Part shown: positions 1-64,000 of the stretch, piece by piece
Layout of the letters: every line of letters begins with the position of its first letter
How positions within the stretch are numbered: the first letter of the stretch is position 1
Source: Polaribacter sp. Hel1_85
GTDB lineage: Bacteria > Bacteroidota > Bacteroidia > Flavobacteriales > Flavobacteriaceae
Direction of reading: 5' to 3'
DNA length: 64,000 bases
NCBI RefSeq assembly: GCF_000766795.1
Contig: NZ_JPDS01000001.1
Coordinates: 67,001-131,000, forward strand
The notes under the pieces: generated by a model
What the model saw: the letters and a program-made list of their open reading frames with translations, nothing else
Database searches by the model: none
Told to the model about the DNA's origin: nothing
Made by a program: the position numbers and the translations under genes

Positions 1-8
1 AGGGTTTG

Positions 9-16
9 TATCTTTG
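9..16 (+). promoter_or_regulatory. -7 promoter box (TATCTTTG) of the aquaporin gene
   Basis: TATCTTTG fits the Bacteroidota -7 consensus TAnnTTTG. Transcription would begin about 5 nt downstream, giving a leader of about 13 nt before the ATG at 35. This argues against the in-frame TTG at 14, which lies within the box. The -33 element falls outside the window. Confidence 0.55.
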
Positions 17-34
17 TGCTTATTTTTTAAAACA

Positions 35-697
35 ATGAAGAAATATATATCTGAATTTATAGGAACTTTTTCTATGATTTTCTGCGGAACAGGAGCTATG
101 ACAGTAAACGAAGTTACTGGAGGAGACGTTACGCATGTTGGTATTGCAATAACTTGGGGATTAATAGTAATGGCAATGATTTATGCTTTTGGAGAAACTT
201 CTGGAGCACATTTTAATCCTGCTGTAACGATTGCATTTGCGTATGCAAAAAAGTTTTCTTGGAAAGAAGTACCAAAATATATAATTGCGCAAGTTTTAGG
301 TGCATTTACTGCGAGTTTAATTTTGTGGTTTTTGTTTCCTACAAGTGAATTTTTGGGTTCAACCATACCAACTGTAGATGTTTGGCGTGCTTTTGTATTA
401 GAAATATTATTAACATTTTTCTTGATGGTTGTAATTATAAATGTATCAACAGGAAGTAAAGAAATTGGTGTTATTGCAGGTATTGCAATTGGTGCAGTTG
501 TTTTGTTAGAGGCCATGTTTGCAGGCCCAATTACAAATGCTTCCATGAATCCTGCACGTTCTTTAGCGCCAAATTTAGTTTCTGGAAATATTGAAGGTTT
601 ATGGTTGTATATGATTGCGCCAATTTTAGGAGCTTTGTTAGCAGTAGTTTCTTGTAAATTAGTTAAAGACAATAATTGTTGTAATGAAGGATGTTAG
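35..697 (+). CDS. MIP-family channel protein (aquaporin)
   Basis: Inner-membrane channel of the major intrinsic protein family (220 aa, six helices), passing water or small neutral solutes. Both half-helix signatures are intact: HFNPAVTIA (NPA at residues 61-63) and SMNPARSLAP (NPA at 172-174). The second is followed by Arg-Ser, as in water channels, rather than Arg-Asp as in GlpF, so an AqpZ-like water pore is more likely than a glycerol facilitator; this is inference. The short C-terminal tail is unusually cysteine-rich (CNNCC-type spacing, ending CNEGC). The start at 35 is chosen over an upstream TTG because the ATG gives the canonical MKKYISEFIGTF opening and a promoter box overlaps the TTG. 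The 3' end overlaps the next gene by 14 nt, so the two are probably cotranscribed. Confidence 0.93.
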   Translation: MKKYISEFIGTFSMIFCGTGAMTVNEVTGGDVTHVGIAITWGLIVMAMIYAFGETSGAHFNPAVTIAFAYAKKFSWKEVPKYIIAQVLGAFTASLILWFLFPTSEFLGSTIPTVDVWRAFVLEILLTFFLMVVIINVSTGSKEIGVIAGIAIGAVVLLEAMFAGPITNASMNPARSLAPNLVSGNIEGLWLYMIAPILGALLAVVSCKLVKDNNCCNEGC

Positions 698-1445
698 TAT
701 TTTAGGTTGTGGATGGTTAGGGAAACCTTTAGCAATTTCGTTATTAAATGAAGGTTTTAAAGTAAAAGGTTCTACAACTTCTGAAGAGAAATTAGAACTT
801 TTAGAAGATAATGGAATTGAACCTTATATTGTTGATATATCTGAATTTGAAGAGTTTGATACTTTCTTAAATTCCGATATTTTAATCATTGCAATTACCT
901 CTAAAGATGTTGATGGTTTTGAAAATTTGATTTCTCAGATTGAAAATTCTCCTGTTCAAAAAGTAATTTTTATTAGTTCTACTTCTGTCTATGGAAGAAT
1001 TAATAAAGTAATGACAGAAGAAGATGAGGTTTTAAAAACGCCATTAACAGAAATTGAAGATTTATTTAGACAGAACAACTTTTTTGAAACGACCATAATT
1101 CGTTTTGCAGGTTTATTTGGTGATGTAAGACAACCATGTAATTGGTTTAAAAACGGAAGAAAAATTCCTCAGCCAAAAGGTTTTGTAAACATGATTCATA
1201 AAGAAGATTGTATCGAAATTATTCATACAATTATCGATCAAAATTGTTGGAATGAAACGTTTAATGCGTGTTCTAATCATCATCCAACAAGAAGAGAGTT
1301 TTACACTTTAGCAAAAGTTAGTAATGGTTTTGAAGTGCCAGAATTCGAAAATAACGAGGTTTATCAATGGAAAATTATCAGTTCTAAAAAAGTACAAGAA
1401 GTTTTAGATTATACTTTTATTCATGATGATTTGTTAGCCATTTAA
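684..1445 (+). CDS. NAD(P)-binding Rossmann protein, YeeF-like extended SDR (nucleoside-diphosphate-sugar epimerase-like)
   Basis: Cytosolic Rossmann-fold protein of 253 aa. The N-terminal dinucleotide-binding loop GCGWLG (residues 8-13) follows the first beta strand. A FISSTSVYG strand comes next, with the Ser and Tyr positions of extended SDRs, but the Lys of a YxxxK motif is not at the expected spacing (Y is followed by GRINK). This fits the atypical 'YeeF-like' branch, whose substrates are unknown. Its ATG lies inside the aquaporin gene (14-nt overlap), suggesting translational coupling. No specific reaction can be assigned from sequence alone. Confidence 0.8.
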   Translation: MKDVSILGCGWLGKPLAISLLNEGFKVKGSTTSEEKLELLEDNGIEPYIVDISEFEEFDTFLNSDILIIAITSKDVDGFENLISQIENSPVQKVIFISSTSVYGRINKVMTEEDEVLKTPLTEIEDLFRQNNFFETTIIRFAGLFGDVRQPCNWFKNGRKIPQPKGFVNMIHKEDCIEIIHTIIDQNCWNETFNACSNHHPTRREFYTLAKVSNGFEVPEFENNEVYQWKIISSKKVQEVLDYTFIHDDLLAI

Positions 1446-1453
1446 AGGCTATA

Positions 1454-1534
1454 TGTCATTTCGAAATGAGCTTTTTTAAAGTGATTGAGAAATTTATTAT
1501 AAGAGATTCCTCCTCATTCTTCGTTCGGAATGAG
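1454..1534. repeat. Dispersed intergenic repeat, family A (TGTCATTTCG...CGGAATGA)
   Basis: The element begins TGTCATTTCGAAATGAG and ends in a TCGTTCGGAATGAGA block. Related elements occur at 26301-26377 and 46647-46769. It lies between convergent genes. This type of TGTCATTTCG...GAAATCTC sequence is a common intergenic repeat in flavobacterial genomes; its function is unknown. Confidence 0.55.
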
Positions 1535-1542
1535 AATTGTAA

Positions 1543-3186
1543 TTATTTAGAATACTTTCTCTTTCTCAAATAATTAAAAACAAACCCAAAAGTAAACAAA
1601 ATAAGAATCGGTAAAACAATATTCAAAAATTGCCAAAAAGTACGTTCTTTAAATGCTTTTTGTTTGTCTAAAGTTCTAATTTGTAGTGTTTTGTTTCTTA
1701 GTTGAATCAAGCCTTCATCATCCAATAAATAATCAACAGAATTTAAAAGAAAATCTTTATTTCCAAATTGTTGATTTGTCCATTTATCTCTGTTTAAATC
1801 AAAAGGTTGTCCTTTTAAAATTTGATTTTTTCCAATATCACCATCAGAAATTACCACCATTTTATTATTGGTTGAGTTTTCTTTAAAAAGTGGAGTTTCA
1901 AAAGGTTTTACTCTGTTTTTATAAGCAGAATTAAAATCGCCTTCTAATAAAACTGCAAATAATTGGTTTCCACTTTTGTATTTTTCTTCAACAACTTCAT
2001 CAGCAATAGATTGTAATTCTATAAAACTTGGAGTTCCTACTTTTTGAGTTAATAACGAACTCATTAAAAGAGGTGTTTTTTTGATGTTGTTTTTTAATGT
2101 GTCAATCTGATTTGCAAACTGCAATCTTACAGGAGAAACATTTTTTGTAATTGCATGATTTGGATTTCCACCAACCAAAGGATGAAAGAACCAATCTAAA
2201 TTTTGAAACTGCGTTTGATTCCCAACTTTACCAGTTGCTAAAGGAATTTGTGCTGCGTATAAATCTTTAATTAAAGTCGTATTTATTCTAATTCCGTAAG
2301 AAAATAACAAATCGGTTAAATTCAAATCTCTTGGATATGCTAACATTTTTCCACTGTTAAACAAGCTATCTTGATCTGCTTGTACATTGTCTAACATCCA
2401 CAATGTTTTACCTCCGTTTGCAATAAACTGATCTAAAGTAAATTTTTCTTTTGCTGAAAATTTTTGTGATGGTTTTGCAATAATTGCCAAATCTAAAGAA
2501 GTTAAATCTTGTAAAGTTTGTTGCGGATTTACAGCTACAGAATCTAACGTAAATTTTGCCAATCTGTATTTTTTAGCAACTTCACTTAAAAAACTATATT
2601 GATAAATATCTTGTAATTCTCCATTTCCTGTTAGTACAGCTACTCTTTTTTGTGTTTTTTGTGTGATAGAATTTATTGCATTAGAAAAACTGTATTCTAA
2701 ATTTTCAATGGCTTTTTGTAGCTGTTCGTCTTGCGATACTACAATTGCATTCGGCAATAAAGAAACAATGGTAGATTTTTTTCCGTAAGAAATTTCTGCC
2801 CAAGGAAAAATAATAGCTTCAGAGAGTTTTCCTTCTTCTTCAACGGTTAATTGACTAGGTAACATACCTCTTTTAATCAAATCTTCTCGTTGATTATCTG
2901 GAGCTTCAAAATTGATTTTTATGTTTGAATTTTCTGCAGCCAATTCTTCTAAATACTGACGTGTTTCTGCTTGTAATCTTTTAAATTCTGAAGGAAAATC
3001 ACCTTCTAAATACACAGACACAAAAAGAAATTTATCCACCTTAGAAACAATATTTTTTGTAGTTTCAGAAAGTGTGTAACGTTTGTCTGCAGTTAAATCT
3101 AAACGACTATAAAATGATTGATTGATGCTATTTAGAACGATCAACCCAATAATTAAAATTGCAATATTTTTGATGTTTTTATTCAT
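1543..3186 (-). CDS. gldG: Gliding motility ABC transporter auxiliary/substrate-binding component GldG
   Basis: GldG is the membrane-anchored periplasmic partner of the GldA/GldF ABC transporter needed for Flavobacterium gliding. The 547-aa product opens with a transmembrane helix (about residues 7-27). A large extracytoplasmic GldG-like (ABC_transp_aux) domain follows, with RLDLTADKRYTLSE near residues 29-42, typical of this family. It ends with a second transmembrane helix (about 515-538) and a basic tail. Its start overlaps the end of gldF by 8 nt, so the two are coupled. The ATPase gldA is not in this window; in known flavobacteria it can be unlinked. Length and topology match the family. 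Confidence 0.93.
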   Translation of the reverse strand: MNKNIKNIAILIIGLIVLNSINQSFYSRLDLTADKRYTLSETTKNIVSKVDKFLFVSVYLEGDFPSEFKRLQAETRQYLEELAAENSNIKINFEAPDNQREDLIKRGMLPSQLTVEEEGKLSEAIIFPWAEISYGKKSTIVSLLPNAIVVSQDEQLQKAIENLEYSFSNAINSITQKTQKRVAVLTGNGELQDIYQYSFLSEVAKKYRLAKFTLDSVAVNPQQTLQDLTSLDLAIIAKPSQKFSAKEKFTLDQFIANGGKTLWMLDNVQADQDSLFNSGKMLAYPRDLNLTDLLFSYGIRINTTLIKDLYAAQIPLATGKVGNQTQFQNLDWFFHPLVGGNPNHAITKNVSPVRLQFANQIDTLKNNIKKTPLLMSSLLTQKVGTPSFIELQSIADEVVEEKYKSGNQLFAVLLEGDFNSAYKNRVKPFETPLFKENSTNNKMVVISDGDIGKNQILKGQPFDLNRDKWTNQQFGNKDFLLNSVDYLLDDEGLIQLRNKTLQIRTLDKQKAFKERTFWQFLNIVLPILILFTFGFVFNYLRKRKYSK

Positions 3187-3895
3187 TGTCTAAACGCATT
3201 TTAGTGATGAATAAAAAGAATACAGTAACACTTAAAAAGTAAACAATATCTCTGGTATCTATAACTCCTCTAGAAATACTTTTAAAATGTTCGTTAATTC
3301 CCATTTTTTTGATGGTTAAATCATTTCCCACAGAAGTAGCAATTGCATCAAAACCATAGTATAAAAAGAAAGTAATGAAAACGCCTAAAATAAAAGCAAC
3401 AATTTGATTTTTAGATAATGTTGAGGTAAATAAGCTAATTGCTGTATAAGTAGAAGCTAAAAAAAGTAAACCAATATAAGAACCAATTGTGCTTCCAAAA
3501 TCAATATTTCCTGTTGGGTTTCCTAAACTGTAAACTGTATAAACATAGGTTAAAGTCGGAATTAAAGCAACAACAACTAATAGGAGAGAAGCCCAAAATT
3601 TTCCTAAAACTATTTGCCAGTCAGAAATTGGTTTTGTCTTTAAAAGCTCTATAGTTCCGTTATTAAATTCATCAGCAAAACTTTTCATTGTTATTGCAGG
3701 AATCAAAAATAAAAATACCCAAGGCGCTAAAAAGAAAAACGGATTTAAATCTGCAAAACCTGCATTTAAAATATTAAAATCGTCTTTAAAAACCCATAAA
3801 AATAAACCATTAATTAACAAGAAAACAGCAATAACCAAATAGGCTATTGGGCTCGCAAAAAATGAGTTGAATTCTTTTTTTAAAATGGCAAACAT
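3179..3895 (-). CDS. gldF: Gliding motility ABC transporter permease GldF
   Basis: Integral membrane permease of 238 aa with six predicted helices. It starts MFAILKKEFNSFFASPIAYL, a typical ABC-2 permease opening in which a short amphipathic segment precedes helix 1. The MKSFADEFNNGTIELL segment around residues 65-80 is the conserved cytoplasmic loop of ABC-2 permeases. It works with GldA (not seen here) and GldG. It is separated from the upstream acetyltransferase gene by only 4 nt and overlaps gldG by 8 nt, so it is probably part of a five-gene leftward operon starting near 5584. Confidence 0.93.
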   Translation of the reverse strand: MFAILKKEFNSFFASPIAYLVIAVFLLINGLFLWVFKDDFNILNAGFADLNPFFFLAPWVFLFLIPAITMKSFADEFNNGTIELLKTKPISDWQIVLGKFWASLLLVVVALIPTLTYVYTVYSLGNPTGNIDFGSTIGSYIGLLFLASTYTAISLFTSTLSKNQIVAFILGVFITFFLYYGFDAIATSVGNDLTIKKMGINEHFKSISRGVIDTRDIVYFLSVTVFFLFITKMRLDNE

Positions 3896-3899
3896 TTAA

Positions 3900-4421
3900 T
3901 TAATTTTCTAGTTTAAAAATACGATTATTATCAAAGCCCTCATCTTTTCTTTCTGGTTGAAAAACAAAATTGTGTTTCTCTAACAACGCAATTGAGGCTA
4001 TATTATTTTTGTGAGTAAAAGCTTCAATAGTTTTTAATTGCAAATTAGTGAATCCAAAATTTATAATTTCTTGAATTGCTTCACTCATAAAACCTTTTTG
4101 ATGATAATTTGGCTTCAATTTGTAGCCAATTTCACTATAATTATTTTCTAGAGAAATTTTGTGTAAAACAATACTTCCAATAACTTCATTCTTAAATTCT
4201 ATCAACCAAAAAATACGTTTTTTCTCTTTGTAAAGTTCATTACAAAGCATAACAAAATCTTTAGCTTCTTCATGATTTTTAACTCTTTTTGTATGTACAA
4301 ATTTATTTATTTCTTCACTAGAACGAAGTTCAAAAATAACTTCTACATCATCAAAATTTGCTTGACGTAAAATTAATCGTTCAGTTTTTAAAACAGGAAA
4401 AAGTGTGAAATTAAAATTCAT
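3900..4421 (-). CDS. GNAT-family N-acetyltransferase (RimJ/RimL-like)
   Basis: Predicted acetyl-CoA-dependent N-acetyltransferase of 173 aa. The N-terminus has the RimJ-like LKTERLILRQANFDD segment. The acetyl-CoA pyrophosphate-binding motif appears as NYHQKGFMSEA after an EIGYKL strand, matching the Q/R-x-x-G-x-G/A rule with F in place of the second Gly. The acceptor substrate (ribosomal protein, small molecule or peptide) cannot be told. Its ATG overlaps the preceding stop codon (TAATG), which indicates translational coupling with the monooxygenase-fold gene. Confidence 0.85.
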   Translation of the reverse strand: MNFNFTLFPVLKTERLILRQANFDDVEVIFELRSSEEINKFVHTKRVKNHEEAKDFVMLCNELYKEKKRIFWLIEFKNEVIGSIVLHKISLENNYSEIGYKLKPNYHQKGFMSEAIQEIINFGFTNLQLKTIEAFTHKNNIASIALLEKHNFVFQPERKDEGFDNNRIFKLEN

Positions 4422-4717
4422 TATAACAAACTTACTTTTTTATCAACGCTCCAAGCTAGTGGTTTGTCATTAAAAAATATTTTAGTTTTTGCCCAAACAT
4501 CTTTAAAAAGTTTAGAATTTCTATAGTTTTCTAAATCTTCTTCTTCTTTCCAATAAGAATAAGTAAAAAAGATTTCTGGGTTTGTTTTGTCTTGATATAA
4601 TTCTAGTAATTCACACCCTATAGAAGCTCGAATAAATGTTTTTTTCTCTTCAAACATTGATAAAAAAGCTGTAATGTGTTTTTCGTGAAAACTCATTTTT
4701 ACAATTCGAACAAACAT
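4421..4717 (-). CDS. Antibiotic biosynthesis monooxygenase (ABM)-fold protein
   Basis: Small (98 aa) dimeric alpha-beta barrel protein of the ABM/YgiN class. Supporting motifs are a beta strand MFVRIVKMSF, a conserved GCELLELYQD strand near residues 39-48, and FFTYSYWKEEEDLENY near 50-65, where YSYWKEEEDL is the usual family motif. Members include quinol monooxygenases and proteins with no catalytic role; the substrate is not predictable here. Six nucleotides separate it from the upstream SAM hydroxide adenosyltransferase gene. Confidence 0.8.
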   Translation of the reverse strand: MFVRIVKMSFHEKHITAFLSMFEEKKTFIRASIGCELLELYQDKTNPEIFFTYSYWKEEEDLENYRNSKLFKDVWAKTKIFFNDKPLAWSVDKKVSLL

Positions 4718-4723
4718 AGTTTT

Positions 4724-5584
4724 TTAAGTTAAAGGAGTAAAATCTGGTTGAGAATCATTGATGAAATCAATCGTAATAGCATCTCTATAACCTAAACCTA
4801 ATAGCGTAGAAGCGCCACCAACTGTATCTAAATTACTTCTATAAATAGCAATTTCTAAATAACCAGCAGAATTAAATAGCGCTAATTTGCTTCCATCATA
4901 TTGCATGCTATCATGAGCACTATTACCTGCGACTTCATTATATTTTGTAAATATTTGTGTAAAAGAATAACGTCTTGCATTTGCTTTAAAACGACGTCCT
5001 TTGCCAATTTCTTGAAACATTTTTTTGCTGATATTACTAATTACGTTTCCATAATTATCAATATAAACAATACCTCCAATAATTTGGTTTTGAGCCTGAT
5101 TTACTTTTGGCTGAATTTCAATCATCTTTTTATATGTCTGAATTTCTTTACCAATAACATTTAAGTTTCCACCTCTAGCAATAAAACAAGCCACTTGTAC
5201 AAAAACATCTAAAACAGGGAAACTGCTTTCTATTCTATCATGAATATTAATTTCAAAAATCCTTGAAGGTTTAATTTCTGATGCAATCATTGAAATAATT
5301 CCATTATCTGGACAAACAAAATAATGGTTGTCTAATTCTATGGCAATGTGTTTGTTATCTTCACTTAATTCTGAGTCTACACCAACAATATGTATGGTTT
5401 TATCAGGAAAACTCTTGTAAGAATTCTTTAAGATATAAGCAGTTTCTGTAATGTTAAACGGTGATATTTCATGTGTAATATCTACTATTTTGGCATCAGA
5501 AAGTTCAGAGTAAATAGCTCCTTTAACAGCGCCAACAAAGTGGTCTTTTGTTCCAAAATCGGTTGTTAAAGTAATTAGAGACAT
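4724..5584 (-). CDS. SAM hydroxide adenosyltransferase family (DUF62)
   Basis: Predicted to hydrolyse S-adenosylmethionine to adenosine and methionine, the activity established for DUF62 enzymes related to fluorinase and chlorinase. The 286-aa length is standard. The N-terminal signature LTTDFGTKDHFVGAVKG is clear (residues 5-21), and CPDNGIIS matches the family's xPDNG motif. The loop usually written VDPGVG reads VDSELSEDNK here, a Bacteroidota-like variant. It is the first gene of the leftward run that ends in gldFG; a functional link with gliding is only positional. A TAGATTTG box lies about 50 nt upstream. Confidence 0.87.
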   Translation of the reverse strand: MSLITLTTDFGTKDHFVGAVKGAIYSELSDAKIVDITHEISPFNITETAYILKNSYKSFPDKTIHIVGVDSELSEDNKHIAIELDNHYFVCPDNGIISMIASEIKPSRIFEINIHDRIESSFPVLDVFVQVACFIARGGNLNVIGKEIQTYKKMIEIQPKVNQAQNQIIGGIVYIDNYGNVISNISKKMFQEIGKGRRFKANARRYSFTQIFTKYNEVAGNSAHDSMQYDGSKLALFNSAGYLEIAIYRSNLDTVGGASTLLGLGYRDAITIDFINDSQPDFTPLT

Positions 5585-5633
5585 TAATTTATTCCTGTTA
5601 ATTAAATGTGTAAAAGTTGTTAACTATTTTACG

Positions 5634-5641
5634 CAAATCTA
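5634..5641 (-). promoter_or_regulatory. -7 box (TAGATTTG, minus strand) for the leftward operon to gldG
   Basis: On the minus strand TAGATTTG matches TAnnTTTG and would give a leader of about 45 nt before the SAM hydroxide adenosyltransferase ATG. No clear -33 TTG is present at the usual spacing, so support is moderate. Confidence 0.4.
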
Positions 5642-5712
5642 ATCATTTTAGAAAATTTATTCGCTATTTTTAGTTGAAATAAAATTGTAATTAATTAATA
5701 AAAATTAAACAT

Positions 5713-6666
5713 TTGAACGAACGCATTATAGAGCTTACAGAAATTAGCCCAAAAGATTTTTTTGGAGCACATAATAGTACTATTGAGCAAATAAAAAGAT
5801 ACTTTCCAAAAATTAAAATTGTTGCTAGAGGATCTAAACTTAAAATTTATGGAGAACCAGAAATTTTAGATGAGTTTGAAACTCGTTTAGAACGTTTGAT
5901 TAAGTATTATAACAAATACAATAAGTTAGATGAAAATAGTATTGAGCGTATTTTAACTTCTACAGGAAATGAAGAAAAAACAAGTGCAGCTAAAAATGCG
6001 AAAGAAGTTTTGGTGCATGGAGTTAGTGGAAGGTTGATAAAAGCTCAAACTCAAAATCAACGTAAAATGGTTACTTTAATGGCAAAAAATGATATGTTGT
6101 TTGCTGTTGGTCCTGCAGGAACAGGAAAAACATATACAGCTGTTGCTTTAGCTGTAAAAGCGTTGAAAGAAAAAGAAGTGAGAAGAATAATTTTAACAAG
6201 ACCTGCTGTAGAATCTGGTGAAAATTTAGGGTTTCTTCCTGGAGATTTAAAAGAAAAATTAGATCCTTATATGCAACCTTTGTATGATGCTTTACGTGAT
6301 ATGATTCCATTTGAAAGATTAGAATCTCATTTAGAAAAAGGAGTGATTCAAATTGCACCTTTAGCGTTTATGAGAGGTAGAACTTTAGACAATGCATTTG
6401 TAATTTTAGACGAAGCACAGAATACAACTCATAATCAAATGAAGATGTTTTTAACGAGAATGGGTAAAAGTGCAAAGTTCATTATTACAGGAGATCCAGG
6501 TCAAATTGATTTACCTAGAAAGCAAGTTTCTGGATTAAAAGAATCTTTATTAGCTTTAAAGGATATTGAAGGAATTGCTCAAGTATATTTAGATGATAAA
6601 GATGTGGTAAGACACAGATTAGTAAAGAGAATTATTACAGCTTATAAAAGTATAGAAACAGAATGA
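5713..6666 (+). CDS. PhoH family ATPase
   Basis: P-loop protein of 317 aa, cytosolic, probably linked to RNA metabolism as in other PhoH/YbeZ proteins. The N-terminal region (residues about 1-100) resembles a KH-like RNA-binding fold. The ATPase domain carries Walker A GPAGTGKT (near residue 136) and Walker B FVILDEAQN (near 232), followed by the sensor segment FIITGDPGQIDL. The start is a TTG; no ATG lies before the conserved opening NERIIELTEISPKDFFG, so TTG is accepted. It overlaps the next gene by 4 nt. In many bacteria phoH neighbours ybeY, but that gene is not adjacent here. Confidence 0.93.
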   Translation: MNERIIELTEISPKDFFGAHNSTIEQIKRYFPKIKIVARGSKLKIYGEPEILDEFETRLERLIKYYNKYNKLDENSIERILTSTGNEEKTSAAKNAKEVLVHGVSGRLIKAQTQNQRKMVTLMAKNDMLFAVGPAGTGKTYTAVALAVKALKEKEVRRIILTRPAVESGENLGFLPGDLKEKLDPYMQPLYDALRDMIPFERLESHLEKGVIQIAPLAFMRGRTLDNAFVILDEAQNTTHNQMKMFLTRMGKSAKFIITGDPGQIDLPRKQVSGLKESLLALKDIEGIAQVYLDDKDVVRHRLVKRIITAYKSIETE

Positions 6667-7283
6667 TAAAAATTGAAAAAGACAAATTAGGGCTACAAGA
6701 TTATTTTTATATTGGGTATTTATACCTTATTGTTTTAGGTATTGTAAGTGATGCGATTTTCTATGGAATTTTTGGAGTATCCTATCTAAATTATACTACA
6801 ATTTTAGATGCTTTAATTTCTCCTATCAGTTTATTGACTAATAATTGGCATATTTCTTTAATTTTAACAATAATGTTCTGGTTAATGTATATGTATTTTA
6901 ATAATTGGATGTTTAAATTATATGCCTATTTAAGAGTAAAAAAATGGTACCAAAAAATTTATAATATTGAAAAGTGGGATAAAAAATATGAACACTTAGC
7001 TAAGAAAGAAAATAAACTTACTGGGTTGATGTTTATCTTTTTTCTACTATTTGTTTCTATGAGAACAGGCATGGCACTTGGTACAAAGAGTAAATATGCT
7101 AAGAAAGAAATAATTCCAAATTACACATTAGTATTTAAAGACAATACAAAATTAGATGTTAGAAAAGTAGGGCAAAATTCTGCTTATTTCTTTTATTTTA
7201 TTCCGGGAGAACAAGTAATTACTGCAACTCCTATTGCTGATAATTTAAAGCAAATAAAAGTTCTAAAAAACAAAAAGAAATAA
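6663..7283 (+). CDS. Unknown multipass membrane protein coupled to phoH
   Basis: Not assigned to a family. The 206-aa product has hydrophobic helices near residues 16-38, 58-82 and 119-140, and a soluble basic segment between the second and third. The C-terminal third looks like a short beta-rich domain ([17 protein letters not shown]...). It overlaps the phoH stop by 4 nt (ATGA), a sign of coupled translation. Codon use is like its neighbours. Its function is unknown; a role connected to PhoH is only suggested by position. Confidence 0.7.
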
Positions 7284-7295
7284 AGTAGGAAAGTT

Positions 7296-7303
7296 TATTT
7301 TTG
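7296..7303 (+). promoter_or_regulatory. -7 box (TATTTTTG) upstream of purC
   Basis: TATTTTTG matches TAnnTTTG and lies 24 nt before the purC ATG. No convincing -33 element is visible, and it sits directly after the preceding stop codon. Confidence 0.45.
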
Positions 7304-7326
7304 CGCGCACAACAACACAACATAAA

Positions 7327-8274
7327 ATGAATACAATTAACGATACTAACTTTCAGTTTCCTAACCAGAAGTCTGTATATATAGGTAAAGTAAGAGAAGT
7401 TTATAATATAAACGACGATCTTTTGGTAATGATTGCAACAGATAGATTATCTGCTTTCGACGTTGTTTTACCGCGTCAAATACCTTTTAAAGGTCAGATT
7501 TTAAATCAGATTGCAACAAAAATGATGAATGATACAGCAGATATTGTTCCTAATTGGTTAATTGCAAATCCAGATGAAAATGTTGCTGTAGGTCATTTGT
7601 GTGATCCATTTAAAGTAGAAATGGTAATTCGAGGTTATATGTCTGGTCATGCAGCAAGAGAATATAAATTAGGGAAAAGACTTTTGTGTGGAGTAGAAAT
7701 GGCAGAAGGATTAAAAGAGAATGATAAATTTCCTACACCAATAATTACACCGTCTACAAAAGCAGAAAATGGAGATCATGATGAAGATATTTCTAGAGAA
7801 GAAATTCTTTCTCAAGGAATTGTTTCTGAAGAAGATTATTTAGTTTTAGAAGATTATACAAGAAAACTTTTTCAAAGAGGAACAGAAATCGCTGCAAAAA
7901 GAGGCTTAATTTTAGTTGATACTAAATATGAATTTGGTAAAACTAAAGAAGGTAAAATTGTATTGATTGATGAAATTCATACACCAGATTCTTCTCGTTA
8001 TTTTTATGCAGAAGGATATCAAGAAAGACAAGATAAAGGAAAAAATCAAAAACAATTATCTAAAGAATTTGTGCGTCAGTGGTTAATTGAAAATAGTTTT
8101 CAAGGGAAAGAAGGACAACAAGTTCCAGAAATGAACGATGAAAAAATCATAGAAATTTCTAACAGATATATAGAATTATACGAACAAATTACTGGAGAAA
8201 CTTTTATAAAAGCTTCCACAGAAAATGTTTTAAATAGAATAGAAAAGAATGTAAATTCTTTTTTAGCAAACTAA
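7327..8274 (+). CDS. purC: Phosphoribosylaminoimidazole-succinocarboxamide synthase (SAICAR synthetase)
   Basis: Catalyses ATP-dependent joining of CAIR and aspartate to give SAICAR in de novo purine synthesis. The 315-aa length matches the longer, yeast-Ade1-like PurC form. Visible family motifs are [24 protein letters not shown], the substrate-binding [22 protein letters not shown] and the signature [13 protein letters not shown]. No other purine gene is nearby. A fabV gene follows after 10 nt, so the two may share a transcript, although the pathways differ. Confidence 0.96.
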
Positions 8275-8284
8275 ACTAATTACA

Positions 8285-9472
8285 ATGATTATAGAACCAA
8301 GAACAAGAGGATTTATCTGTTTAACTTCACATCCAACTGGTTGTGAGCAAAATGTGGTAAATCAAATAGAATATGTAAAATCAAAAGGAAAAATTGATGG
8401 CGCAAAAAAAGTATTAGTAATTGGATCATCAACAGGATTTGGATTGGCATCTAGAATTTCTAGTGCTTTTGGTTCAGATGCTGCTACAATTGGTGTTTTC
8501 TTTGACAAACCAGGAACAGAAGGAAGACCAGGTTCTCCAGGTTTTTACAATACAGCAGCTTTTGAAAAACATGCAAATGCTGCAGGTTTATATGCAAAAA
8601 GTATCAACGGAGATGCGTTTTCTAATGAAATAAAAGAGCAAGTTATAAATTTAATCAAAGAAGATTTAGGTCAGATAGATTTGGTAATTTACAGTTTAGC
8701 ATCACCAGTAAGAACACACCCAACAACAGGAAAAAGGTTTAAATCGGTTTTAAAACCAATTGGTGGTGAATTTTCTAACAAAACTGTAGATTTTCATACA
8801 GGTAACGTATCAGAAATTTCAATAAAACCAGCAGAAGGAGAAGATGTAGAAAATACAATAACTGTAATGGGTGGTGAAGATTGGAAAATGTGGATGGATG
8901 CTTTAAAAGCTGAAAACTTATTAGCAGAAGGAGCTACAACAGTTGCCTATTCTTATATTGGACCAGAAGTTACAAAACCAGTGTATAGAAATGGAACTAT
9001 TGGTGCAGCAAAAGATCATTTAGAAGCAACTGCTTTTACAATTGCAGACGATTTAAAGTCTATAGGAGGAAAAGCCTATGTTTCTGTAAATAAAGCATTA
9101 GTAACACAAGCAAGTTCTGCGATTCCTGTAATTCCTTTATATATTTCATTATTATATAAAGTGATGAAAGCAAAAGGAATTCATGAAGGTTGTATAGAGC
9201 AAATTCAACGTTTATACAGTGAGCGTTTATTTGGTGGCGATTTAGCTTTAGATGAAAAAGGAAGAATTAGAATTGACGATTGGGAAATGAGAGAAGATGT
9301 ACAAGCTGAGGTTATGAAACTTTGGGAGACAGCTTCTACAGAAAACTTATCTGAAATTGGAGATTTAGAAGGATATAGCAATGATTTTTACAATCTTTTC
9401 GGATTTAAAGTTGATGGTGTAAATTATGATGCTGATGTAAATGAAGTGGTAAACGTACCAAGTATTCAGTAA
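8285..9472 (+). CDS. fabV: Trans-2-enoyl-ACP/CoA reductase FabV (NADH)
   Basis: Reduces trans-2-enoyl thioesters with NADH in the last step of the fatty-acid elongation cycle. The 395-aa protein has the FabV-specific N-terminus IIEPRTRGFICLTSHPTGC, the cofactor loop GSSTGFGLASR, and the active-site Tyr-x8-Lys motif YRNGTIGAAK preceded by AYSYIGPEVTKP. The C-terminal FAD-binding-like extension typical of FabV is present. The genome also carries a FabI-type reductase at 44613, so enoyl reduction is duplicated. A strong hairpin terminator follows. Confidence 0.96.
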   Translation: MIIEPRTRGFICLTSHPTGCEQNVVNQIEYVKSKGKIDGAKKVLVIGSSTGFGLASRISSAFGSDAATIGVFFDKPGTEGRPGSPGFYNTAAFEKHANAAGLYAKSINGDAFSNEIKEQVINLIKEDLGQIDLVIYSLASPVRTHPTTGKRFKSVLKPIGGEFSNKTVDFHTGNVSEISIKPAEGEDVENTITVMGGEDWKMWMDALKAENLLAEGATTVAYSYIGPEVTKPVYRNGTIGAAKDHLEATAFTIADDLKSIGGKAYVSVNKALVTQASSAIPVIPLYISLLYKVMKAKGIHEGCIEQIQRLYSERLFGGDLALDEKGRIRIDDWEMREDVQAEVMKLWETASTENLSEIGDLEGYSNDFYNLFGFKVDGVNYDADVNEVVNVPSIQ

Positions 9473-9505
9473 ATAAATATCCTCTTTTAAAGAGAATTTA
9501 AATAT

Positions 9506-9541
9506 AAACCTCACAGATTTTATTTTGTGAGGTTTTCTTTT
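9506..9541 (+). terminator. Intrinsic terminator after fabV
   Basis: Stem AAACCTCAC (9506-9514) pairs with GTGAGGTTT (9527-9535) across a 12-nt AT loop and runs into a T-rich tract. It closes the purC-fabV unit; the next small gene starts just after it. Confidence 0.8.
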
Positions 9542-9565
9542 TTATCTTGTAAAAAATTAACGTTG

Positions 9566-10045
9566 ATGAAGGCTGTAACTGTAAAACAATTAAAAGATGA
9601 ACTCTCTCATAAATCTGCAAATGAGTTAAAAGAGTTGTGTTTGCATTTGTCTAAATTTAAGAAAGAAAATAAAGAATTATTGACGTATTTATTGTTTGAA
9701 TCTCATGACGAAGAGCAATACATACAGAGTGTTAAAGATCAAATGGATGTACTTTTTTCTGAAATAAACACCAAGAGTTATTTCTATATTAGAAAGAGTG
9801 TTCGTAAGATTTTAACGTTAACAAAAAAGTTTATTAGGTATTCTAAAAAGAAGGAAACTGAAGTAGCTTTGTTGTTGTATTTCTGTGCAAAATTGAAAAA
9901 CTTTAAACCTTCAATTCGCAGAAGTCAGAGGCTAACAAATACTTTTGATAGACAAATTGTTTTAATAAAAAAAGCAATTGCAACGCTTCATGAAGATTTA
10001 CAATTTGATTATCAATACGAATTAGATGCATTGTTAGATGAATAA
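9566..10045 (+). CDS. Unknown helical protein (159 aa)
   Basis: Not recognised as a named family. The start ATG at 9566 is preferred over a GTG at 9527 because the GTG lies in the right arm of the fabV terminator. The product is charged and predicted almost wholly helical, with basic stretches such as RKSVRKILTLTKKF and IRRSQRLTNTF that could bind nucleic acid or membrane surfaces; this is inference. It overlaps the following unknown gene by 8 nt, so the pair is probably made together. Confidence 0.7.
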   Translation: MKAVTVKQLKDELSHKSANELKELCLHLSKFKKENKELLTYLLFESHDEEQYIQSVKDQMDVLFSEINTKSYFYIRKSVRKILTLTKKFIRYSKKKETEVALLLYFCAKLKNFKPSIRRSQRLTNTFDRQIVLIKKAIATLHEDLQFDYQYELDALLDE

Positions 10046-10409
10046 AAAAGAAAGGCCAATTTTATCAGATTTAGTTAATTCTGGAACATCAGAAATAGAA
10101 ACGTTTCAGAATGAAGTAATTCGTCCTGTTATAAAAATGCAACACGATTTATTAATAGCTTCCTTTCAAAATTATTTGCAGAAAAGAAAAATTGATTTTT
10201 CAATTTTAATTGATAAGAAAAAGAGGAGCAGAATTACTACTGTTTTTAAGACAGACAACAATTATAAGAATCTTGTATTAGGTTTTGTTATAGGTCAGTT
10301 TTCTATGGATGAATTTACTTTTTACACTGATAATTCATCAGAAATTAATAGAAGAATTCTACAAATTATTACACAAAGAATTAAAGACAGTATTTCTGAA
10401 ATTCAATAA
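10038..10409 (+). CDS. Unknown small protein (123 aa), partner of the preceding gene
   Basis: No family is recognised with confidence; similar flavobacterial proteins are sometimes loosely called glyoxalase, for which no motif is visible here. It has no signal peptide or membrane helix. The N-terminal half is acidic-helical (LVNSGTSEIETFQNEVIRP) and the central part is basic (IDKKKRSRITTVF). It overlaps the upstream gene by 8 nt and is followed by a bidirectional terminator. Confidence 0.7.
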   Translation: MNKKERPILSDLVNSGTSEIETFQNEVIRPVIKMQHDLLIASFQNYLQKRKIDFSILIDKKKRSRITTVFKTDNNYKNLVLGFVIGQFSMDEFTFYTDNSSEINRRILQIITQRIKDSISEIQ

Positions 10410-10447
10410 AAAAAGTCGCTGTAAAATTATACAACGACTTCATTTTT
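10405..10447. terminator. Bidirectional terminator between convergent genes
   Basis: AAGTCGCTGT (10413-10422) pairs with ACAACGACTT (10431-10440) with one mismatch on +, which becomes a G-T wobble on the minus strand. A-rich and T-rich flanks lie on each side. It serves the unknown small gene on + and the TerC gene on -. Confidence 0.75.
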
Positions 10448-10465
10448 ATGAAACTATATTTTAAT

Positions 10466-11263
10466 TTATTTGGCTTGTTCTGCTAATAATTTCTTTTGAT
10501 ATCTACCTTGCACAATATCAACAATTACTAAAATACCCAGTACAAAATAGAAAGTTGTTTTACTCATTGGTACAATTTCGTTTCCAAAAAGTTTTATATG
10601 GGCTAAGTGTCCTCCTTCGGTAACAAGCATAATTCCAACTATAAAAAGGATAAATAAACCAAGTACTTCATACATTCTATTTTTTGCTAAAAAGGTTGAT
10701 ATTCTATCAGCCAAAACGAGCATTAACAACCCACTAATTACAATTGCAATTGCCATAACAATAAATGCAGTTGTCTCGTTTTCTATTTCACTAGTAAGAC
10801 CAATTGCAGCTAAAATAGAATCAAATGAAAAAACCAAATTCATTAAAACAATACTGGCAATAACTGCGTTAGAAGACTTAGCTCTTTTAGAGTCTCCTTC
10901 TATATCATGGTCTAAATCTTTGGCACCAATCATATGCCAAATTTCTTTAATGGCTGTATAGATGATAAATCCACCACCTAATAATACAATAATACTGTGT
11001 CCGTTAAAAGAAAAATGTACAACATCTTTTATTCCTCCAGATAAAAATGAAAAAGGTTCTTGAAAATAATCAATAATTGAAACTAGTAAAAATAATAAGA
11101 CAATTCTTAAAACGATTGCTATTAAAATTCCTGTTTTTCTTACTTTCTTTTGATCTGTTTCTGGCGCTTTTTTAGATTCTAAAGAAATATATAAAAGGTT
11201 GTCAAATCCTAAAACGGCTTGTAATAAGATTAACATTAGTAGTGTGAAAATAATTCCTAGCAT
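10466..11263 (-). CDS. TerC family integral membrane protein
   Basis: Multipass inner-membrane protein of 265 aa in the TerC family, associated elsewhere with tellurite resistance or metal (manganese) export. The signature acidic residue in helix 1 appears in AVLGFDNLLYI. The second half has the matching NLVFSFDSILAAIG motif, so both conserved transmembrane Asp positions of the family are present. No tellurite operon (terABD) is adjacent, so a metal-handling role is more plausible than tellurite resistance. It has its own well-formed promoter at 11290-11320. Confidence 0.88.
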   Translation of the reverse strand: MLGIIFTLLMLILLQAVLGFDNLLYISLESKKAPETDQKKVRKTGILIAIVLRIVLLFLLVSIIDYFQEPFSFLSGGIKDVVHFSFNGHSIIVLLGGGFIIYTAIKEIWHMIGAKDLDHDIEGDSKRAKSSNAVIASIVLMNLVFSFDSILAAIGLTSEIENETTAFIVMAIAIVISGLLMLVLADRISTFLAKNRMYEVLGLFILFIVGIMLVTEGGHLAHIKLFGNEIVPMSKTTFYFVLGILVIVDIVQGRYQKKLLAEQAK

Positions 11264-11289
11264 AATTTTTTAATGATTTGTTGTTGGTT

Positions 11290-11320
11290 CAAATATATTT
11301 TGATTGCAGTTAATACACAA
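11290..11320 (-). promoter_or_regulatory. -33/-7 promoter of the TerC gene
   Basis: On the minus strand a TTG (11318-11320) is followed after 20 nt by TATATTTG (11290-11297). Both elements and the spacing match the Bacteroidota housekeeping promoter. The predicted start site lies about 20 nt before the ATG. Confidence 0.65.
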
Positions 11321-11370
11321 TTTTTATTTTGGTTTGTTTCAATATTTAAATTATTAAGGTTTTATTTTTA

Positions 11371-12150
11371 TTAAAAGATGTACTTCCATAAAATTCGTAA
11401 ACTTACAAAGGCAATCAAAATAGCAGTTGCCTTTTTTAATTGAATAGGAGTAAAATAGTTGTTACTCATTCTGCTTCCAATTTGTCCACCAATAAAAACA
11501 GTTATTAATAAAATGGATGTCAAATTCCAATCAATCCTAAAGTTTGGATTTGAATACTGTCCAACCAAACCAGCTATAGAATTTACCAAAATAAAAATAC
11601 TTGCAGTTGCTGCAATTTTTTTAGGAGTATCCCAGTTTGTGAGATGTAAAAGTGGTGCTAAAAAAACGCCTCCACCAATGCCAACCATTCCAGAAATAAA
11701 ACCAATTATCCCTCCATAACTTGCATTTTTAGTAAAGTTAGAGTGAATGTCTTTTTCTTTTGATGATACAAAACGCTTAGAAACCCACATAGTAATTGCT
11801 GCAAATAATAAGGTTAGACCTAAAAGAATAAAAAAGAATTGCTGACTTATTTTTAAAAAACCTCCTAAATAGGCCAGTGGAATACTAAATAAAATCAGAG
11901 GAAGTATTTTTTTCCAATTAAATATTTTCTGCTTATAAAACAAAAAAACGTTTCCAGAAACTACAACAATATTACAAAGCAGTGATGTTGCTCTAATTTG
12001 TGTAAATACAATTCCTGTTAAGGCTAGAATTGCTAAATAGCTAGATCCACCCCCAAAACCTACAGAAGAATATAAAATTGCTACTATAAAAAAAAGCAAA
12101 ATAATATGCCAGTTCGCTAAAATTGATTCTATTAAAATTTGATAGGTCAT
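11371..12150 (-). CDS. TauE/SafE-family sulfite/anion exporter-like permease
   Basis: Multipass membrane protein (259 aa, about eight helices) of the TauE/SafE (DUF81) family, whose members export sulfite, sulfoacetate or related organic anions. Diagnostic repeats are SSVGFGGGSSYLAIL near the N-terminus and ISGMVGIGGGVFLAPLL in the second half. The substrate is unknown. The start is set at the ATG at 12150 rather than the TTG at 12159, because a TACTTTTG promoter box overlaps the TTG; this would make the mRNA leaderless or nearly so. Confidence 0.87.
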   Translation of the reverse strand: MTYQILIESILANWHIILLFFIVAILYSSVGFGGGSSYLAILALTGIVFTQIRATSLLCNIVVVSGNVFLFYKQKIFNWKKILPLILFSIPLAYLGGFLKISQQFFFILLGLTLLFAAITMWVSKRFVSSKEKDIHSNFTKNASYGGIIGFISGMVGIGGGVFLAPLLHLTNWDTPKKIAATASIFILVNSIAGLVGQYSNPNFRIDWNLTSILLITVFIGGQIGSRMSNNYFTPIQLKKATAILIAFVSLRILWKYIF

Positions 12151-12156
12151 TAACAG

Positions 12157-12164
12157 CAAAAGTA
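12157..12164 (-). promoter_or_regulatory. -7 box (TACTTTTG, minus strand) immediately before the TauE-like gene
   Basis: The box ends 6 nt before the A of the ATG at 12150, so the transcript would begin at or within a few bases of the start codon. No clear -33 TTG is seen. Confidence 0.4.
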
Positions 12165-12312
12165 ATTGATAAATATAATTTTAAGAAGATTTGATTCTAA
12201 TATTATAGAAAACAAAAGAAGAACTAATGACAGCATGGTTTTTCTCTTTTATGAAAATGTATTTATATAATATTATTTGCTAAATTGATATATTTATGCT
12301 AATTTTATATAC

Positions 12313-12732
12313 ATGAAAATAGATTTATGTCCGAATTGTAGTTCTGATAGGTATATTAAAAGTGGAATTATCAAAAATAGACAACGCTATAAGTGTAAAG
12401 AATGCTCTTATTTTTTTACAGTGAATAAGCTTGGGAAAAAAATTGATGATTATTACGTTAATAAGGCATTGCAATTGTATTTAGAGGGGTTGACGTATAG
12501 AGAAATAGAACGTATTCTTGGAGTATCTCATGTTAGTATTTTAAACTGGGTTAAGAAGTATAATATTAAGAGGCCATATAATGGTAATTACCATCCAACT
12601 TATAAAATATTGAATGCTGATGAATTGTCAAATTATTTTAAAGATTCTAATAATTTGGTAGGAGCAGGTTTAATTATAACAGAACTAGGAGATAAGTTTA
12701 TGATGATAAAATGGGAGCGTTTTAAAAATTAA
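12313..12732 (+). CDS. Orphan IS1 InsA-like zinc-ribbon plus helix-turn-helix protein, possible regulator
   Basis: Protein of 139 aa with a CxxC...CxxC zinc ribbon (Cys 6, 9, 28, 31). An HTH follows in the segment ALQLYLEGLTYREIERILGV and onward to about residue 85. This layout matches the InsA DNA-binding half of IS1/IS1595-type transposases. The remainder (to residue 139) is a short domain ending ELGDKFMMIKWERF and contains no DDE catalytic region. No InsB-like frame follows and no terminal inverted repeats were found, so this is not an active insertion sequence. It lies 109 nt upstream of and in line with the porin-symporter-kinase-acs genes, so a transcriptional role there is a reasonable inference. 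The alternative is a decayed IS1 remnant, but the frame is intact. Confidence 0.75.
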   Translation: MKIDLCPNCSSDRYIKSGIIKNRQRYKCKECSYFFTVNKLGKKIDDYYVNKALQLYLEGLTYREIERILGVSHVSILNWVKKYNIKRPYNGNYHPTYKILNADELSNYFKDSNNLVGAGLIITELGDKFMMIKWERFKN

Positions 12733-12841
12733 GTATATTTATTTACCAATATAGTATACTATTTTTTTTTGTAGTAGCATTTAGTCGGAATTTAGTGGAG
12801 CACACAAAACTATTTTTAACTAATCTTAAACTACAAAACAA

Positions 12842-14062
12842 ATGACAAAAACCACTAAAACACTACTCTTAGGAATTTTTTTTATTTCTATGCAAGCTGT
12901 GTTTGCTCAAGGTTCTCCAGATTATAAAGGAGGACTAAAAGTAAAATTTGATGAAGATGGTAAAAAGTATCTTCGTATAATTTCTTGGGCACAAGTACAA
13001 GCAGGCTACAATAATGATGCAGCTGCAACTTCTAGTAAAACTAGTTTTAATTTAAGAAGAGCAAGAGTATTAATGTTCTCTCAAATTAATAAAAAATTCT
13101 TATTATTAACTCATTTCGGGCTTAACAGTCTTAATTCAAGTACACTTTCACCAACAGGGACAGGAACAGGATCTCAACTTTTTCTACATGCTGCTTGGGC
13201 TCAATATAATTTAGATGAAAATCATTCTATTGGAGGAGGATTACATTACTTTAATGGAATTTCTAGATTAAACAACCAAAGTACTTTAAACATGATGACG
13301 TTAGATAATAATCGTCAATCTTGGGCAACTATTGGTTTAACAGATCAATTTGCAAGACATGTTGGTATTTTTATGAAAGGTAAATTTGGTAAACTTCAAT
13401 ACAGAATTGCTATCAATGATGCAATTACAAACGGATTAGATGCTAGAGTTCCTGTTGCAGACGGAGAAATTGCTTACGCGGGTAAAAATTTATTAGGCTC
13501 TAAAGATGCAGGTAAAGCTTATGCAGGTTACTTTGATTATCATTTTTTAGATCAAGAATCTAACTTTTTACCATATAAAGTAGGAACTTATCTTGGAGGA
13601 AAAAAAGTATTTAATGTTGGAGCAGGATTTTTCTTACATCCAAATGGATCTGCTTTAATGGAAAACGGAAACTTGGTTGGTGAAGATGTTTCAATTTTTG
13701 CAGTTGATGCTTTTTATGATGCTCCAATAGGAGATGATGGAAGTGCAATTACTGCTTATGCTACATATCAATCTAACGATTATGGTGCAAACTATATGTA
13801 CAGTGCTTACGGAACTGGAAGTATGGTGTATTCTCATGTTGGTTATGTTTTTTCTGGTGACAATACAAAAACTAGATATCAACCTTATATTTCTTATGCA
13901 AGTAATAGTTATGATGCTACTTCTAATAATAGAAATATTTTAGGTTTAGGTGTAAATGCTTTTATGAGTGGTCATAATTCTAAACTTACTTTAGAGTATA
14001 AAAATCAAGATTATGGCACTTCTACAAGTACAGTAACATTACAAGCAATGATCTATCTATAA
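12842..14062 (+). CDS. Outer-membrane porin
   Basis: Outer-membrane beta-barrel of 406 aa. A signal peptide of about 22 residues ends FAQG. The mature part has alternating amphipathic strands, the porin opening GGLKVKFDEDGKKYLRIISW with SFNLRRARV, and a C-terminal aromatic strand ending in STVTLQAMIYL. It resembles the OprP/OprO-like porins encoded with solute symporters in Bacteroidota. It is followed after 12 nt by the DUF4212 gene, so it probably supplies outer-membrane entry for the organic acid taken up by the DUF4212/symporter pair. Confidence 0.87.
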   Translation: MTKTTKTLLLGIFFISMQAVFAQGSPDYKGGLKVKFDEDGKKYLRIISWAQVQAGYNNDAAATSSKTSFNLRRARVLMFSQINKKFLLLTHFGLNSLNSSTLSPTGTGTGSQLFLHAAWAQYNLDENHSIGGGLHYFNGISRLNNQSTLNMMTLDNNRQSWATIGLTDQFARHVGIFMKGKFGKLQYRIAINDAITNGLDARVPVADGEIAYAGKNLLGSKDAGKAYAGYFDYHFLDQESNFLPYKVGTYLGGKKVFNVGAGFFLHPNGSALMENGNLVGEDVSIFAVDAFYDAPIGDDGSAITAYATYQSNDYGANYMYSAYGTGSMVYSHVGYVFSGDNTKTRYQPYISYASNSYDATSNNRNILGLGVNAFMSGHNSKLTLEYKNQDYGTSTSTVTLQAMIYL

Positions 14063-14074
14063 AAACAAAAAATT

Positions 14075-14335
14075 ATGTCGAACAATAAAGAACAAATGAA
14101 AAAATATTGGAAACAAAACCTTAAGTATTTGGCAATACTGTTATCTATTTGGTTTTTAGTTTCCTATGTGTTTGGTATTCTATTAGTAGAGCAACTAAAT
14201 ACAATAAAATTAGGTGGATTTAAACTAGGTTTTTGGTTTGCTCAACAAGGATCTCTCTATGTTTTTGTAGTACTCATATTTGTTTATATGAAGCTAATGA
14301 ACAAACTAGACAAAAAATACGGAGTAGACGAATAA
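14075..14335 (+). CDS. DUF4212 small subunit of sodium:solute symporter
   Basis: Small membrane protein of 86 aa with two helices (about residues 17-38 and 51-74) and the family's WxxNLKYLAILLSIWF and GFKLGFWFAQQGS segments. DUF4212 proteins are almost always encoded directly before an SSS-family permease and are regarded as its small subunit. That permease follows 29 nt downstream. Likely substrate is acetate or a similar short monocarboxylate, inferred from acs and the CrbS-like kinase in the same locus. Confidence 0.92.
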   Translation: MSNNKEQMKKYWKQNLKYLAILLSIWFLVSYVFGILLVEQLNTIKLGGFKLGFWFAQQGSLYVFVVLIFVYMKLMNKLDKKYGVDE

Positions 14336-14364
14336 ACTAACTAACAAAATACAATTAAAATATT

Positions 14365-16056
14365 ATGGGAATATTAACATGGACGTGGATTTTAGTCGGA
14401 ATTTCATTTGCATTATACATTGGTATTGCAATTTGGGCTAGAGCAGGATCGTCAAAAGAATTTTATGTAGCTGGTGGAGGTGTGCCTCCAATTATTAATG
14501 GTATGGCTACAGCTGCAGATTGGATGTCTGCTGCATCATTTATTTCATTAGCAGGAATTGTGTCTTTTGGAGGATATGATGGCTCTGTATATTTAATGGG
14601 ATGGACAGGAGGATATGTGCTTTTAGCTTTGTTATTAGCTCCGTATTTAAGAAAATTTGGAAAATTTACAGTACCAGATTTTATCGGAGATAGATATTAT
14701 TCAAATGTAGCACGTATAGTTGCGGTTATTGCTGCCTTAATTGTTTCTTTTACTTATGTAGCAGGACAAATGAGAGGTGTTGGTATTGTATTTTCTAGAT
14801 ATCTAGAGGTAGATATTAATACAGGAGTTTATATTGGTATGGCAATCGTTTTATTTTATGCTGTTTTAGGTGGTATGAAAGGGATTACATACACACAGGT
14901 AGCACAATATTGTGTATTGATATTTGCATTTATGGTGCCAGCAATATTTATTTCAATTCAAATGACAGGAAACCCTATTCCGCAATTAGGTTTTGGGGCA
15001 GCAGGTGAAGATGGTGTTTATTTACTTGATAAATTGGATGGTTTGCATAGAGAATTAGGTTTTGCAGAATATACTTCTGGCGGTAAATCTATGATAGATG
15101 TATTTGCAATAACATTAGCCTTAATGGCAGGAACTGCTGGTTTGCCTCACGTAATTGTAAGGTTCTTTACGGTGCCTAATGTAAGAGATGCACGTAAATC
15201 TGCAGGTTGGGCATTATTATTTATTGCAATTTTATATACAACAGTTCCTGCTGTGGCAGTATTTGCAAGAGTAAATTTAATTGAAACTGTTAGCGAAAAG
15301 AAATATGAAGAAATGCCAGAATGGTTTGGTAATTGGGAAAAAACAGGACTTTTGAATTTTGAAGACAAAAATAAAGATGGAGTAATTCAATATTTAGCAG
15401 ATGCTGATAAAAATGAATTAAAAATTGATAGAGATATTATGGTATTAGCAAATCCAGAAATTGCAAAACTACCTAATTGGGTAATTGCACTTGTTGGTGC
15501 TGGAGGTTTAGCCGCAGCTTTATCTACAGCTGCAGGATTATTATTGGTTATTGCATCCTCTGTTTCTCATGATTTATTAAAGAAAATATTTATACCTAAA
15601 ATTAGCGAAAAAGGCGAGCTTTTAGCAGCGCGTTTAAGTGCAGCAGTAGCTGTTTGTGTTGCAGGTTATTTTGGAATAAATCCACCAGGGTTTGTTGCAG
15701 CAGTTGTTGCCCTTGCATTTGGTTTGGCAGCTGCATCCTTCTTTCCAGCAATTGTACTTGGAATTTTTGATAAAAGAATGAATAAAGAAGGAGCAATTGC
15801 AGGTATGGTTGTAGGTTTAGGGTTGATGTTCTTCTACATGGCTAAATATAAATTAGGATGGTTAGGAGAAAAACCGACAGCAAGTGAATGGTGGTTTGGA
15901 ATTTCACCAGAAGGATTTGGAACGGTTGCAATGTTTGTAAACTTTGTAATTTCTGTGGTAATTTCTAGGTTAACACCTGCGCCACCAGAAAATGTTCAAG
16001 ATTTAGTAGAAAATATTAGAATCCCTTCAGGTGCAGGAGAAGCTTCTGATCATTAA
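14365..16056 (+). CDS. Sodium:solute symporter, ActP-like large subunit
   Basis: Inner-membrane SSS-family permease of 563 aa with about 13 helices. It has the ActP-like N-terminus FYVAGGGVPPIINGMATAAD (within residues 33-52), the MSAASFISLAG helix, SFTYVAGQMRGVGIVFSRYL and GLPHVIVRFFTVPNVRDAR. An extra hydrophilic stretch of about 60 residues (near 310-370) contains an EF-hand-like DKNKDGVIQY segment. Paired with DUF4212, it is predicted to import acetate or another small carboxylate with sodium. A terminator lies just downstream and separates it partly from the kinase genes. Confidence 0.93.
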   Translation: MGILTWTWILVGISFALYIGIAIWARAGSSKEFYVAGGGVPPIINGMATAADWMSAASFISLAGIVSFGGYDGSVYLMGWTGGYVLLALLLAPYLRKFGKFTVPDFIGDRYYSNVARIVAVIAALIVSFTYVAGQMRGVGIVFSRYLEVDINTGVYIGMAIVLFYAVLGGMKGITYTQVAQYCVLIFAFMVPAIFISIQMTGNPIPQLGFGAAGEDGVYLLDKLDGLHRELGFAEYTSGGKSMIDVFAITLALMAGTAGLPHVIVRFFTVPNVRDARKSAGWALLFIAILYTTVPAVAVFARVNLIETVSEKKYEEMPEWFGNWEKTGLLNFEDKNKDGVIQYLADADKNELKIDRDIMVLANPEIAKLPNWVIALVGAGGLAAALSTAAGLLLVIASSVSHDLLKKIFIPKISEKGELLAARLSAAVAVCVAGYFGINPPGFVAAVVALAFGLAAASFFPAIVLGIFDKRMNKEGAIAGMVVGLGLMFFYMAKYKLGWLGEKPTASEWWFGISPEGFGTVAMFVNFVISVVISRLTPAPPENVQDLVENIRIPSGAGEASDH

Positions 16057-16099
16057 AAAAGAATAAAAGAAAAAGTTAATTGGTTATTAGATAAAAATG

Positions 16100-16129
16100 G
16101 CGTCATTATAAAATGGCGCTGTTTTTTTT
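16100..16129 (+). terminator. Intrinsic terminator after the symporter gene
   Basis: GCGTCATT pairs with AATGGCGC (one G-T wobble) over an ATAA tetraloop and is followed by TGTTTTTTTT. It should end or attenuate the porin-DUF4212-symporter transcript ahead of the sensor kinase genes. Confidence 0.75.
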
Positions 16130-16147
16130 ATTATTTTTAGGGTTATA

Positions 16148-16342
16148 ATGAAAAAAAGACATGAACAAAAATTAGTAATACTATCTTTAGTGTTAATGTT
16201 ATTATTTAGCATTCCGTTGATTTTTATTTTTAATGTAAATGGTGTAGTTTTTGGAATTCCAACATTGTATTTTTCAATATTTTTAATTTGGCTTATTTCA
16301 ATTATAATTTCTTACACTGTTTTAAAAAGGCATTATGAGTAA
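16148..16342 (+). CDS. Small two-helix membrane protein coupled to the sensor kinase
   Basis: A 64-aa protein with two transmembrane helices (about residues 11-30 and 38-57), a basic N-terminus and a basic C-terminus. It overlaps the following kinase gene by 8 nt, indicating coupled translation. Its size and topology are like the DUF3311-type small subunits that accompany SSS symporters. Here it precedes a kinase whose sensory domain is an SSS symporter, so it may be a companion subunit of that domain (inference). Confidence 0.72.
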   Translation: MKKRHEQKLVILSLVLMLLFSIPLIFIFNVNGVVFGIPTLYFSIFLIWLISIIISYTVLKRHYE

Positions 16343-19022
16343 TTATTTATTGGTTTTTATCATAATTTCTTACTTAGGAATTCTATTCTTTATTGCTTAT
16401 TTAGCAGAAAAGAAATCAAAAAGTAGATGGGTAAATAATCCTTATGTTTATACACTGTCTTTAGCAGTTTATTGTTCTGCATGGACTTATTATGGTAGTG
16501 TTGGTATTGCAGCAAATTCAGGAATTAGTTTTTTACCAATTTATTTAGGTCCAGTAATTGCATCACCTTTATGGATTGTTGTTTTAAGAAAAATTATTAA
16601 AATTTCTAAACAACAAAAAATATCTTCAATTGCAGATTTTATATCACTTAGATATGGTAATAATAGGTTTTTAGGAGCTTTAGTTACTGTAATTTGTGTT
16701 TTAGGAATTGTACCTTACATAGCTTTACAATTGAAAGCAGTTTCTGAAACTTTTTCAATTATGTCTGATGAGAACAGTTATGTTTCTACTTCAATTTTAG
16801 ATGATTCTACATTTTATATTGCTGTTCTTTTGGCAATATTTGCTACTTTTTTTGGAACTCAGAAAACAGATGCATCAGAAAAACATATAGGTATTGTTAC
16901 ATCAGTAGCATTTGAATCAGTTTTAAAATTAGTTTTTTTCTTAATAATTGGTGTTTTTGTAACTTATTTTCTGTTTGATGGAACGCAAGATATTTACAAT
17001 AAAATATCAATTACAGAAGGGTTTAGTGAATTAACTACTTTAAGTGGTTTTGAAAGTGGACTTAATTGGATGTTTATGATAATGCTATCTTTTATTGCAA
17101 TATTCTTATTGCCAAGGCAGTTTCAGGTTTCTGTTATAGAAAATAATAGAGAAAAGCATTTGAAAAAAGCAATTTGGTTATTTCCATTGTATCTTTTATT
17201 GTTTAATTTATTTGTGATTTATATTGCTTGGGCAGGAAAAATTACATTTGGAAATTCTGTAAATGCAGAATATTATACGTTATTACTTCCTTTGCAAAAT
17301 GGTAATGTTTTTTTAGCACTATTAGTTTTTTTAGGAGGATTTTCTGCAGTAATTTCTATGGTAGTAGTTTCTACACTTGCACTTTCTACAATGATTAGTA
17401 ATAACTTAATTATTCCTTATGGATTTTTATCAAAGTTTATAAAAAATCACCCAGAAAAGAATGCGAAGTATATTCTTAAAATTAGAAGAATTTCAATTTT
17501 TCTAATTATCATTTTTGCATATCTTTTTTACATCAATTTTTCAATTGAATTGTCTCTATACTCAATTGGTTTAATATCATTTGTAATTATTGCACAATTA
17601 GCTCCTTCATTTTTTATTGGTTTGTATTGGAACAGAGGTTCATCAAAAGCAGCAATAACAGGTATAATTATTGGTTTCTTAATTACAGGTTATACTTTAA
17701 TTTTACCATTTACAATTGAAGCTTTTACGGGCTCTTCAACTTTTACAGAAAACGGAATCTTCAACCTAGAGTTTACAAGACCTCATGCATTGTTTGGTAT
17801 CGATTTTTTAAGTCCTCCAGCACATGCTTTTTTCTGGAGTTTAATTTTTAATTCTCTTTTTTATTTAGCGTTTTCTTTGCTTTTTAAGGGTAATTACAGG
17901 GAACGTAATTATGCAGAAATGTATGTAGATAGTAAGAATTACACAACATTACAAGATGGTGCTTTGGTTTGGAAAGGTGAAGCTTATGTAGCTGATATTA
18001 AAAATATTTTAGATAAGTTTCTTGGTGAAAAAAGATCGCAAAGAGCGTTAAGTATTTTCTTTACCAAATATAAATTACCACAAGACACACAATTAGCAGA
18101 TGCTAGATTAATTAATTTTTCTGAAAAACTTTTAACAGGAAGTATAGGAAGTGCATCTGCAAAAATTTTGATTGATAATGTGGTTAAAGAAGAAGAAATA
18201 AGTTTGGTTGAGGTGTTAAAGATTTTAGAAGAATCTAAAGAAGCAAATGCTAGTAATAAATTATTAAAAGAAAAATCTGATGAATTATCAACTTTAACAA
18301 GTCAATTAAAAGAAGCAAATAAAAACCTAATAGATAAAGATCATCAAAAAGATGAGTTTTTAGATACAGTTGCACACGAGTTAAAGACTCCTATTACAGG
18401 TATACGTGCAGCTACAGAGTTAATTTTAGATGATGAAGAAATGGATGCTGAAATAAAGACTCAATTTTTAAAGAATATTTTACAAGATTCAGATAGATTG
18501 TCGAGATTAATTCATAATATTTTAGATTTCGAAAAATTATCAACAGGTAGAGATCACTTAGATTTAAGTAAGAATTCTATCAAATTAACTATAGATAAAG
18601 CAATAAACGGTGTTAGCCAAATAGCGAATAAGAAAGCTATTAAGTTAGTAGTTTCTGTTAATGAAAGTATTGAATTTAGCTATGATGAAGACCGTGTTTT
18701 ACAGGTGTTAACTAATTTGCTATCTAATGCAATTAAATTTTGTCCATCAGAAAATGGAGTTTTAAGTGTTGATTATGAGAAGATAGATGGTCATGTTTTT
18801 GTCTTTATTGAAGACAATGGAATTGGTATTCCAAAAGAAGACCAGAGCTTTATTTTCGATAAGTTTTATCAATCTATAAATCAGAATACAATTAAACCTC
18901 AAGGAAGTGGTTTGGGCTTAGCAATAAGTAAACAAATTGTAGAAATGCATCAAGGTGAAATTTGGATAGAAAAAACAAATAAAAAGGGCACAATTTTTGG
19001 TTTTAAACTACCTTTTAACTAA
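16335..19022 (+). CDS. Sensor histidine kinase with N-terminal sodium:solute symporter domain (CrbS/CbrA type)
   Basis: Inner-membrane sensor kinase of 895 aa. Residues about 1-510 form an SSS transporter-like domain with about 13 helices. Residues about 540-630 look like a STAC linker (ILDKFLGEKRSQRAL, then LLTGSIGSASAKILI). A coiled-coil (about 645-670) leads to the HisKA box AHELKTPITG with phospho-acceptor His681. The HATPase_c domain has NLLSNAIKFCP, EDNGIGIP and GSGLGLAISK. There is no PAS and no fused receiver. Related kinases (Vibrio CrbS, Pseudomonas CbrA) control acetate or carbon use. The response regulator follows after 16 nt and acs is close by, which supports acetate-linked sensing. 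Confidence 0.93.
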   Translation: MSNYLLVFIIISYLGILFFIAYLAEKKSKSRWVNNPYVYTLSLAVYCSAWTYYGSVGIAANSGISFLPIYLGPVIASPLWIVVLRKIIKISKQQKISSIADFISLRYGNNRFLGALVTVICVLGIVPYIALQLKAVSETFSIMSDENSYVSTSILDDSTFYIAVLLAIFATFFGTQKTDASEKHIGIVTSVAFESVLKLVFFLIIGVFVTYFLFDGTQDIYNKISITEGFSELTTLSGFESGLNWMFMIMLSFIAIFLLPRQFQVSVIENNREKHLKKAIWLFPLYLLLFNLFVIYIAWAGKITFGNSVNAEYYTLLLPLQNGNVFLALLVFLGGFSAVISMVVVSTLALSTMISNNLIIPYGFLSKFIKNHPEKNAKYILKIRRISIFLIIIFAYLFYINFSIELSLYSIGLISFVIIAQLAPSFFIGLYWNRGSSKAAITGIIIGFLITGYTLILPFTIEAFTGSSTFTENGIFNLEFTRPHALFGIDFLSPPAHAFFWSLIFNSLFYLAFSLLFKGNYRERNYAEMYVDSKNYTTLQDGALVWKGEAYVADIKNILDKFLGEKRSQRALSIFFTKYKLPQDTQLADARLINFSEKLLTGSIGSASAKILIDNVVKEEEISLVEVLKILEESKEANASNKLLKEKSDELSTLTSQLKEANKNLIDKDHQKDEFLDTVAHELKTPITGIRAATELILDDEEMDAEIKTQFLKNILQDSDRLSRLIHNILDFEKLSTGRDHLDLSKNSIKLTIDKAINGVSQIANKKAIKLVVSVNESIEFSYDEDRVLQVLTNLLSNAIKFCPSENGVLSVDYEKIDGHVFVFIEDNGIGIPKEDQSFIFDKFYQSINQNTIKPQGSGLGLAISKQIVEMHQGEIWIEKTNKKGTIFGFKLPFN

Positions 19023-19038
19023 ATTGTACACTTAAAGT

Positions 19039-19404
19039 ATGAAGAGAAAAATTTTAATTGTTGATGATGAGCCAAACATTGTAATGACCTTAGAATATAC
19101 CTTTAAAAAAAAAGGTTTAGAGGTGTTAATTGCAAGAGATGGAAGTGAAGCTTTACAAATTTTAGAACATCAAAAACCAGATGTTATTTTGTTAGATGTT
19201 ATGATGCCTAATGTAGATGGATATCAAACATTAAAACACATAAAAAGTAATGAAGGCTTAAAGCATATTAAAGTTGCTTTTTTAACAGCAAAAAATAAAA
19301 CAAAAGATATAGAAAAAGGGTTGGCATTAGGTGCAGATAAATACTTAATAAAACCATTTTCTATTAAAAAAATAGTTTCAGAAATATTTGAACTAATTGA
19401 TTAA
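19039..19404 (+). CDS. Single-domain (receiver-only) response regulator
   Basis: CheY-like receiver of 121 aa with all key residues: acidic pair Asp9/Asp10, phospho-acceptor Asp53 in VILLDVMMP, Thr83 and Lys105 in LIKPF. There is no DNA-binding output domain, unlike Vibrio CrbR, so it must act through another protein, through a phosphorelay, or on a distant output. The gene follows the SSS-type kinase by 16 nt and is certainly its cognate or first partner. Confidence 0.92.
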   Translation: MKRKILIVDDEPNIVMTLEYTFKKKGLEVLIARDGSEALQILEHQKPDVILLDVMMPNVDGYQTLKHIKSNEGLKHIKVAFLTAKNKTKDIEKGLALGADKYLIKPFSIKKIVSEIFELID

Positions 19405-19450
19405 ATAGTTTTGTGTGCAAACAAACCTTGTTTAATTAAAGTTTTAAAAA

Positions 19451-19669
19451 ATGAAATTTCAAATAAACCCTTTAATTTCAGATATTTTTATAAGTATCTA
19501 TATTGTTAGTACCCTATATTTTCGATTAAAAATCCAGAATGATTTACCTATTGGTCCTGCATTTTCTTTATTGATAGGACTTCTTTTTGTGCTTTTTCTT
19601 TGGGCATTAATAAAAGTAAAAGTTTTAAACCCTAATTGGTTTGGTTTGTTTAATGTTAAAAAAACATAG
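19451..19669 (+). CDS. Small membrane protein of unknown function in the acetate locus
   Basis: A 72-aa protein with two hydrophobic helices (about residues 8-26 and 36-57) joined by a polar turn, ending in NWFGLFNVKKT. No family is recognised. It lies 46 nt after the response regulator and upstream of acs on the same strand, so it is probably cotranscribed with one or both. Confidence 0.6.
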   Translation: MKFQINPLISDIFISIYIVSTLYFRLKIQNDLPIGPAFSLLIGLLFVLFLWALIKVKVLNPNWFGLFNVKKT

Positions 19670-19671
19670 CC

Positions 19672-19740
19672 ATGGAAAGCAATATTATATCAAATATATT
19701 TAGAAATATTGTTGATGTTTATCAATACCATATTCCATAG
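19672..19740 (+). CDS. Possible 22-residue microprotein between the small membrane gene and acs
   Basis: An ATG begins 2 nt after the previous stop codon and opens a 22-codon frame (MESNIISNIFRNIVDVYQYHIP). The tight spacing suggests possible reinitiation, but a frame of this length is expected by chance in AT-rich DNA. Conservation would be needed to accept it. Confidence 0.2.
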   Translation: MESNIISNIFRNIVDVYQYHIP

Positions 19741-19800
19741 AAAATATGAGAATTATAAGAAAAGTATACATCAAAAGAATAATCAAAAAAACATAAAGTT

Positions 19801-21708
19801 ATGAGTAATTATCATATAAAACATATAGAAGAGTATTATAAAGTTTATAGAAAATCAGTAAGAGAACCAGAAAATTTTTGGGAAGAAATTGCAGAAGAAC
19901 ATTTTTTATGGAGAAAAAAATGGGATAAAGTTTTAGAATGGGATTTTTCGAAACCAGAAGTAAAATGGTTTCAAGGCGCTCAACTGAATATTACAGAGAA
20001 TTGTATAGATAGACATTTAACAACAAAAGGAGATAAAACCGCCATTTTATTTGAGCCTAATGATCCAAAAGATCCTGCAGAACATATTACTTATAATCAA
20101 TTGCATGAAAGAGTAAATCAGTTTGCAAATGTTTTAAAAGAAAACGGAGTTAAAAAAGGAGATAGAGTTTGTATTTATGTTCCTATGATTCCAGAATTGG
20201 CAATTTCAACATTGGCTTGTGCAAGAATTGGAGCTATTCATTCTGTAGTTTTTGCAGGATTTTCATCAACTGCATTAGCAACAAGAATTAATGATTCAGA
20301 TTGTAAAATGGTGATTACTTCAGATGGTTCTTACCGTGGAAAAAAGACGATAGATTTAAAAGGAATTGTAGATGAAGCTTTAGAATCTTGTCCTGGTGTA
20401 GAAACTGTTTTAGTTGCAAAAAGAATCAATTCAGATATTGCAATGAAAGATGGTCGTGATAAATGGTTACAACCGTTATTAGATAAAGCTTCTAAAGAAT
20501 GTGTTGCAGAAATTATGGATGCAGAAGATCCTTTATTTATTTTATATACTTCTGGTTCTACAGGTAAGCCAAAAGGAATGGTGCATACAACTGCGGGGTA
20601 TATGGTTTATACAGCATATACTTTTAAAAATGCTTTTCAATATAGAGAAAATGATGTGTATTGGTGTACTGCAGATATCGGTTGGATTACTGGACATTCT
20701 TATATTGTTTATGGTCCGTTAGCAAATGGAGCAACCACAGTTATGTTTGAAGGTGTACCAAGTTATCCAGATTTTGGACGCTTTTGGGAAATTGTAGAAA
20801 AGCATAAAGTAAATCAATTTTACACAGCACCAACAGCAATTAGAGCTTTAGCAAAACACGGAACAGAATTGGTTGATAAATACGATTTAACGTCATTAAA
20901 AGTTTTAGGTTCTGTAGGAGAACCAATTAATGAAGAAGCTTGGCATTGGTATAATGACAATGTTGGTAAAAAGAAAAGTCCGATTATTGATACTTGGTGG
21001 CAAACAGAAACAGGAGGAATGATGATTACACCAATTCCTTATGTTACAGCAACAAAACCAACGTATGCAACTTTACCATTTATAGGAATTCAACCAGCAT
21101 TAATAGATGAAAACGGTCAAGAAGTAAAAGCAAATCAAGTTGATGGAAGATTGTGTATAAAATTCCCTTGGCCAAGTATGGCAAGAACTATTTGGGGAAA
21201 TCATGAGCGTTATAAAGAAACCTATTTTTCTGCTTACGATAATATGTATTTTACTGGTGATGGAGCTTTAAGAGATGAAGTTGGTTATTATAGAATTACA
21301 GGTAGAGTAGATGATGTAATTATTGTTTCTGGGCATAATTTAGGAACTGCACCAATTGAAGATGCCATTAACGAACATCCTGCAGTTGCAGAATCTGCAA
21401 TTGTTGGTTTTCCACATGATATTAAAGGAAGTGCATTATATGGTTATGTAATTTTAAAAGATACAGGAGAAGGAAGAAATCATGATAATTTAAGAAAAGA
21501 AATCAACCAAATTATTACAGAGCATATTGGTCCGATTGCAAAATTAGATAAAATTCATTTCTCTGATGGATTACCAAAAACACGCTCTGGAAAAATTATG
21601 AGACGTATTTTACGTAAAATTGCTTGTAATGAAATGGATAATTTAGGTGATACAAGTACACTTTTAAATCCAGAAGTTGTACAAAGTATTATTGATAACA
21701 GATTGTAA
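19801..21708 (+). CDS. acs: Acetyl-CoA synthetase (acetate--CoA ligase)
   Basis: Activates acetate to acetyl-CoA through acetyl-AMP. The 635-aa length is standard for AMP-forming Acs. Present are the P-loop-like YTSGSTGKPKGMVHT, the WWQTETGG core motif, and the C-terminal KTRSGKIMRR with catalytic Lys598, the residue that protein acetylases silence in other bacteria. It lies downstream of the DUF4212/symporter and the SSS-type kinase/receiver pair, consistent with uptake and activation of acetate under one sensory system. It is followed by a hairpin terminator and then by convergent genes seen with acs in other phyla. Confidence 0.97.
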   Translation: MSNYHIKHIEEYYKVYRKSVREPENFWEEIAEEHFLWRKKWDKVLEWDFSKPEVKWFQGAQLNITENCIDRHLTTKGDKTAILFEPNDPKDPAEHITYNQLHERVNQFANVLKENGVKKGDRVCIYVPMIPELAISTLACARIGAIHSVVFAGFSSTALATRINDSDCKMVITSDGSYRGKKTIDLKGIVDEALESCPGVETVLVAKRINSDIAMKDGRDKWLQPLLDKASKECVAEIMDAEDPLFILYTSGSTGKPKGMVHTTAGYMVYTAYTFKNAFQYRENDVYWCTADIGWITGHSYIVYGPLANGATTVMFEGVPSYPDFGRFWEIVEKHKVNQFYTAPTAIRALAKHGTELVDKYDLTSLKVLGSVGEPINEEAWHWYNDNVGKKKSPIIDTWWQTETGGMMITPIPYVTATKPTYATLPFIGIQPALIDENGQEVKANQVDGRLCIKFPWPSMARTIWGNHERYKETYFSAYDNMYFTGDGALRDEVGYYRITGRVDDVIIVSGHNLGTAPIEDAINEHPAVAESAIVGFPHDIKGSALYGYVILKDTGEGRNHDNLRKEINQIITEHIGPIAKLDKIHFSDGLPKTRSGKIMRRILRKIACNEMDNLGDTSTLLNPEVVQSIIDNRL

Positions 21709-21730
21709 TTTATTTAAAATATATATGAAT

Positions 21731-21765
21731 CTAAAAGCGTCTTTTTTAAAGGCGCTTTTTTTTAT
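21731..21765. terminator. Terminator between acs and the convergent exonuclease gene
   Basis: AAAAGCG (21733-21739) pairs with CGCTTTT (21753-21759) and runs into eight Ts on the + strand. It also lies at the end of the leftward exonuclease gene and could work weakly in that direction. Confidence 0.75.
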
Positions 21766-22427
21766 AATAATCCTCTTCTATTGTTGTTTTGTATAAGTTG
21801 ATTTAAAGTTAAATCAGAATTTTGTTTTCTTAGAATATTTAATAATTTTAAAAGTAATATTCCAGTAATGTATGCATCTCCAGAAGCTGTATGTCTATCA
21901 TGTTGAGGTATTTTAAATCTTTCTAATAAATAATCTAAACTAAAGTGATTTTTACTTGTATCTAATTTTGTTTTTTTAAATAAATAACCTGTATCTATTA
22001 CTTTGTTTTTTAGTTTTGGTAAGTTTAATCTTTTTAAAGATTGATTAATCATTGCAACATCAAAATTTGCATGATGTGCTACTAAAACAGCATTTTTAAT
22101 ATGTGCTAAAAATTGAATGATTGCTTCTTTTTCTTCTATTTTACTTGATGATTTCTCTTTTAATAAACCATGGATTTTAACTGTTTCAGGATTAAATAAT
22201 TCTTGATTCAAATAACATTCAAAACTGTCTTCAACTTTTATAATATTGCCAATTACTGCAATGGTTCCAATTGATAAAATTCTGTCTTTTTTTGTATCTA
22301 AACCTGTCGTTTCAGTATCAAAAACTACAAAGCGAATTTGGTTTAAATCTGTGTTTTGTTTTTCTTTGAAACATTCAATATATAATTTCCAAAAAGGAGG
22401 ATGTTTTTTCTTTTTAAACCAATTCAT
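21762..22427 (-). CDS. DEDDh 3'-5' exonuclease (DnaQ/PolC epsilon-like)
   Basis: Predicted exonuclease of 221 aa. ExoI motif VFDTETTGLD (Asp37, Glu39), ExoII AHHANFDVAMIN and ExoIII HDRHTASGDAYITG are all present, giving the full DEDDh set. There is no polymerase or GIY-YIG domain, so it is a stand-alone nuclease, either DNA proofreading-like or oligoribonuclease-like. It begins one base after the stop of the cNMP-CBS-DUF294 gene, so the two form an operon. The same pair accompanies DUF4212/SSS/acs genes in gammaproteobacteria as I recall, although why acetate metabolism needs a nuclease is unexplained. Confidence 0.9.
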   Translation of the reverse strand: MNWFKKKKHPPFWKLYIECFKEKQNTDLNQIRFVVFDTETTGLDTKKDRILSIGTIAVIGNIIKVEDSFECYLNQELFNPETVKIHGLLKEKSSSKIEEKEAIIQFLAHIKNAVLVAHHANFDVAMINQSLKRLNLPKLKNKVIDTGYLFKKTKLDTSKNHFSLDYLLERFKIPQHDRHTASGDAYITGILLLKLLNILRKQNSDLTLNQLIQNNNRRGLL

Positions 22428-22428
22428 A

Positions 22429-24321
22429 TTATAAAAAATGAGAAAGTTTAAATCTAGTTTGTATCAAATCTTGTACTTCTTTTACAGCTTTAAAACAACT
22501 TTTTAATTCTAGACGATTGGCCTTGTTTAAAGTATTTAAATCAATAAATCTTCCAGAATCTTTATGCATAATTCCTTGTTCAGTTCTATAACGCAATAAA
22601 TTCTTAAAAGCCTTAATACATGCAATATAAATATCACCATTTTGTGGTTCTAATTCTGCAAGTTTTTCATAACGAGTTATTGTGTTTTTAGGAATGTCGA
22701 TACCTTTTGATAGAATTAATAAACGAGCAGCATCAACCAAAGGCATCATTGCTCTTGCTTTAATATCAAATTGATCTTTATGCTCTCCATCTCTTTCTAC
22801 TAAAAATTGTCTAAAGAAACTTAATGGGGGAGGGTTTTTTAAAGCATTTATACCTAAGAAATTTAAAAATATTTCATGAGCATCAATTGCTTTAAAAATA
22901 CTTTTAGATAACTTTTTTACTAGTTTTTTATCACCATAAACAAATTCAAAATCAAAGAAAATTGTACATAACATTAAATTATCTTGATCTGGTGTTTTAA
23001 TCCAAGATTTGAATTGCTTTTTCCATTCACTTATAGATAAACACCATTTAGGATTGCTAGCCATCATGTCTGCAGGACATAATTCAAAACCAACAATTTC
23101 TAAACCTTTATTTATTTTTTCTGATAAGTTTAAAAAATACTGTTGCGTATTTTTATAATCTTCTTTAGAAACATTCTCAAAAACCAAAGCATTATCCTGG
23201 TCTGTCAATAATAATTGCTCTTCTCTACCTTGACTACCAATTGCTAGCCAACTAAAAGAAGTTGGTGGTAAAGTTGGCATTTCCTTTAAGGATAATTCAA
23301 TAATATGGTTGGTAATACTATCATTAATACTTGATAGTATTTTAGTAATAAATATAATTGGTATTTGTTGATTTAAATAGCGTTTTAATATTTTTTCAGC
23401 ACGTTGTCTAATGTTTTGTAATTCTATAAATGAAGTTGTTCGTTTTATTTCTTTTACTAAAATGGATGCATTGTTGTCACGAATTACAATAATATCATGT
23501 TCTGATAATAGACCCGTTAACTCAGTATTTGGAGTTCCGTCTTTTGTAATGCATAAATGTGTTATTTTATGCTTCATCATTGCAATTTGAGCTTCTGCAA
23601 CTGTTATATTTTCTGGATATGTTATTACTGGAAAAGACATTATTGCAGAAACCGGTTTTTCGATAGAAATTAAACCAGTTGCAATTTTTGTACGTAAATC
23701 TTTGTCAGTAATTATTCCAATAGGCTTTTTGTGTTCAGTAATAATAATTGAACCTACTCGTTTATTTGTCATTATTAAAGCAGCTGCTTTAATGCTGGTT
23801 TCTTCAGAGCAATGAATAGGGTTTTTAGAATAATCTGCAGATTGTTCTTCAAAAAAATCGAGTATTTTTTCATTTTCTTTTTCAACTTTTGATGTGTCAG
23901 ATTCAATATATCTTGTGTTAGAAACAAAACTGGATAATAAATAATTACTTGCTTCTGAGTTTGTAGTAATATATTCTTCAAATAATTCTGATGAAATGCT
24001 ATACACAATGCTTTCTTCAATTGCTGTTGCAGATAATTTATAATTATCTTTTCTCATTAAAGCACGTAATCCAAAAATGTCACCTTCATCGCATTTATCA
24101 ACTAAAGAATTTGTTTTTTCTTCAAACAAACCAATCGCGCCATCTTTTACAACATAAAATTCATTTTTAATGGAGTTTCCTGTGATAAATAAATCGTTAT
24201 CTTTTTCTAAATAATGCACATGTATTGATTTGCAAATAGACAATAATTGTTCTTTAGACAACATACTAAAAGGAGGGAAGTTCTTTAGAAAATCATAAAT
24301 ACGTTCTGCTATGGTGTTCAT
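22429..24321 (-). CDS. cNMP-binding / CBS / DUF294 nucleotidyltransferase-like signalling protein
   Basis: Cytosolic protein of 630 aa in three parts. A cyclic-nucleotide-binding domain (about 20-130) has IKNEFYVVKDGAIGLFEE and EGDIFGLRALM. Two CBS motifs (about 168-222 and 226-285) are seen in VGSIIITEHKKPIGIITDKD and ITHLCITKDG. A GlnD-like DUF294 nucleotidyltransferase follows, with GSQGREEQLLLTDQD (about 362-376), plus its helical C-terminal domain. The start is the ATG at 24321, giving MNTIAERIYDFL; a GTG 30 nt upstream would add an implausible YYFFHNLV extension. Its domains suggest it senses a nucleotide (cAMP-like, AMP/ATP or SAM) and may uridylylate or adenylylate a partner. Target and ligand are unknown. 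Its placement beside acs suggests control of acetate use. Confidence 0.9.
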   Translation of the reverse strand: MNTIAERIYDFLKNFPPFSMLSKEQLLSICKSIHVHYLEKDNDLFITGNSIKNEFYVVKDGAIGLFEEKTNSLVDKCDEGDIFGLRALMRKDNYKLSATAIEESIVYSISSELFEEYITTNSEASNYLLSSFVSNTRYIESDTSKVEKENEKILDFFEEQSADYSKNPIHCSEETSIKAAALIMTNKRVGSIIITEHKKPIGIITDKDLRTKIATGLISIEKPVSAIMSFPVITYPENITVAEAQIAMMKHKITHLCITKDGTPNTELTGLLSEHDIIVIRDNNASILVKEIKRTTSFIELQNIRQRAEKILKRYLNQQIPIIFITKILSSINDSITNHIIELSLKEMPTLPPTSFSWLAIGSQGREEQLLLTDQDNALVFENVSKEDYKNTQQYFLNLSEKINKGLEIVGFELCPADMMASNPKWCLSISEWKKQFKSWIKTPDQDNLMLCTIFFDFEFVYGDKKLVKKLSKSIFKAIDAHEIFLNFLGINALKNPPPLSFFRQFLVERDGEHKDQFDIKARAMMPLVDAARLLILSKGIDIPKNTITRYEKLAELEPQNGDIYIACIKAFKNLLRYRTEQGIMHKDSGRFIDLNTLNKANRLELKSCFKAVKEVQDLIQTRFKLSHFL

Positions 24322-24528
24322 GTTTACTAAATTATGAAAAAAGTAGTACACTATTATGAGTTAAAGTAATAATTGTGCTAAATAGATATAGTTAAATATT
24401 CTAAAAATAATATATTTCTTAGTTAAGAGCTTTCAGAAATGTATATTTGAAGTTATTATGTCATGTTGTTTTAGTTGGCATATAAATTGACAAGAAGTAG
24501 AAACGTATATTCTTAATTAAATTTACAA

Positions 24529-26295
24529 ATGCAGCATCTTAAAGAATCATCAAAAGATAAAAAGAAACCAAAAGTTTCAATTGGTAAAGCTTTTAAAACT
24601 ATTATTTGGCCAAGGAGAAACTTGGTGTTTATTGGGTTGATTTTAATTGTTATAAGAAGCTTATCAGGTTTAATATTGCCATGGCAAAGTAAAGTGTTAT
24701 TAGATGATGTGGTTCCTAATAAAGATTTCGATAAATTATATTCATTAATAGGAATTGTAATTGTAGCTATTGTTTTACAAGCAATTACTTCTTTTTTATT
24801 GACTAGAATTTTAAGTGTACAGGCACAATATTTAATATCAGAATTAAGAGCACAAGTACAAAAAAAAGTATTGTCTTTACCAATTAGTTTCTTTGATAAT
24901 ACAAAATCAGGCGCTTTAGTTTCTAGAATTATGAGTGATGTTGAAGGTGTGAGAAACTTAATTGGAACAGGATTGGTTCAATTAGTTGGAGGAACAATTA
25001 CAGCAGTAATATCTTTAATTATTTTGATCAATTTAAATCCCTGGATGACATTATTTGTCTTTCTACCAATTTCTATTTTTGGGATTGTAGCTTTAAAAGC
25101 ATTTAAATTTATTCGTCCAATTTTTAGAACAAGAGGTAAAATAAATGCAGAAGTAAAAGGTAGATTAACAGAAACTTTAGCAGGAGTTAGAGTAATAAAA
25201 GCATTTAATGCAGAAGAGCAAGAAAACCAAGTTTTTGAAAAAGGAGTAGAGAAACTTTTTCAAAATGTAAAAAAGAGTCTAACTGCTACTGCAATTATGA
25301 CTAGTTCATCAACATTTTTAATTGGAGTTGCAACCACAGGAATTATGGGAATTGGTGGTTATTATATGATGCAAGGAGAAATGACAACTGGAGAATTTTT
25401 ATTTTTTACGTTGATTCTTGGTTTTATGATTGCACCAATTGTACAAATGAGTAATATAGGAAGTCAATTAACAGAAGCATTAGCAGGTTTAGATAGAACA
25501 GAAGAATTGATGAATATGCCTGCAGAAGAAGATAATGAGGATAGAAATATAGTTTTAGAAGAAGTAAAAGGAGAAATTATTTTTGATGATGTTTCTTTTG
25601 CCTATGAAGAAGGAAAAGAAGTGTTGAATAATATTAATTTTAAAGTTCTTTCTGGTTCTGTAACTGCTTTGGTAGGAAGTTCTGGTTCCGGAAAATCTAC
25701 AATTGCAGGTTTGTCAGCAACGTTTTTAAACCCTAAATCTGGTAAAATTACGATTGATAATCAAGACATGTCAAAAGTAAAATTATCAAGTTATCGTAAA
25801 CATTTAGGAGTCGTATTACAAGATGAATTTTTGTTTGAAGGAACTATTAGAGAAAACATATTATTTCCAAGACCAAATGCATCAGAAGCAGAATTACAAA
25901 ATGCCGTAAAAGCTGCATATGTAAATGAATTTACAGATCGTTTTGATGATGGTTTAGATACTTTAATTGGTGAAAGAGGAGTGAAGTTATCTGGAGGTCA
26001 AAGACAAAGATTAGCAATTGCAAGAGCCATTTTAGCAAATCCAAAAATCATTATTTTAGATGAAGCCACTTCTAGTTTAGATACAGAAAGTGAGTCTTTA
26101 ATTCAGAAAAGTTTATCAGAATTAGTAAAAGATAGAACTACAATTGTAATAGCTCACAGGTTAAGTACTATTAAGCAAGCAGATCAAATTTTAGTGGTTG
26201 AAGCTGGTAGTATTGCAGAAAGAGGAACTCATGATGAATTGATTGCTAAACAAGGAAGATATTATGATTTGTATACGTATCAATCAAAAATTTAA
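24529..26295 (+). CDS. ABC exporter (permease-ATPase fusion, MsbA-like)
   Basis: Half-transporter of 588 aa: six-helix exporter domain (about 30-330), then an ATPase with Walker A GSSGSGKST, signature LSGGQRQRLAIARA, Walker B IIILDEATSSLD and the H-loop IVIAHRLST. Architecture and length match homodimeric lipid or drug exporters of the MsbA/BmrA type. The substrate cannot be assigned. It is transcribed divergently from the cNMP-CBS-DUF294 gene, with 207 nt between the starts. A second exporter of similar build lies at 54308-56137. Confidence 0.93.
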   Translation: MQHLKESSKDKKKPKVSIGKAFKTIIWPRRNLVFIGLILIVIRSLSGLILPWQSKVLLDDVVPNKDFDKLYSLIGIVIVAIVLQAITSFLLTRILSVQAQYLISELRAQVQKKVLSLPISFFDNTKSGALVSRIMSDVEGVRNLIGTGLVQLVGGTITAVISLIILINLNPWMTLFVFLPISIFGIVALKAFKFIRPIFRTRGKINAEVKGRLTETLAGVRVIKAFNAEEQENQVFEKGVEKLFQNVKKSLTATAIMTSSSTFLIGVATTGIMGIGGYYMMQGEMTTGEFLFFTLILGFMIAPIVQMSNIGSQLTEALAGLDRTEELMNMPAEEDNEDRNIVLEEVKGEIIFDDVSFAYEEGKEVLNNINFKVLSGSVTALVGSSGSGKSTIAGLSATFLNPKSGKITIDNQDMSKVKLSSYRKHLGVVLQDEFLFEGTIRENILFPRPNASEAELQNAVKAAYVNEFTDRFDDGLDTLIGERGVKLSGGQRQRLAIARAILANPKIIILDEATSSLDTESESLIQKSLSELVKDRTTIVIAHRLSTIKQADQILVVEAGSIAERGTHDELIAKQGRYYDLYTYQSKI

Positions 26296-26300
26296 TTTGT

Positions 26301-26377
26301 TTGTCATTTCGACCTTGTGTAGAAATCTCGAAAGTTTAAAGATTTTCGAATTCATTACATTTCTCACAAAATGACAA
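26301..26377. repeat. Dispersed intergenic repeat, family A, with inverted ends
   Basis: The element begins TTGTCATTT (26301-26309) and ends with the exact inverse AAATGACAA (26369-26377). It contains TCGACC...GAAATCTCG and a GATTTTCGAATTC block. It resembles 1454-1534 and 46647-46769. Confidence 0.6.
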
Positions 26378-26397
26378 TAATAAAATTTTAATTTTTC

Positions 26398-26405
26398 TAT
26401 TTTTG
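26398..26405 (+). promoter_or_regulatory. -7 box (TATTTTTG) for the lipoprotein gene
   Basis: TATTTTTG matches TAnnTTTG, about 57 nt before the ATG at 26462. No clear -33 element is seen. Confidence 0.4.
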
Positions 26406-26461
26406 AAAGTATTTTAAAATAAAACGACTTAAAAACTGTTATCTAAACTATAAACTAACTT

Positions 26462-27223
26462 ATGAAAAAAGTATTATTGCTATTAATTGTTATTGTAGCT
26501 GTATCATGTAAAAATGAAGCTAAAAAAGATGTTAAAAAAGAGATAATTGTAGAATCTACAAAAGAAAATTTTCCAGACGAATTAGGAAAAGTTTTTGAAA
26601 AACATGGAGGAATAAAAGCATGGAGAAATGCTCAGGTTTTATCTTTTAATAAAGGAGAAGAAGTACATACTTCTGATTTACACTCACGAAAAATTGTAAT
26701 TAATACTCCAAAATATTCTCTAGGGTTTGATGGAAAAGAAATTTGGTTAGATGAAGATGAAAAAGGAACTTATAAGGGAAATCCTGCTTTTTATTACAAT
26801 CTGTATTTCTATTTTTATGCAATGCCTTTTGTGTTAGCAGATGATGGTATTACATATGAAAAAGTAGCTGATTTAAGTTTTGAAGGAACCAATTATTCTG
26901 GATATAAAATTTCTTATGCTTCAGACAAAGGAACTTCACCAGATGATAATTATATTATTTATTACAACCCAAAAACATATCAAATGGAATGGTTAGGATA
27001 CACTGTTACATTTAGGTCTAAAAAAACTAGTGATAAATATAAAATGATAAGATATAATAAATGGGAAAATGTTAATGGAATAATGCTTCCAAAAGAGATT
27101 ACTTGGTATAAAAAAGATGAAAATAAAAAACTAAGTCCAACTTCTAAAATTGTGGAATTTACATTGCCATTAATAAGTCAAGGTAAATTAGCAGATTCAT
27201 TTTTTATGAAACCCAAAAAGTAA
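26462..27223 (+). CDS. Lipoprotein of unknown function (DUF6503-like)
   Basis: A 253-aa predicted lipoprotein. The signal peptide ends in lipobox VAVSC (Cys17), and a lysine-rich linker follows. The mature domain, FEKHGGIKAWRNAQVLSFNKGE and onward, resembles a Bacteroidota family I recall as DUF6503, with an LolA/LppX-like beta-sheet look (FDGKEIWLDEDE; YYNPKTYQMEWLGYT; EITWYK). No catalytic motif is visible. It stands alone, with its own promoter box and a terminator that lies inside the convergent Nudix gene. Confidence 0.75.
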   Translation: MKKVLLLLIVIVAVSCKNEAKKDVKKEIIVESTKENFPDELGKVFEKHGGIKAWRNAQVLSFNKGEEVHTSDLHSRKIVINTPKYSLGFDGKEIWLDEDEKGTYKGNPAFYYNLYFYFYAMPFVLADDGITYEKVADLSFEGTNYSGYKISYASDKGTSPDDNYIIYYNPKTYQMEWLGYTVTFRSKKTSDKYKMIRYNKWENVNGIMLPKEITWYKKDENKKLSPTSKIVEFTLPLISQGKLADSFFMKPKK

Positions 27224-27230
27224 AAAAATC

Positions 27231-27773
27231 TTATGATAAATGTTCAATAATTTTATCATAAACAGAAACATAATATTCATGAAACCTCGAGAGCAAAACG
27301 TTTTCGAGGTTTTTTGTGTTTTTTAATATTGATAAATCAAATAACTTAATATCGTCTACTTCTTCTTTTTGAATTGTTAATTCTGATAAAGGAGTTTTTA
27401 ATTCTGCAATAAAAACATGATGATGTTCATTGTCTTGAATTCCGTTTTTATGAGAAACTTGATGAATTCGAGTGCCAATTTTAATAAGTTCTTCTTCCTC
27501 TAATTGTAAACCAATTTCTTCAAAAACTTCTCTTTTTGCAGATGATAAAACTGTTTCTCCAGCTCCAATGTGTCCTGCAACAGAAATGTCCCATAAACCC
27601 GGAAAAACTTTTTTTGATAAAGCTCTTTTTTGAAGTAAAATTTTTTCATCCGAAGTAAACAACCAAATATGAACAGTTGCATGAAACCATCCATTTTTAT
27701 GAGCTTCAGATTTTAAAGCCGTTTTTCCAGTTGGTTTTCCTTCAGGAGTTAAAATATCAATTAGTTCGTCCAT
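27231..27773 (-). CDS. Nudix hydrolase (IPP-isomerase-like subclass)
   Basis: Protein of 180 aa with a perfect Nudix box: Gly67-x5-Glu73-x7-Arg81-Glu82-Val-x-Glu85-Glu86-x-Gly88-Leu. The N-terminal half (LIDILTPEGKPTGK, then HATVHIWLF and KRALSKKVFPGLWDISVAGH) matches the YfcD/IDI-like Nudix branch. No IPP-isomerase-specific Cys is obvious, so it is likely a nucleoside-diphosphate-derivative hydrolase; the substrate is unknown. It begins 1 nt after the aminotransferase stop. Its 3' end contains a hairpin that acts as a terminator for the opposite strand. Confidence 0.88.
   Translation of the reverse strand: MDELIDILTPEGKPTGKTALKSEAHKNGWFHATVHIWLFTSDEKILLQKRALSKKVFPGLWDISVAGHIGAGETVLSSAKREVFEEIGLQLEEEELIKIGTRIHQVSHKNGIQDNEHHHVFIAELKTPLSELTIQKEEVDDIKLFDLSILKNTKNLENVLLSRFHEYYVSVYDKIIEHLS
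27282..27316 (+). terminator. Intrinsic terminator for the lipoprotein gene, inside the convergent Nudix CDS
   Basis: AAACCTCGA (27282-27290) pairs with TCGAGGTTT (27304-27312) and is followed by T residues to 27315 on the + strand. It lies about 59 nt after the lipoprotein stop and within the last codons of the leftward Nudix gene. Confidence 0.65.
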
Positions 27774-27774
27774 T

Positions 27775-28932
27775 TTATAAACAAGATAAAATACAGTTTG
27801 TTAATTTAGTGAAACCTTCTTTTGTATTGTATAAATGACAAGAAAGACGAATGTAATTTCCTCTAAAAGAAATAAAAATACTTTCTTGATTTAGTTTCAA
27901 TTTTAGTTTTTCAATATCTAATTTCTCAGGTAATTCAACTCCAAATAAATGATGTGTTCTAAAATTATCGTCTTCAATAAAACATCCATTCTGTTTTAAG
28001 GTTTTAACTGCGTCAGAAGTAATTTCTTTACAATATTCTTGTATTGCATTTGGAGTCCAAATTAAAACTTGCTTTAAAGCTTCAATTTGCATTTTTATGT
28101 AAATAAAACTTGCGTGTTCACCAGTAGAATACCTGTTAGCTAAAGGTTTGTATTTAGATTCGTATGAAGTTAAATTGCTCATGTTTTCGCTATTTAAACG
28201 ATTAGACCAATTTTCTTCTAATGGGGTTCCATTGTCAAAATATTCACCAAAATAACCATAACCACAACCATAAGGTCCAAATAACCATTTATAACCTGCA
28301 CAAATTAATGCATCTGGTTGTATTTCTTTCACCGAAAAAGGAAATGCTCCAACAGATTGACTTCCATCAATAATTAATAAAGCATTTTCTTGTTTTGCTT
28401 TTTTACTGACTGCTTTTAAATCGAATAAAGTTCCATTTGCCCAATGAATATTTCCTATAGTTACAACTGCAGTTTTATCAGAAATAGAATTTAATATTGC
28501 TTCATTCCATTTTTTACCTCTATTCAGTTTCTCTAAGGGCATTGAGACAATTGTAATTTTTGCATCAAATTTTTTGGCTAGTTTTTCCCACACATAATAA
28601 TTACTAGGAAACTGTTCATCAACTAAAAGAATTTCATCTCCTTTTTTTAAGGTGATATTATTAGCTGCTGTTGCCAATCCATATGAAGCAGAAGGAATAT
28701 TTGCAATTCTATTATAATTGTCTACATTAATCAATTCCGCAAATAGTTTTTTCACTTCTTTTACAGGTTCAAAATAACTGTCACCTGTAATTTTATAGGG
28801 ATGACTTTTTTCTAAAACACCATCAATTCCTGCTTGTTCAACCGCTTTAAAAGAAGGTGATTGACTCGCTATATTTAAATACGTTATTTCTTCAGGAATA
28901 CTGAAAAGGTGTTTTTGGTTGGTGATTTTCAT
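27775..28932 (-). CDS. Class V PLP-dependent aminotransferase / cysteine-desulfurase-like enzyme
   Basis: Fold-type I PLP enzyme of 385 aa. The pyridoxal-binding Asp is in LLIIDGSQSVGAFPF and the Schiff-base Lys in ALICAGYKWLFGPYGCGYG. An N-terminal segment, FSIPEEITYLNIASQSPSF, fits the class V opening. It is closest in pattern to selenocysteine lyase or isopenicillin-epimerase-like proteins of unknown substrate, with no nearby Fe-S assembly genes that would mark it as a SufS/IscS. It is followed immediately by the Nudix gene. Confidence 0.85.
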   Translation of the reverse strand: MKITNQKHLFSIPEEITYLNIASQSPSFKAVEQAGIDGVLEKSHPYKITGDSYFEPVKEVKKLFAELINVDNYNRIANIPSASYGLATAANNITLKKGDEILLVDEQFPSNYYVWEKLAKKFDAKITIVSMPLEKLNRGKKWNEAILNSISDKTAVVTIGNIHWANGTLFDLKAVSKKAKQENALLIIDGSQSVGAFPFSVKEIQPDALICAGYKWLFGPYGCGYGYFGEYFDNGTPLEENWSNRLNSENMSNLTSYESKYKPLANRYSTGEHASFIYIKMQIEALKQVLIWTPNAIQEYCKEITSDAVKTLKQNGCFIEDDNFRTHHLFGVELPEKLDIEKLKLKLNQESIFISFRGNYIRLSCHLYNTKEGFTKLTNCILSCL

Positions 28933-28997
28933 TTCAGATGGTGTTAACGTTTGTTAGTCTGATTGGTTTTTATTGAAATAAAATGTAAATAAAAAAT

Positions 28998-29071
28998 GTA
29001 TCGAGAACTAATTAGTATAAAAGTTCTCGATACAAATTTATTCATTCTTCATAAATTCACTCGAATTGATA
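28998..29071. repeat. Dispersed hairpin repeat, family B (long-armed form)
   Basis: GTATCGAGAACT (28998-29009) and AGTTCTCGATAC (29022-29033) form a perfect 12-bp inverted repeat over a 12-nt loop. The second arm continues into TACAAATTT...AAATTCACTCGAATTGATA. That outer frame (TCTCGATACAAATTT ... AAATTCACTCGAA) recurs at 45469-45515 and is a long form of the TTCGAG...TCGAGAA unit. Confidence 0.6.
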
Positions 29072-29084
29072 AAAGATTTTTTAT

Positions 29085-30173
29085 TTATTTAAAGTAAGAA
29101 AAAGTTTCTCCGTCTTTAATATTTAATAAAGTTTCATAAATCATTTTAATTACATTTTCTACATCTTCTCTATGCACCATTTCTACAGTAGTATGCATAT
29201 ATCTTAGTGGAAGAGAAATTAATGCAGAAGCAACTCCACCATTGCTATAAGCAAAAGCATCAGTATCTGTACCTGTTGCTCTAGAAAGTGCAGAACGTTG
29301 AAAAGGGATTTTCTTCGCCTCAGCTGTTTCCGTAATTAAATCTCTTAATTTTTGTTGTACAGCAGGTGCATAAGCAACAACTGGACCTTTCCCCATTTCT
29401 AAATGACCTTCTTTTTTCTTTTCAATCATTGGTGTAGTTGTATCATGAGTAACATCTGTAACAATAGCAACGTTTGGTTTTATGGTTTGTGTAATCATTT
29501 CTGCTCCACGTAAACCTATTTCTTCTTGTACAGAATTCGTAACGTACAATCCAAAAGGTAATTCTTTTTTATTTTCTTTTAGCAAACGTGCAACTTCAGC
29601 AATCATAAAACCACCCATTCTATTATCTAAAGCTCTACAAACAAACTTATCACCATTTAAAACATGAAACTCATCTGGATACGTAATTACACAACCAACA
29701 TGAACTCCTAATTTTTCTACTTCTTCTTTTGTTGCACAACCTGTATCAATAAAGATGTTTTCTGGTTTTGGAGCTTCCTCATTTGCTTTATTTCTTGTAT
29801 GAATTGCTGGCCAACCAAAAACTCCTTTTACAATTCCTTTTTTAGTATGAATATTTACAATTTTACTAGGTGCAATTTGATGATCTGATCCACCATTTCT
29901 AATTACATAAATTAAACCATTATCAGAAATATAATTTACATACCAAGAAATTTCATCAGCATGACCTTCAATTACAACTTTGTATTTTGCATCAGGATTT
30001 ATAACGCCAACTGCAGAACCATAAGTGTCAGTAATAAAAGTGTCTACATAAGGTTTTAGATAATCCATCCAAATTTTTTGACCTTCCCATTCATAACCTG
30101 TTGGAGCTGCATTATTTAAATATTTTTCTAAAAATGTAAGCGATTTTTTATTTAATATTGATTTTTTTGCCAT
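29085..30173 (-). CDS. M42-family metallopeptidase (glutamyl aminopeptidase/endoglucanase-like)
   Basis: Cytosolic dinuclear-metal aminopeptidase of 362 aa. Metal-ligand motifs are VVIEGHADEISW, CRALDNRMGG, SVQEEIGLRGA (catalytic Glu), IVTDVTHDTT and the C-terminal SLPLRYMHTTVEM. Members form large TET-like assemblies that trim peptides. It lies alone between a repeat element and a divergent ABC transporter gene, so its peptide substrate preference cannot be inferred from context. Confidence 0.93.
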   Translation of the reverse strand: MAKKSILNKKSLTFLEKYLNNAAPTGYEWEGQKIWMDYLKPYVDTFITDTYGSAVGVINPDAKYKVVIEGHADEISWYVNYISDNGLIYVIRNGGSDHQIAPSKIVNIHTKKGIVKGVFGWPAIHTRNKANEEAPKPENIFIDTGCATKEEVEKLGVHVGCVITYPDEFHVLNGDKFVCRALDNRMGGFMIAEVARLLKENKKELPFGLYVTNSVQEEIGLRGAEMITQTIKPNVAIVTDVTHDTTTPMIEKKKEGHLEMGKGPVVAYAPAVQQKLRDLITETAEAKKIPFQRSALSRATGTDTDAFAYSNGGVASALISLPLRYMHTTVEMVHREDVENVIKMIYETLLNIKDGETFSYFK

Positions 30174-30298
30174 TATTTATATATTTATAAAAATTGATTT
30201 TTCTTTAATGTATGTAAAAATAAAGCGATTTTTTATGATTGCATTAAAAAAATCACAAAAAATTGTAACAAAAGTGCTTACTTTTACACTAATCATAA

Positions 30299-30318
30299 AT
30301 TCTCGTTTTCACGAGAAT
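30299..30318. repeat. Short hairpin ATTCTCG-N6-CGAGAAT with family A-like tail
   Basis: A 7-bp inverted repeat (30299-30305 with 30312-30318), followed by GACAATTTT. It resembles the end of the intergenic repeats seen elsewhere. It lies in the 220-nt spacer between divergent genes. Confidence 0.4.
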
Positions 30319-30393
30319 GACAATTTTAATGGGTTTCTCTTAAAAAGTTAAGAGAAATCATTTTTTCGAGTAAAAATCACTAAAACCAAGAAA

Positions 30394-31281
30394 ATGAAGT
30401 TAGTAATTGAAAATTTAACTAAGACTTATAAAAACGGAGTAAAAGCTATTGACAATTTAAGTATCGAAATTGGTACAGGAATGTTTGGTTTATTAGGTCC
30501 AAATGGAGCAGGGAAATCATCTTTAATGAGAACAATTGCAACATTACAAAGTCCTGATTCTGGTTCAATTAAATTTGGTGATATTAATGTGTTAGAAGAC
30601 AATATGTCTTTAAGAAAAGTGTTGGGGTATTTACCACAATCTTTTGGTGTGTATCCAAAAATGTCTGCAGAAGATTTATTGGATTATTTTGCAACTTTAA
30701 AAGGAATTACTAACAAATCAGAAAGAAAAGCAATTGTAAAAGAGGTTTTAGAAATCACCAATTTATATGATGTAAGACGTAAATATGTAGCTGGTTATTC
30801 TGGAGGAATGAAACAACGTTTTGGTATTGCGCAATTACTTTTAAACAATCCAAAATTAATTATTGTTGATGAACCAACAGCTGGTTTAGATCCTGCAGAA
30901 AGACATCGTTTTTTAAATGTTTTACGTGAAGTTGGTACCAATACAACTGTTATTTTTTCTACTCATATTGTAGAAGACGTTAAGGAATTGTGTAATGAAA
31001 TGGCAATTTTAAATGGAGGAAGAATTTTAAAACATACAACTCCACAAGAAGCTACTAAAGAAATTGGCAATACAATTTGGACAAAAATTATTACAAGAGA
31101 AGAATTAGAAGAAAATGAAAGAGATTTCAATATTTTATCTTCAAACTATAATCAAGATAATACATTAAATATTAGAGTGCATGCTATAGAAAAACCTGCG
31201 GATGATTTTGTGGCTGCAACTCCGCAATTAGATGATGTTTATTTTATTGCTTTAAAACAAGATGAACCAGTTTTAAGTTAA
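30394..31281 (+). CDS. ABC transporter ATP-binding protein
   Basis: Cytosolic ATPase subunit of 295 aa. It has Walker A GPNGAGKSS, Q-loop LGYLPQSFGV, signature YSGGMKQRFGIA, Walker B LIIVDEPTAGLD and the His switch STHIVED. The C-terminal 70 residues form an extra domain (WTKIITREELEENERDF...). It precedes the permease-aminopeptidase fusion by 52 nt and must energise it. Such ATPase plus ABC-2-permease/M1 pairs are recurrent in Bacteroidota; the cargo is unknown. Confidence 0.93.
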   Translation: MKLVIENLTKTYKNGVKAIDNLSIEIGTGMFGLLGPNGAGKSSLMRTIATLQSPDSGSIKFGDINVLEDNMSLRKVLGYLPQSFGVYPKMSAEDLLDYFATLKGITNKSERKAIVKEVLEITNLYDVRRKYVAGYSGGMKQRFGIAQLLLNNPKLIIVDEPTAGLDPAERHRFLNVLREVGTNTTVIFSTHIVEDVKELCNEMAILNGGRILKHTTPQEATKEIGNTIWTKIITREELEENERDFNILSSNYNQDNTLNIRVHAIEKPADDFVAATPQLDDVYFIALKQDEPVLS

Positions 31282-31333
31282 TAAAAGTTTATTCTAAAAA
31301 TCTATTCATCTAACTATCTAAACATCCAAAGAA

Positions 31334-34300
31334 ATGTTTTCAACTATTTTCAAACAAGAATTAAAATATTGGTTTAATAGACCTGCATTTTACATTTATA
31401 TAGGTATTTTCTTATTATTAGCATTCTTTTTATCTGCTGCTTCTGCAGGCTTTTTCGATTCTGTAACAGCCACAACTGGTTCTTCTAGAATTGTAAACTC
31501 GCCAATAGGAGTTTCTGGTTTATTTAACGCATTAACCATTTTTATTTTCTTCTTATTTCCATCTATTGTTGGAGTTTCAGTATTTAGAGATTTTAAAAGT
31601 GAAATGCATACCATTTTATATTCTTATCCTTTTACAAAAGCAAATTATTTATTTGCAAAGTTTTTTAGTTCAATTGTAGTGGTTTCTGTAATTGTATTTT
31701 CAATTGCATTGGGAATGATAATTGGTTTTAGATTTCCTGGAACAAATCCAGATATTGTTGGTCCATTTAATGTAATAACATACTTACAAACGTATTTCGT
31801 TTTTATTTTACCCAACGTATTATTGTTTGGTGCTATCGTTTTTGCAGTAGTTGCGTTTACAAGAAATATAGCAGCAGGTTTTATTACCGTTATTATTTTA
31901 ATGTTCGGACAAGGAGTTTTAGAAAGTTTACTTTCTGAGCCAGAGCATAGAACTTTAGCTGCAATTATAGATCCTTTTGGTTCTGCAGCAACTAATTATT
32001 ACACAAAATATTGGACACCTTCAGAGCAAAACGAATTGCAAATTCCAATAAAAGAAATGATAGTTTACAATCGATTATTATGGTTGGTAATTGCTACTTT
32101 AATCTTTGGGTTTGTATATAAATTCTTCAAATTCAGTCAGAATGCCATTTCATTTTCATTTAAAAAACCAAAAGCTGAAAGAGTTACAAAAACCAATTTT
32201 AGCGGAATTACAAAAATAGTTTTACCTAAAGTTTCTTATAATTATTCTTTCTTACAAAACTTAAAAACCACTTGGAAATTATCGAATATCGACTTTAAAT
32301 ACATCGTAAAAAGTTGGGCATTTATATCAATTGTTTTAGTTGGTTTGGTTTTAATAGTGGTTGGTTTATCAGAAATAGGAAACCTTTTTGGAACAGCAAC
32401 TTTGCCAGTTACGTGGAAAATGTTGAATACAGGTGGAGTTTTTGCAGCATCAATAAATATTTGTACATTTTTATATGCTGGTATGTTGGTACATAGAGCA
32501 AAAATTGCCAAAGTAAATCATTTGGTTGATGCAACTCCAATTCCTAACTGGACATTGTTATTCTCTAAAGTAATTGCATTGATAAAAATGCAATTGGTTT
32601 TATTAGCTGTAATTATGGTTTCTGGAATGCTTTTTCAAGCTTATAATGGATTTTATAATTTTGAAATAGGTCATTATTTAACAGAACTATTTTTCTTAGA
32701 TTTTTTAAGTTTTTTAGTTTGGGCTTTTTTATCAATTTTTATTCAAACCTTAATTGGCAACCCTTATTTAGGTTTATTTGTATTGTTGGTCATTTCAATC
32801 GGAATGCCATTTTTGTCTTTAGCAGGAATTGAGCAATCTATTTTTAAATACAATCAAGGTCCAAGATATAGTTATTCTGATATGAATGGTTATGGAATTT
32901 TAGAACCTTATTTATGGTATAAATTATATTGGATTTTATGCGGATTAGTTTTATTAATTGGCTCTTTTTTATTTTGGGTTCGTGGAATTCCGAATTCTTT
33001 TGCAGAAAGAATTTCGATTGCTAAATCACGTTTTAAAGGTTTTGCAGCCATCAGTTTTTCTGTTTTCTTATTAGCATTTTTAGGTTTAGGATATTCTATT
33101 TACCAGCAAACAGGTACAAAATCGAAAAGAACTTCATCTAAAGAGGCAGAATTGCAAAGTGTAAATTGGGAGAAAACATATAAAAAATACGAAGGTTATG
33201 CACAACCAAGAATTGTTTCTGTAAAAACAGATGTAAATATTTTTCCGAAAGAAAGAATGTTTGATGCTTCTGCTATTTATACAATGGTGAATAAAACAGA
33301 TAAAGCAATTGATACGTTGTTTTTAAACCATAATGATTTAGAAAGTACTTTTGAATTTAGTAAGCCTAATTCTTTAGTTTTAGAAGATACCATTCAGCAT
33401 TTTGATATGTATCATTTTAAAAATAAAATTTTACCTGGAGATACTTTACAGCTTGCAATTACTGTAAAAAGTAAGAAAAATACTACGTATAGAAGAAAAT
33501 CTCCTGTAAGAGAAAACGGAACATTTATCAATAATTTTTCAATGTTTCCTTCTTTAGGATATTCCTCTCAAGCAGAATTAACAGATAACAAAACGCGTAA
33601 AAAATTCGACTTACCAGCAAATGATTTACGTCCTCAACCATCAGATTCTACAGCTTTAGGAGATACTTATATTTCAAAAGATTCAGATTGGATCAATTTT
33701 GAAGCTACAGTTTCTACATCTAAAGATCAAATTGCAATTGCTCCAGGTTATTTGCAAAAAGAATGGACAGAAGGTGATCGTAAATATTTCCATTATAAAA
33801 TGGATAGTAAAATCTTAAATTTTTACGCTTTTAACTCAGCGAGATATGAAGTGAAAAAAGAAATGTGGAAAGGCATCAGTTTAGAAATTTATTATCATAA
33901 AGGTCATGAATTTAATTTAGACAGAATGATGAAAGGAATGAAAGCATCTTTAGATTATAATGCTAAAAACTTTAGCCCTTATCAGCATAAACAAGCAAGA
34001 ATTATAGAGTTTCCAAGAACAGGAGGAAGCTTTGCACAATCTTTTCCAAATACAATTCCGTTTTCGGAAGGAGTTGGTTTTATTGCAGATGTAGATGATA
34101 AAAATGAAGATGGAGTAGATTATCCGTTTGCAATTACGGTGCATGAAGTTGCACATCAATGGTGGGCGCATCAAGTTATTGGAGCAGATGTTTTAGGAGC
34201 AACAATGTTGTCTGAAAGCTTGTCTGAATATGTATCCTTAAAAGTGTTAGAACATCAACATGGAAAAGCAAAAATGAGAACTTTTTTAAAGAAAGCTTTA

Positions 34301-34984
34301 GATGATTATTTATTGCAAAGAACCTTAGAAAGAAAACGTGAAAATGCATTGATGTATAATGATGGACAAGGCTATATTCGTTACCAAAAAGGATCTTTAG
34401 TGTTTTATGCTTTGAGTGATTATATTGGTGAAGATAATTTAAATGGAGCTTTAAAAAAGTATGTAGAAAAAGTGAAGTTTCAAGAACCACCTTATACAAC
34501 TTCTATAGAAATGGTTGATTATATAAAAGAAGCTACACCAGATTCTTTACAATATGTAATTAAAGATATGTTTGAAACCATAACTTTGTATAGAAACAGA
34601 ATTTTAGATGCAAAATCTACAGAATTAGAAAATGGAAAATACCAAGTAGAAATAGAGTTTGAAGTTTCTAAATATAGAAATGATGAGAAAGGGAAACGTT
34701 ATTATGGTGAAAAAGTAGGAGATACTTTATCTTATAAAACTGATAAAATGAAGAAACCAATTTTATCTGTTCCATTAGCAGATTATGTTGATATTGGTAT
34801 TTTTACTGAAGAAGAAATTGATGGAGAAACGAAAGAGAAAGAACTGTATTTAAAGAAGTATAAGATTACTGAAATCAATAATAAAATTACAATTATAGTT
34901 GATGAAAAACCGATTGAAGTAGGGGTAGATCCTTATAATAAGTTGATTGATACACAATCTGAAGATAACAGAAGAAAATTATAA
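31334..34984 (+). CDS. ABC-2 permease fused to an M1-family aminopeptidase domain
   Basis: Very large inner-membrane protein (1216 aa). The first half (about 1-600) has two permease blocks with roughly a dozen helices, opening MFSTIFKQELKYWFNRPAF. The second half (about 620-1216) is an extracytoplasmic M1 gluzincin domain with HEVAHQWW (His937, Glu938, His941). The third metal ligand is probably Glu961, giving a 19-residue spacing instead of the usual 18. The GxMEN exopeptidase motif is not found; the corresponding stretch reads RTGGSFAQSF...PFSEGVG. This gene family is known in Bacteroidota as ABC permease/M1 peptidase and pairs with the upstream ATPase. A peptide-export or cell-envelope processing role is inferred. 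Confidence 0.92.
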   Translation: MFSTIFKQELKYWFNRPAFYIYIGIFLLLAFFLSAASAGFFDSVTATTGSSRIVNSPIGVSGLFNALTIFIFFLFPSIVGVSVFRDFKSEMHTILYSYPFTKANYLFAKFFSSIVVVSVIVFSIALGMIIGFRFPGTNPDIVGPFNVITYLQTYFVFILPNVLLFGAIVFAVVAFTRNIAAGFITVIILMFGQGVLESLLSEPEHRTLAAIIDPFGSAATNYYTKYWTPSEQNELQIPIKEMIVYNRLLWLVIATLIFGFVYKFFKFSQNAISFSFKKPKAERVTKTNFSGITKIVLPKVSYNYSFLQNLKTTWKLSNIDFKYIVKSWAFISIVLVGLVLIVVGLSEIGNLFGTATLPVTWKMLNTGGVFAASINICTFLYAGMLVHRAKIAKVNHLVDATPIPNWTLLFSKVIALIKMQLVLLAVIMVSGMLFQAYNGFYNFEIGHYLTELFFLDFLSFLVWAFLSIFIQTLIGNPYLGLFVLLVISIGMPFLSLAGIEQSIFKYNQGPRYSYSDMNGYGILEPYLWYKLYWILCGLVLLIGSFLFWVRGIPNSFAERISIAKSRFKGFAAISFSVFLLAFLGLGYSIYQQTGTKSKRTSSKEAELQSVNWEKTYKKYEGYAQPRIVSVKTDVNIFPKERMFDASAIYTMVNKTDKAIDTLFLNHNDLESTFEFSKPNSLVLEDTIQHFDMYHFKNKILPGDTLQLAITVKSKKNTTYRRKSPVRENGTFINNFSMFPSLGYSSQAELTDNKTRKKFDLPANDLRPQPSDSTALGDTYISKDSDWINFEATVSTSKDQIAIAPGYLQKEWTEGDRKYFHYKMDSKILNFYAFNSARYEVKKEMWKGISLEIYYHKGHEFNLDRMMKGMKASLDYNAKNFSPYQHKQARIIEFPRTGGSFAQSFPNTIPFSEGVGFIADVDDKNEDGVDYPFAITVHEVAHQWWAHQVIGADVLGATMLSESLSEYVSLKVLEHQHGKAKMRTFLKKALDDYLLQRTLERKRENALMYNDGQGYIRYQKGSLVFYALSDYIGEDNLNGALKKYVEKVKFQEPPYTTSIEMVDYIKEATPDSLQYVIKDMFETITLYRNRILDAKSTELENGKYQVEIEFEVSKYRNDEKGKRYYGEKVGDTLSYKTDKMKKPILSVPLADYVDIGIFTEEEIDGETKEKELYLKKYKITEINNKITIIVDEKPIEVGVDPYNKLIDTQSEDNRRKL

Positions 34985-34987
34985 TTT

Positions 34988-35635
34988 ATGACAAAGCTGA
35001 CTAAAATATTTTCGGGTTTATTTCTTGTAATTGTTGTTTCTCATATTTTTGGGCTTTTACACAATGAAACATTAGCATTCTTTACAAAACCATTTATAAC
35101 AATTTCTTTGGCGGTTGTTTATTTATCTTCAGTTAAAAAAGCCGATTTTTGGTATGTTTCTGCGTTGTTTTTTTCTTTTTGGGGAGATACATTTTTACTT
35201 TTTAAATCAGAATATTTCCTTTTAGGTTTAGTTTCTTTTTTAATCGCTCATTTTTTATATATAAAAATTGTTGCTGGTTATTTAAAAAAAATAGGTATTG
35301 TTAAAATTATTACAGCATCATTACCCTTTATAATATCTTTTGGAAGTATTGTTTTCTTAATTAAAGATAATTTAGGCGAAATGTTAATTCCGGTTATAAT
35401 TTATGGAATTGTAATTTCTACTTTTGGCACACTTGCCTTAATAAATTATAAAGAAGAAAAAAGTACCGAAAATTTATGGATGCTTTTAGGTGCTATAATT
35501 TTTATAATATCAGACAGCGTATTAGCAGTTAATAAGTTTTATGAAGCAAGAGAGGTTTATGGTATAAGTATAATGATTACTTATATTGTGGCGCAATATC
35601 TAATTTGTAAAGCGATGATAGTTAAAGATTCTTAA
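34988..35635 (+). CDS. YhhN-family (lysoplasmalogenase-like) membrane protein
   Basis: Multipass membrane protein of 215 aa with about eight helices. It has the YhhN pattern: SVKKADFWYVSALFFSFWGD, then LLGLVSFLIAHFLYI and MLLGAIIFIISDSVLAVNKF. The Asp residues in FWGD and FIISDS are the conserved acidic positions. The family includes vertebrate TMEM86 lysoplasmalogenases; bacterial members have no settled role. It starts 3 nt after the permease-peptidase stop, so it is cotranscribed, and ends at a strong terminator. Confidence 0.88.
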   Translation: MTKLTKIFSGLFLVIVVSHIFGLLHNETLAFFTKPFITISLAVVYLSSVKKADFWYVSALFFSFWGDTFLLFKSEYFLLGLVSFLIAHFLYIKIVAGYLKKIGIVKIITASLPFIISFGSIVFLIKDNLGEMLIPVIIYGIVISTFGTLALINYKEEKSTENLWMLLGAIIFIISDSVLAVNKFYEAREVYGISIMITYIVAQYLICKAMIVKDS

Positions 35636-35654
35636 AACAGAATTCTATATAAAT

Positions 35655-35688
35655 AAAAAAGCAGTTACATTTTGTAACTGCTTTTTTT
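35655..35688 (+). terminator. Strong intrinsic terminator after the ABC/M1-YhhN operon
   Basis: AAAAAAGCAGTTAC (35655-35668) pairs with GTAACTGCTTTTTT over a 5-nt loop and runs into seven Ts. This is among the strongest hairpins in the window. Confidence 0.9.
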
Positions 35689-36160
35689 GTTCTAAATAAA
35701 TAGATATAGTTTTTTCTTTTTTTGTTAATTATCAGTTAGTTTAGGGGGCTCCAATAATTAGGGGGATAACAAAAAAATATTATTTCATATGTATTGATTT
35801 AGGGGAAAATAATAATTAAAATGCTTAAATTTCAATTACCCTACAATAATATAAATAAAAAGGATATTATGCAATAAAAAAGTGATAAAAATCAACATGT
35901 ACACTTATTGTTTATTTTTTTTTGTTAAAATGATAATTATAGTATCATTTTTAATCAATTTACTTGAAAGAAATTACTTGTTTTCAGCTTTAATAATTAA
36001 CTTTGAACTATATGTTTGTGATACATCTATTTTAAGTAAAAATATTGTTTTTCTGATTTATTTCTAATTTAAAACAGTTCATACACTTTTCTGGACTATA
36101 GATACATTTTTAACTTATGCTTTTCTAAAGAATAGATAACTTTATAAAAAATATTTATTA
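35689..36160. other. 472-nt AT-rich gap with three TTAGGGG boxes, no convincing gene
   Basis: This is the longest non-coding stretch apart from the ffs region. It contains three direct TTAGGGG(G) boxes at 35741-35748, 35758-35765 and 35799-35805 in otherwise G-poor DNA. A 61-codon GTG-started frame at 35882-36067 is hydrophobic but low-complexity and is not accepted. The rest shows no clear structure; the boxes could mark a promoter for a lost gene or a regulator site for the lipoprotein at 36161. Confidence 0.4.
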
Positions 36161-37249
36161 ATGAGAACCTTTCTTTTTTATGTCTTTTTTATTAGTGTTT
36201 TATTTTCTTGCAAGAAAAATACACAAACAGAATTAATTTTTTTAGATGAATATATTGTAAAAGATTCACTAACGATAAATAATTCAGTCATAGGTGGGCT
36301 TTCTGGGGTAGATTATTCAAACGGATTTTATTATTTTGTAGTTGATGATTCTAGGGATCCAAGGTTTGTAAAAGCTAAAATTGATATTGAAAAAAACAAA
36401 ATTAAATCTATAGATTTTAAGAATGTTGTTTGTTTAAATGATACAATAACTGCTTTTTACAAAGAAACATTTTTGGATTTAGAATCAATTTTTATTGATA
36501 AGGAAACTCAAGAAGTTAATTTTGTAAGTGAAGGTTCAATAATTAAAGGTAAAAGTCCATCAGTATTTACTACAGATTCTTTGGGTAATTTTGTCCAAAA
36601 TTATACAATTCCAAATTATTTTATTCCAAATGCAATTGCAAAATTGAAACATAATGGAGCTTTTGAAGGTTCTTCTAAAGGTATCAATAATAAAGGTTTT
36701 TGGGTAGCAATGGAATCTCCTTTATTAAGCGATGGAGAAGAGCCTACTTTTACAAAAACTTCTTCACCAATTAGAATTACTTATTTTGATAAAGCAGCAA
36801 AGAAAGCAACAAAGCAATTTGCATATCAATTAGAGCATATTACAAAACCGTCTCAAGGAAGAACTAATTTAAATGGTTTAACCGCAATTTTGGAATATAA
36901 AGAAAATCATTTTCTTATTGTTGAGAGAACGTATCAAAGTGGTTATGGAGCTTTGGGGAATATTATAAGAATATTTGAAGCTTCTGTTGATGAAAATACA
37001 AGTAATATTTTAGATATAGAATCCTTAAGAGAAACAAGTTTTATACCACTTAAAAAAAGATTAGTATTTGATTTTGAAGATATAAGAGATCGTTTAACTG
37101 GAGGGATAATAGATAATATTGAAGGAATTACATTTGGAGAAAAATTAGCAAACGGAAACCAATCTTTGGTTTTGGTATCTGATGATAATTTTCAAGCTTA
37201 CGGAAAACAACTAAATCAGTTTGTTTTATTAGAAATAAAGAATAAATAA
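36161..37249 (+). CDS. Lipoprotein with esterase-like activity of phytase family
   Basis: Lipoprotein of 362 aa with a short signal peptide and lipobox LFSC (Cys17). The mature part is a beta-propeller of the 'esterase-like activity of phytase' family. Visible motifs are VIGGLSGVDYSNGFYYFVVDD (blade 1, split at 20 residues), DLESIFID, and the repeated acidic strands ending in NIEGITFGE and LVLVSDDNF. Enzyme activity is presumed rather than known. It starts after the 472-nt gap and is followed by an unrelated small gene after about 33 nt. Confidence 0.86.
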   Translation: MRTFLFYVFFISVLFSCKKNTQTELIFLDEYIVKDSLTINNSVIGGLSGVDYSNGFYYFVVDDSRDPRFVKAKIDIEKNKIKSIDFKNVVCLNDTITAFYKETFLDLESIFIDKETQEVNFVSEGSIIKGKSPSVFTTDSLGNFVQNYTIPNYFIPNAIAKLKHNGAFEGSSKGINNKGFWVAMESPLLSDGEEPTFTKTSSPIRITYFDKAAKKATKQFAYQLEHITKPSQGRTNLNGLTAILEYKENHFLIVERTYQSGYGALGNIIRIFEASVDENTSNILDIESLRETSFIPLKKRLVFDFEDIRDRLTGGIIDNIEGITFGEKLANGNQSLVLVSDDNFQAYGKQLNQFVLLEIKNK

Positions 37250-37282
37250 TCCTTATTTTTACAGAGTAATGTAATTTTATTG

Positions 37283-37804
37283 ATGAATTTATCTAAATTA
37301 AAAGAAGTAAGATTAAAAAAGAAGTTTGATAAGATTTTATCAAATTTGTCAGAAAATAGAACCGTTTCTCAAAAAGAAATTCAATCTGTTGGTATTTTAT
37401 CAACAGAAGAAATTTCATCAAAAATAGAGCTAGAATCAAAAGTTGAAGCTATTCTTGGAGTAAGGAATTCAAAAATATATAGCTATAAGAAATTTGATAA
37501 ATCAGATGCTATCTCTTACAAACATTTTTCTGAAAAAGACATTAATTGGAAAGGAGACTTTGTAGAACCAACTTTTCAAAGTTTTTTAGAACAACCTTTC
37601 GATTTGCTAATTGGTTATTTTAATGAAAATCATTTGTATTTAGAGCATGCAGTTTTAAAATCTAAAGCAACGTTTAAAGCTGGTTTTTCTGAAGTAAATT
37701 CAAAACTATATGAACTAGAAATTTCAACTGAATTAGAAAATGTTCAACAATTTTCTTCAGAATTAAAAAAGTATCTTCAAATTCTTAAGAAACTAAAAAA
37801 TTAA
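37283..37804 (+). CDS. DUF6913-like conserved flavobacterial protein
   Basis: Cytosolic protein of 173 aa. From memory it resembles DUF6913, a family found before dapA in flavobacteria; no enzymatic motif is seen. It begins with a basic helix (LKEVRLKKKFDKILSNL). The conserved core is SYKHFSEKDINWKGDF...PFDLLIGYF...LYLEHAVLKSKATFKAGF. The ATG at 37283 is used; the TTG immediately before it is in frame but unneeded. Function is unknown. Confidence 0.7.
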   Translation: MNLSKLKEVRLKKKFDKILSNLSENRTVSQKEIQSVGILSTEEISSKIELESKVEAILGVRNSKIYSYKKFDKSDAISYKHFSEKDINWKGDFVEPTFQSFLEQPFDLLIGYFNENHLYLEHAVLKSKATFKAGFSEVNSKLYELEISTELENVQQFSSELKKYLQILKKLKN

Positions 37805-37903
37805 ACTTTAATATAAAAGTTGTTTATTCTTAGTAAGATTTAAATTTTTAGTCAACTAATTCCATCTTAAAATTGTAATTTTACACCTTTAAAACTTTAT
37901 ATA

Positions 37904-38782
37904 ATGCAGAAATTTATTGGAACTGGAGTTGCTTTAATTACACCTTTTAATGAAGATTTAAGTGTAGATTTTGATGCACTTATTAAATTGGTAAACTTTA
38001 ATATTGAAAATGGAACAGATTATTTAGTTATCAATGGTACTACAGCTGAAAGCGCAACAATTACCAAAGAAGAAAAACAGGCAATAATTGATGTTATTAT
38101 TAAAACTAATAATGGGCGTTTGCCTTTAGTTTTAGGAGTTGGAGGTAACAATACTGCGTTGGTTGTAGAAGAATTAAAAACAAGAGATTTTACCGGTTTA
38201 GATGGTATACTTTCTGTAGCTCCATATTATAGTAAACCAACACAAGAAGGATTTTATGAGCATTTTAAAGCAATTGCAGAAACTACTAATTTACCAATTA
38301 TTTTGTACAATGTTCCTGGTAGAACTGCAAAAAACATGGAGCCTGCAACAACCATACGTTTAGCAAAAGATTTTAAAAATGTTGTGGCTGTTAAAGAAGC
38401 TGGAAACAACCAACAACAATATCATACTTTATTAAAAGACAAACCAGCAGATTTTTTAATAATTTCTGGTGACGATGATTTGGCTTTAGGAGTTGCTTTA
38501 GCAGGTGGTTCTGGAGTAATTTCTGTTATTGGTCAAGCATTTCCAAAAGAATTTTCTATGATGATAAATCACGGTTTACAAGGAAATAATAAAAAAGGGT
38601 ATGATATTCATTATAAAATGATGGATATTATAGATTATATTTTCGAAGAAAATAATCCAGCAGGAATTAAAACAGTTTTACAAGAATTAAATATTTGTAC
38701 AAATGATGTACGTTTGCCTTTAGTAAAAGCAAGTACAGAACTTACAACTAAAATTGCTAAATTTGTATCAAACTTTAAATAA
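37904..38782 (+). CDS. dapA: 4-hydroxy-tetrahydrodipicolinate synthase
   Basis: Condenses pyruvate and aspartate semialdehyde at the first committed step of the lysine/meso-diaminopimelate pathway. The 292-aa TIM barrel has NGTTAES (the usual GTTGE reads GTTAE), YYSKPTQEG, the Tyr of LYNVPGRT and the Schiff-base Lys in VVAVKEAGN. dapD, a later step, is in the window at 49357. A ferritin gene follows after 6 nt, so they may share a transcript. Confidence 0.96.
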
Positions 38783-38788
38783 AACACT

Positions 38789-39298
38789 ATGTTATCAGAA
38801 AAAATACAAGACGCTTTAAATAAACAAGTAACTATAGAAGCACAATCTTCTCAAGCATATTTAGCAATGGCTTCTTGGGCTGAAACACAGGGTTTTGAAG
38901 GGGTTTCACAATTTATGTATGCACATTCTGATGAAGAAAGAATGCACATGTTAAAATTAGTGAAGTTTATAAATGAAAGAGGAGGACATGCAATAATTTC
39001 TACTTTAGAAGCGCCTCGTGTTTCTTTTAATTCATTTAAAGAATTGTTTCAAGAATTATTTAATCATGAAGTTGCAGTTTCTGCATCTATAAATGATTTG
39101 GTTGATATTTCTTTACAAGAAAAAGATTATGCTACTCATAACTTTTTACAATGGTATGTTTCTGAGCAAATAGAAGAGGAAGCTTTAGCCAGAAATATTT
39201 TAGATAAAATTAATTTAATAGGTGATGATAAGAGTGGTTTTTATCTTTTTGATAATGATATTAAGCAATTAATTGTTGCAGCTCCTACTCAAGAGTAA
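38789..39298 (+). CDS. Ferritin (bacterial FtnA-like)
   Basis: Iron-storage four-helix protein of 169 aa. Ferroxidase ligands are visible in helix A (EAQSSQAYLAMASWAE), helix B (HSDEERMHMLKL) and helix C (FLQWYVSEQIEEEALA). The heme-ligating Met of bacterioferritin is not evident, so it is the non-heme type. The length fits a 24-mer subunit. It follows dapA by 6 nt. Confidence 0.94.
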   Translation: MLSEKIQDALNKQVTIEAQSSQAYLAMASWAETQGFEGVSQFMYAHSDEERMHMLKLVKFINERGGHAIISTLEAPRVSFNSFKELFQELFNHEVAVSASINDLVDISLQEKDYATHNFLQWYVSEQIEEEALARNILDKINLIGDDKSGFYLFDNDIKQLIVAAPTQE

Positions 39299-39353
39299 TA
39301 TTAACAAACTTTTAGTATCAACCAATCTCTTTTTTTACGTTTTTTGTAGATAA

Positions 39354-39378
39354 TTACACGACACAATTTAACGTGTAA
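39354..39378. other. Inverted repeat TTACACG-N11-CGTGTAA upstream of bamD
   Basis: A 7-bp perfect inverted repeat (39354-39360, 39372-39378) lies about 40 nt before the bamD start. There is no T-tract on +, so it is not an obvious terminator. It could be a protein-binding site or a weak hairpin for the ferritin transcript. Confidence 0.3.
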
Positions 39379-39409
39379 AAAAACGTTTTATTAATCCATA
39401 TTTAATCAC

Positions 39410-39417
39410 TAATTTTG
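39410..39417 (+). promoter_or_regulatory. -7 box (TAATTTTG) abutting the bamD start codon
   Basis: TAATTTTG matches TAnnTTTG and ends 4 nt before the ATG at 39422, so a transcript from it would be leaderless or nearly so. The same arrangement is seen at the TauE-like gene. Confidence 0.4.
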
Positions 39418-39421
39418 CATG

Positions 39422-40282
39422 ATGCAAAAAATTAAAAATTTAGCGTATTTATTGATCGTTTCACTTGTCTTATTTTCATGTGGAGAATATCAAAAAGTAT
39501 TAAACAAAGGTACATCTGAAGACCAATATAAAATGGCTACTAAAATGTACGAAACAAAAAAGTACGGCAAAGCTTTACGTTTATTCGAGAAAATAACACC
39601 AACCTATAGAGGTAAACCACAAATGGAACGTATTCAGTTTATGGTGGCACAATCAAATTTTAACGAGAAAAATTATAGTATTTCTGGTTATTACTTTGAT
39701 CGTTTTGCAAAAAATTATCCTAAAAGTTCAAAAAAAGAAGAAGCAGCTTTTTTATCAGCTTATAGTTACAAATTAGCTTCTCCACGTTTTAGTTTAGATC
39801 CTACAGATACAAATAAGGCTTTAGAATCTTTTCAAAGTTTTATTAATGAATATCCAGATTCAGATAAAATTGAAGAAGCAAATACGCATTATAAAGAGTT
39901 AAGATATAAGCTTCAAAAAAAATATTTCGAAATTGCTAAAACATATTATAGAACAGCAGATTACGACTTAAGAAACTATAAAGCAGCAATACAAGCTTTT
40001 GATAATCTGTTATCAGATTATTTAGGTTCAGAATTTAAAGAAGAAGCATATTATTATAGATTAAAAGCAGCACATGATTTTGTTTTAAAAAGTACAGTTA
40101 GAAGAAAACCAGAACGTGCAAAAGATGCAATTGAAGCTTATGAAAAGTTAAAAAGAAACTTTCCGGAATCTAAATTTATGGAAGAGGCTAATAAAATGTT
40201 AGTTACTTTAAATGTAGAAAATAAAACGGCAGAAGATTTAATTGCTAAACAAAAAGAATTTCAAAACTCAAAAAAGAAATAA
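39422..40282 (+). CDS. bamD: Outer-membrane assembly lipoprotein BamD
   Basis: Lipoprotein partner of BamA in outer-membrane protein insertion. The 286-aa product has a signal peptide ending LVLFSC (lipobox, Cys19 with this start). A TPR-rich body follows: TSEDQYKMATKMYETKKYGKAL, then ISGYYFDRFAKNYPKS and AIQAFDNLLSDYLGS, typical YfiO/BamD repeats, with a coil-rich C-terminus. Two ATGs occur in tandem (39419 and 39422); the second is favoured by the promoter box spacing but the difference is one residue. rpoZ follows after 9 nt. Confidence 0.93.
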   Translation: MQKIKNLAYLLIVSLVLFSCGEYQKVLNKGTSEDQYKMATKMYETKKYGKALRLFEKITPTYRGKPQMERIQFMVAQSNFNEKNYSISGYYFDRFAKNYPKSSKKEEAAFLSAYSYKLASPRFSLDPTDTNKALESFQSFINEYPDSDKIEEANTHYKELRYKLQKKYFEIAKTYYRTADYDLRNYKAAIQAFDNLLSDYLGSEFKEEAYYYRLKAAHDFVLKSTVRRKPERAKDAIEAYEKLKRNFPESKFMEEANKMLVTLNVENKTAEDLIAKQKEFQNSKKK

Positions 40283-40291
40283 TAACTAATT

Positions 40292-40612
40292 ATGGATTAT
40301 AAAGATACTAAGGCAGCATTAAGTACTATTACTTATAATAAGAATGAAATAGAAGCTCCTACAGAAAACATTTATGAGGCTATTTCTATTATTGCTAAAA
40401 GAGCAAATCAAATTAACGGAGACTTAAAGAAAGAATTGGTTGATAAATTAGAAGAGTTTGCTACTTATAACGATAGTTTAGAAGAAGTTTTTGAAAATAA
40501 AGAACAAATTGAAGTTTCTAAATTTTATGAAAGATTACCAAAACCAACAGCAATTGCTCTTGAAGAATGGTTAAATGACAAAGTATATTTTAGAACTCCA
40601 GAAACTGAATAA
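40292..40612 (+). CDS. rpoZ: RNA polymerase omega subunit (Bacteroidota type)
   Basis: Small protein of 106 aa. The conserved omega-like core is ENIYEAISIIAKRANQI (about residues 25-41), the helix that binds the beta-prime subunit. The C-terminus carries a phylum-specific segment (FYERLPKPTAIALEEWLNDK). The bamD-rpoZ-coaBC order is characteristic of flavobacteria. The stop overlaps the coaBC ATG by one base. Confidence 0.85.
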   Translation: MDYKDTKAALSTITYNKNEIEAPTENIYEAISIIAKRANQINGDLKKELVDKLEEFATYNDSLEEVFENKEQIEVSKFYERLPKPTAIALEEWLNDKVYFRTPETE

Positions 40613-41823
40613 TGTCTATTTTAAGTGGTAAAAAAGTTCTTTTAGGAATTACTGCAGGAATTGCCGCTTATAAAACGGCTAGTTTAGTTCGTCTATTTAT
40701 AAAATCAGGCGCAGAAGTCAAAGTAATTATGACTCCTGCGTCTAAAGATTTTATAACACCTCTCACACTTTCCACACTTTCTAAGAATCCAGTTCATTCA
40801 ACTTTTTACGATAAAGAAGATGAAGAAAATGAATTGTGGAACAATCACGTAGATTTTGGTCTTTGGGCAGATTATATGGTTGTTGTTCCTGCAACAGCAA
40901 ATACAATGTCTAAAATGGCAAATGGAATTTGCGATAATTTGTTGTTAGCAACTTATTTATCTGCAAAATGTCCAATATATTTTGCTCCGGCTATGGATTT
41001 AGATATGTATATTCATCCATCAACAAAAGAAAGCTTAGACAAATTAGCATCATTTGGAAACACAATTATTCCTGCAACTTCTGGAGAGTTAGCAAGTGGT
41101 TTAGTAGGTGAAGGAAGAATGGCAGAACCAGAAGATATTGTATCATTTATAGAAAAGGATATTTTATCTAAGTTACCTTTAAAAGGAAAAAAGCTTTTAT
41201 TAACTGCTGGCCCTACTTATGAAGCAATTGACCCTGTTCGTTTTATCGGAAATCATTCTTCTGGAAAAATGGGATTTGCAATTGCAAAAGCAGCAGCTAA
41301 TTTAGGAGCAGAAGTTTATTTAATTTCTGGTCCAAGTCATCAACAAATAAAACATTCTTTAGTTCATAGAATTGATGTAGTTTCTGCAGAAGAAATGTAT
41401 AATGCGGCGCATACTTATTTTAAAGGTGTAGATATTGCAATTCTTTCTGCTGCTGTTGCAGATTATAAACCAAAAAATGCAGCAACTCAGAAAATAAAAA
41501 AGAAAGATTCTTCGTTAGAGATAGAGTTAACACCAACAAAAGATATTTTAGCTTCTTTAGGTAAAATAAAAGAGAATCAATTTTTAGTTGGTTTTGCTTT
41601 AGAAACCAATAATGAGTTAGCAAATGCAAAAAGTAAGTTAGAAAGAAAGAACTTAGATGCAATTGTATTAAATTCTTTACAAGATAAAGGTGCTGGTTTT
41701 GCAACAGACACAAATAAAATTACTATTATTGATAAAGATTTGAAAGAGAAATCTTTTCAGTTAAAATCTAAAGTAGAAGTTGCTAAAGATATCATGAACG
41801 AAATTGTAAATAAGATTTCTTAA
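40612..41823 (+). CDS. coaBC: Bifunctional phosphopantothenoylcysteine decarboxylase / phosphopantothenate-cysteine ligase
   Basis: Catalyses two steps of coenzyme A synthesis. Residues about 1-185 are the FMN-dependent CoaC flavoprotein, with GITAGIAAYK and the active-site His in NHVDFGLWAD. The usual PxMN motif reads APAMDLDMY, with Asp replacing Asn, as in other Bacteroidota to my recollection. Residues about 190-403 are the CoaB ligase, with LLTAGPTYEAIDPVRFIGN and SAAVADYKP plus KIKK. Length is standard. A large hairpin repeat follows. Confidence 0.95.
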   Translation: MSILSGKKVLLGITAGIAAYKTASLVRLFIKSGAEVKVIMTPASKDFITPLTLSTLSKNPVHSTFYDKEDEENELWNNHVDFGLWADYMVVVPATANTMSKMANGICDNLLLATYLSAKCPIYFAPAMDLDMYIHPSTKESLDKLASFGNTIIPATSGELASGLVGEGRMAEPEDIVSFIEKDILSKLPLKGKKLLLTAGPTYEAIDPVRFIGNHSSGKMGFAIAKAAANLGAEVYLISGPSHQQIKHSLVHRIDVVSAEEMYNAAHTYFKGVDIAILSAAVADYKPKNAATQKIKKKDSSLEIELTPTKDILASLGKIKENQFLVGFALETNNELANAKSKLERKNLDAIVLNSLQDKGAGFATDTNKITIIDKDLKEKSFQLKSKVEVAKDIMNEIVNKIS

Positions 41824-41835
41824 TATTGTTTTTCT

Positions 41836-41886
41836 CCTCGAGCGCAGTCGAGAGGTTTAAAGTTAGGTCTCGACTGCGCTCGACCA
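41836..41886. repeat. Family B repeat as a 16-bp hairpin pair after coaBC
   Basis: TCGAGCGCAGTCGAGA (41838-41853) is matched by its exact inverse TCTCGACTGCGCTCGA (41868-41883) across a 14-nt loop. Each arm is itself a copy of the short family B unit seen at 44532 and 62359. It lies between coaBC and porD. Confidence 0.75.
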
Positions 41887-41905
41887 GACATTTAAAACAA
41901 AATAA

Positions 41906-42796
41906 GTGCAAAAAATTTTAATTATTTTTCTATTATTCTTTTCTGCTTCTGTGATGAAATCACAAGAATTGAATTGCTTAGTGACTGTAAATTACAATCA
42001 GGTTCAAGGCTCAAATACTCAGGTTTTTAAAACGTTAGAAAGATCATTGTCAGAGTTTGTAAATCAAACAAAATGGACAAATAAACAGGTAAAAGCAGAA
42101 GAAAGAATAGATTGTGCTTTTACAATAATTGTAACTTCTAGAGACGCAAATACTTTTAAAGCTACTTTACAAGTTCAATCTACAAGACCTGTTTTTGGTT
42201 CTTCTTATGCATCTCCTGTATTAAACTTAAAAGACAACGAGTTTAATTTTAAATACAATGAGTTCGACCCTTTAATTTATAATAAAAACTCATTTGATAG
42301 TAATTTAGTTTCTACCATTGTATTTTATGTAAATATAATTTTAGGTGCAGATGCAGATACTTTTAAAAAGAACGGAGGAGAGCCTTATTTAAAAGAAGCA
42401 CAGAATGTAATGTTGCAAGCACAACAAAGTGGTTTGTCTTCATGGCAAAATGTGGTTGGTAAGCAAAACCGTTTTTTATTGATAGATAATTTTTTATCGC
42501 CAAAATTAACATCATATAGAACTGCAACTTATAATTATCATAGAAATGGTTTAGATAATTTTTCTAAGAATAAAGGATCAGCAAAACAAAAAATTGAAGA
42601 CGCTGTAATTTCTTTAGAAAAGATCTATAATAAAACAGTTGGTAATTATTTAATTCGTTTGTTTTTCGATGCAAAAGCAGATGAAATTGTAAATATATAT
42701 GCAGATGGACCTAATACAAGAAATCAAAATAAATTAACAACGGTTGTTAGAAAAATATCTCCTAACAACAATTCTAAGTGGAAGAATATTAAATAG
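41906..42796 (+). CDS. porD: Type IX secretion-associated protein PorD (DUF4835)
   Basis: Exported protein of 296 aa with a signal peptide (MQKILIIFLLFFSASVMKSQ, cleavage near residue 20). The mature start is the DUF4835 pattern LNCLVTVNYNQVQGSNTQVF, then FVNQTKWT and IDCAFTIIV. DUF4835 proteins have been called PorD in connection with the T9SS. Translation starts at GTG; no ATG precedes the signal peptide. It sits between coaBC and recN as in other flavobacteria. The gld genes at 1543-3895 belong to the same gliding/T9SS physiology. Confidence 0.9.
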   Translation: MQKILIIFLLFFSASVMKSQELNCLVTVNYNQVQGSNTQVFKTLERSLSEFVNQTKWTNKQVKAEERIDCAFTIIVTSRDANTFKATLQVQSTRPVFGSSYASPVLNLKDNEFNFKYNEFDPLIYNKNSFDSNLVSTIVFYVNIILGADADTFKKNGGEPYLKEAQNVMLQAQQSGLSSWQNVVGKQNRFLLIDNFLSPKLTSYRTATYNYHRNGLDNFSKNKGSAKQKIEDAVISLEKIYNKTVGNYLIRLFFDAKADEIVNIYADGPNTRNQNKLTTVVRKISPNNNSKWKNIK

Positions 42797-42868
42797 AACT
42801 TTAATTTCTTTTTATTCTTTAAACTTCATTCATTTTTCACTAATTTTATTTTTTAAAATTCAGAGAAC

Positions 42869-44521
42869 TTGTTAGCACAACTTACCATTAATAATTACGC
42901 TTTAATCAATCATTTATCTATTGATTTTTCTTCAGGACTTTCTATTATTACTGGTGAAACTGGTGCAGGGAAATCGATTCTTTTAGGCGCTTTAGGTTTA
43001 GTTTTAGGTAACAGAGCAGATTTATCTTCTTTAAAAGATACTTCTACAAAATGTATTGTAGAAGCAAAAGTGGCAATTTCAAATTACAATTTAGAAGATT
43101 TCTTTAATGAAGTAGATTTAGATTACGAAGCAGAAACTATAATTAGAAGAGAAATTCTTCCTTCAGGAAAATCAAGAGCATTTGTAAACGATACTCCTGT
43201 TACGTTGTCGGTTTTAAACCAATTAAGAACAAAATTGATTGATGTGCATTCTCAACATCAAACAATGCAATTGTCTGATAACAATTTTCAATTTTCAATT
43301 TTAGATGCTTTAGCAAAAAACTCAGCAAGAATTGCTTCTTATAAAAGAGGTTTTATTCAGTTAAATAAATTAAAAAAAGAGCTTAGTTTATTAGAAGAAC
43401 AAAAGAAAGAAGCAAACCAACAGTATGAATATAATTCGCATCTTTTTAAAGAGTTAGAAGAAGCTAAAATTAAGGCTGAAGAGCAAGATGAATTAGAAGA
43501 AAAATTAGAGAAATTAAATAATATAGAAGATATAAAACTGAATTTATCTGAATCTTTAGAAATTACGATTAATGAAGAAATCGGAATTCAGAATTTACTA
43601 AATACCTTAGAAAATAGATTGTCTAAAATTGCAACGTTTTCTAAAGAATACCAAGAAATATCAGCAAGAATTACATCCGTAAAAATAGAAATAGATGATG
43701 TTGTTTCTGAATTAGAAAATGCAAATGAAAATGTAGATTTTAATCCTAATGAAGCTGAAGAAATCAATGACAGATTACAACTTTTGTATAATTTACAGAA
43801 GAAACATTCTGTAAGTAATAATGCAGAGTTAATAAATGTTTTTGAAGAACTTTCAGAAAAAGTTGGTCAAGTAGAATCTGCAGACGAATTTATTAATGCA
43901 AAACAAAAACAAATTGATGATGTTGCTGTAAAGTTAGATAAAGTTGCCGATTTAATTTCAAATGCAAGAACCAAAACAATACCTAAATTAAATAAGCAAT
44001 TACAAGTTTTATTAACCGATTTAGGAATGGAAAACGCACGTTTTTCAATTAAAATAAAACCAACTAAAAACTATTTCAATAACGGAAAAGACGAATTAGA
44101 ATTCCTTTTTTCTGCAAATAAAGGAGGTAGTTTTGGTGAATTAAAAAAAGTGGCTTCAGGTGGAGAATTGTCTAGAATTATGTTGTCTGTAAAAACTATT
44201 TTATCAGAAAACACACAATTACCAACCATTATTTTCGATGAAATAGACACAGGAGTTTCTGGAGAAGTTTCAAATAAAATTGCAGCTATTATGCAGCAAA
44301 TGAGTAGTAATATGCAAGTAATTGCAATAACACATTTACCACAAATTGCAGCAAAAGGAGTAAACCATTATAAGGTTTATAAAAAAGAAATTAAAGGAGT
44401 AACTACCACTAATTTAAAGCTTTTATCGAAAGAGGAAAGAATACAAGAAATTGCAGAAATGTTAAGTGGTAAAGACATTTCAGATTCAGCATTAACTCAC
44501 GCAAAACAATTACTGAACTAA
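42869..44521 (+). CDS. recN: DNA repair protein RecN
   Basis: SMC-like double-strand-break repair ATPase of 550 aa. The N-terminus AQLTINNYALINHLSIDF leads to Walker A GETGAGKSILLGALGL. A long coiled coil spans about 150-370. The C-terminal half has signature ASGGELSRIMLSVK, Walker B TIIFDEIDTGVSG and the ITHLPQIAAKG helix. Translation starts at TTG (MLAQL...); there is no better start upstream. A short family B repeat follows the stop. Confidence 0.96.
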   Translation: MLAQLTINNYALINHLSIDFSSGLSIITGETGAGKSILLGALGLVLGNRADLSSLKDTSTKCIVEAKVAISNYNLEDFFNEVDLDYEAETIIRREILPSGKSRAFVNDTPVTLSVLNQLRTKLIDVHSQHQTMQLSDNNFQFSILDALAKNSARIASYKRGFIQLNKLKKELSLLEEQKKEANQQYEYNSHLFKELEEAKIKAEEQDELEEKLEKLNNIEDIKLNLSESLEITINEEIGIQNLLNTLENRLSKIATFSKEYQEISARITSVKIEIDDVVSELENANENVDFNPNEAEEINDRLQLLYNLQKKHSVSNNAELINVFEELSEKVGQVESADEFINAKQKQIDDVAVKLDKVADLISNARTKTIPKLNKQLQVLLTDLGMENARFSIKIKPTKNYFNNGKDELEFLFSANKGGSFGELKKVASGGELSRIMLSVKTILSENTQLPTIIFDEIDTGVSGEVSNKIAAIMQQMSSNMQVIAITHLPQIAAKGVNHYKVYKKEIKGVTTTNLKLLSKEERIQEIAEMLSGKDISDSALTHAKQLLN

Positions 44522-44528
44522 TTTTAAT

Positions 44529-44553
44529 GTCAGTTCGAGCGCAGTCGAGAACT
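44529..44553. repeat. Family B short repeat after recN
   Basis: TGTCAGTTCGAGCGCAGTCG (44529-44548), closing GAGAACT. The outer stem AGTTC/GAACT contrasts with ACTTC/GAAGT in the menD copy, so the stem pairs changed together. Confidence 0.65.
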
Positions 44554-44612
44554 ATTCTTAGAATATCCATCCACAAACTTTTCACTAATAACTAAAAAGG
44601 AACAACCAAATC

Positions 44613-45419
44613 ATGTACAATTTACTAAAAGGAAAAAAAGGAATTATTTTTGGTGCTTTAAACGAGAATTCTATTGCTTGGAAAACTGCAGAAAGAGCGC
44701 ATGAAGAAGGAGCAGAGTTTGTGTTAACAAACGCACCTGCATCTATAAGAATGGGTAATTTAGATGATTTAGCTAAAAAAACTAGTTCTCAAATAATTCC
44801 TGCAGATGCAACTTCTGTAGAGGATTTAGAAAACTTAATAGAAAAATCTATGGAGATTCTTGGCGGAAAAATAGATTTTGTCTTGCATTCAATCGGGATG
44901 TCTGTAAATGTTAGAAAAAAGAATCCTTACACAGATCCAAACTACGATTACACAAAAAAAGGTTGGGATGTTTCTGCAGTTTCGTTTCATAAATTATTAA
45001 ATGTTTTGTATCATAAAAACGCCATGAAAGAGTGGGGTTCTATTGTTGCTTTAACGTATATGGCTGCCCAAAGAGTCTTTCCAGATTACAATGATATGGC
45101 AGATAATAAGGCATATTTAGAGTCAATTGCACGTAGTTTTGGTTACTTTTTTGGTAGAGATCATAAAGTTCGTGTCAACACAATTTCGCAATCTCCAACA
45201 GCCACAACTGCAGGAAATGGTGTAAAAGGTTTTGACGGATTTATCAATTATTCAGAAAAAATGAGTCCTTTAGGTAATGCATCTGCTTTAGAATGTGCAG
45301 ATTATACAATTACTTTGTTCTCGGATTTAACCAAGAAAGTTACTTTACAAAACCTATTTCATGATGGCGGATTCTCAAATATGGGCGTAAGTACAGCGGT
45401 TATGGAAAAGTTTGAGTAG
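44613..45419 (+). CDS. fabI: Enoyl-ACP reductase FabI-type SDR
   Basis: NADH-dependent enoyl-ACP reductase of 268 aa, last step of the fatty-acid elongation cycle. The opening LLKGKKGIIFGALNENSIAW matches FabI glycine-rich loops. The catalytic Tyr-x6-Lys is in FPDYNDMADNKAYLES (Tyr to Lys at the FabI spacing), and VRVNTISQSPTATTAG is the typical C-terminal signature (usual S-x-G-P-I replaced by S-x-S-P-T). The genome also has FabV (8285), so both main ENR types coexist. Confidence 0.94.
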   Translation: MYNLLKGKKGIIFGALNENSIAWKTAERAHEEGAEFVLTNAPASIRMGNLDDLAKKTSSQIIPADATSVEDLENLIEKSMEILGGKIDFVLHSIGMSVNVRKKNPYTDPNYDYTKKGWDVSAVSFHKLLNVLYHKNAMKEWGSIVALTYMAAQRVFPDYNDMADNKAYLESIARSFGYFFGRDHKVRVNTISQSPTATTAGNGVKGFDGFINYSEKMSPLGNASALECADYTITLFSDLTKKVTLQNLFHDGGFSNMGVSTAVMEKFE

Positions 45420-45427
45420 TTTTATTT

Positions 45428-45564
45428 GAAGCTATTTCCTGCTTTCGCTACTCGCTTTTTTTAGTTTTGTTCTCGATACAAATTTGCTAAAAAAGCAAAT
45501 TCACTCGAACTGACAACTAAAAAAGAGCTCAAACAAACCGCTCAATCAGGGCTAAACTTGTTTG
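45428..45564 (-). ncRNA. Flavo-1-like structured RNA element, interrupted by a family B repeat
   Basis: Read on the minus strand the ends are AAACAAGTTTAGCCCTGATT, then GAGCGGTTTGTTTGAGCTC, and AAAGCGAGTAGCGAAAGCAG with GGAAATAGCTTC. This pattern (GCCCTGAT...AGCGG...AGCAGGAAATAGC) is what I recall of the Flavo-1 motif. A second, uninterrupted copy is at 61561-61654 and a diverged one at 60728-60808. The middle of this copy (45469-45515) is a family B long form. Confidence 0.55.
45469..45515. repeat. Family B long form nested inside the Flavo-1-like element
   Basis: TGTTCTCGATACAAATTTGC ... GCAAATTCACTCGAACTGAC, with an inner AAATTTGCT/AGCAAATT hairpin. Outer words match 28998-29071. The neighbouring Flavo-1-like copy at 61561 lacks it, so it looks like an insertion. 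Confidence 0.6.
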
Positions 45565-45668
45565 CCAACTTTTAGAAATATTAAAAAACCAATAATGTAT
45601 TTTTAATTATTTACTTTTACAATATAGTTTCAAAACCAAGAACTTTGAAACTTTGAAACTTTAGAACT

Positions 45669-46631
45669 TTGAAACTACTTTTTAGCATAATTGTCCCAGT
45701 TTACAATCGTCCAAATGAAATTGACGAGTTGTTAGAAAGTCTTACAAAACAAGATTATACTAACAATTTCGAAGTTTTAATTATAGAAGATGGATCAGAT
45801 GTTTCTTCAGAAAAAATTGTAGAGAAATATAAAAGTCAACTCGATTTAAAATACTTTTTTAAAGAAAATAGTGGAGCAGGAGCAAGCCGTAATTTCGGAA
45901 TGCAAAAAGCTTCAGGAAATTATTTTATCATTTTAGATTCAGATGTCATTGTACCAAATCAATATTTATCAGAAGTAAATAAAGCCTTAGAAAATAATTT
46001 TACAGATGCTTTTGGTGGTCCAGATGCTGCACATGCTAGTTTTACAGCTTTACAGAAAGCAATTAATTATTCTATGACTTCTGTGTTAACAACAGGCGGA
46101 ATTAGAGGTAAAAAACAAGCTGTCGGTAAATTTCAACCAAGAAGTTTCAATTTAGGTTTGTCTAAAACTGCTTTTGAAAAAACACAAGGTTTTTCTAAAA
46201 TGAAAAATGGAGAAGATATCGATTTAACTTTTCGTCTTTGGGAAAACGGATGTGAAACACAACTGATAGAAAAAGCTTTTGTGTATCATAAAAGAAGAAG
46301 TACAATTCAACAGTTTTTTAAACAAACTTTTGGTTTCGGAACTGCAAGACCAATTTTAAATAAAAAATATCCAGAAACAGCAAAACCTACATATTGGTTT
46401 CCTTCTTTGTTTATTATAGGAATTGATTTTGCAATTATTTTAGCGGTTTTTGGCTATAATCAATTACTGTATTTCTACTTATTTTATTTCTTGCTCATAT
46501 TTATAGATTCCTTGTTTCAAAACAAGAATGTTTATGTAGCGTTTTTAAGTATGTTTACATCTTTAACCCAGTTTTTAGGCTATGGTTTAGGTTTTTTAGA
46601 ATCTAAGTTTTATCCGAAGAAAAAAAAGTAA
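45669..46631 (+). CDS. Family 2 glycosyltransferase with C-terminal membrane helices
   Basis: GT-A fold glycosyltransferase of 320 aa. The N-terminus FSIIVPVYNRPNEIDELLES and the DSD-type metal motif in FIILDSDVIVP support GT2. MKNGEDIDLTFRLWENG is the acceptor-side ED motif, and FVYHKRRSTIQQFFKQ follows. Two hydrophobic segments near residues 236-285 anchor it to the membrane. Translation starts at TTG (MKLLFSIIVPV). Short AACTTTGAAAC-type tandem repeats lie directly upstream. Donor sugar is unknown. Confidence 0.88.
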   Translation: MKLLFSIIVPVYNRPNEIDELLESLTKQDYTNNFEVLIIEDGSDVSSEKIVEKYKSQLDLKYFFKENSGAGASRNFGMQKASGNYFIILDSDVIVPNQYLSEVNKALENNFTDAFGGPDAAHASFTALQKAINYSMTSVLTTGGIRGKKQAVGKFQPRSFNLGLSKTAFEKTQGFSKMKNGEDIDLTFRLWENGCETQLIEKAFVYHKRRSTIQQFFKQTFGFGTARPILNKKYPETAKPTYWFPSLFIIGIDFAIILAVFGYNQLLYFYLFYFLLIFIDSLFQNKNVYVAFLSMFTSLTQFLGYGLGFLESKFYPKKKK

Positions 46632-46646
46632 AACTTTATAATTTGC

Positions 46647-46769
46647 TGTTATTTCTACCTTGTGGAGAAATTTAAAAAAAAGTAATAAGATTTCTTAACC
46701 TCACTATTTGCTTCACAAGCTACTTTCAATAAAAAATTATTTTTATTAAAGTAATGTTCGAAATGACAA
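46647..46769. repeat. Dispersed intergenic repeat, family A (degenerate)
   Basis: Starts TGTTATTTCTACCTTGTGG and ends GTTCGAAATGACAA. It shares the ACCTTGTG and GAAAT words with 26301-26377 but carries a longer, AT-rich middle. It lies between convergent genes. Confidence 0.5.
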
Positions 46770-46784
46770 GTTGAAAAGTTAGTG

Positions 46785-47564
46785 TTATTTAAAGAATTCT
46801 TTAGATTTTTCCCAATAAACATCCATTTCAGTTAAGGACATATCAGCAAGTTCTTTGCCTTCTTTTTTTGCAGCTTGTTCTAAATATTGAAAGCGATTAA
46901 TAAATTTTTTATTCGTTTTCTCTAAAGCATTTTCTGGGTTTACATCAATAAAACGAGCATAATTAATCATAGAAAATAAAACATCACCAAATTCTTTTTC
47001 GGTATTTTCTTTATTTCCAGCTTTAATTTCTTCGTTTAATTCGCTAAGTTCTTCTTGTACTTTTTCCCAAACTTGCTCTGGTTTTCCCCAGTCAAAACCA
47101 ACTCCAGCAACTTTTTCTTGAATTCTACTTGCTTTAACAACAGCAGGTAAACTTTTAGGAACACCTTCTAAGACAGATTTGTTTCCTTCTTTTAATTTCA
47201 GTTGTTCCCAATTACGTTTTACTTCTTCTTCACTTTCTGCAATAACATCTCCATAAATATGTGGATGTCTGTCTATCAATTTGTCAGAAATTGCATTGGC
47301 AACATCAGCAATATCAAAAGCTTTTTGTTCGCTTCCAATTTTAGAATAAAAAACGATGTGCAAAAGCACATCGCCTAATTCTTTTTTTATTTCTGGTAAA
47401 TCATTGTCTAGAATTGCATCAGCCAATTCGTACGTTTCTTCAATAGTAAGATGACGTAAACTTTCTAAAGTTTGTTTTTTATCCCAAGGACACTTCTCTC
47501 GAAGATCGTCCATAATATCTAACAATCTATTAAAAGCGGCTAACTGATCTTTTCTAGAATTCAT
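46785..47564 (-). CDS. mazG: Nucleoside triphosphate pyrophosphohydrolase MazG
   Basis: House-cleaning NTP pyrophosphatase of 259 aa with two MazG domains. The first has LREKCPWDKKQTLESLRHL with EETYELADAI and KKELGDVLLHIVF. The second has WEKVQEELSELNEEI and EKEFGDVLFSMIN. Both metal-binding ExxE(12-28)ExxD patterns are readable. It overlaps the end of the DUF5606 gene by one base and is the last gene of the def-DUF5606-mazG operon. Confidence 0.95.
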   Translation of the reverse strand: MNSRKDQLAAFNRLLDIMDDLREKCPWDKKQTLESLRHLTIEETYELADAILDNDLPEIKKELGDVLLHIVFYSKIGSEQKAFDIADVANAISDKLIDRHPHIYGDVIAESEEEVKRNWEQLKLKEGNKSVLEGVPKSLPAVVKASRIQEKVAGVGFDWGKPEQVWEKVQEELSELNEEIKAGNKENTEKEFGDVLFSMINYARFIDVNPENALEKTNKKFINRFQYLEQAAKKEGKELADMSLTEMDVYWEKSKEFFK

Positions 47565-47986
47565 TACGCTTCTGCTTCAGTTTCTTCTGTAGCTTCTTCA
47601 ACTTTAGAAAAATCCATTCCCGCTTTTACTAAAGCATTAAACCACTGAATTACTTTTTTAATGTTTGAAGCATACACTCTTTCTTCATCATATTCAGGTA
47701 AAACTTCAGCAAAAAAAGCTGTTAATTTTTTACTACTTTCTTTATGAGATAAAGCTTCTTTTCCTTCTGTTTTTTCAAACATTGCAGTAAAGATGTTTAG
47801 TAAAGGCACATCTTCTTCATACGTGTAAATGGCAATGTTTTCTAGTAAACTTACGTTTTGAGTAGCATTGATTGCTAAACGTTTGTTGTCTAATAAAGAT
47901 TCTGCAATTACTGCATTTTTAGATTGAGAGATTACTTCAAATAATCCTGGTTTACCTGTAACGGCTATAATTTTACTAAATTCCAT
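47564..47986 (-). CDS. DUF5606 conserved protein
   Basis: Cytosolic protein of 140 aa. The N-terminus MEFSKIIAVTGKPGLFEVI and LDNKRLAINATQNVSLLENI identify the DUF5606 family, conserved in Bacteroidota next to def and mazG. The C-terminal tail is acidic (EEATEETEAEA). The N-terminal half is a small beta-barrel-like domain and the rest is helical. No biochemical role is known. Confidence 0.85.
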   Translation of the reverse strand: MEFSKIIAVTGKPGLFEVISQSKNAVIAESLLDNKRLAINATQNVSLLENIAIYTYEEDVPLLNIFTAMFEKTEGKEALSHKESSKKLTAFFAEVLPEYDEERVYASNIKKVIQWFNALVKAGMDFSKVEEATEETEAEA

Positions 47987-48012
47987 GTATATATTTTTAT
48001 GTCTTTTTTAGA

Positions 48013-48603
48013 CTATTTACCTTTTTTTGCATTTGGGAAACGCATTCTATAATCTGCATTAATTTTCCCTTTAGAAATATTTTCTAATTTCTTTTTTATC
48101 AACCTTTTTTTCAATGTTGAAAGTTTATCTGTAAACAAAATTCCATCAATATGATCATATTCATGTTGAAAAACCCTTGCAGCTAAACCATCTAATGTTT
48201 CAGTATGCGTTTTAAATTCTTCATCTTGATACTCAATCGTAATTTTTGGTTGACGAAAAACATCTTCTCTAATATCAGGAATGCTTAAACACCCTTCGTT
48301 AAATACCCATTCTTCACCTTCTTCTTTTGTGATTTTAGCATTTATAAAAACTTTATTGAAGTTTTTTAAAGCCTCTCTATCTTTTTCAGATAAATCTTCA
48401 TCTTCAGCAAAAGGAGATGCGTCAATAATAAACAAACGAATTGCTTTGCCAATCTGTGGTGCAGCTAAACCTACACCAGAAGCATTGTACATCGTTTCTT
48501 TCATATTAGAAATCAATTTTTCTAAATTAGGGTAATCTGCATCAATTTCAGTTCCTACTTTACGTAAAACAGGATCTCCATAAGCTACAATTGGTAATAT
48601 CAT
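48013..48603 (-). CDS. def: Peptide deformylase
   Basis: Removes the formyl group from nascent protein N-termini. The 196-aa enzyme has all three motifs: GVGLAAPQIG, EGCLSIP (metal-ligand Cys) and HEYDHIDG (two metal His and catalytic Glu). An insertion between motifs I and II (about 25 acidic residues, EDEDLSEKDREAL) is typical of the Bacteroidota form. It is the promoter-proximal gene of the operon. Confidence 0.97.
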   Translation of the reverse strand: MILPIVAYGDPVLRKVGTEIDADYPNLEKLISNMKETMYNASGVGLAAPQIGKAIRLFIIDASPFAEDEDLSEKDREALKNFNKVFINAKITKEEGEEWVFNEGCLSIPDIREDVFRQPKITIEYQDEEFKTHTETLDGLAARVFQHEYDHIDGILFTDKLSTLKKRLIKKKLENISKGKINADYRMRFPNAKKGK

Positions 48604-48624
48604 TTCTTTATTTTTTTAGCTTTG

Positions 48625-48632
48625 CAAAAGTA
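48625..48632 (-). promoter_or_regulatory. -7 box (TACTTTTG, minus strand) for the def operon
   Basis: TACTTTTG matches TAnnTTTG and would give a leader of about 16 nt. Two copies of GAATTACGAATTTTT-like sequence lie just upstream (48643-48676). Confidence 0.5.
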
Positions 48633-48735
48633 CAATTAAGATTTACGAATTACGAATTTTTGAATTACGAATTTTTATATGAGATTTTTTTTAAAATTGT
48701 TTTAACTTTTCAAACTTCTTTCAAGTAAGGTGTAG

Positions 48736-49146
48736 TTACTTATTATATAAATAAGATTGTAAAATAATAGTTGCGCTAATTTCATCAACCAAAGCCTTAT
48801 TTCTACGTTGTTTTTTGTTTAAACCACCATCAATCATTGTTTGAAAAGCCATTTTAGAAGTAAAGCGTTCATCAATTCTTAATAAAGGAATTTGAGGAAT
48901 TTGTTTTTCAAGCTTTTTTAGAAACGGAAGTATCAAGGCTTCACTTTCACTATCAGTATTGTTCATCTGTTTTGGTTTTCCTACTAAAAAAAGTTCTACT
49001 TTATTTTTAGAAGTATACTCTTTTAAGAAAGAAATTAAATCATCAGTATTTACTGTTGTTAAGCCAGAGGCAATAATCTTAAGTTCATCAGTTACTGCAA
49101 TTCCTGTTCTTTTTTTACCAAAATCTATGGCGAGAATTCTACCCAA
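48736..49146 (-). CDS. ruvX: Putative pre-16S rRNA nuclease / Holliday junction resolvase YqgF
   Basis: RNase H-like protein of 136 aa. It has the first catalytic Asp in LAIDFGKKRTGIAVTD, the second acidic position in LLRIDERFTS and the third in ALVDEISATIILQSYL. The KPKQMNNTDSE strand is the family's substrate loop. It is the YqgF/RuvX type, essential in many bacteria and involved in 16S rRNA maturation. Transcribed leftwards from its own -7 box, separately from def. Confidence 0.93.
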   Translation of the reverse strand: MGRILAIDFGKKRTGIAVTDELKIIASGLTTVNTDDLISFLKEYTSKNKVELFLVGKPKQMNNTDSESEALILPFLKKLEKQIPQIPLLRIDERFTSKMAFQTMIDGGLNKKQRRNKALVDEISATIILQSYLYNK

Positions 49147-49165
49147 AACATATTAATTTATTTTG

Positions 49166-49173
49166 CAAAAATA
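49166..49173 (-). promoter_or_regulatory. -7 box (TATTTTTG, minus strand) for ruvX
   Basis: TATTTTTG matches TAnnTTTG and lies about 20 nt before the ruvX ATG. The -33 region is AT-rich without a clear TTG. Confidence 0.45.
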
Positions 49174-49330
49174 ACTGTTAAAACTTAATAATAAAGTAAT
49201 AACTTAAATATTATCAACTAGTTGTAAGAATGTGTCTGTGTTATGTTAAAATAATATTTTTAGAATTTAAACAAAGATGGATAATATGTTTAAAAAATGT
49301 ATATTCGCCTCAGGTTTTTACAGATAGATT

Positions 49331-49338
49331 TATATTTG
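49331..49338 (+). promoter_or_regulatory. -7 box (TATATTTG) for dapD
   Basis: TATATTTG matches TAnnTTTG, 18 nt before the dapD ATG. No strong -33 element. Confidence 0.45.
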
Positions 49339-49356
49339 TAAAAAGTAAATTTTAAA

Positions 49357-50172
49357 ATGGAAGATATTAGAAAAATTATAGAGTCAGCATGGGATAATCG
49401 TGATTTGTTAAAAGAACAAAATACGATTAATACCATTAGAAAAGTTGTTGATTTATTAGATGACGGAAAGTTAAGAGTTGCAGAACCAGTTGATGGTGGT
49501 TGGCAAGTAAATGAATGGGTGAAAAAAGCAGTTGTTTTGTACTTTCCTATTCAGAAAATGGAAACTTTAGAAGCTGGTATTTTTGAATATCATGATAAAA
49601 TTCCATTAAAGAAAAATTTTGCAGAAAGAGGAATTAGAGTTGTGCCAAATGCAGTTGCAAGACACGGATCTTATATCTCTCCTGGAACTATTTTAATGCC
49701 AAGTTATGTAAATATTGGTGCTTATGTAGATGAGGGTACCATGGTTGATACTTGGGCTACAGTGGGTTCTTGTGCACAAATTGGTAAAAATGTTCACCTT
49801 TCTGGAGGTGTTGGTATTGGAGGTGTTTTAGAACCATTACAAGCTGCACCTGTTATTATAGAAGATGGTGCTTTTATAGGTTCTAGATGTATAGTTGTAG
49901 AAGGTGTTAGAGTAGAAAAAGAAGCTGTTCTTGGAGCAAATGTTGTACTTACAATGAGTACAAAAATTATAGATGTAACAGGTGATGAGCCAGTAGAAAT
50001 GAAAGGAAGAGTACCTGCAAGATCTGTAGTAATTCCTGGAAGTTATACTAAGAAATTTGCTGCGGGAGAGTACAATGTACCTTGTGCATTAATTATCGGA
50101 AAAAGAAAAGAAAGCACCAACAAAAAAACATCTCTTAACGACGCTTTACGTGAGTATGATGTAGCCGTTTAA
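49357..50172 (+). CDS. dapD: 2,3,4,5-tetrahydropyridine-2,6-dicarboxylate N-succinyltransferase
   Basis: Adds succinyl to tetrahydrodipicolinate in lysine/meso-diaminopimelate synthesis. The 271-aa enzyme has the family N-terminal helical domain (IIESAWDNRDLL; DDGKLRVAEPVDGGW). Left-handed beta-helix repeats include MPSYVNIGAYVDEGTMVDTW (residues about 109-128) and QIGKNVHLSGGVGIGGVLEP. The C-terminus is the usual extension. It leads a four-gene rightward run with a glycosyltransferase and polyol-phosphate-type genes. Confidence 0.96.
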   Translation: MEDIRKIIESAWDNRDLLKEQNTINTIRKVVDLLDDGKLRVAEPVDGGWQVNEWVKKAVVLYFPIQKMETLEAGIFEYHDKIPLKKNFAERGIRVVPNAVARHGSYISPGTILMPSYVNIGAYVDEGTMVDTWATVGSCAQIGKNVHLSGGVGIGGVLEPLQAAPVIIEDGAFIGSRCIVVEGVRVEKEAVLGANVVLTMSTKIIDVTGDEPVEMKGRVPARSVVIPGSYTKKFAAGEYNVPCALIIGKRKESTNKKTSLNDALREYDVAV

Positions 50173-50184
50173 GAATAATAATCT

Positions 50185-50934
50185 ATGACAAAAATTACTG
50201 CAATTATACCTACTTTAAATGAAGAAATTCATATTGCTGATGCTATAAAATCAGTAAGTTTTGCAGATGAAATTATTGTTATTGATTCATTTAGTACAGA
50301 TAAAACTTTAGAAATAGCTGAAAAGCTAAACGTAAAAATCATCAAACGAAAGTTTGATGATTTTTCTTCTCAGAAAAACTTTGCTATTAATCAAGCTGAA
50401 AATGATTGGATTTATCTTTTAGATGCTGATGAAAGAGTTACCCCAAAAGTTGAAAAAGAAATTATAGAAGCTCTTAAAGATCCAAAGGATTTTGTAGGTT
50501 TTTATGTAAGAAGAACTTTTTATTTCTGTGGAAAACGAGTTGATTATAGTGGTTTTCAGAGAGATAAAGTAATTCGTTTATTTTTAAAAGAATATTGTAA
50601 ATACAGTGGTCTAGTTCATGAAAAAATAGTCACTAAAGGTAAATTAGGCTTTTTTAAGAATAAGATAGATCATTTTTCTTACAGAAATTATGACCATTAT
50701 ATATCTAAGATGAATCATTATGCTGCAATAAAAGCAAGTGAACTACATGAAAAAGGGAAAAAAGTAAATATTTATCATGTAATGGTAAAGCCAACAGCAA
50801 GATTTTTTATTCATTATATAATACGCCTTGGGTTTTTAGATGGTTTTACTGGTTTTTTAGTTGCAAAAACACAAGCTTATGGTGTGTTAACTAGATATAT
50901 TAAATTGTGGTTGTTAAATAGAGGAATAAGATAA
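50185..50934 (+). CDS. Family 2 glycosyltransferase (lipopolysaccharide core, WaaE/KdtX-like)
   Basis: GT-A glycosyltransferase of 249 aa. ITAIIPTLNEEIHIADAIKS and IIVIDSFSTDKTLEIAE form the nucleotide-sugar half, with the metal motif LLDADER. The acceptor half has FYVRRTFYFCGKRVDYSG and YSGLVHEKI, the WaaE/KdtX (LPS core beta-1,4-glucosyltransferase) pattern. It starts 12 nt after dapD. A C-terminal amphipathic segment probably sits on the inner membrane. Confidence 0.88.
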   Translation: MTKITAIIPTLNEEIHIADAIKSVSFADEIIVIDSFSTDKTLEIAEKLNVKIIKRKFDDFSSQKNFAINQAENDWIYLLDADERVTPKVEKEIIEALKDPKDFVGFYVRRTFYFCGKRVDYSGFQRDKVIRLFLKEYCKYSGLVHEKIVTKGKLGFFKNKIDHFSYRNYDHYISKMNHYAAIKASELHEKGKKVNIYHVMVKPTARFFIHYIIRLGFLDGFTGFLVAKTQAYGVLTRYIKLWLLNRGIR

Positions 50935-50948
50935 TAAGATAAAAAATA

Positions 50949-51629
50949 ATGAAAATAATTATTTTAGCGGCAGGTATTGGTTCAAGATTAGGAAATCCGT
51001 TTCCTAAACCATTAACACCATTAAAAGATGGTAAAAGTATAATGGAAAAACAATTGTATAATATCACTAAGTATTTTGATATTAATGATGTTACTACTGT
51101 TGTTGGTTTTAAAAAGGATTTAATTATGGAAAAGTTTCCAGAAGTTAATTATGTATATAATCCTTTTTTTGATAGAACAAATACTTCTAAGAGTTTATTA
51201 CAGGCTTTAAAAAAACATAAAGGTAAATCAGTTTTATGGTTTAATGGAGATGTTGTCTTTGATGAAAGATTGTTGTCTTTATTAATTGAAGATATTAATA
51301 ATAAAAATTCTTTTATTTCTGTAAATACTCAAAATGTAGCAGAAGAAGAAGTAAAATACACTCTAAAAGATGGTTTTGTAAATAAATTATCTAAAGAAGT
51401 AAAAAATGCTTTAGGTGAAGCTGTTGGTATTAATTTTATTTCTTCAAAAGATTTGAATATTTTTATAAAACATTTAGAGATTTGTGATGATAATGATTAT
51501 TTTGAAAAAGGCTTAGAAAATGCAATTAGTCAAGATGATTTGAAACTTAAAGTTATAGATATTTCTAAATATAATTGTATAGAAATCGATTTTAAAGAAG
51601 ATCTAGAAAATGCTAATAAATTAATGTAA
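50949..51629 (+). CDS. Sugar/choline/polyol-phosphate nucleotidyltransferase (LicC-like)
   Basis: Nucleotidyltransferase of 226 aa. The nucleotide loop IIILAAGIGSRLG with PKPLTPL is intact and WFNGDVVFDERLL holds the metal-binding Asp. The pattern is like LicC-type phosphocholine or related CTP:polyol-phosphate cytidylyltransferases. With the following CDP-glycerol phosphotransferase-like gene, CDP-polyol or CDP-choline formation is a fair inference, not proven. Spacing to both neighbours is short (14 and 2 nt). Confidence 0.82.
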   Translation: MKIIILAAGIGSRLGNPFPKPLTPLKDGKSIMEKQLYNITKYFDINDVTTVVGFKKDLIMEKFPEVNYVYNPFFDRTNTSKSLLQALKKHKGKSVLWFNGDVVFDERLLSLLIEDINNKNSFISVNTQNVAEEEVKYTLKDGFVNKLSKEVKNALGEAVGINFISSKDLNIFIKHLEICDDNDYFEKGLENAISQDDLKLKVIDISKYNCIEIDFKEDLENANKLM

Positions 51630-51631
51630 GT

Positions 51632-52669
51632 ATGAAAACAGTTCTTTTCTGTATGAACCCTTATTCTTTTGGAATTTTAGAACCTATAAAGCAGGTTTTA
51701 AAAGAAAGAAACTATGAGTATATTTGGTTTGCAAGAAAAGAAGTAATTGAAAAATTTCCTTTTAAAGATGAATATGTAACTTCTAATATTCGAGAAATTA
51801 TAGAATTTAAAAGTGATACACTTTTTGTGCCTGGTATTGAAGCTCCTCATTTTTTGAGAGGTGTTAAGGTTCAAACATTTCATGGTTTTGCAGGTGAAAA
51901 AAAAGGTCATTTTAGAATCAGAAAATATTTTGATTTATATCTAACTCAAGGTCCTTTTTTTACTAAAAAATTTAATCAATTAAAAAATAAATTTAAAGAC
52001 TTTAAAGTTGTAGAAACTGGTTGGCCTAAACTAGATATTTATGGAAAACAATTGCATAAATTTGATTCAAATGCTCAGCAACTTAAAGAAAAATACAAGG
52101 CAAAAAAAATAATATTGTTTGCCCCAACTTTCTCACCATCATTAACTTGTGCTCCTTTTTTACAAAATGAACTTGAAGATTTAGCTACAAATAAAAACTA
52201 TTTAATAGTTATTAAGTTTCATGATTTAATGTCGAAAGACTTAATTAATAAATACAAGAAAATAGCTGAAAGAAATAGCAATATTTTATTTATTGAAGAA
52301 AGAAATATTATTAAATATCTTTTAATTTCTGATTTAATGATTTCTGATACATCGTCTGTAGTGTATGAATTTTTATTGTTAGATAAACCTGTTATTACTT
52401 ATAAGAATAATTCTAAAATTTTTAAATGGGATAATTCTTTAACGTATGATAAACTTTCTGAAAAGGTAGAAATTAATCTATTAAAAGATCCTTTTAAGAA
52501 TCAGAGATTAGAAATTTTCAATGATTATCATCCATATAATGATGGTAAATCTGCAGAAAGAATGGTTGATGCTGTAGAAGATTATATCGAAAAGCATGGA
52601 ATTCCTGAAAGAAGAAAAATTCCTTGGCTTAGAAGATATAAAATGAATAAGCTTTTTGGAAACCATTAA
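51632..52669 (+). CDS. CDP-glycerol/polyol glycerophosphotransferase-family protein
   Basis: Protein of 345 aa related to the catalytic half of TagF/TagB-type polyol phosphotransferases. Motifs are VQTFHGFAGEKKG (the His-Gly that binds substrate), ETGWPKLD, ILFAPTFSPS and DLMISDTSSVVYEFLLLDKP (the D-x-S-S-x-x-Y-E motif). It has no transmembrane helix. It starts 2 nt after the nucleotidyltransferase, implying they act in sequence: an activated polyol phosphate is moved to a surface glycan. Confidence 0.85.
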   Translation: MKTVLFCMNPYSFGILEPIKQVLKERNYEYIWFARKEVIEKFPFKDEYVTSNIREIIEFKSDTLFVPGIEAPHFLRGVKVQTFHGFAGEKKGHFRIRKYFDLYLTQGPFFTKKFNQLKNKFKDFKVVETGWPKLDIYGKQLHKFDSNAQQLKEKYKAKKIILFAPTFSPSLTCAPFLQNELEDLATNKNYLIVIKFHDLMSKDLINKYKKIAERNSNILFIEERNIIKYLLISDLMISDTSSVVYEFLLLDKPVITYKNNSKIFKWDNSLTYDKLSEKVEINLLKDPFKNQRLEIFNDYHPYNDGKSAERMVDAVEDYIEKHGIPERRKIPWLRRYKMNKLFGNH

Positions 52670-52789
52670 ATTTAAATTTTTTCTACAGAAATAATAATTT
52701 TCAACTGGACGACTTACTAGTTTTTCATCAAGCATAAACTTATTAAATTTTTCTTTTATAAATTTTAAGTTTAAAAGGATAGAAAACAA

Positions 52790-52797
52790 TAAATTTG
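52790..52797 (+). promoter_or_regulatory. -7 box (TAAATTTG) for the CCA-adding-like gene
   Basis: TAAATTTG matches TAnnTTTG and lies 16 nt before the ATG at 52814. Confidence 0.5.
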
Positions 52798-52813
52798 CGT
52801 CACTTTTAAAATT

Positions 52814-54226
52814 ATGAAATATACAGAAGCAATTTCTTCAGAAATATTTAGTGTAATATCTAAAGCATCAAAACAATTACAAATGGATAGTTATGTAATT
52901 GGTGGATTTGTACGTGATTTTTTCTTAAAAAGAGGAACCTCTAAAGATATAGATGTAGTATCAGTTGGAAGTGGAATTGAGTTAGCTCAACAAGTTTCTA
53001 AATTGTTGCCAAACAAACCAAAAGTACAGGTTTTTAAAACCTACGGAACAGCAATGTTACGATATAAAGACATAGAAATTGAGTTTGTTGGAGCTAGAAA
53101 GGAATCGTATTCTGAAGATAGTAGAAATCCTGAAGTTACAGAAGGAACTTTACAAGATGATCAAAATAGAAGAGATTTAACCATAAATGCTTTAGCTTTA
53201 AGTTTAAATGAAGATAATTTTGGAGAATTATTAGATCCTTTTAACGGAATTAAAGATTTGGAGAATAAGGTGATTAAAACACCACTGAATCCAGATATAA
53301 CTTATTCTGATGATCCTTTAAGAATGATGCGCGCTATTCGTTTTACAACACAATTAAATTTTAAAATTGATGATGAATCTTTAGAAGCAATTTCTAGAAA
53401 TGCGTATCGATTAAAAATTATTACAAGAGAAAGAATTGTTGTTGAACTAAACAAAATTTTAGAAGCTCCAAAACCTTCTATTGGTTTTTTATTATTAGAA
53501 AGAACAAGATTGCTAAAACAAATTTTACCCGAATTAATAGCTTTAAAAGGAGTAGAGGAAGTAGAAGGGCAAAAACATAAAGACAATTTTTATCATTCAT
53601 TAGAGGTAGTAGATAATATTTCTGAATATACAAATGATGTTTGGTTACGTTGGGCGGCTTTGTTACATGATATTGGTAAGGCACCTACGAAAAAGTTTAG
53701 TAAAAAAGTTGGTTGGACTTTTCATGCGCACGAATTTGTAGGTTCTAAAATGGTGTATAAATTATTCAAGAGATTGAAAATGCCAATGAACAATAAAATG
53801 AAGTTTGTTCAAAAAATGGTGTTGTTAAGTTCGCGTCCAATTGTTTTGGCAAGTGAGGTTACAGACTCAGCTGTAAGACGTTTGGTTTTTGATGCTGGAG
53901 ATGATATTAATTCTTTAATGACTTTATGTGAAGCAGATATTACTACAAAAAACCCAAAGAAATTTAAACGTTATCATCAAAATTTTAATTTAGTAAGAAC
54001 TAAAATTAAAGAAGTAGAAGAAAGAGATAAAGTACGTAATTTTCAACCACCAGTTACAGGAGAAGAAATTATGAAAGCTTTTAATTTAAAACCTTGTAGA
54101 GAAATTGGGCAAATAAAAGAAGCTATTAAAGAAGCTATTTTAGAGGGTGAAATTCCAAATGAACATAAAGCTTCTTATAACTTTATGATTGAAAAAGGAA
54201 AGTCATTAGGCTTGAAAATTGATTAA
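52814..54226 (+). CDS. cca: CCA tRNA nucleotidyltransferase / poly(A)-polymerase-family protein with HD domain
   Basis: Class II nucleotidyltransferase of 470 aa. The head has VIGGFVRDFFL (G-G-x-V-R-D) and the catalytic pair in SKDIDVVS. The DDQNRRDLTINALAL and DDPLRMMRAIRF signatures follow. An HD domain (WAALLHDIGKAPTKKF, with upstream DNFYHSLEVV) fits the Bacteroidota CCA-adding enzymes. Repair of tRNA 3' CCA ends is the expected role; poly(A) addition is the alternative. It is monocistronic and ends at a strong bidirectional terminator. Confidence 0.93.
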   Translation: MKYTEAISSEIFSVISKASKQLQMDSYVIGGFVRDFFLKRGTSKDIDVVSVGSGIELAQQVSKLLPNKPKVQVFKTYGTAMLRYKDIEIEFVGARKESYSEDSRNPEVTEGTLQDDQNRRDLTINALALSLNEDNFGELLDPFNGIKDLENKVIKTPLNPDITYSDDPLRMMRAIRFTTQLNFKIDDESLEAISRNAYRLKIITRERIVVELNKILEAPKPSIGFLLLERTRLLKQILPELIALKGVEEVEGQKHKDNFYHSLEVVDNISEYTNDVWLRWAALLHDIGKAPTKKFSKKVGWTFHAHEFVGSKMVYKLFKRLKMPMNNKMKFVQKMVLLSSRPIVLASEVTDSAVRRLVFDAGDDINSLMTLCEADITTKNPKKFKRYHQNFNLVRTKIKEVEERDKVRNFQPPVTGEEIMKAFNLKPCREIGQIKEAIKEAILEGEIPNEHKASYNFMIEKGKSLGLKID

Positions 54227-54253
54227 TCATCTTTAGCACTTAATTATAAACAT

Positions 54254-54292
54254 AAAAAAGACCAATACTTTTAAAGTACTGGTCTTTTTTTT
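54254..54292. terminator. Bidirectional terminator between convergent cca and ABC exporter genes
   Basis: AAAAAAGACCAATACTTT pairs with AAAGTACTGGTCTTTTTT over a 2-nt loop (one A-C mismatch on +, G-T wobble on -), with T-runs on both strands. Confidence 0.85.
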
Positions 54293-54307
54293 GAAAGATA
54301 TATTCTT

Positions 54308-56137
54308 TTAACTTAAAGATTGCATTGTAACTAACTTAAAGTATTCTCCTTTTTTAGCTAATAATTCTTCATGTTTTCCTTGCTCTACAATCTTCCCTTT
54401 TTTCATAACCACAATCTTATCTGCTTTTTGTATGGTAGATAATCTGTGAGCAATTACTAAAGAAGTTCTGTTTTGCATCATTTTTTCTAATGCAGTTTGT
54501 ACCAATTGTTCAGATTCTGTATCTAAAGCAGAAGTAGCTTCATCTAAAATCATAATTGGAGGATTCTTTAAAACAGCTCTAGCAATAGATAAACGTTGTT
54601 TTTGCCCCCCAGAAAGTGTGTTTCCACTATCACCAATATTGGTGTTAAATTTTTCTGGTAAATTTTGGATAAACTCATTCGCATTTGCAATTTCAGAAGC
54701 TTCAAAAATAGCTTCATCTGTAGCGTTTTCTGTTCCGAGTTTTATGTTATTTGCAATAGTATCATTAAAAAGAATAGAATCTTGAGTTACAATCCCCATT
54801 AAATCTCTTAAAGATTTTTTAGTGATATTTTTAATATTTTCACCATCAATTAAAACTTCTCCTTTATTGACATCGTAAAAACGCGTAATTAGATTTGCTA
54901 AGGTAGATTTTCCACTTCCAGATTGTCCAACTAAAGCAACAGTTTCTCCTTTTTTAACTGATAAAGAAAAGTCTTTTAAAACATAATCTTTTTTATATTT
55001 AAAAGAAATATTTTTAAATACAATTTCATTTTCAAAACTTTGTTTAATAATGGCATTTGGTTTGTCTTTAATACTGTTTTCAGTATTTAAAACTTGCATA
55101 ATTCTTTCTGCAGATGCTTCTCCTTTTTGAATGTTATAATAGGATGTTGTAATTAATTTTATTGGATTTAAAACTGTGTAAAACAATACAATGTAACCAA
55201 AGAATTCATCTGGTTGTAAAGCACTTGTTTTAGATAAAACTTCTGTTCCTCCATACCAAAGAATGGCAATAATTGTTGCAGAACCTAAAAACTCACTCAT
55301 TGGAGATGCTAAGGTTTGTCTATGAAAAACACTTGTCATTAAGTTTCGAAAAGTAGTTGTAGAATTATTGAATTTACTCTCAATAATTTTTTCTGAATTA
55401 AATCCTTTTATAACCCTTAAACCGGTTAGAGTTTCTTCTATAAAGGATAGAAAAGTTCCTGTTTCTTTTTGTGCCTTTGCAGATTTTGCTTTTAATTTTT
55501 TGCTGATTGATGAAATAATAAAACCAGAAACAGGAAGTAAAATAAAAACAAATAACGTTAGTTTTAGGCTCATAAAAAGCATAATTGCAATGGCAATAAT
55601 AACTGTTAATGGTTCTCTAACAATAGTTTCTATAGATGTTAAAATTGAAACTTCTACTTCTTGTACATCTGCTGTCATTCTAGCAATAATATCTCCTTTT
55701 CTTTTTTCAGTAAAGTAAGATATTGGCAATTCTACTATTTTGTTATATAGTTTGTCACGTAAATCTTTAACAATCCCCGTCCTTAAAAACGTGATAACAT
55801 ATGAGGCTAAATATCTAAATAAGTTTTTCAAGAAAAATAAAGAAAGAGCCAATAAACAGATGAATAGCAAAGTATTTATTTCTCCTTCATTTTCTATTTT
55901 TTCAGATATAAAATGATAAAAATTATCTTTTAAATAACTTCCAATTTTTGTGATTCCTTCATAAGTAGGTTTGGTTGTAATCTTTTTGTCAGTACCAAAA
56001 AGAATACCTAAAACAGGTATAAAAGCTAAAACAGATAAAACATTAAAAAGAGCATAGAAAATGTTAAATACAATATTTAGTATTGTGAATTTTCTATACT
56101 TCTTTTCATATTTTAAAATGTCTTTGAAATGATTCAT
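54308..56137 (-). CDS. ABC exporter (permease-ATPase fusion)
   Basis: Half-transporter of 609 aa. Six helices in about residues 20-350 precede the ATPase, with Walker A GQSGSGKST, Q-loop, signature LSGGQKQRLSIARA, Walker B IMILDEATSALD and LVIAHRLST. It resembles MsbA-type lipid flippases more than drug exporters, but the substrate is not certain. It overlaps the phosphosugar mutase stop by one base, forming a two-gene operon. The combination with glycosyltransferases nearby suggests envelope synthesis. Confidence 0.92.
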   Translation of the reverse strand: MNHFKDILKYEKKYRKFTILNIVFNIFYALFNVLSVLAFIPVLGILFGTDKKITTKPTYEGITKIGSYLKDNFYHFISEKIENEGEINTLLFICLLALSLFFLKNLFRYLASYVITFLRTGIVKDLRDKLYNKIVELPISYFTEKRKGDIIARMTADVQEVEVSILTSIETIVREPLTVIIAIAIMLFMSLKLTLFVFILLPVSGFIISSISKKLKAKSAKAQKETGTFLSFIEETLTGLRVIKGFNSEKIIESKFNNSTTTFRNLMTSVFHRQTLASPMSEFLGSATIIAILWYGGTEVLSKTSALQPDEFFGYIVLFYTVLNPIKLITTSYYNIQKGEASAERIMQVLNTENSIKDKPNAIIKQSFENEIVFKNISFKYKKDYVLKDFSLSVKKGETVALVGQSGSGKSTLANLITRFYDVNKGEVLIDGENIKNITKKSLRDLMGIVTQDSILFNDTIANNIKLGTENATDEAIFEASEIANANEFIQNLPEKFNTNIGDSGNTLSGGQKQRLSIARAVLKNPPIMILDEATSALDTESEQLVQTALEKMMQNRTSLVIAHRLSTIQKADKIVVMKKGKIVEQGKHEELLAKKGEYFKLVTMQSLS

Positions 56138-57852
56138 TAATTCAATTTCATCTCTTTAATGATTCTTTGAATTTTTGCATCTAATGCAACTTCAACATTA
56201 ATAGCGTTTTTTGCAGAGTCTAATGTAGTATTTACACTAAAGTAAAATTTAATTTTAGGTTCTGTACCACTTGGTCTTGCAGCAATTCTTGTTCCTGTTT
56301 CAGTTTGATAAATTAACACATTAGATTTTGGTAAATCAATGTTTGTTACTTCACCAGTTATTAAGTTTTTTCTTGTTGAAGCTTGATAGTCTGAAAGTGT
56401 TTCTACTTTTTCTCCATCAATTTCAGTTAATGGGTTATTACGCATATCACTCAACATTTGCTGAATTTCTGCAGCACCATTCATTCCTTTCTTTACAATA
56501 GAAATTAAATGTTCTTTATAAAAGTTATTTCTAATATAGATGTTTAGTAATTCTTCATAGAAAGAACTTCCACTTTGTTTTGCATAAGCAGCAACTTCAC
56601 AAGCTAAAAGAGTTGCTGTAACTGCATCTTTATCTCTTACAAAATCACCAATCATGTAACCAAAACTTTCTTCACCACCACCAATAAAATCCATAGATTC
56701 ATGATCTCTAATCATTTTAGCAATCCATTTAAAACCAGTTAAACCAACTTTGGTAGCTACACCATAACTTGCTGCAGCTTTATTTACTAATTCTGTCGAA
56801 ACAATTGTAGAACCTACAAACTGATTGCCGTTTATTTTACCTTCTTCTTTCCATTTTTTTAGTAAGAATTCAGTCATAACAACCATTGTTTGGTTACCAT
56901 TCATCAATTTCATGTTTCCATCTAAATCTCTTACAGCAACACCTAATCTATCACAATCAGGATCCGTACCAATTACAATATCAGCGCCTAATTTGTTTGC
57001 TAAATCAGTTGCCATTTTTAAAGCTTCTGGCTCTTCTGGATTTGGAGATTTTACTGTTGGGAAATCACCATTTGGAGCTCTTTGTTCTTCAACAATATGA
57101 ACATCAGAATATCCTGCTTTTGCTAATGCATCTGGCACAGAAACAATAGATGTTCCATGTAAAGAAGTAAAAACAATTTTTAAATCATTACGATTAATTT
57201 TATCAGATAAACAACCGTTTTTAACAGAACCATCAATAAAGGCGTCATCAACATCTTTACCAATAACTTCAATTAAATCTTCTTTTGCATTGAAATTAAT
57301 TTCTGAAAAATCTAAAGCATTTACTTTTGCAATAATTCCACCATCATGAGGAGGAACAATTTGTCCTCCATCTGCCCAATATACTTTGTAACCATTATAT
57401 TCTGGCGGATTATGAGAAGCTGTTAATACTATACCAGCATCACAACCTAAATGACGAACAGCAAAAGACAACTCTGGTGTTGCGCGTAAATCTTCAAAAA
57501 GATATACTTTTATATTATTTGCAGATAAAACATCTGCTACTACTTTAGCGAATTTTTTACTATTGTGTCTACAGTCGTAAGCAATTACAACACTTAGTTG
57601 TTCTTTTTTTACGTTTTCTATTAAGTAATTAGACAAACCTTGAGTAGCTCTACCTAATGTATATTTGTTTATTCTATTAGTTCCTGCCCCCATAACTCCA
57701 CGCATTCCACCAGTACCAAATTCCATGTCTTTGTAAAACCTGTCTGCTAATGCATCTGGGTTATTAGAAATTAATTCTTGAATTTCTGTTTGAGTTTCAG
57801 CATCAAAAGTTGATGTTAGCCATTGTTTTGCTTTGTCTAAAATATCTTTCAT
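56137..57852 (-). CDS. Phospho-sugar mutase (phosphoglucomutase/phosphomannomutase, PgcA-like)
   Basis: Alpha-D-phosphohexomutase of 571 aa. The phospho-Ser loop is TASHNPPEYNGYKVYW, the metal loop is GTDPDCDRLGV, the sugar loop is GGEESFGYM and the phosphate-binding loop is RPSGTEPKIKFYF. Length and the GTGGMRGVMGAG N-terminus match the PgcA-type (glucose/mannose phosphate) branch. It provides glucose-1-P for glycan synthesis. Its own -7 box lies just upstream. Confidence 0.95.
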   Translation of the reverse strand: MKDILDKAKQWLTSTFDAETQTEIQELISNNPDALADRFYKDMEFGTGGMRGVMGAGTNRINKYTLGRATQGLSNYLIENVKKEQLSVVIAYDCRHNSKKFAKVVADVLSANNIKVYLFEDLRATPELSFAVRHLGCDAGIVLTASHNPPEYNGYKVYWADGGQIVPPHDGGIIAKVNALDFSEINFNAKEDLIEVIGKDVDDAFIDGSVKNGCLSDKINRNDLKIVFTSLHGTSIVSVPDALAKAGYSDVHIVEEQRAPNGDFPTVKSPNPEEPEALKMATDLANKLGADIVIGTDPDCDRLGVAVRDLDGNMKLMNGNQTMVVMTEFLLKKWKEEGKINGNQFVGSTIVSTELVNKAAASYGVATKVGLTGFKWIAKMIRDHESMDFIGGGEESFGYMIGDFVRDKDAVTATLLACEVAAYAKQSGSSFYEELLNIYIRNNFYKEHLISIVKKGMNGAAEIQQMLSDMRNNPLTEIDGEKVETLSDYQASTRKNLITGEVTNIDLPKSNVLIYQTETGTRIAARPSGTEPKIKFYFSVNTTLDSAKNAINVEVALDAKIQRIIKEMKLN

Positions 57853-57881
57853 AGAATCTAAGATTGTGTTTATAAAAAAAA

Positions 57882-57889
57882 CAAATATA
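57882..57889 (-). promoter_or_regulatory. -7 box (TATATTTG, minus strand) for the phospho-sugar mutase operon
   Basis: TATATTTG matches TAnnTTTG. It lies in the 41-nt space between the GT2 stop and the mutase ATG, so the mutase has its own promoter although the GT2 upstream is on the same strand. Confidence 0.5.
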
Positions 57890-57893
57890 CTAT

Positions 57894-58850
57894 TTAGAAA
57901 TTGAGTTTTTCTTTAATGGTATAGTGTTTTTCGTTACTTTTTGTTTTTATTATGAGTTCTCCAATAAAACCGGCTAAAAATAGAAGAGTTCCTAAAATCA
58001 TAGAAGTTAGGGCTATAAAAAACCAAGGATTATCTGTTACTAATATTGTTTTGATGCCATTAAAAACTTTGTATAGTTTGTAGGCTCCAATATAAAATGC
58101 TGATGTTATTCCAAAAAGAAACATTAATGTTCCCCAAAGCCCGAAAATGTGCATGGGTCTTTTACCAAATTTTGATAAAAACGAAATGGTAATTAAATCT
58201 AAAAAACCGTTTATAAAACGATCCATTCCAAATTTAGTTTCTCCGTATTTTCTTGCCTGATGTTGCACTACTTTTTCACCAATTTTAGTAAAACCTTCGT
58301 TTTTTGCTAAAACAGGAATGTATCTGTGCATTTCTCCACTAACTTTTACAGATTTAATTACTTCATTTTTATAGGCTTTTAATCCGCAATTAAAATCGTG
58401 TAATTTTAATCCTGAAGTTTTTCTTGCTGCAGCATTAAATAGTTTGGATGGAATGTTTTTAGTAATAACATTATCATAACGTTTCTTTTTCCAGCCAGAA
58501 ATCAAATCGAAATCTTCATCAATAATTAAACTAAATAAATCTGGGATTTCTTCTGGATTATCTTGTAAATCAGCATCCATAGTAATAACAACGCGACCTT
58601 GTGCTAATTCAAAACCAGCATCTAATGCTTGAGATTTTCCGTAGTTTTTTTGAAATCGAATTCCTTTTACTTCGGTATTGTGTTCAGATAACTCTTCTAT
58701 AACTTTCCAAGAATTATCTGTGCTACCATCATCAATAAAAATAATTTCATATAAATAACGATTGGATTGCATAACTTTTGCAATCCAATCGTATAATTCT
58801 TTTAAAGATTCATCTTCGTTAAGAAGTGGTATTACTACCGAAATATCCAT
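57894..58850 (-). CDS. Family 2 glycosyltransferase, polyprenyl-phosphate type (GtrB/DPM1-like)
   Basis: Membrane-anchored GT2 of 318 aa. N-terminus ISVVIPLLNEDESLKELYDW, metal motif TMDADLQDNPEEIP, and the DPMS-like acceptor segment ARKYGETKFGMDRFINGFLD. Two C-terminal transmembrane helices (about 235-257 and 275-300) match transferases that load undecaprenyl phosphate with a sugar. The donor is probably UDP-glucose or GDP-mannose; this is inference. Confidence 0.9.
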   Translation of the reverse strand: MDISVVIPLLNEDESLKELYDWIAKVMQSNRYLYEIIFIDDGSTDNSWKVIEELSEHNTEVKGIRFQKNYGKSQALDAGFELAQGRVVITMDADLQDNPEEIPDLFSLIIDEDFDLISGWKKKRYDNVITKNIPSKLFNAAARKTSGLKLHDFNCGLKAYKNEVIKSVKVSGEMHRYIPVLAKNEGFTKIGEKVVQHQARKYGETKFGMDRFINGFLDLITISFLSKFGKRPMHIFGLWGTLMFLFGITSAFYIGAYKLYKVFNGIKTILVTDNPWFFIALTSMILGTLLFLAGFIGELIIKTKSNEKHYTIKEKLNF

Positions 58851-58951
58851 ATTTTGTAGTTACAAAGTTTAAAGTTGTAAAGTTAACTGGTTTCAAAACA
58901 ATTTTTGTAATAGCTTTAAAACTTTATTAACTAATTAACTTTTATAAGAAC

Positions 58952-59473
58952 TTAATAGTTTTCCTCTTCAGACTTTTTCATAACAGCAGCAATAATTGCA
59001 GATATTACAAATCCTAAGAAAGCAGACATTGCTAAAATCATTGCTGATAAAATTCCAGGAGTTTGAAATTTATTAGCCATTTCTGTAGCACCTTCTATTT
59101 GTTCTTCAGTCATACCAGAATCTAACCAAGCAGTTTGCTGTACTTCCATAGCTTGTTGTTGATAAGTTGGGTCAATATAATTCATAAAAATTAATGTATA
59201 CACAATAGCTATTACTGCACTAATCATGGTAATTCCCATTCCTATTTTAACACCTTGTCCCCAAGAGATAAAACCACCATTTGCTTCCTTAAATTTTTTA
59301 ATACCAATTATAATAAGAGCAATCATAGCAATAAAACTAGCAAGACTGTTAACCCATTGTAATTCGATTAAACTCCCTGAAGCAAAAAGAGCTAAGTGAA
59401 CAATTATACCAATAACACCTAGGTATAAACCGTAATTTAAGATAATACTTTTACTACTTGCTTGATTTTCCAT
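58952..59473 (-). CDS. DUF4199 membrane protein
   Basis: Integral membrane protein of 173 aa with four helices (about 13-32, 38-57, 73-95 and 140-163) and the typical GGFISWGQGVKIGMGITMIS segment of DUF4199. This family is widespread in Bacteroidota, often next to a dolichyl-phosphate-mannose-synthase-like GT2, as here. No function is known. Confidence 0.9.
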   Translation of the reverse strand: MENQASSKSIILNYGLYLGVIGIIVHLALFASGSLIELQWVNSLASFIAMIALIIIGIKKFKEANGGFISWGQGVKIGMGITMISAVIAIVYTLIFMNYIDPTYQQQAMEVQQTAWLDSGMTEEQIEGATEMANKFQTPGILSAMILAMSAFLGFVISAIIAAVMKKSEEENY

Positions 59474-59498
59474 TATTCTAATAATTTAGTTAGTTATA

Positions 59499-59506
59499 CA
59501 AATATA
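59499..59506 (-). promoter_or_regulatory. -7 box (TATATTTG, minus strand) for the DUF4199 gene
   Basis: TATATTTG matches TAnnTTTG, about 25 nt before the DUF4199 ATG. Confidence 0.45.
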
Positions 59507-59618
59507 TTGATTTCATTTTTGATAGTTTTTATTTTTCGAAAAAGATTATAGACTATCATAACAATACATTAGTATTCAAGTTGTTGAAATTGTTACATAA
59601 AAATAATACTTTTTTTAA

Positions 59619-59648
59619 TTGTTTAAATAAAAATCTATTGTAAATTTG
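59619..59648 (+). promoter_or_regulatory. -33/-7 promoter of the SRP RNA gene
   Basis: TTG at 59619-59621 and TAAATTTG at 59641-59648, with a 19-nt spacer, match the Bacteroidota -33/-7 consensus. The RNA begins a few bases downstream. Confidence 0.7.
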
Positions 59649-59650
59649 CA

Positions 59651-59748
59651 GCGGCAAGTCCTACACAACTAGCTCCCTTTGAATCCTCCAGGGCGGGAAC
59701 GCAGCAAAGGTATTAGGTTGTAGCAGTGTGATGTAGGTAGCTTGCCAT
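59651..59748 (+). ncRNA. ffs: Signal recognition particle RNA, small bacterial type
   Basis: About 98 nt. The closing stem GGCAAG (59653-59658) pairs with CTTGCC (59741-59746). The helix 8 core is readable: TCCTCCAGGGCGGGAACGCA contains the conserved GGAA-type tetraloop region and the asymmetric A/C-rich internal loop (AGCAAAGG) bound by Ffh. A T-run (ATTTTTTTA) follows as terminator. It binds Ffh to target membrane and secreted proteins. Confidence 0.93.
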
Positions 59749-59834
59749 TTTTTATGCGCTAAAGTTTCGTTCTAGAAATTTGCCTTTTTCCATTTTAACT
59801 TTTTAACTTTACAACTTTTAAAATAAAACATATT

Positions 59835-60638
59835 ATGTCTAAAGTTGTATTAATTACTGGAGCTTCCTCTGGAATAGGAAAATCGATTGCTACTTTTTTA
59901 TCAGAAAAAGGATATAAAGTTTATGGAACAAGTAGAAACCCTAAAAACACAGCAGATTTTTCTTTTGAACTAATTGCATTGGATGTATTAAAAGTTGATA
60001 CGATTAATAGTGCTATCGATTTGATCATAAAAAAAGAAGGAAGATTAGATGTTTTGTTAAATAATGCAGGAATGGGAATTACAGGTCCTATTGAAGATAC
60101 ACCAACTGATGAAATGCGTGCTGTTTTTAATACGAATGTTTTTGGTGCAATTGATGTAATGAAAGCTGCTTTACCGCAAATGCGTAAACAAAAATCGGGT
60201 ACAATTATAAATGTAACTTCTATTGCAGGTTATATGGGTTTACCTTTCAGGGGATTGTATTCTGCCACAAAAGGAGCTTTAGAAACCATTACAGAAGCAA
60301 CAAGTATGGAAGTAAAACCTTTTGGGATTAACGTTGTAAACGTTGCTCCAGGTGATTTTGCAACAAATATTGCTGCAGGAAGATATCATACACCAGTTTT
60401 TGAGAATTCTGCTTATAAAGATAATTATCAAATGAATTTAGATTTAATGGATGCGCATGTAGATGGTGGAATGGATCCTTTAGAAATGGCAAAAGCGGTT
60501 TATAAAATTATAAATTCTAAAAAACCTAAAATTCATTATAAAGTAGGTGGGTTTATGGAAAAATTCTCAATCGTTTTAAAACGTATTTTACCAGATAGAA
60601 CGTATGAGAAGATTTTGATGAATCATTATAAATTATAG
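59835..60638 (+). CDS. Short-chain dehydrogenase/reductase (classical SDR)
   Basis: NAD(P)-dependent oxidoreductase of 267 aa. Cofactor loop TGASSGIGKS, NNAGMG strand, catalytic Ser in VTSIAGYMG and Tyr-x3-Lys in LYSATKGALE are all present. The Arg in YGTSRNP suggests a preference for NADPH. The substrate is not predictable. It follows ffs by about 85 nt with no visible promoter in between except AT-rich DNA. Confidence 0.92.
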   Translation: MSKVVLITGASSGIGKSIATFLSEKGYKVYGTSRNPKNTADFSFELIALDVLKVDTINSAIDLIIKKEGRLDVLLNNAGMGITGPIEDTPTDEMRAVFNTNVFGAIDVMKAALPQMRKQKSGTIINVTSIAGYMGLPFRGLYSATKGALETITEATSMEVKPFGINVVNVAPGDFATNIAAGRYHTPVFENSAYKDNYQMNLDLMDAHVDGGMDPLEMAKAVYKIINSKKPKIHYKVGGFMEKFSIVLKRILPDRTYEKILMNHYKL

Positions 60639-60717
60639 TCTTAACATTTTTTATTTCTTTGTTTATAAGTGGTAAAAAATAGTTTTATTTCACTTATAAA
60701 CTTTATAAGCAAGTAAC

Positions 60718-60725
60718 TATCTTTG
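60718..60725 (+). promoter_or_regulatory. -7 box (TATCTTTG) ahead of the Flavo-1-like leader and fructose-6-phosphate aldolase gene
   Basis: TATCTTTG matches TAnnTTTG. Transcription from it would place the whole Flavo-1-like element at 60728-60808 in the 5' leader of the aldolase mRNA, or produce it as a short RNA. Confidence 0.55.
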
Positions 60726-60727
60726 CG

Positions 60728-60808
60728 TTAGGGATTGGAGCATTTGTTTGAGCTCTTTTGTGAAGAATGAACAAAAAGCGAGTGCGTAAAGCCCGTTAAA
60801 ACGCCCAA
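60728..60808 (+). ncRNA. Flavo-1-like RNA element (diverged), in the leader of the aldolase gene
   Basis: The element reads TTAGGGATTGGAGCATTTG, then TTTGAGCTCTTTTG, and ends AAAAGCGAGTGCGTAAAGCC with CGTTAAAACGCCC. It shares TTTGAGCTCTTTT and AAAAAGCGAGT with the copies at 45428 and 61561 (which lie on the other strand). It is preceded by a good -7 box and followed 30 nt later by the start codon. Assignment to Flavo-1 is from memory and needs a covariance-model search. Confidence 0.5.
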
Positions 60809-60838
60809 AACATAACAATTACAATTAAATAAATACAA

Positions 60839-61492
60839 ATGAAATTTTTTATCGATACTGCAAATTTAGAGCAAATTAAAGAAGCGCAAGCTTTAGGAAT
60901 TTTAGACGGTGTAACTACAAACCCATCTTTAATGGCTAAAGAAGGAATTACTGGTGAAGCTAATATTATTAACCATTACAAAGAAATTTGTGAGTTGGTA
61001 GATGGTGATGTTTCTGCAGAAGTAATTTCTACAGATTTTGATGGAATGGTTAAAGAAGGTGAAGCATTGGCTGCTTTAAATCCTCAAATTGTGGTAAAAT
61101 TACCAATGATAAAAGACGGTGTAAAAGCATGTAAATACTTTTCTTCTAAAGGAATTAAAACAAACGTAACGTTGGTGTTTTCTGTTGGTCAGGCTTTATT
61201 GGCAGCAAAAGCAGGAGCAACGTATGTTTCTCCTTTTTTAGGACGTTTAGATGATATTTCTACAGACGGAATGAACTTAATTTCTGAAATTAGACTTGTT
61301 TTTGATAACTATAAATTTGAAACTCAAATTTTAGCTGCATCTGTAAGAAATACAATGCATATTGTGAATTGTGCAAAATTAGGATCGGACGTTATGACTG
61401 GACCTTTAAGTGCAATTGAAGGATTATTAAAACATCCTTTAACAGATAGTGGTTTGGCTAAATTTTTAGCAGATTACCAAAAAGGAAACTAG
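60839..61492 (+). CDS. fsa: Fructose-6-phosphate aldolase (small transaldolase family)
   Basis: TIM-barrel enzyme of 217 aa, the short transaldolase/FSA type. Sequence landmarks are [33 protein letters not shown], the Schiff-base Lys in [13 protein letters not shown], and [19 protein letters not shown] with SPFLGRLDD. It splits fructose-6-P or transfers dihydroxyacetone units in pentose phosphate metabolism; transaldolase activity is the main alternative for this length class. A Flavo-1-like element lies in its leader and a family D repeat starts at its stop. Confidence 0.92.
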
Positions 61493-61523
61493 AAGCCCCT
61501 TTAATTCCCCAAAGGGGAAAAAC
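61493..61523. repeat. Family D repeat (CCCCTTTAATTCCCC-AAA-GGGG)
   Basis: AAGCCCCTTTAATTCCCC followed by AAAGGGGAAAAACT. The element begins immediately after the aldolase stop. An inverted copy (61771-61806) is translated as part of menD. Confidence 0.6.
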
Positions 61524-61560
61524 TGTTGCGATATTGGTATTAAAAAAATAATAACAATTT

Positions 61561-61654
61561 GAAGCAATTACCCGCTTTCGCTACTTGCTTTTTTTACCTA
61601 AAAAGGGCAAAAAAGAGCTCAAACAAACCGCTCAATCGGGGCTAAACTTGTTTG
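61561..61654 (-). ncRNA. Flavo-1-like structured RNA element (uninterrupted copy)
   Basis: On the minus strand: AAACAAGTTTAGCCCCGATT, GAGCGGTTTGTTTGAGCTC, then GGTAAAAAAAGCAAGTAGCG and AAAGCGGGTAATTGCTTC. It is nearly the same as 45428-45564 without the nested repeat. It is divergent from menD and convergent with the aldolase. No clear promoter box was found at its 5' side. Confidence 0.55.
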
Positions 61655-61684
61655 AAAGCTAATAGTAAAACTAAAAATTATAAG

Positions 61685-61714
61685 AACTCCAAATTTATTA
61701 AGTTTGGAGTTTTT
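61685..61714 (+). terminator. Hairpin AACTCCAAA/TTTGGAGTT before menD
   Basis: AACTCCAAA (61685-61693) pairs with TTTGGAGTT (61703-61711) over a 9-nt loop and runs into Ts. It lies about 190 nt after the aldolase stop and 24 nt before menD, and probably ends transcripts coming from the left. Confidence 0.65.
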
Positions 61715-61737
61715 AAAAAAAAGATTAGTTTTTTTGA

Positions 61738-63456
61738 ATGAAAAAAGATAAGGTACATTTTTCCGGTACAAGTTTTTCCCCATCGGGGAAATTAAAAGGG
61801 GCTTTTCCAAAAAAAGAACTCGCACAAATTGTAATTTCAGCTTGTCATCAATTTAAAATTGATACAGTTGTTATATCTCCAGGTTCACGAAATGCTCCAT
61901 TAACTGTGGGTTTTTCTAATCATCCAGAAATTGAAGCTTTAAGTGTTGTTGATGAGCGATGTGCTGCTTTTTTTGCATTAGGAATTGCACAACAAACTCA
62001 AAAACCAGTGGCAATTGTTTGTACGTCTGGTTCTGCTTTACTGAATTATTATCCTGCAATTGCAGAGGCTTTTTATAGTAATATTCCATTAGTTGTAATT
62101 TCTGCAGACAGACCCAAGCATTTAATTGATATTGGTGATGGACAAACGATTCGTCAAGAAAATGTGTTTGAAAATCATATTTTGTTTTCTGCAAATTTAA
62201 TTGAGGACTCAAAATTTAAAACTCAAAATTTAGAACTTATTTCGGAAGCTTTACAAATTTCTGTATCACAAAAAGGACCTGTACATATAAATGTGCCTTT
62301 TGATGAACCTTTGTATGAAACAGTGAAAGAATTACAGCGTTTTAGTTTTCCAAATGTCACTTCGAGCGCAGTCGAGAAGTCTCTTGATTACAATAAACTT
62401 GCAAAAATTTGGAATGCATCAACAAAAAAAATGATTTTAGTTGGTGTAAATTATCCTGATAAAGATTTGCAAAAATTAATGGATGATTATGCTGATGATA
62501 ATTCTGTTTTAATATTCACAGAAACAACCTCAAATTTACATCATAAAAAAGCAATCAATTCTATAGATCAATTGATCTTTTCTTTGGATGAAAATCAGTT
62601 TGAGGCTTTAAAACCAGAAGTTTTAATCACTTTTGGAGGAATGATAGTTTCTAAAAAAATAAAACAATTTTTAAGAAAATATCAACCAAAACATCATTGG
62701 AATATTGATGCTAAAAAAGCTGTTGATACTTTCTTTTGTTTATCAGAATTTATACAAACAAATCCTGTAGATTTCTTTTTTAATTTTAGCAAATGCATTT
62801 CAGAAAAAGAAAGTGAATATCAACAAAAATGGTTGCAGTTTCGTGATGAAAAACGAGTGAAACATCAACAATATTTATCAAAATCAGTACATTCAGATTT
62901 TAAAGTTTTTGAACAAATTTTAGAAAGTGTTCCTAATCATAGTCAGTTGCAAATTAGTAACAGCTCAATTATTAGGTATGCTCAATTGTTTACAATAAAA
63001 GATACATTACGTGTGTTTTGTAATAGAGGAACAAGTGGAATTGATGGAAGTACAAGTACTGCAATTGGCGCTGCTTTTGCGAGCAAAAAACAAACAATTT
63101 TTATCACTGGAGATTTGAGTTTTTTCTATGATAGTAATGCGTTATGGAATAAGAATATTCCTAAGAATTTTAGAATTATTTTAATTAATAATTCTGGTGG
63201 TGGAATTTTTAAAATTATTCCAGGACCAAAATCTACAAATGCAACTAAGTATTTTGAGACTCCACATTGTTTAACAGCAGAACATTTGTGTAAAATGTAT
63301 GAGTTCGATTATTTAAAAGCATATTCTACAGAAACAGTAACAGCACAACTAAAAGGTTTTTATGAAACATCACAAAAACCAAAAATATTAGAAATTTTCA
63401 CGCCAAGTGAAGAAAATGATTTAATTTTAAAAGAATATTTTAAACTGATACAGTAA
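61738..63456 (+). CDS. menD: 2-succinyl-5-enolpyruvyl-6-hydroxy-3-cyclohexene-1-carboxylate synthase
   Basis: Thiamine-diphosphate enzyme of menaquinone synthesis joining isochorismate and 2-oxoglutarate. The 572-aa protein has VVISPGSRNAPLTVGF, the SGSALLNYYPAIAEA strand, the TPP core SGIDGSTSTAIGAAFAS with ITGDLSFFYDSNALW, and NNSGGGIFKIIPGP. MenD normally begins close to PKKELAQIVISACHQF; here about 23 extra residues precede it, encoded largely by an inverted copy of the family D repeat (residues about 12-23), and there is no later ATG, GTG or TTG in frame before the conserved part. A family B repeat is also embedded at residues about 206-214 (VTSSAVEKS), in a variable linker. Confidence 0.94.
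   Translation: MKKDKVHFSGTSFSPSGKLKGAFPKKELAQIVISACHQFKIDTVVISPGSRNAPLTVGFSNHPEIEALSVVDERCAAFFALGIAQQTQKPVAIVCTSGSALLNYYPAIAEAFYSNIPLVVISADRPKHLIDIGDGQTIRQENVFENHILFSANLIEDSKFKTQNLELISEALQISVSQKGPVHINVPFDEPLYETVKELQRFSFPNVTSSAVEKSLDYNKLAKIWNASTKKMILVGVNYPDKDLQKLMDDYADDNSVLIFTETTSNLHHKKAINSIDQLIFSLDENQFEALKPEVLITFGGMIVSKKIKQFLRKYQPKHHWNIDAKKAVDTFFCLSEFIQTNPVDFFFNFSKCISEKESEYQQKWLQFRDEKRVKHQQYLSKSVHSDFKVFEQILESVPNHSQLQISNSSIIRYAQLFTIKDTLRVFCNRGTSGIDGSTSTAIGAAFASKKQTIFITGDLSFFYDSNALWNKNIPKNFRIILINNSGGGIFKIIPGPKSTNATKYFETPHCLTAEHLCKMYEFDYLKAYSTETVTAQLKGFYETSQKPKILEIFTPSEENDLILKEYFKLIQ
61771..61806. repeat. Inverted family D repeat, translated within the menD N-terminus
   Basis: The reverse complement reads AAAAGCCCCTTTTAATTTCC, CCGATGGGGAAAAACT. 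This is the same element as 61493-61523 with small changes. It contains the hairpin TTTCCCC-ATC-GGGGAAA. Confidence 0.65.
62355..62383. repeat. Family B short repeat inside the menD coding region
   Basis: TGTCACTTCGAGCGCAGTCG then AGAAGTCTC. The 12-nt core CGAGCGCAGTCG is identical to that at 44529-44553, with both outer stem arms changed together (ACTTC/GAAGT). It keeps the menD frame open. Confidence 0.65.
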
Positions 63457-63950
63457 TGGATTTACAAGAAGACTTTAGAGAAGGAGAAGATAATTTACAA
63501 GAAGGAGAAGAAAACTCTCAAGAACCAGAAATGTACTTGAAAGAAGGAGATAAAGTAAACTTAGTAATTGAAACTGAAACAGGTTTGGGTTATATTGTTT
63601 TAATAAATGAAGAATTTGATGGTTTGCTTTTTAGAAGTGAAGTTTTTCAGGAGTTAGAAGAAAATATGGAAGTTACTGGTTATATAAAACAGATTCGTGA
63701 AGATGGAAAAATTGATGTTTCTCTTCGTCCACAAGGTTTTAGAAATGTTATTGGTTCTGATGTAGAAAAAGTTTTACAAAAGTTAAAAGATAGTAGAGAA
63801 GGCTTTATTTTAATTACGGATAAAAGTTCGCCCGATTCAATTCGTTTTCATATGAAAATGAGTAAAAAAGCATTTAAAAAAGCAGTTGGTAATTTATATA
63901 AACAAAAACTAATAACTATTGAACCTGATAGAATTGTCTTGGTGAAATAA
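63456..63950 (+). CDS. S1-domain RNA-binding protein (C-terminal half of CvfB-like)
   Basis: Protein of 164 aa. An acidic Gln/Glu-rich start (about 1-28) is followed by an S1 domain (VNLVIETETGLGYIVLINEE ... YIKQIREDGKIDVSLRPQG) and a winged-helix segment (IRFHMKMSKKAFKKAVGNLY, LITIEPDRIVLV). These correspond to the last S1 domain and the WH domain of CvfB; the first two S1 domains of the 280-aa CvfB form are absent. It overlaps the menD stop by one base. A role in RNA binding is likely; the target is unknown. Confidence 0.82.
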   Translation: MDLQEDFREGEDNLQEGEENSQEPEMYLKEGDKVNLVIETETGLGYIVLINEEFDGLLFRSEVFQELEENMEVTGYIKQIREDGKIDVSLRPQGFRNVIGSDVEKVLQKLKDSREGFILITDKSSPDSIRFHMKMSKKAFKKAVGNLYKQKLITIEPDRIVLVK

Positions 63951-64000
63951 TAAGTCTTTAGTAAGCAGTTTTCAGTAACCGTTTCCTGTCAAACTGTTTA

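Follow-up and report, generated by a model that had tools for sequence, protein, structure and literature searches.

In Polaribacter sp. Hel1_85 the gene for the vitamin K2 enzyme MenD opens with codons that lie ahead of the region recognized by the profile TIGR00173, whose match to the protein begins at residue 28. The question raised by this locus is where these first residues come from, and whether they are made as protein. A sequence-only reading of the window (the whole stretch of 64,000 nucleotides analysed here) had proposed that an intergenic hairpin repeat replaced the native menD start and was accommodated as a leader peptide. The features that bear on this proposal are collected in Table 1.

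Table 1. Features at the fsa-menD junction and within menD (window positions).
Feature	Position	Strand	Basis and remarks
fsa, fructose-6-phosphate aldolase	60839-61492	+	TIGR00875, 285.4 bits (cut-off 245.95); stop TAG at 61490-61492
Repeat copy, 24-base form (32 bases)	61493-61524	-	Abuts the fsa TAG; oriented towards fsa, with its GGGGCTT end by the stop codon
Other repeat module in the spacer	61557-61677	+	Second copy at 45424-45587; families D2 and D10, 87-90% identical
Terminator-like hairpin CTCCAAATT..TTTGGAGTTTTT	61686-61714	+	Read from sequence; motif counts across spacers
In-frame TGA	61735-61737	+	Abuts the 5' side of the ATG at 61738; read from sequence
ATG of menD	61738-61740	+	Sole usual start codon in frame ahead of PKKELAQ
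menD open reading frame	61738-63456	+	572 codons, intact; TIGR00173, 381.6 bits (cut-off 244.2)
MenD leader, residues 1-11	61738-61770	+	Spacer-derived; relatives' 5' ends; pLDDT <50 over residues 1-20
26-base-form repeat read as MenD residues 12-22	61771-61804	+	Sequence, alignment, arm analysis
Ancestral MenD body from PKKELAQ	61807-63456	+	TIGR00173 match; relatives' 5' ends
Second, unrelated in-frame menD repeat (TCGAGCGCAGTCGA family)	62353-62378	+	Residues ~206-214, NVTSSAVEKS; other copies given in the text

The menD gene is the next one after fsa, with 245 bases from the fsa stop to the menD ATG. Since an in-frame TGA abuts this ATG, a start further upstream is blocked. The sequence-only reading had noted that no ATG, GTG or TTG occurs in the frame between this ATG and PKKELAQ, which proved right; CTG and ATN codons are likewise missing from after the ATG to the CCA of PKKELAQ (61807), and no near-cognate NTG or ATN codon appears ahead of residue 31, which is within the conserved block. 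The predicted leader peptide reads KDKVHFSGTSFSPSGK. The base at position -3 of the ATG is a T; in the part of the Flavobacterium johnsoniae study drawn on here, an A at -3 is described as favouring initiation (PMC6847099).

In an AlphaFold2 model of MenD, for which 34 proteins from the window and the loci were used (mean pLDDT 82.3), the enzyme body was predicted with good confidence, weaker near residues 432-511, and residues 1-20 fell below 50. The simplest reading of the model is that the leader is a disordered tail ahead of a normal enzyme. Folding of the mRNA over 61720-61830 gave no extra stability compared with shuffles (z 0.05), with a 7-bp hairpin present in both the minimum-energy and the centroid structures; an mRNA structure as the function of the repeat at menD was rejected, the folding signal not being above shuffles.

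menD seems to tolerate repeats in two places, the second being the linker after the first domain of MenD, where an unrelated repeat is read in frame (Table 1). Other copies of this family are found at 44526-44551 and 41829-41854 and, inverted, at 41864-41896. By eye, the linker at residues ~205-225 of the menD loci L010, L064, L067, L113, L140 and others is like other in-frame dispersed repeats, for example VIANKVKQSVDEITSSF and VIASETKQSVDY. The window also holds a small SRP RNA of the Bacteroidales type at 59645-59751 (RF04183, 103.4 bits).

The sequence-only reading had further claimed that the repeat following fsa recurs, inverted, as coding sequence for part of the leader, and the comparison bears this out. 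The 34-base menD copy is inverted relative to the copy after fsa, and local alignment of the two gave 30 identical bases of 32 aligned, with two single-base gaps and a score of 46; when the whole spacer was compared with 2000 dinucleotide shuffles of the menD stretch the score never exceeded 39. The coordinates and the sequence had been given correctly; the repeat makes up codons 12-22 and one base of codon 23, and the copy after fsa runs to 61524. The menD copy is of a 26-base form, GGGGAAATTAAAAGGGG, and the fsa copy of a 24-base form, GGGGAATTAAAGGGG, which if placed in the menD frame brings in a TAA stop. Within the menD copy we distinguish a C-arm (61775-61781), a loop (ATC, 61782-61784), a G-arm (61785-61791), the triplet TTA (61792-61794) and a mirrored arm (61795-61801).

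Copies of this repeat are dispersed over the genome and over those of relatives; the counts rest on pattern searches and on fetched sequence stretches. CCCCnnnGGGG occurs at five places in the 3.9-Mb Hel1_85 genome, all of which are the menD-leader repeat by context, and the reversed control pattern at one. The pattern CCCCTTYGGGGAN{0,3}TTAAAN{0,2}GGGGCT was found at 49 sites in 22 of 166 genomes, and its reversed control at none. The middle of the repeat is AAATTAAAA in the 26-base form and AATTAAA in the 24-base form. Gene edges were analysed in 48 distinct contexts: copies may end 1-8 nt before a start codon, end 0-5 nt past a stop codon, or be read in frame as protein. The 26-base form (31 contexts) has an ATG 1-8 nt downstream in 22 cases, lies within a coding sequence in six and follows a stop codon in three. 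None of the 15 contexts of the 24-base form is at a start codon; seven come after the stop of an open reading frame of at least 120 codons, and the other eight are without assignment. A 25-base form follows a stop codon in both of its contexts. In the Hel1_85 genome, trpD (C2:1250504, L144) and another gene (C1:233127, L143) each have a copy ending a few bases ahead of their ATG, and both keep this native start; the trpD case shows the stage before start-codon loss.

The six copies inside coding sequences are in four IcmF genes (that of Hel1_85 included), at the N-terminus of one HisIE and in one unnamed open reading frame. The identities of IcmF, HisIE and TrpD were assigned by NCBIfam, the IcmF piece being partial and below the whole-protein cut-off, with IcmF as its best model. 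In MenD, IcmF, HisIE and the unnamed frame alike, the repeat encodes a peptide of the SPLGKLKGA type, and the HisIE N-terminus and IcmF linker copies use the same frame as the menD leader copy. In all of the 30 best-scoring IcmF loci of 157 matching genomes, the linker that leads into the GTPase domain contains some form of the repeat in the SPLGKLKGA frame, from perfect to strongly decayed; because the query contained the repeat peptide, this set is biased to repeat carriers. No Rfam family lay over the repeat at the gathering threshold, and a search of the open-access literature gave no account of the menD-leader repeat or of in-frame triplex motifs in Flavobacteriaceae.

The description of the element as an intergenic hairpin repeat stands in so far as the hairpin arms pair, but a third arm mirrors the G-arm, so that it is not a plain hairpin. 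The layout is C-arm, TTT, G-arm, TTA and mirrored G-arm. Covariation was analysed in 29 IcmF and 10 MenD coding copies, a set that leaves out the IcmF locus L315 (a linker without register) and the menD loci L002, L028, L118 and L190. The C-arm/G-arm pairs seen in coding copies are TTTCCCC/GGGGAAA, CTTCCCC/GGGGAAG, CCTCCCC/GGGGAGG, CCTCTCC/GGAGAGG and CCCCTCC/GGAGGGG. Among the 24 distinct arm pairs, pairing is kept at 132 of 168 stem positions, and none of 10000 re-deals of the arms was as good (mean 118.0, maximum 128). The third arm mirrors the G-arm at 127 of 182 positions in coding copies, again with no re-deal of 10000 as good (mean 102.4, maximum 126). Several coding copies retain only 3-5 of the 7 stem pairs, which argues that the DNA structure is dispensable there.

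A further test of the mirror was made on hairpins with a pyrimidine loop in 252 loci that had not been fetched by the repeat pattern. The mirror is present at no fewer than 5 of 7 positions in 33 of 41 hairpins. Asymmetric arms in those loci are mirrored at 71 of 91 positions (re-deal mean 56.7, matched or exceeded by 4 of 10000); no mirror signal came from the opposite orientation (53/175, mean 54.6). These counts decide how seriously to take the alternative that the third arm is purine-rich drift and the element an ordinary hairpin without a triplex. When the IcmF loci were removed the mirror was still seen in 9 of 13, where the opposite orientation gave 0 of 13, but the re-deal test then drew on only five distinct asymmetric pairs and was weak, with 502 of 10000 as good; this shortage of distinct arms, and the loss of the mirror in some copies, would suit the ordinary hairpin. 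That reading is harder to reconcile with the fuller sets, where 4 and 0 of 10000 re-deals were as good. Going from the 24- to the 26-base form, moreover, adds a single A to either flank of TTA, a symmetric change, and the 25-base form occurs in just two distinct contexts. Departures from the mirror were A to T in 14 of 20 cases (G to A in four, G to T and G to C in one each), and as the purine motif tolerates a T facing an A-T pair, these 14 count for a triplex layout. We regard the ordinary hairpin as doubtful; the arms of the repeat have the layout of a class II intrastrand triplex motif, which could fold into a purine-motif triplex on one strand.

The sequence-only reading had called for a comparison of menD 5' ends in relatives. 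We compared 200 menD loci, corresponding to 137 distinct 5' ends; 27 of the loci came from further afield (Lutibacter, Flavobacterium and others). The group sampled comprised 166 genomes, its other members, mostly more distant, lying outside the sample, and Hel1_85 falls in it together with Polaribacter and Tenacibaculum. Most of the 5' ends (120/137) have an ATG directly at Y/F-PKKELAQ, typically as ATG-TAY-CC-AAA-AAA (MYPKKEL). Three (L045, L148 and L160) have TTG-TAT at YPKKELAQ and no in-frame ATG there. The remaining 14 have only a longer open leader, without a start at PKKELAQ: L001 (the window), L002, L019, L020, L021, L024, L028, L030, L113, L118, L129, L157, L161 and L190, the 5' end of L019 being identical to that of the named P. 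vadi locus L039. The leader is thus not an extension that all relatives share without similarity to the repeat, since the short start prevails and 13 of the 14 leaders hold the repeat in the same frame. It is uninterrupted in ten. In L002, L028 and L118 its loop is, by eye, split by another, GCCTGCATTGAGCGCAGACGAAATG-type repeat nested in frame, which supplies an in-frame ATG 7 codons before PKKELAQ. No recognisable repeat is present in the extended leader of L190.

The reading frame of these leaders is kept open. Counted over the 22 codons that precede PKKELAQ, frame 0 contains 2 stops across the 14 extended species, versus 21 and 25 in the other frames; the same stretch in 100 short forms has 197, 192 and 194 stops in the three frames. 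Both frame-0 stops of the extended species sit 5' of the first start codon, and every extended leader is therefore open from its first start codon, which is ATG in 6 of 14 and TTG in 8. This strongly supports translation of the repeat-bearing MenD leader. As to the claim that the repeat replaced the native start, the ancestral ATG is indeed missing and the leader with the repeat is open, but the start codon at 61738 and residues 1-11 are spacer.

The same comparison shows that the event is not private to this strain. On the menD tree (135 proteins) the extended label requires 12 changes, and a single clade of the 14 extended species is rejected with a p-AU of 1.9e-40, both figures coming from a quick tree with long branches. 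Together they mean that the extended label is scattered over the tree. A conflict of the same kind is seen in the spacers. We compared the fsa-menD spacers only, taking scores below 0.2 as unrelated and of at least 0.5 as similar. Among 45 species pairs whose MenD cores are at least 90% identical, 19 have unrelated and 21 similar spacers, and similar spacers also occur between species with more distant cores: in 28 of 468 pairs at 80-85% core identity, 35 of 2567 at 70-80% and 15 of 2548 at 50-70%. Because spacer similarity conflicts with gene similarity in this way, we infer that whole spacers have been exchanged, and the menD leader probably travels as a spacer allele between species. Pieces of the long intergenic module at 45424-45587 and 61557-61677 recur in the fsa-menD spacers of other species; counts with the spacer-module pattern GAAGCTATTTCCTGCTTT are excluded from the results.

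If each lineage had instead acquired the repeat by a transposition of its own, into or across the menD start, and not on exchanged spacers, the 12 changes on the tree would be accounted for equally, as would the varying repeat type among extended species (CCCC-TTT-GGGG versus CCTCTCC-TTT-GGAGAGG) and the copies that end next to many other genes. The spacers themselves tell against this. The terminator-like motif is present in 7 of 14 extended spacers and in 0 of 96 short ones, and the leaders of the extended species look, by eye, similar to one another upstream of the repeat, which points to common spacer descent; independent hits would also have to reach the same frame and place every time. 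We consider separate transposition unlikely. Slightly less likely still is a single extension at the base of the group, followed by many losses through return to an ATG at PKKELAQ: the homologous-looking leaders and the position of the window species as an early branch of the tree would agree with it, but most of the outgroup rows examined have the short start, and one clade is rejected and 12 changes are required. It overlaps with our preferred reading in that spacer swapping could itself be the mechanism of loss. That the repeat goes untranslated, through non-standard initiation after it or because menD is dead here, is very improbable, for although the ATG has a T at -3, no better start context is at hand and some relatives have TTG-only starts, NTG and ATN codons are absent before residue 31, inside the conserved block, the 572-codon frame scores well above the MenD cut-off, and the frame is open in 14 species.

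We thus return to spacer exchange and a translated leader, and consider the following account as a whole to be likely. MenD would be made from the ATG at 61738. What was once intergenic spacer encodes its first residues, and residues 12-22 correspond to a single copy of a short, dispersed repeat that usually has one end next to a start codon. The 26-base form, being free of stops in the SPLGKLKGA frame, would be tolerable as coding sequence. Once an in-frame upstream start had arisen, the ancestral ATG at PKKELAQ would have become dispensable and been lost, the leader remaining as a floppy tail before an intact enzyme. It would then have moved with the spacer allele between fsa and menD, homology for the exchange being supplied by the conserved ends of the two genes. 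The repeat itself has a triplex layout and may fold accordingly.

A wider claim can be put forward only tentatively. It is that Flavobacteriaceae such as these harbour a living family of repeats that form triplexes and co-vary across their three arms, the 26-base form being placed towards starts and the 24-base form towards stops; that the family has repeatedly entered coding sequences in one frame, giving the N-termini of MenD and HisIE and the inter-domain linkers of IcmF, which persist as protein even as the structure in the DNA erodes; and that the native menD start has been displaced in many lineages through spacer exchange. If true, this would join two things known separately, intrastrand-triplex repeats and protein-coding palindromes, and would describe a route from non-coding repeat to protein: settlement by a start codon in a stop-free frame, and then loss of the old ATG. 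Start-codon loss, domestication of a repeat and interspecies exchange of spacers would be testable at one small locus with many natural variants, several sister species having the same repeat-derived front on their vitamin K2 enzyme. It also cautions those annotating genomes of this group that an N-terminus may stem from a repeat and that TTG may have to be accepted as a start.

Several known systems share features with this locus. Horizontal regulatory transfer is the exchange of intergenic regions, and the unrelated spacer alleles at one junction, scattered with respect to the gene tree, resemble it; the difference is that the exchanged spacer also alters the N-terminus of a protein and that exchange would be between species. 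REP elements are short extragenic palindromes beside genes, paired with RAYT (Y1) transposases, and the menD-leader repeat is likewise a short palindrome beside genes. The Hel1_85 genome has no match to PF01797 (Y1 transposase), however, and a pattern search found no flanking copy of the repeat at the 8 inspected of 22 Y1 loci in related genomes; a RAYT as the engine of the repeat was rejected, as there is no Y1 in Hel1_85 and the Y1 loci of other genomes carry other hairpins. Proteins of ~190 residues at L277, L280 and L281, with weak Y1 transposase matches and other G+C-rich hairpins flanking them, are possible RAYT-like genes.

In the part of PMC4666352 that gives the ITxF definition, an intrastrand triplex motif has three consecutive Y-R-R stems on one strand, with stems of 6-15 nt and loops of 1-6 nt. 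The menD copy falls within these ranges, with 7-nt stems and the loops ATC and TTA in 61775-61801, and other copies are alike; the mirror expected of class II (triads C-G-G, T-A-A and T-A-T) is that seen in the 33 of 41 hairpins above, weakly so without the IcmF loci. The same portions describe TM_ECO of E. coli, with 9-nt stems, a TTA second loop and the consensus CCCTCNCCC N3-6 GGGNGAGGG N3 GGGNGAGGG, as a motif whose triplex formation was measured (Holder et al. 2015, PMC4666352). As far as they describe it, both elements consist of a C-rich stem, a loop, a G-rich stem, a 3-nt second loop and a second G-rich stem on a single strand; the second loop is TTA in TM_ECO type A and mostly TTA here, and both come in two subtypes that form inverted pairs, types A and B in TM_ECO and, between fsa and menD, the 24- and 26-base forms. 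The present repeat differs in having stems of 6-7 nt and another sequence, which does not fit the TM_ECO consensus, and in being known from its layout. Whereas TM_ECO in E. coli MG1655 is described there as always intergenic, at no fixed distance to genes (PMC4666352), many copies of our repeat end within 0-8 nt of a start or stop codon, or are in frame, as in menD, IcmF and HisIE.

Rickettsia palindromic elements (RPE), according to the part of PMC10969869 consulted, are short palindromes inserted in frame in unrelated metabolic genes, with a similar peptide each time. The SPLGKLKGA-type peptide in unrelated genes is comparable. Set against the elements described there, our repeat is shorter (~34 versus ~150 bp), has a mirrored third arm and includes one N-terminal case in which the native start is lost. 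Judged by its sequence and its placement, the menD-leader repeat behaves like an RPE and has the architecture of a class II triplex motif, and it is neither an RPE nor TM_ECO.
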